Positions 1 through 7,658 of a stretch of DNA of 7,658 bases are shown in pieces; within the stretch, counting starts at the first letter, position 1; every line of letters starts with the position of its first letter. Where the stretch lies: contig JAHWKH010000105.1 in NCBI GenBank assembly GCA_019347995.1, positions 1 through 7,658 of the forward strand. Reading direction: 5' to 3'. The translations under genes were made by a program, and so were the position numbers. This DNA comes from Gemmatimonadota bacterium (GTDB lineage Bacteria > Gemmatimonadota > Gemmatimonadetes > Longimicrobiales > UBA6960). Below the pieces are notes generated by a model. The model did not search any database, was not told where the DNA came from, and saw only the letters and a program-made list of their open reading frames with translations.

Positions 1-36
1 CCCGGAGCTGGTCGGTAGTTCCTGGTTGTTCGATCC

Positions 37-64
37 TTGCATCCCTCCCGCCTCGCGCTACTTT
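37..64 (+). promoter_or_regulatory. Possible sigma-70-like promoter upstream of the arginine decarboxylase
   Basis: TTGCAT at 37-42 and TACTTT at 59-64 are separated by 16 bases, which resembles a -35/-10 pair with only partial matches to consensus. The first 118 bases are less GC-rich than the genes that follow, as expected of a promoter region. An 11-base perfect inverted repeat (TTTCG-A-CGAAA, 77-87) lies just downstream, near where transcription would start, and could be an operator. This is pattern matching only. In a GC-rich phylum the promoter consensus may differ. Confidence 0.25.
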
Positions 65-118
65 GCCGGATTCCGGTTTCGACGAAATCGTCCAATACAT
101 GGAAGGGCCGCACGAGCG

Positions 119-685
119 ATGTCACCTTTGAATACCCAGCACTTTGTCCCGTCCAAGGCGTTCATGACCACGGGTGTGGGAGTGGCGAAGGAGAAGCTGA
201 CCAGCTTCGAAATGGCGCTGCGCGACGCGCACATCGCCCAGCACAACCTCGTGCGCATCTCCTCCATCTTCCCGCCGAACTGCGAGATCGTGGAGCGGGA
301 GGAGGGCGAGAAGCTCCTGCGCCCGGGCCAGGTGGTCTTCTGCGTGCTCTCCGAAGCGTCGACGAACGAGCCCAGTCGCAGGGTCGGAGCCACCATCGGC
401 GTCGCCATGCCGGCCGACCGGGAGCACTACGGCTACATCTCCGAGCACCACGCCTACGGCCAGTCGGAGAAGACCATGGGGGACTACGCCGAGGACCTGG
501 CGGCCCAGATGCTGGCCACGGTGCTGGGCGCCGAGTTCAACCCGGACCAGGCGTGGGACGAGCGCAAGGAGCAGTGGCAGCTCAAGGGCCTGGTGGTGAA
601 CTCGATGAACCATACCATCGTCGCCGAGGCGCCCGAGGACGGGCAGTGGGTGACGGTGGTGGCCGCCGCGGTGTCGTGCGGCTGA
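119..685 (+). CDS. Pyruvoyl-dependent arginine decarboxylase (PvlArgDC)
   Basis: It decarboxylates arginine to agmatine, the first step of the agmatine route to putrescine, and is expected in the cytoplasm. The family makes its own pyruvoyl cofactor by serinolysis. The predicted 188-residue protein carries the self-cleavage site RISSIFPPNC, with the processed Ser-Ser pair at residues 48/49 giving a small beta and a larger alpha chain. Glu109 lies in GYISEHH and matches the catalytic glutamate known from the Methanocaldococcus jannaschii enzyme. The N-terminal FVPSKAFMTTGVG and the C-terminal segment around VNSMNHTIVAEA are also typical of the family, and the length is close to the usual 160-200. 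ATG 119 is chosen because it leaves a short lead before the conserved start and has GGAAGG 12 bases upstream. An in-frame start at 26 would add a stretch unlike the family, and ATG 164 would cut off conserved residues. Its stop overlaps the start of the agmatinase gene, which supports a joint pathway. It is not the PLP-dependent SpeA type. Confidence 0.93.
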   Translation: MSPLNTQHFVPSKAFMTTGVGVAKEKLTSFEMALRDAHIAQHNLVRISSIFPPNCEIVEREEGEKLLRPGQVVFCVLSEASTNEPSRRVGATIGVAMPADREHYGYISEHHAYGQSEKTMGDYAEDLAAQMLATVLGAEFNPDQAWDERKEQWQLKGLVVNSMNHTIVAEAPEDGQWVTVVAAAVSCG

Positions 686-1596
686 GCCTACCCCCCGGGC
701 TCGCCGACCTGCCCTGGGAGCTCCCCCACCGCTTCCTGGGCCTCGACGACGACGCCTCGGCGTTCGAGACCGCGGAGGCCGTGGTCCTGCCGGTCCCCTA
801 CGAGTCCACCACGAGCTACGGTGGCGGCGCGCGCTCCGGGCCGCGCGCGATCCTCGAGGCCTCCCGCTACGTGGAGCTCTACGACCAGGAGCTGGGCACG
901 GACGCCTCCTCGGGAGGGATCCACACCCTCCCGTCGCTGGAGCTCACCAAGGAAGGGGTCGGCCCGGCCATGGAGGAGCTGCGGGCCGCCTATGCCGCCG
1001 TGGCCGACGCGGCCGGCGAGCGCTTCCTCCTCATGCTGGGCGGCGAGCACTCGGTCTCGGCGCCGGCGATCCTGGCGCAGGCCGACCGGCGCGGCGAAGG
1101 TCGCCTCTCGGTCCTGCAGATGGACGCCCACGCCGATCTGCGCCCTCGCTACGAGGGCGCCGTCTGGTCGCACGCTTCGGCCATGGCGCGCGTCCTGGAC
1201 CGGGCCGACGTGACGGCGGTGGGCATCCGGGCCGTGAGCTCCGAGGAGAAGGAGATCCACGAGCGCTCCGACGGCTCGACGATCGTGTGGGCCGACGAGA
1301 TGTGGGAGGACGACGGCTGGATGGACCGGGCCATCGATTCCCTCGGCCCGGACGTCTACCTGACGTTCGACGTGGACTACTTCGATCCCTCGCTGGTGCC
1401 CTCCACCGGCACGCCGGAGCCCGGGGGCGGCGACTGGTACCGCACGCTGCGCTTCCTGCGCCGCGTCTTCGCCGAGCGCCGCGTGGTGGCCGCCGACGTG
1501 GTGGAGCTGGCGCCCACCCCGGGGCTGCACGCGCCCGACTTCCTGGTGGCCAAGCTGTGCTACAAGCTTCTCGCGTACCGGCGCTCCGGCCGCTGA
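676..1596 (+). CDS. speB: Agmatinase (ureohydrolase / arginase family)
   Basis: It hydrolyses agmatine to putrescine and urea using a binuclear manganese centre in the cytoplasm. From GTG 676 the protein has 306 residues, the usual family length. All six metal ligands are visible: His125 in GGEHS, Asp150, His152 and Asp154 in DAHAD, and Asp232 and Asp234 in FDVDYFDPS. The early motif TSYGGGARSGPRAILEASR (about 46-64) and the late VVELAP motif are also family features. The frame is open far upstream, but that part only shadows the decarboxylase gene. GTG 676 overlaps the preceding gene by 10 bases and no strong ribosome binding site precedes it, so translation is probably coupled. GTG 646 is a less likely alternative. 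The family also includes guanidinobutyrase, formimidoylglutamase and proclavaminate amidinohydrolase. The neighbouring arginine decarboxylase makes agmatine the best guess for the substrate. The symbol is given by function. Confidence 0.92.
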   Translation: MRLSLPPGLADLPWELPHRFLGLDDDASAFETAEAVVLPVPYESTTSYGGGARSGPRAILEASRYVELYDQELGTDASSGGIHTLPSLELTKEGVGPAMEELRAAYAAVADAAGERFLLMLGGEHSVSAPAILAQADRRGEGRLSVLQMDAHADLRPRYEGAVWSHASAMARVLDRADVTAVGIRAVSSEEKEIHERSDGSTIVWADEMWEDDGWMDRAIDSLGPDVYLTFDVDYFDPSLVPSTGTPEPGGGDWYRTLRFLRRVFAERRVVAADVVELAPTPGLHAPDFLVAKLCYKLLAYRRSGR

Positions 1597-1712
1597 GATC
1601 GCCGCCGGGCGGCAGGGGTCCGTCACCATCGATCCGGCACAATTCGTGTGCTTTCGGGGTCTGACCCGGTTGCTCCGGGGCCCCAGGTGCCGGAGCCATT
1701 CGGACGGCCCTC

Positions 1713-1724
1713 CCCCGATCGGGG
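1713..1724. repeat. Perfect 12-base palindrome (CCCCGATCGGGG)
   Basis: A self-complementary 12-mer lies 28 bases before the preferred start of the phospholipase D gene and is followed at once by a second CCGATC. It could be an operator or a small hairpin near the ribosome binding site. Palindromes of this kind also arise by chance in GC-rich DNA. Confidence 0.4.
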
Positions 1725-1743
1725 CCGATCGCCGCCCAGCCTC

Positions 1744-1747
1744 GAGG
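1744..1747 (+). promoter_or_regulatory. Ribosome binding site (GAGG) that favours GTG 1753
   Basis: GAGG ends 5 bases before GTG 1753. This is the reason for preferring this start of the phospholipase D gene over the upstream in-frame GTG 1648, which has no comparable site. Confidence 0.5.
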
Positions 1748-1752
1748 TCTCC

Positions 1753-3351
1753 GTGAGCGAGTCCACCACGCCCAGGATCCTGTCCCTGCCGGGAGGCGAG
1801 GAGGTGGGGCGTGCCGCGCCGGGCGCTCTGGCCACCTTCCCCGTGCAGGCCATGGAGCGGGCGGCCGGCGGCCCCGAGATCGAGGGCAACGCCCTCAAGC
1901 TCCAGTTCGAGGGATCGGCGACGTTCGAGGCGTGGATCGAGGCCATCGATCAGGCGGACCGCTTCGTCTATTTCGAGAACTACATCCTGCGCGACGACCG
2001 CGTGGGCCGAGCCTTCCGCGAGGCGCTGGTCGCCAAGGCGCGCGAGGGCGTCCCCGTGCGCCTGGTCTACGACTGGGTGGGCTGCTGGGCCACCCCGCGG
2101 CGCTACTGGAAGCCGTTCAAGGAGGCGGGCGTCGAGCTGCGCGCCTTCAACCGTCCCACCGTCCGCGACCCCTTCGGCGTCCTCCAGCGCGATCACAGGA
2201 AGCTGGTGTGCGTGGACGGGACGGTGGCGTTCGTGGGCGGCTTCTGCGTGGGCACGGAGTGGGCCGGGACCCTCGACGAGCCGCCCTGGCGGGACACGGG
2301 CATCGAGATCCGGGGACCGGCCGCGGCCGCCGCGTGCCGGGCGTTCGAGCGCATCTGGGCGGAGATCGGAGATCCCATGTCCGAGTCGCTGGCGCCCGAC
2401 TACCTGGGGCAGCCGCGGGTCGGCGAGGTCCCGGTGTGGCTCATCGAGGGCGAGCCCGGCCGCTCGCGCGTGTACCGGACGCTCCAACTCGTCGCGGCGT
2501 TCGCCCGGCGGCGGCTCTGGATCACGGACCCGTACTTCGTGGCTCCCCGGCCCGTCGCCGAGGCCCTGGCGGCCGCGGCGAGGGACGGCGTGGACGTGCG
2601 CATCCTGGTGCCGGGCCACAACAACTGGCCCTGGGTGGGGAGCCTGTCGCGCGGCGGATACCGCTTCCTCCTCGACGCCGGGGTGCGGCTCTTCGAATGG
2701 CAGGGCCCCATGATCCACGCCAAGACGTCGTCGGCCGACGGGATCTGGGGGCGCGTGGGCTCCAGCAACCTGAACGCCGCCAGCCTCCTGGGGAACTGGG
2801 AGATCGACGTGGGCATTCTGGACGAGAGCCTGGCCAGCCAGCTGGAGGGTCTCTTCCTCGCCGACCTCGCCTCGTCGGTGGAGATCATCCTGCCGCGCCA
2901 CGTGGCGGCGGCCCGGGGCGAGGACGTGGAGGCGGTGCCCGGCGAGCGCCCGGCGCCCAAGACGCCGCTGGAGCCCGAGGGCCCGCTCCACGAGCGCCTC
3001 GAGCGCACCTTCCAGGCGAGCCTGCGGCGCTCCGCCACCATGGGGGGCAGCACGGGGTGGCGTATCGCGGACCTGATGCGAGCCTCCACGGTGCTGGGCG
3101 ACGCCATCGCCGGGCACCGGGCCCTGGGGCGGGAGGACCGTACGGTGCTGGGCACGTCGGCCTTCCTCCTGGTGGCGGTGGCGACGTTCGCGGCGTTCTT
3201 CCCCGCGGTGGTGGGATGGCTGGTGGCGATCGCAGTGGGATGGCTCGGCATCGTGACCGCGGTACGGGCCATCGCGGAGACGCGGCGGGCACGGACGGAG
3301 CGGACGCAGTTGGATCACGACCTCGAACGGGTGGACCCGAACGTTGAATGA
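1753..3351 (+). CDS. Phospholipase D / cardiolipin synthase-like protein with two HKD motifs and C-terminal membrane segments
   Basis: This is a PLD-superfamily phosphatidyltransferase of the bacterial cardiolipin synthase type (closest in style to ClsB), probably joining phosphatidyl groups to glycerol or another alcohol at the inner membrane. The 532-residue protein has both catalytic motifs: His148-x-Lys150-x4-Asp155 followed by a glycine pair, and His322-x-Lys324-x4-Asp329 followed by GSSN (336-339). The segment RRYWKPFKEAGVELRAFNRP after the first strand set is also typical of Cls. ClsA enzymes have N-terminal membrane helices. Here there are none; instead a hydrophobic stretch at about residues 465-507, long enough for two helices, lies at the C-terminus after a charged linker, so the catalytic part would be anchored from its C-terminal end. 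GTG 1753 is preferred for its GAGG site. GTG 1648 would add 35 low-complexity residues, and ATG 1852 is a shorter alternative. Its stop lies inside the start of the next gene. Substrate specificity cannot be read from the sequence. Confidence 0.85.
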   Translation: MSESTTPRILSLPGGEEVGRAAPGALATFPVQAMERAAGGPEIEGNALKLQFEGSATFEAWIEAIDQADRFVYFENYILRDDRVGRAFREALVAKAREGVPVRLVYDWVGCWATPRRYWKPFKEAGVELRAFNRPTVRDPFGVLQRDHRKLVCVDGTVAFVGGFCVGTEWAGTLDEPPWRDTGIEIRGPAAAAACRAFERIWAEIGDPMSESLAPDYLGQPRVGEVPVWLIEGEPGRSRVYRTLQLVAAFARRRLWITDPYFVAPRPVAEALAAAARDGVDVRILVPGHNNWPWVGSLSRGGYRFLLDAGVRLFEWQGPMIHAKTSSADGIWGRVGSSNLNAASLLGNWEIDVGILDESLASQLEGLFLADLASSVEIILPRHVAAARGEDVEAVPGERPAPKTPLEPEGPLHERLERTFQASLRRSATMGGSTGWRIADLMRASTVLGDAIAGHRALGREDRTVLGTSAFLLVAVATFAAFFPAVVGWLVAIAVGWLGIVTAVRAIAETRRARTERTQLDHDLERVDPNVE

Positions 3352-4072
3352 ATCCGTCGGCATCCTCATCGCGCTCATGGCGGGGGTGCTGTCCTTCCTC
3401 TCGCCGTGCGTGCTCCCGCTGGTTCCCAGCTACCTGTCGTTCGTGACGGGCATGACGCTGGAGGACCTGCAGGGAGGCGTGGAGCGGCGGCAGGTGATGA
3501 TCCACGCCGCCCTCTTCGTGACGGGCTTCACGGCGATCTTCATGCTGCTGGGGGCGTCGGCGTCCTTCCTGGGGCAGTTCTTCCGGGCCTACGAGGACTG
3601 GATCGCCCGCCTGGGCGGCGTCCTCATCATCGTGCTGGGCCTGCACCTCCTGGGGGTGTTCCGCATCACGGCGCTCATGAGGGAGAAGCGCGTGCACGTG
3701 GCCGACCGTCCGGCGGGGCACCTGGGGGCGCTGGCGGTGGGGGCGGCGTTCGGCGCCGGCTGGACGCCGTGCATCGGCCCGGTGCTGGGCGGCATCCTGA
3801 CCCTCGCCGGGACCAGCGACACCGTGTGGTCGGGGGTAGGGTTGCTCTTCGTGTACTCCATGGGGCTGGCCATCCCCTTTCTGCTGGCAGCCCTGGCGCT
3901 GGACTGGTTCCTGGAGACGTTCCAGCGCTACCGGCGATTCATCCCGTGGATGGAGCGCGCCTCCGGAGTGCTCCTCATCGGCCTGGGGCTCCTGCTGGTG
4001 ACCGGCTCCTTCACCGTGCTCTCGGGATACCTGACGCGATTCACGCCGGGGTTCATCCTGGAGCGGATCTAG
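3344..4072 (+). CDS. ccdA: CcdA/DsbD-type cytochrome c biogenesis transmembrane protein
   Basis: It moves reducing equivalents from cytoplasmic thioredoxin across the inner membrane to extracytoplasmic thiol-disulfide proteins, as needed for haem attachment to apocytochrome c or for disulfide repair. The 242-residue protein is almost entirely hydrophobic, with about six membrane segments. It carries the two conserved redox cysteines in the right settings: Cys22 in LSFLSPCVLPLVPSYLS and Cys143 in GWTPCIGPVLGG. Its length matches stand-alone CcdA and not the larger three-domain DsbD. TTG 3344 is chosen because it restores a complete first membrane helix and has GGTGGA about 8 bases upstream. 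It overlaps the phospholipase gene by 8 bases. ATG 3377 would remove part of helix 1. No thioredoxin-like partner (ResA/CcsX/TlpA) or CcsB is in the window, so the final acceptor is unknown. The gene faces the Uma2 gene across a 36-base convergent gap. Confidence 0.9.
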   Translation: MNESVGILIALMAGVLSFLSPCVLPLVPSYLSFVTGMTLEDLQGGVERRQVMIHAALFVTGFTAIFMLLGASASFLGQFFRAYEDWIARLGGVLIIVLGLHLLGVFRITALMREKRVHVADRPAGHLGALAVGAAFGAGWTPCIGPVLGGILTLAGTSDTVWSGVGLLFVYSMGLAIPFLLAALALDWFLETFQRYRRFIPWMERASGVLLIGLGLLLVTGSFTVLSGYLTRFTPGFILERI

Positions 4073-4108
4073 CGGGCCTCGGGCCACTGGCGTCCCGCGT
4101 CCTCGAGA

Positions 4109-4678
4109 TCAGAGGTCGAACAGCGAAGCCAGAGGGAGGCGAAGGCCCGGCAGGACGGAGCCGCCGTCGAGCTCGGCCTCTCCGATCAGCAGACGTGCTT
4201 TCGTGGCCGAGTCGCACACGGTCACGGTGCGCAGCCGCGGGTCGACGATCCACGCGGCCCGGGCGCCCGCCTCGAAGTATTCGAGCACCTTCTGCTGGAT
4301 CTCCGTAGCCGTGTTGGACGGCGAGAGCACCTCGGCGGCGAGGTCGGGAGCCATGTGCCAGAATCCCTGCCCGTAGGGATCGTCCGCGGGGATCCGCTCT
4401 TTCGATACGAAGGACACGTCGGGAACGCGGACGGTGACCGGGTCCTCCGCGAGCACGAAGCCCGCGTCCGTCAGCACCACGCCGTGTCCGCTGTATCCCG
4501 CCCAATCCACCAGCGAGTGGACGAGCTTCGACAGCACCCGCGCGTGCAGCGGAGCGGGTCGCGGCTCACGGACGAGACGGCCGCCGACGAGCTCCATCCG
4601 GTAGCCGGGCTCCTCCGGGAGCTCCTCGAAGTCGCTGAGCGAGAGCCCGTGCTCTTCTGACCGGCCTGGAAACACCAC
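4109..4678 (-). CDS. Uma2 family (DUF820) PD-(D/E)XK endonuclease-like protein
   Basis: This is a member of the Uma2 family, which adopts the restriction-endonuclease fold. The family is often multicopy in cyanobacteria and other bacteria, and its cellular role is not established. The 189-residue protein shows the expected order: an N-terminal YRMELVGGRLV element (Glu29), VPDVSFV with Asp87, PDLAAEVLSPS with Glu116, and then Lys130 in QQKVLEYFEAG followed by AWIVDP. All putative active-site residues are kept, so it looks intact. Two adjacent GTG codons (4678 and 4675) can start it; a strong GGAGGA lies 4 and 7 bases before them, so the second gives the better spacing. It lies 113 bases after the DUF1499 gene on the same strand and may have its own promoter or be the end of that operon. 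There is no methyltransferase or transposase beside it, so it does not look like part of a restriction system or a mobile element. Confidence 0.88.
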   Translation of the reverse strand: MVFPGRSEEHGLSLSDFEELPEEPGYRMELVGGRLVREPRPAPLHARVLSKLVHSLVDWAGYSGHGVVLTDAGFVLAEDPVTVRVPDVSFVSKERIPADDPYGQGFWHMAPDLAAEVLSPSNTATEIQQKVLEYFEAGARAAWIVDPRLRTVTVCDSATKARLLIGEAELDGGSVLPGLRLPLASLFDL

Positions 4679-4682
4679 CAGG

Positions 4683-4688
4683 TCCTCC
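4683..4688 (-). promoter_or_regulatory. Strong ribosome binding site of the Uma2 gene (GGAGGA)
   Basis: Read on the minus strand, GGAGGA lies 4 bases before GTG 4678 and 7 bases before GTG 4675. It is the clearest Shine-Dalgarno match in the window and argues for independent translation initiation of the Uma2 gene. Confidence 0.65.
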
Positions 4689-4704
4689 GGGATGGGGTGT
4701 CCGG

Positions 4705-4712
4705 TGACGTCA
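4705..4712. repeat. 8-base palindrome TGACGTCA upstream of the Uma2 gene
   Basis: In the 113-base gap between the DUF1499 and Uma2 genes, the minus strand reads TTGACGTCA. This combines a -35-like TTGACG (4713-4708) with a perfect 8-base palindrome. No good -10 element follows at the usual distance. It may mark a regulated promoter for the Uma2 gene or be chance. Confidence 0.25.
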
Positions 4713-4791
4713 AACTACACGCGGATGCCGGGCGGGGACCATGACCGGACGGGCGTCGCACGTCACGGCCACCGCCGGGACCCCGGCCTCC

Positions 4792-5547
4792 TCACTCCTG
4801 CAGCGCGTCCAGGTACTCGCGGATGCGGTCGGCGTTCTTGCCCGCGTCGCCGCGGCCCACGCGCGACACCGAGCGGACGTCCACCACGCTGCCCGTGTCC
4901 GCCGGCCGCACGCGCACGACGACGTCGTCCTCGAAGCCGAACCAGAACGTGGTGGCGGTGGCCTCGATGCGGCCGGCCTCCGGGTCGGCGGCGACGATCT
5001 CCCACCCCTGCGCCCGGGCCGCTTCCAGCGCGCGGTCGAACGCCTCGGCCGGCGCGACGTCGAGCGGCATCGGCTGGATGTCGGGGTAGGCCTCCGCCTG
5101 CTGGGCCGCCACCTCCGGGCCCCCGTGCTCGGGCGGATTGGGGGCGTCGGCGCGCAGGGGCAGGACGGCTTCGAAGCGCGGAGGATCGTCCAGATCGGTG
5201 CTGATGTCGTGGATGGGTGGCGCGGAGGCGGCCTGCCGGGAGACCATGTAGGGCACCGCGAACGTGCCGAGCCCGAGCAGGACCGCCATGAGCGCCACCG
5301 AGAACCCGCGGTACGTGCCACCGGGGCGTGTGTGCCCCAGGCCCGCGAGCCCGACCACGGCGGCGCCCAGGCCGGCGATGGCGCTCCAGCGCAGGACCGT
5401 GAAGCCGGTGCGGAAATCCCAGGCGTCCCAGCGGCTTCCGGGGCCTGCCGCGGCGGCGGCGACGAGTGCGGCGACCGCCAGGGCGAGGGCCGCCAGCGCC
5501 AGCCACGAGATGCGTCCGGTCGTGGGGCTTCTCTCTCCTCCGTTCAT
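4792..5547 (-). CDS. DUF1499 domain protein with three N-terminal membrane segments
   Basis: The function of this family is not established. The 251-residue protein has three hydrophobic segments at about residues 14-35, 48-70 and 82-102. A DUF1499 domain runs from about 112 to the end, which by topology could face either side of the membrane. Family hallmarks are IHDISTDLDDPPRF (112-125), then GWEIV, a GRIEAT stretch followed by a phenylalanine-rich FWFGFEDDVVVRVR strand, and the ending VDVRSVSRVGRGDAG followed by a helix with NADRIREYL. ATG 5547 is chosen because GGGGG lies 6 bases upstream and membrane segment 1 starts soon after. The open frame extends upstream only as a shadow of the ABC exporter gene. 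It follows the exporter gene by 74 bases on the same strand, so the two are probably cotranscribed, but no functional link is evident. Confidence 0.87.
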   Translation of the reverse strand: MNGGERSPTTGRISWLALAALALAVAALVAAAAAGPGSRWDAWDFRTGFTVLRWSAIAGLGAAVVGLAGLGHTRPGGTYRGFSVALMAVLLGLGTFAVPYMVSRQAASAPPIHDISTDLDDPPRFEAVLPLRADAPNPPEHGGPEVAAQQAEAYPDIQPMPLDVAPAEAFDRALEAARAQGWEIVAADPEAGRIEATATTFWFGFEDDVVVRVRPADTGSVVDVRSVSRVGRGDAGKNADRIREYLDALQE

Positions 5548-5565
5548 CCGGCACCCCCTTCGTTC

Positions 5566-5581
5566 GGCTCCCCGGCTCCCC
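5566..5581. repeat. Tandem 8-base repeat between ABC exporter and DUF1499 genes
   Basis: GGCTCCCC occurs twice in direct succession (5566-5573 and 5574-5581) in the 74-base gap. It is probably a replication-slippage product with no assigned role, and no terminator-like hairpin with a T-tract is visible in this gap. Confidence 0.5.
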
Positions 5582-5621
5582 GGGCAAGCGGTCGTTCCGC
5601 AAGGACCCTCCCCGCGGCCTC

Positions 5622-7658
5622 TCAGTCGCCCGTCGGCACCGCCCGCACGCCCACCTCCTCCTCCTCGAACGACGCCTCCAGCATCTGACGCCGGAGCAGG
5701 GTGGCGTACGTCCCGCCCAGGGCCACCAGCTCCGCGTGGGTGCCGCGCTCCACGATGCGGCCCTCGTCCAGCACCAGGATCTGGTCGGCGTGCATCACCG
5801 CCGAGACCCGGTGGCTGATGATGAACGACGTGCGGCCGCGCATGACGTGGCGCAGGTCGTCGAGGATGCGGGCCTCGGTGTGGGTGTCCACCGCCGAGAG
5901 GGCATCGTCGAGCACGAGGATGGCCGGATCGCGCGCCACGGCACGGGCCAGCGTCGCGCGCTGCTTCTGACCGCCGGACAGGTTTATGCCGCGCTCTCCC
6001 AGCAGGGTGCGGTAGCCGCCGGGGAAGGAGACGATGGAGTCGTGGAGCTGGGCGATCTTGGCCGCCTCGACCACCACCTCCTCGGGGTCCTCGTCGTCCG
6101 TGGTGGTCCCGGTGGGGAAGGTGGGCTCGCGCGGGAGCCCGAGCCCGATGTTCTCCTCGATGGTGTCCGAGAACAGGAAGGGATCCTGGGGCACCATGCC
6201 CACCACGCGGCGCAGGTCCGCCGGGTCGTGCTCGCTGAGCGGCCGGCCATCCAGCAGGATCTCGCCCTCGCTGGGGTCGTAGAGCCTGGGGATGAGGGAC
6301 ACCAGCGTCGTCTTCCCCGAGCCCGTGGGGCCCACCACGGCCACCGTCTCGCCGGGGCGCGCCAGGAAGCTCACGTCCTCGAGCACGAGCCGCTCGGTGC
6401 CCGGGTAGCGGAACGCGACGCCCCGGAACTCGATCTCCCCACGAAGCCCGTCCACGGGGGCCGGGCGCGCCGGGACGGGCAGCGAGGGCTCGGCCTCCAG
6501 CACGGTGTTCAGGCGGCCCATGCTGGCGCCGCCGCGCTGGAACAGCGTCACCACCCACCCCAGGGCGATCATCGGCCAGATGAGGAGCGCGAGATAGAAG
6601 AAGAACGCGACGAAGTCGCCGATGGTGATGGCGCCCGCCATGACCAGGCGACCGCCGAACCAGAGCACGATCACCATGGCCACGCCCGTGAGCAGGCCCA
6701 GCAGGGGATGGAACAGCCCCGCCGCCTTCACCAGGTCGACGTTCCTCCGCTTGTACTCGGCGTTCAGCTCGTCGAACTGTCGGGCCTGGGCCTCCTCCTG
6801 GGCGTAGGCGCGCACGATGCGCACGCCGGTGAGGTTCTCCTGCACCAGCGTGGAGAGCGTCGAGAACTGCTCCTGGATCTTCTCGAAGCGGTGGTGGATG
6901 ATCCGGCCGAAGGTGAGCACCACGGGAGGCAGCAGCACCATCGGGATCATGGCGTAGAGCGTGAGGCGCGGGCTGATGTAGAGCATCACCGCGAGCGCCA
7001 GCAGGAAGCCCACGATCGTGTTGACCGAGTACATCACCGCCGGCCCGGCCGCCTGACGCACCGCCAGGACGTCGTTGGTGGCCCGGCTCATGAGGTCGCC
7101 GGTGCGGTTGCGCGCGTAGAACGACGCGTCGAGGCGCATGAGATGGCGGAAGAAGTCGTTCCTGAGATCCACCTCCATGCGCCGGCTGATGCCGTTGAGG
7201 AGCTCGCGCATGCCGTAGCGGGCGGCGCCGCCCACCAGCGCCGTCACCACGATGAGGGCGGCGTAGAGGACGATGCGTCCCATGGTCGCGCCGGGCTCAC
7301 CAAGGGCGTCGATGGCCAGCTTGATGAACCACGGCGCCGCGAGGGCGAACGACTGGGCGACCACCACCAGCAGGAGCCCGAGGAGCATCCCCCGCCGGTA
7401 GGGCCGGTCGGAGGTCATGGCGTCGTACGAGTCCGCCACCGCCAGGATGCGGGACTCCAGCGGAATCTCCTGGCCCTGCATCCGGAACATGGAGTGCTGC
7501 CCGTCGTACCGCTCGTGGTGGTAGGCGGCCACCTCGAAGGGGATGTCGCGCCGCATGGCCACCAGCTTCTGGCCGAGCTCCGTCGCCCGGATGACGTGGG
7601 TGCGCATCACCGCCCTCTCGTCCTCCGTGAGGGCTCCCGACTTGCGGAGGATGGCGTC
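5622..7658 (-). CDS. ABC exporter (TMD-NBD half-transporter) fused in frame to the C-terminal part of an HD-GYP-like domain; 5' end beyond window
   Basis: The main part is a lipid- or drug-exporter-type half transporter, acting as a dimer in the inner membrane. Residues are numbered from the edge codon at 7658. Residues 1-90 are HD-GYP-like, and the exporter runs from Met91 (7388) for 588 residues, a normal full length. Six membrane helices are followed by an ATPase domain with Walker A GPTGSGKT (443-450, Lys449), Q-loop Gln491, a GERG element, signature LSGGQ (560-564), Walker B ending LDD (Asp584, then Asp585) and the H-loop His616 in SHR. Asp585 stands where the catalytic glutamate usually is, as in the MdlA/YheI-type subunit of heterodimeric exporters. 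A second subunit would then be expected but is not in the window. An acidic Thr/Asp/Glu-rich insertion lies between Q-loop and signature. The frame has no stop up to 7658, so the true start is outside. GTG 7610, ATG 7607 and ATG 7388 are internal candidates, none with a convincing ribosome binding site. The substrate is unknown. Confidence 0.85.
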   Translation of the reverse strand, partial: DAILRKSGALTEDERAVMRTHVIRATELGQKLVAMRRDIPFEVAAYHHERYDGQHSMFRMQGQEIPLESRILAVADSYDAMTSDRPYRRGMLLGLLLVVVAQSFALAAPWFIKLAIDALGEPGATMGRIVLYAALIVVTALVGGAARYGMRELLNGISRRMEVDLRNDFFRHLMRLDASFYARNRTGDLMSRATNDVLAVRQAAGPAVMYSVNTIVGFLLALAVMLYISPRLTLYAMIPMVLLPPVVLTFGRIIHHRFEKIQEQFSTLSTLVQENLTGVRIVRAYAQEEAQARQFDELNAEYKRRNVDLVKAAGLFHPLLGLLTGVAMVIVLWFGGRLVMAGAITIGDFVAFFFYLALLIWPMIALGWVVTLFQRGGASMGRLNTVLEAEPSLPVPARPAPVDGLRGEIEFRGVAFRYPGTERLVLEDVSFLARPGETVAVVGPTGSGKTTLVSLIPRLYDPSEGEILLDGRPLSEHDPADLRRVVGMVPQDPFLFSDTIEENIGLGLPREPTFPTGTTTDDEDPEEVVVEAAKIAQLHDSIVSFPGGYRTLLGERGINLSGGQKQRATLARAVARDPAILVLDDALSAVDTHTEARILDDLRHVMRGRTSFIISHRVSAVMHADQILVLDEGRIVERGTHAELVALGGTYATLLRRQMLEASFEEEEVGVRAVPTGD
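7386..7406 (-). other. Junction between HD-GYP-like and ABC exporter sequence (RPYRRG-M)
   Basis: The seven residues R-P-Y-R-R-G-M encoded here fit both partners. HD-GYP domains commonly continue SDRPYR, followed by a few residues and a helix. ABC exporters commonly start with a short elbow reading LRPYR or similar, directly before the first membrane helix. The crossover therefore lies inside a string that both sequences probably shared. This suggests recombination or assembly joining at a short identical stretch. Confidence 0.6.
7389..7658 (-). other. HD-GYP-like phosphohydrolase domain fragment, N-terminal part of the ABC exporter frame
   Basis: The first 90 visible codons match the later part of an HD-GYP domain, a family that commonly hydrolyses cyclic di-GMP. 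The order is DAILRKSGALTEDE at the edge, then a metal-ligand-type His21 (in MRTHV), the His47-His48 pair in YHHERYDG, the IPLESRILAVADSYDAMTSDRPYRRG stretch with Asp76 and Asp79, and the characteristic RPYR. The GYP triplet itself is absent: the aligned place in DGQHSMFRMQG has His-Ser-Met. The earlier half with the HD dyad would lie beyond the window. The helices that normally follow RPYR in this family are missing because the frame passes straight into the exporter. Confidence 0.8.

What the first reader, a model, noticed from the sequence alone, without database searches (positions are those of the whole stretch)
7386..7658. HD-GYP-like domain joined in frame to an ABC exporter at a shared RPYRRG-M string
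The exporter frame is open to the window edge, and its first 90 residues are clearly HD-GYP-like, not exporter sequence. The join is exactly where both families carry an Arg-Pro-Tyr-Arg motif, so neither side shows a gap. If real, a signalling phosphohydrolase piece would be attached to a transporter at its elbow helix, an architecture I do not recognise from known families; a cyclic-dinucleotide link to export would be one speculative reading. If not real, it is a contig chimera made at a shared k-mer, or a deletion that removed the end of one gene and the start of another. The loss of the normal end of the HD-GYP domain and of the exporter's own start favours a deletion or chimera over a designed fusion.
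Basis: partly seen in the sequence, partly recalled or inferred. Interest (0 to 1): 0.75.

Follow-up and report, generated by a model that had tools for sequence, protein, structure and literature searches.

The report
Assembly chimera, not a gene fusion
The apparent joining of a signalling enzyme to a membrane exporter is most likely two genes from unrelated bacteria stuck together by assembly software at a short stretch of DNA they share, so it is probably not a new protein.

Summary
The minus-strand frame is open from the contig edge (7658) to a stop at 5622. Residues 5-91 match HD_5, residues 91-363 ABC_membrane. The switch lies inside R85-M91 (RPYRRGM, window 7406-7386), of which RPYR is conserved in both families.

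It is very probably not a gene. The exporter half is Gemmatimonadota-like: 83% identical to P0002, up to 74% in Gemmatimonadota genomes, with a CcdA gene nearby in 26 of 41 relatives. The HD-GYP half is 81% identical to P0121 and groups with proteins whose nearest named members are mostly Eremiobacterota/Xenobia; the Gemmatimonadota HD-GYP matches printed reach 53%.

All 41 distinct Gemmatimonadota exporters examined keep their own N-terminus; none has HD-GYP DNA on the fetched flanks. Among the best 120 hits of each of three searches no other protein has both domains. Near-copies of the 21-base junction string lie at exporter starts and in HD-GYP genes elsewhere. A string encoding the same peptide in both genes keeps the frame automatically.

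Against: composition shows no seam, and neither closest relative spells RPYRRGM. Reads were unavailable, so a real recombinant is not excluded.

The parts
7407..7658 (-). Partial HD-GYP-type domain (residues 1-84 of the frame), cut by the contig end on one side and by the join on the other; Vulcanimicrobiota-like affinity
   Evidence: HD_5 match; 81% to P0121; fragment tree
7386..7406 (-). Junction string encoding RPYRRGM, compatible with both families; RPYR conserved in both
   Evidence: per-residue comparison; near-copies in both families in other genomes; motif counts
5622..7385 (-). ABCB-type exporter lacking its own N-terminus (about 13 residues in relatives); Gemmatimonadota-like
   Evidence: ABC_membrane and ABC_tran; P0002 83%; relatives with their own N-terminus

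Best explanation
Assembly chimera. The contig belongs to a Gemmatimonadota bacterium up to the exporter's RPYR codons. There the assembler left the true path, through the exporter's own short N-terminus, and followed reads of another bacterium's HD-GYP gene that contains the same string of up to about 21-23 bases. It went on for about 252 bases until the contig ended. The frame is kept because the shared string encodes the same peptide in both genes. Shown: different affinities of the halves, a switch inside the shared motif, no second case among listed proteins, exporters with their own N-terminus in relatives, near-copies of the string in both gene families. Inferred: that the two source genes shared the string in this sample, its exact length, and that software rather than recombination made the join.
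For: Exporter half Gemmatimonadota-like, with CcdA in 26, PLD in 20 and agmatinase in 5 of 41 distinct loci, many of them with short flanks. HD-GYP half 81% to P0121 and grouped with Eremiobacterota/Xenobia members, away from the ten Gemmatimonadota HD-GYPs included; printed Gemmatimonadota matches at most 53%. Switch inside R85-M91. No other protein with both domains among the best 120 of each of three searches. 41 of 41 distinct exporter loci keep an exporter-type N-terminus and lack HD-GYP matches. RPYRRGM occurs in 23 of 119 listed HD-GYPs and 2 of 119 listed exporters. Of 15 near-copies of the string in 395 genomes, 3 lie at exporter starts and 2 in HD-GYP genes. The join lies 252 bases from the contig end.
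Against: No reads were examined. Neither closest relative spells the string: P0002 reads RPYRKRV and P0121 NRPYREGI, so the shared string in the true sources is inferred. No exact copy of the 21 bases was found in 395 genomes and the reversed control pattern hit more often (about 24, my eye count of the table, against 15). GC and GC3 do not differ across the join (0.69/0.98 against 0.70/0.96). The species of the HD-GYP relatives P0121-P0123 is not named.
Confidence: 0.91

Rival explanations
1. A real recombination in one cell: an HD-GYP gene acquired from a Vulcanimicrobiota-like donor recombined with the exporter gene at the shared string, leaving a fused or, more likely, a broken gene in this strain.
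For: The frame is open across the join and composition is uniform.
Against: It needs a cross-phylum transfer and a break at the only string common to both genes, falling by chance 252 bases from the contig end; both genes lose conserved parts; seen once.
Confidence: 0.05
2. A deletion within one genome removed the end of a resident HD-GYP gene and the start of a neighbouring exporter.
For: Gemmatimonadota do carry HD-GYP genes: 156 of 298 genomes at E<=1e-15.
Against: The printed Gemmatimonadota matches are at most 53% identical against 81% in P0121, and none of 41 distinct exporter loci has an HD-GYP match on its flanks; 35 of the 41 hold 1 kb or more upstream.
Confidence: 0.03
3. A functional, selected HD-GYP/exporter fusion that ties cyclic-dinucleotide turnover to export.
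For: Only the open frame and the two domain matches.
Against: Not seen in any other listed protein; HD_5 stops at profile position 149 of 170 here, whereas in P0121 it runs to 168; the exporter lacks the N-terminus kept in 41 of 41 relatives.
Confidence: 0.01

Closest known systems
Gemmatimonadota ABCB-type exporter (ABC_membrane + ABC_tran), e.g. P0002; named by sources as ABC transporter ATP-binding protein or multidrug efflux pump
   Same: Residues 85 onward of the frame, 83% identical to P0002
   Different: Own N-terminus, MSHLRSVLPYY in P0002, is missing here
HD-GYP-domain proteins of Vulcanimicrobiota (Eremiobacterota) type, e.g. P0121, P0126, P0127
   Same: Residues 1-91, 81% identical to P0121
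   Different: N-terminal region and HD motif lie off the contig; the end of the domain after RPYR is replaced by exporter
Chimeric metagenome contigs
   Same: Sequences of two organisms joined at a short shared string; [quoted passage not shown]
   Different: Not proven by reads here; the assembler and k are unknown

Membership tests
HD-GYP phosphodiesterase | HD_5/HD domain match | tested here: met
   HD_5 E 1.5e-15, partial, profile 65-149 of 170
HD-GYP phosphodiesterase | HDxGK metal-binding motif | not testable with these tools
   would lie beyond the contig end; present in P0121
HD-GYP phosphodiesterase | GYP tripeptide (motif recalled) | tested here: not met
   QHS here, LHS in P0121; relatives are nevertheless named HD-GYP by their sources
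HD-GYP phosphodiesterase | Complete C-terminal end of the domain | tested here: not met
   HD_5 ends at 149 of 170 here, 168 of 170 in P0121
ABCB-type exporter | ABC_membrane followed by ABC_tran | tested here: met
ABCB-type exporter | Own N-terminus before RPY | tested here: not met
   present in 41 of 41 distinct relatives, replaced here
Genuine HD-GYP/ABC fusion | Same architecture in an independent genome | tested here: not met
   none among the 119 non-self rows listed by each; lower hits not inspected
Assembly chimera | Halves of different origin | tested here: met
Assembly chimera | String shared exactly by the two source genes at the join | tested here: inconclusive
   RPYR common to both families; source DNA not held; closest relatives differ in the last three residues
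Assembly chimera | Break in read coverage or graph branch at the join | not testable with these tools
   no reads held

The most novel reading that the evidence does not exclude
A genuine in-frame HD-GYP/ABC exporter fusion, made by cross-phylum transfer and recombination at a 21-23 base shared string in an unsampled Gemmatimonadota strain, possibly tying signalling-nucleotide turnover to export.
Probability: 0.03. Interest if true: 0.6.

Novelty: not a real feature. Interest (0 to 1): 0.06.

Why it matters
Mainly as a caution. Peptide motifs that recur in unrelated families can create false joins that are in frame by construction, so an open frame and a gap-free domain boundary are not evidence of a real fusion. 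If the fusion were real it would be an architecture not found in the searches made here, but nothing beyond the open frame supports it.

Tried and rejected
Own-genome search: no whole genome is held for the window. One scan of viral contigs for relatives of P0121 found none, so DNA of a close HD-GYP relative was not obtained and the shared string could not be measured in the presumed source. Composition was tried as evidence of a seam and shows none. The 21-base string with up to 2 mismatches is not enriched in Gemmatimonadota: 15 hits in 395 genomes against about 24 for the reversed control (my eye count of the table); only the genes in which the hits lie are used. Structure prediction was not run, since the fold of a chimera would not bear on the question.

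Literature: HD-GYP with ABC transporter, fusion protein and domain architecture gave 2 papers, listing seen only, neither about such a fusion by title or abstract start; HD-GYP with fused and ABC exporter gave none. Two searches on assembly chimeras were seen as listings; of PMC7641418 passages were seen. These four searches do not show that such a fusion is absent from print.

In some searches my query for the first gene was in the wrong frame (called PvlArgDC, and again through the same query file); those rows are ignored and one search gives the right frame.

Full report
What is there. The minus-strand frame from the contig edge (7658) to the stop at 5622 is open, 678 residues. Pfam places HD_5 at residues 5-91 (profile 65-149 of 170), ABC_membrane at 91-363 and ABC_tran at 426-587. 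NCBIfam matches the rest to SmdA- and MsbA-like exporters, below the curated cut-offs of the rows shown.

Where the switch is. I aligned the frame to 59 of the 119 non-self exporters listed and 60 of the 119 non-self HD-GYP proteins listed, and counted identities per residue. Up to D84 the frame is HD-GYP (59/60 at D84). From G94 it is exporter (59/59, against 2/58 in HD-GYP). Between them R85, P86, Y87 and R88 are common to both. R89 and G90 are a minority in exporters (5/58 and 8/58). The full string RPYRRGM occurs in 23 of 119 HD-GYPs and in 2 of 119 exporters, P0083 and P0087. The two closest relatives do not have it: P0002 reads RPYRKRV, P0121 NRPYREGI. The join therefore lies within 7386-7406, possibly two bases further, and the length of the string shared by the true sources is not known.

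The exporter half is at home. Its closest listed relative, P0002, is 83% identical over 88% of the frame and lies on a 4.46 Mb contig; the listed rows that carry an organism name are Gemmatimonadetes, Gemmatimonadota or Longimicrobiales. In 298 Gemmatimonadota genomes 70 have a match at E<=1e-200, up to 74% identity. Of 41 distinct exporter loci, 26 also hold a match to this window's CcdA, 20 to its PLD-family protein and 5 to its agmatinase; many loci are short, so these are lower bounds, and 15 show no CcdA.

The HD-GYP half looks foreign. The next named ones are P0124, labelled Candidatus Nitrosotenuis, P0126 (Eremiobacteraeota) and P0127 (Eremiobacterota). In a tree of 111 fragments, made of the window piece, 79 of the 119 non-self rows, 20 further proteins that I picked, and 11 fetched loci, it groups with P0121-P0123 (support 0.94), then P0124 (0.85), then P0127 and P0266, a Xenobia protein (0.78). 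All ten Gemmatimonadota HD-GYPs included lie outside the 85-tip clade (0.965) that holds it. The fragment is only 91 residues and one inner node has support 0. Xenobia is a class of Vulcanimicrobiota. In 298 Gemmatimonadota genomes 156 have a match at E<=1e-15; none of those printed exceeds 53% identity, and the printed list is cut, best E-values first.

The architecture was not seen again. Three searches gave 7978, 2537 and 1266 hits, of which the best 120 each are listed. None of the 119 non-self rows of each shows both HD and ABC domains. The third search spans the junction, so a true homologue should lead it; self scores 197 bits, the next hit 84 with 49% coverage. A few lower rows show longer local alignments (up to 89% coverage) but HD-type domains only. 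Unlisted hits were not inspected.

Relatives keep the exporter's own N-terminus. From 51 Gemmatimonadota exporter locus entries, 41 remained after repeats of the same place were dropped. All 41 show an exporter-type N-terminus before the RPY-like motif. None of the 51 has an HD-GYP match at E<=1e-3 with three queries. 35 of the 41 hold at least 1 kb upstream; the median is 1461 bases.

The string recurs. With at most 2 mismatches the 21 bases occur 15 times in 395 Gemmatimonadota genomes, never exactly. Three are exporters at this very site (L091, L092, L095; L095 reads YFRPYRRGMAVG), two are HD-GYP genes (L083 at DRPYRRAM, L086 at ERPYRPGL) and ten match neither query. The reversed control hit about 24 times (my count by eye), so the string is not enriched; the point is only that G+C-rich genomes can spell the motif almost alike in both families.

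Mechanism. An assembler that works with short k-mers can cross between two such genes; short overlaps giving chimeric contigs from different organisms are described in PMC7641418 (passages seen). Because both genes encode the same peptide over the shared string, the frame is kept without selection. The foreign piece is 252 bases long and runs to the contig end, as expected of a false extension that soon runs out. That software and not recombination did this is inference; the reads, the assembler and its k are not known to me. GC and GC3 are alike on both sides, so composition neither supports nor opposes a seam.

Consequences for the protein. At the join the HD-GYP domain loses its end (HD_5 position 149 of 170, against 168 in P0121) and the exporter its own start, so even a real junction would more likely break both genes than make a new one. 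The cyclic-dinucleotide reading has no support here. I score the finding as an artefact.

Noticed in passing
window 2-1596 (+): A pyruvoyl-dependent arginine decarboxylase (PF01862, E 1.6e-55) is followed directly by an agmatinase (TIGR01230, above its cut-off): two successive steps from arginine to putrescine side by side.
   Followed up: partly
window 4109-5484 (-): A Uma2-type gene and a DUF1499 gene lie between CcdA and the exporter; neither was matched in any of the 41 distinct exporter loci (tblastn E<=1e-5), though many of these are short.
   Followed up: partly
window 7658-7407 (-) and P0121-P0124: In this HD-GYP clade the GYP tripeptide is replaced (QHS, LHS, NSM, YST-like readings after HHE..DG) although the HHE and DG residues remain.
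   Followed up: no
P0124: A protein labelled Candidatus Nitrosotenuis (an archaeon) falls among Eremiobacterota/Xenobia-type HD-GYPs, which may be a mislabelled or contaminated bin.
   Followed up: no
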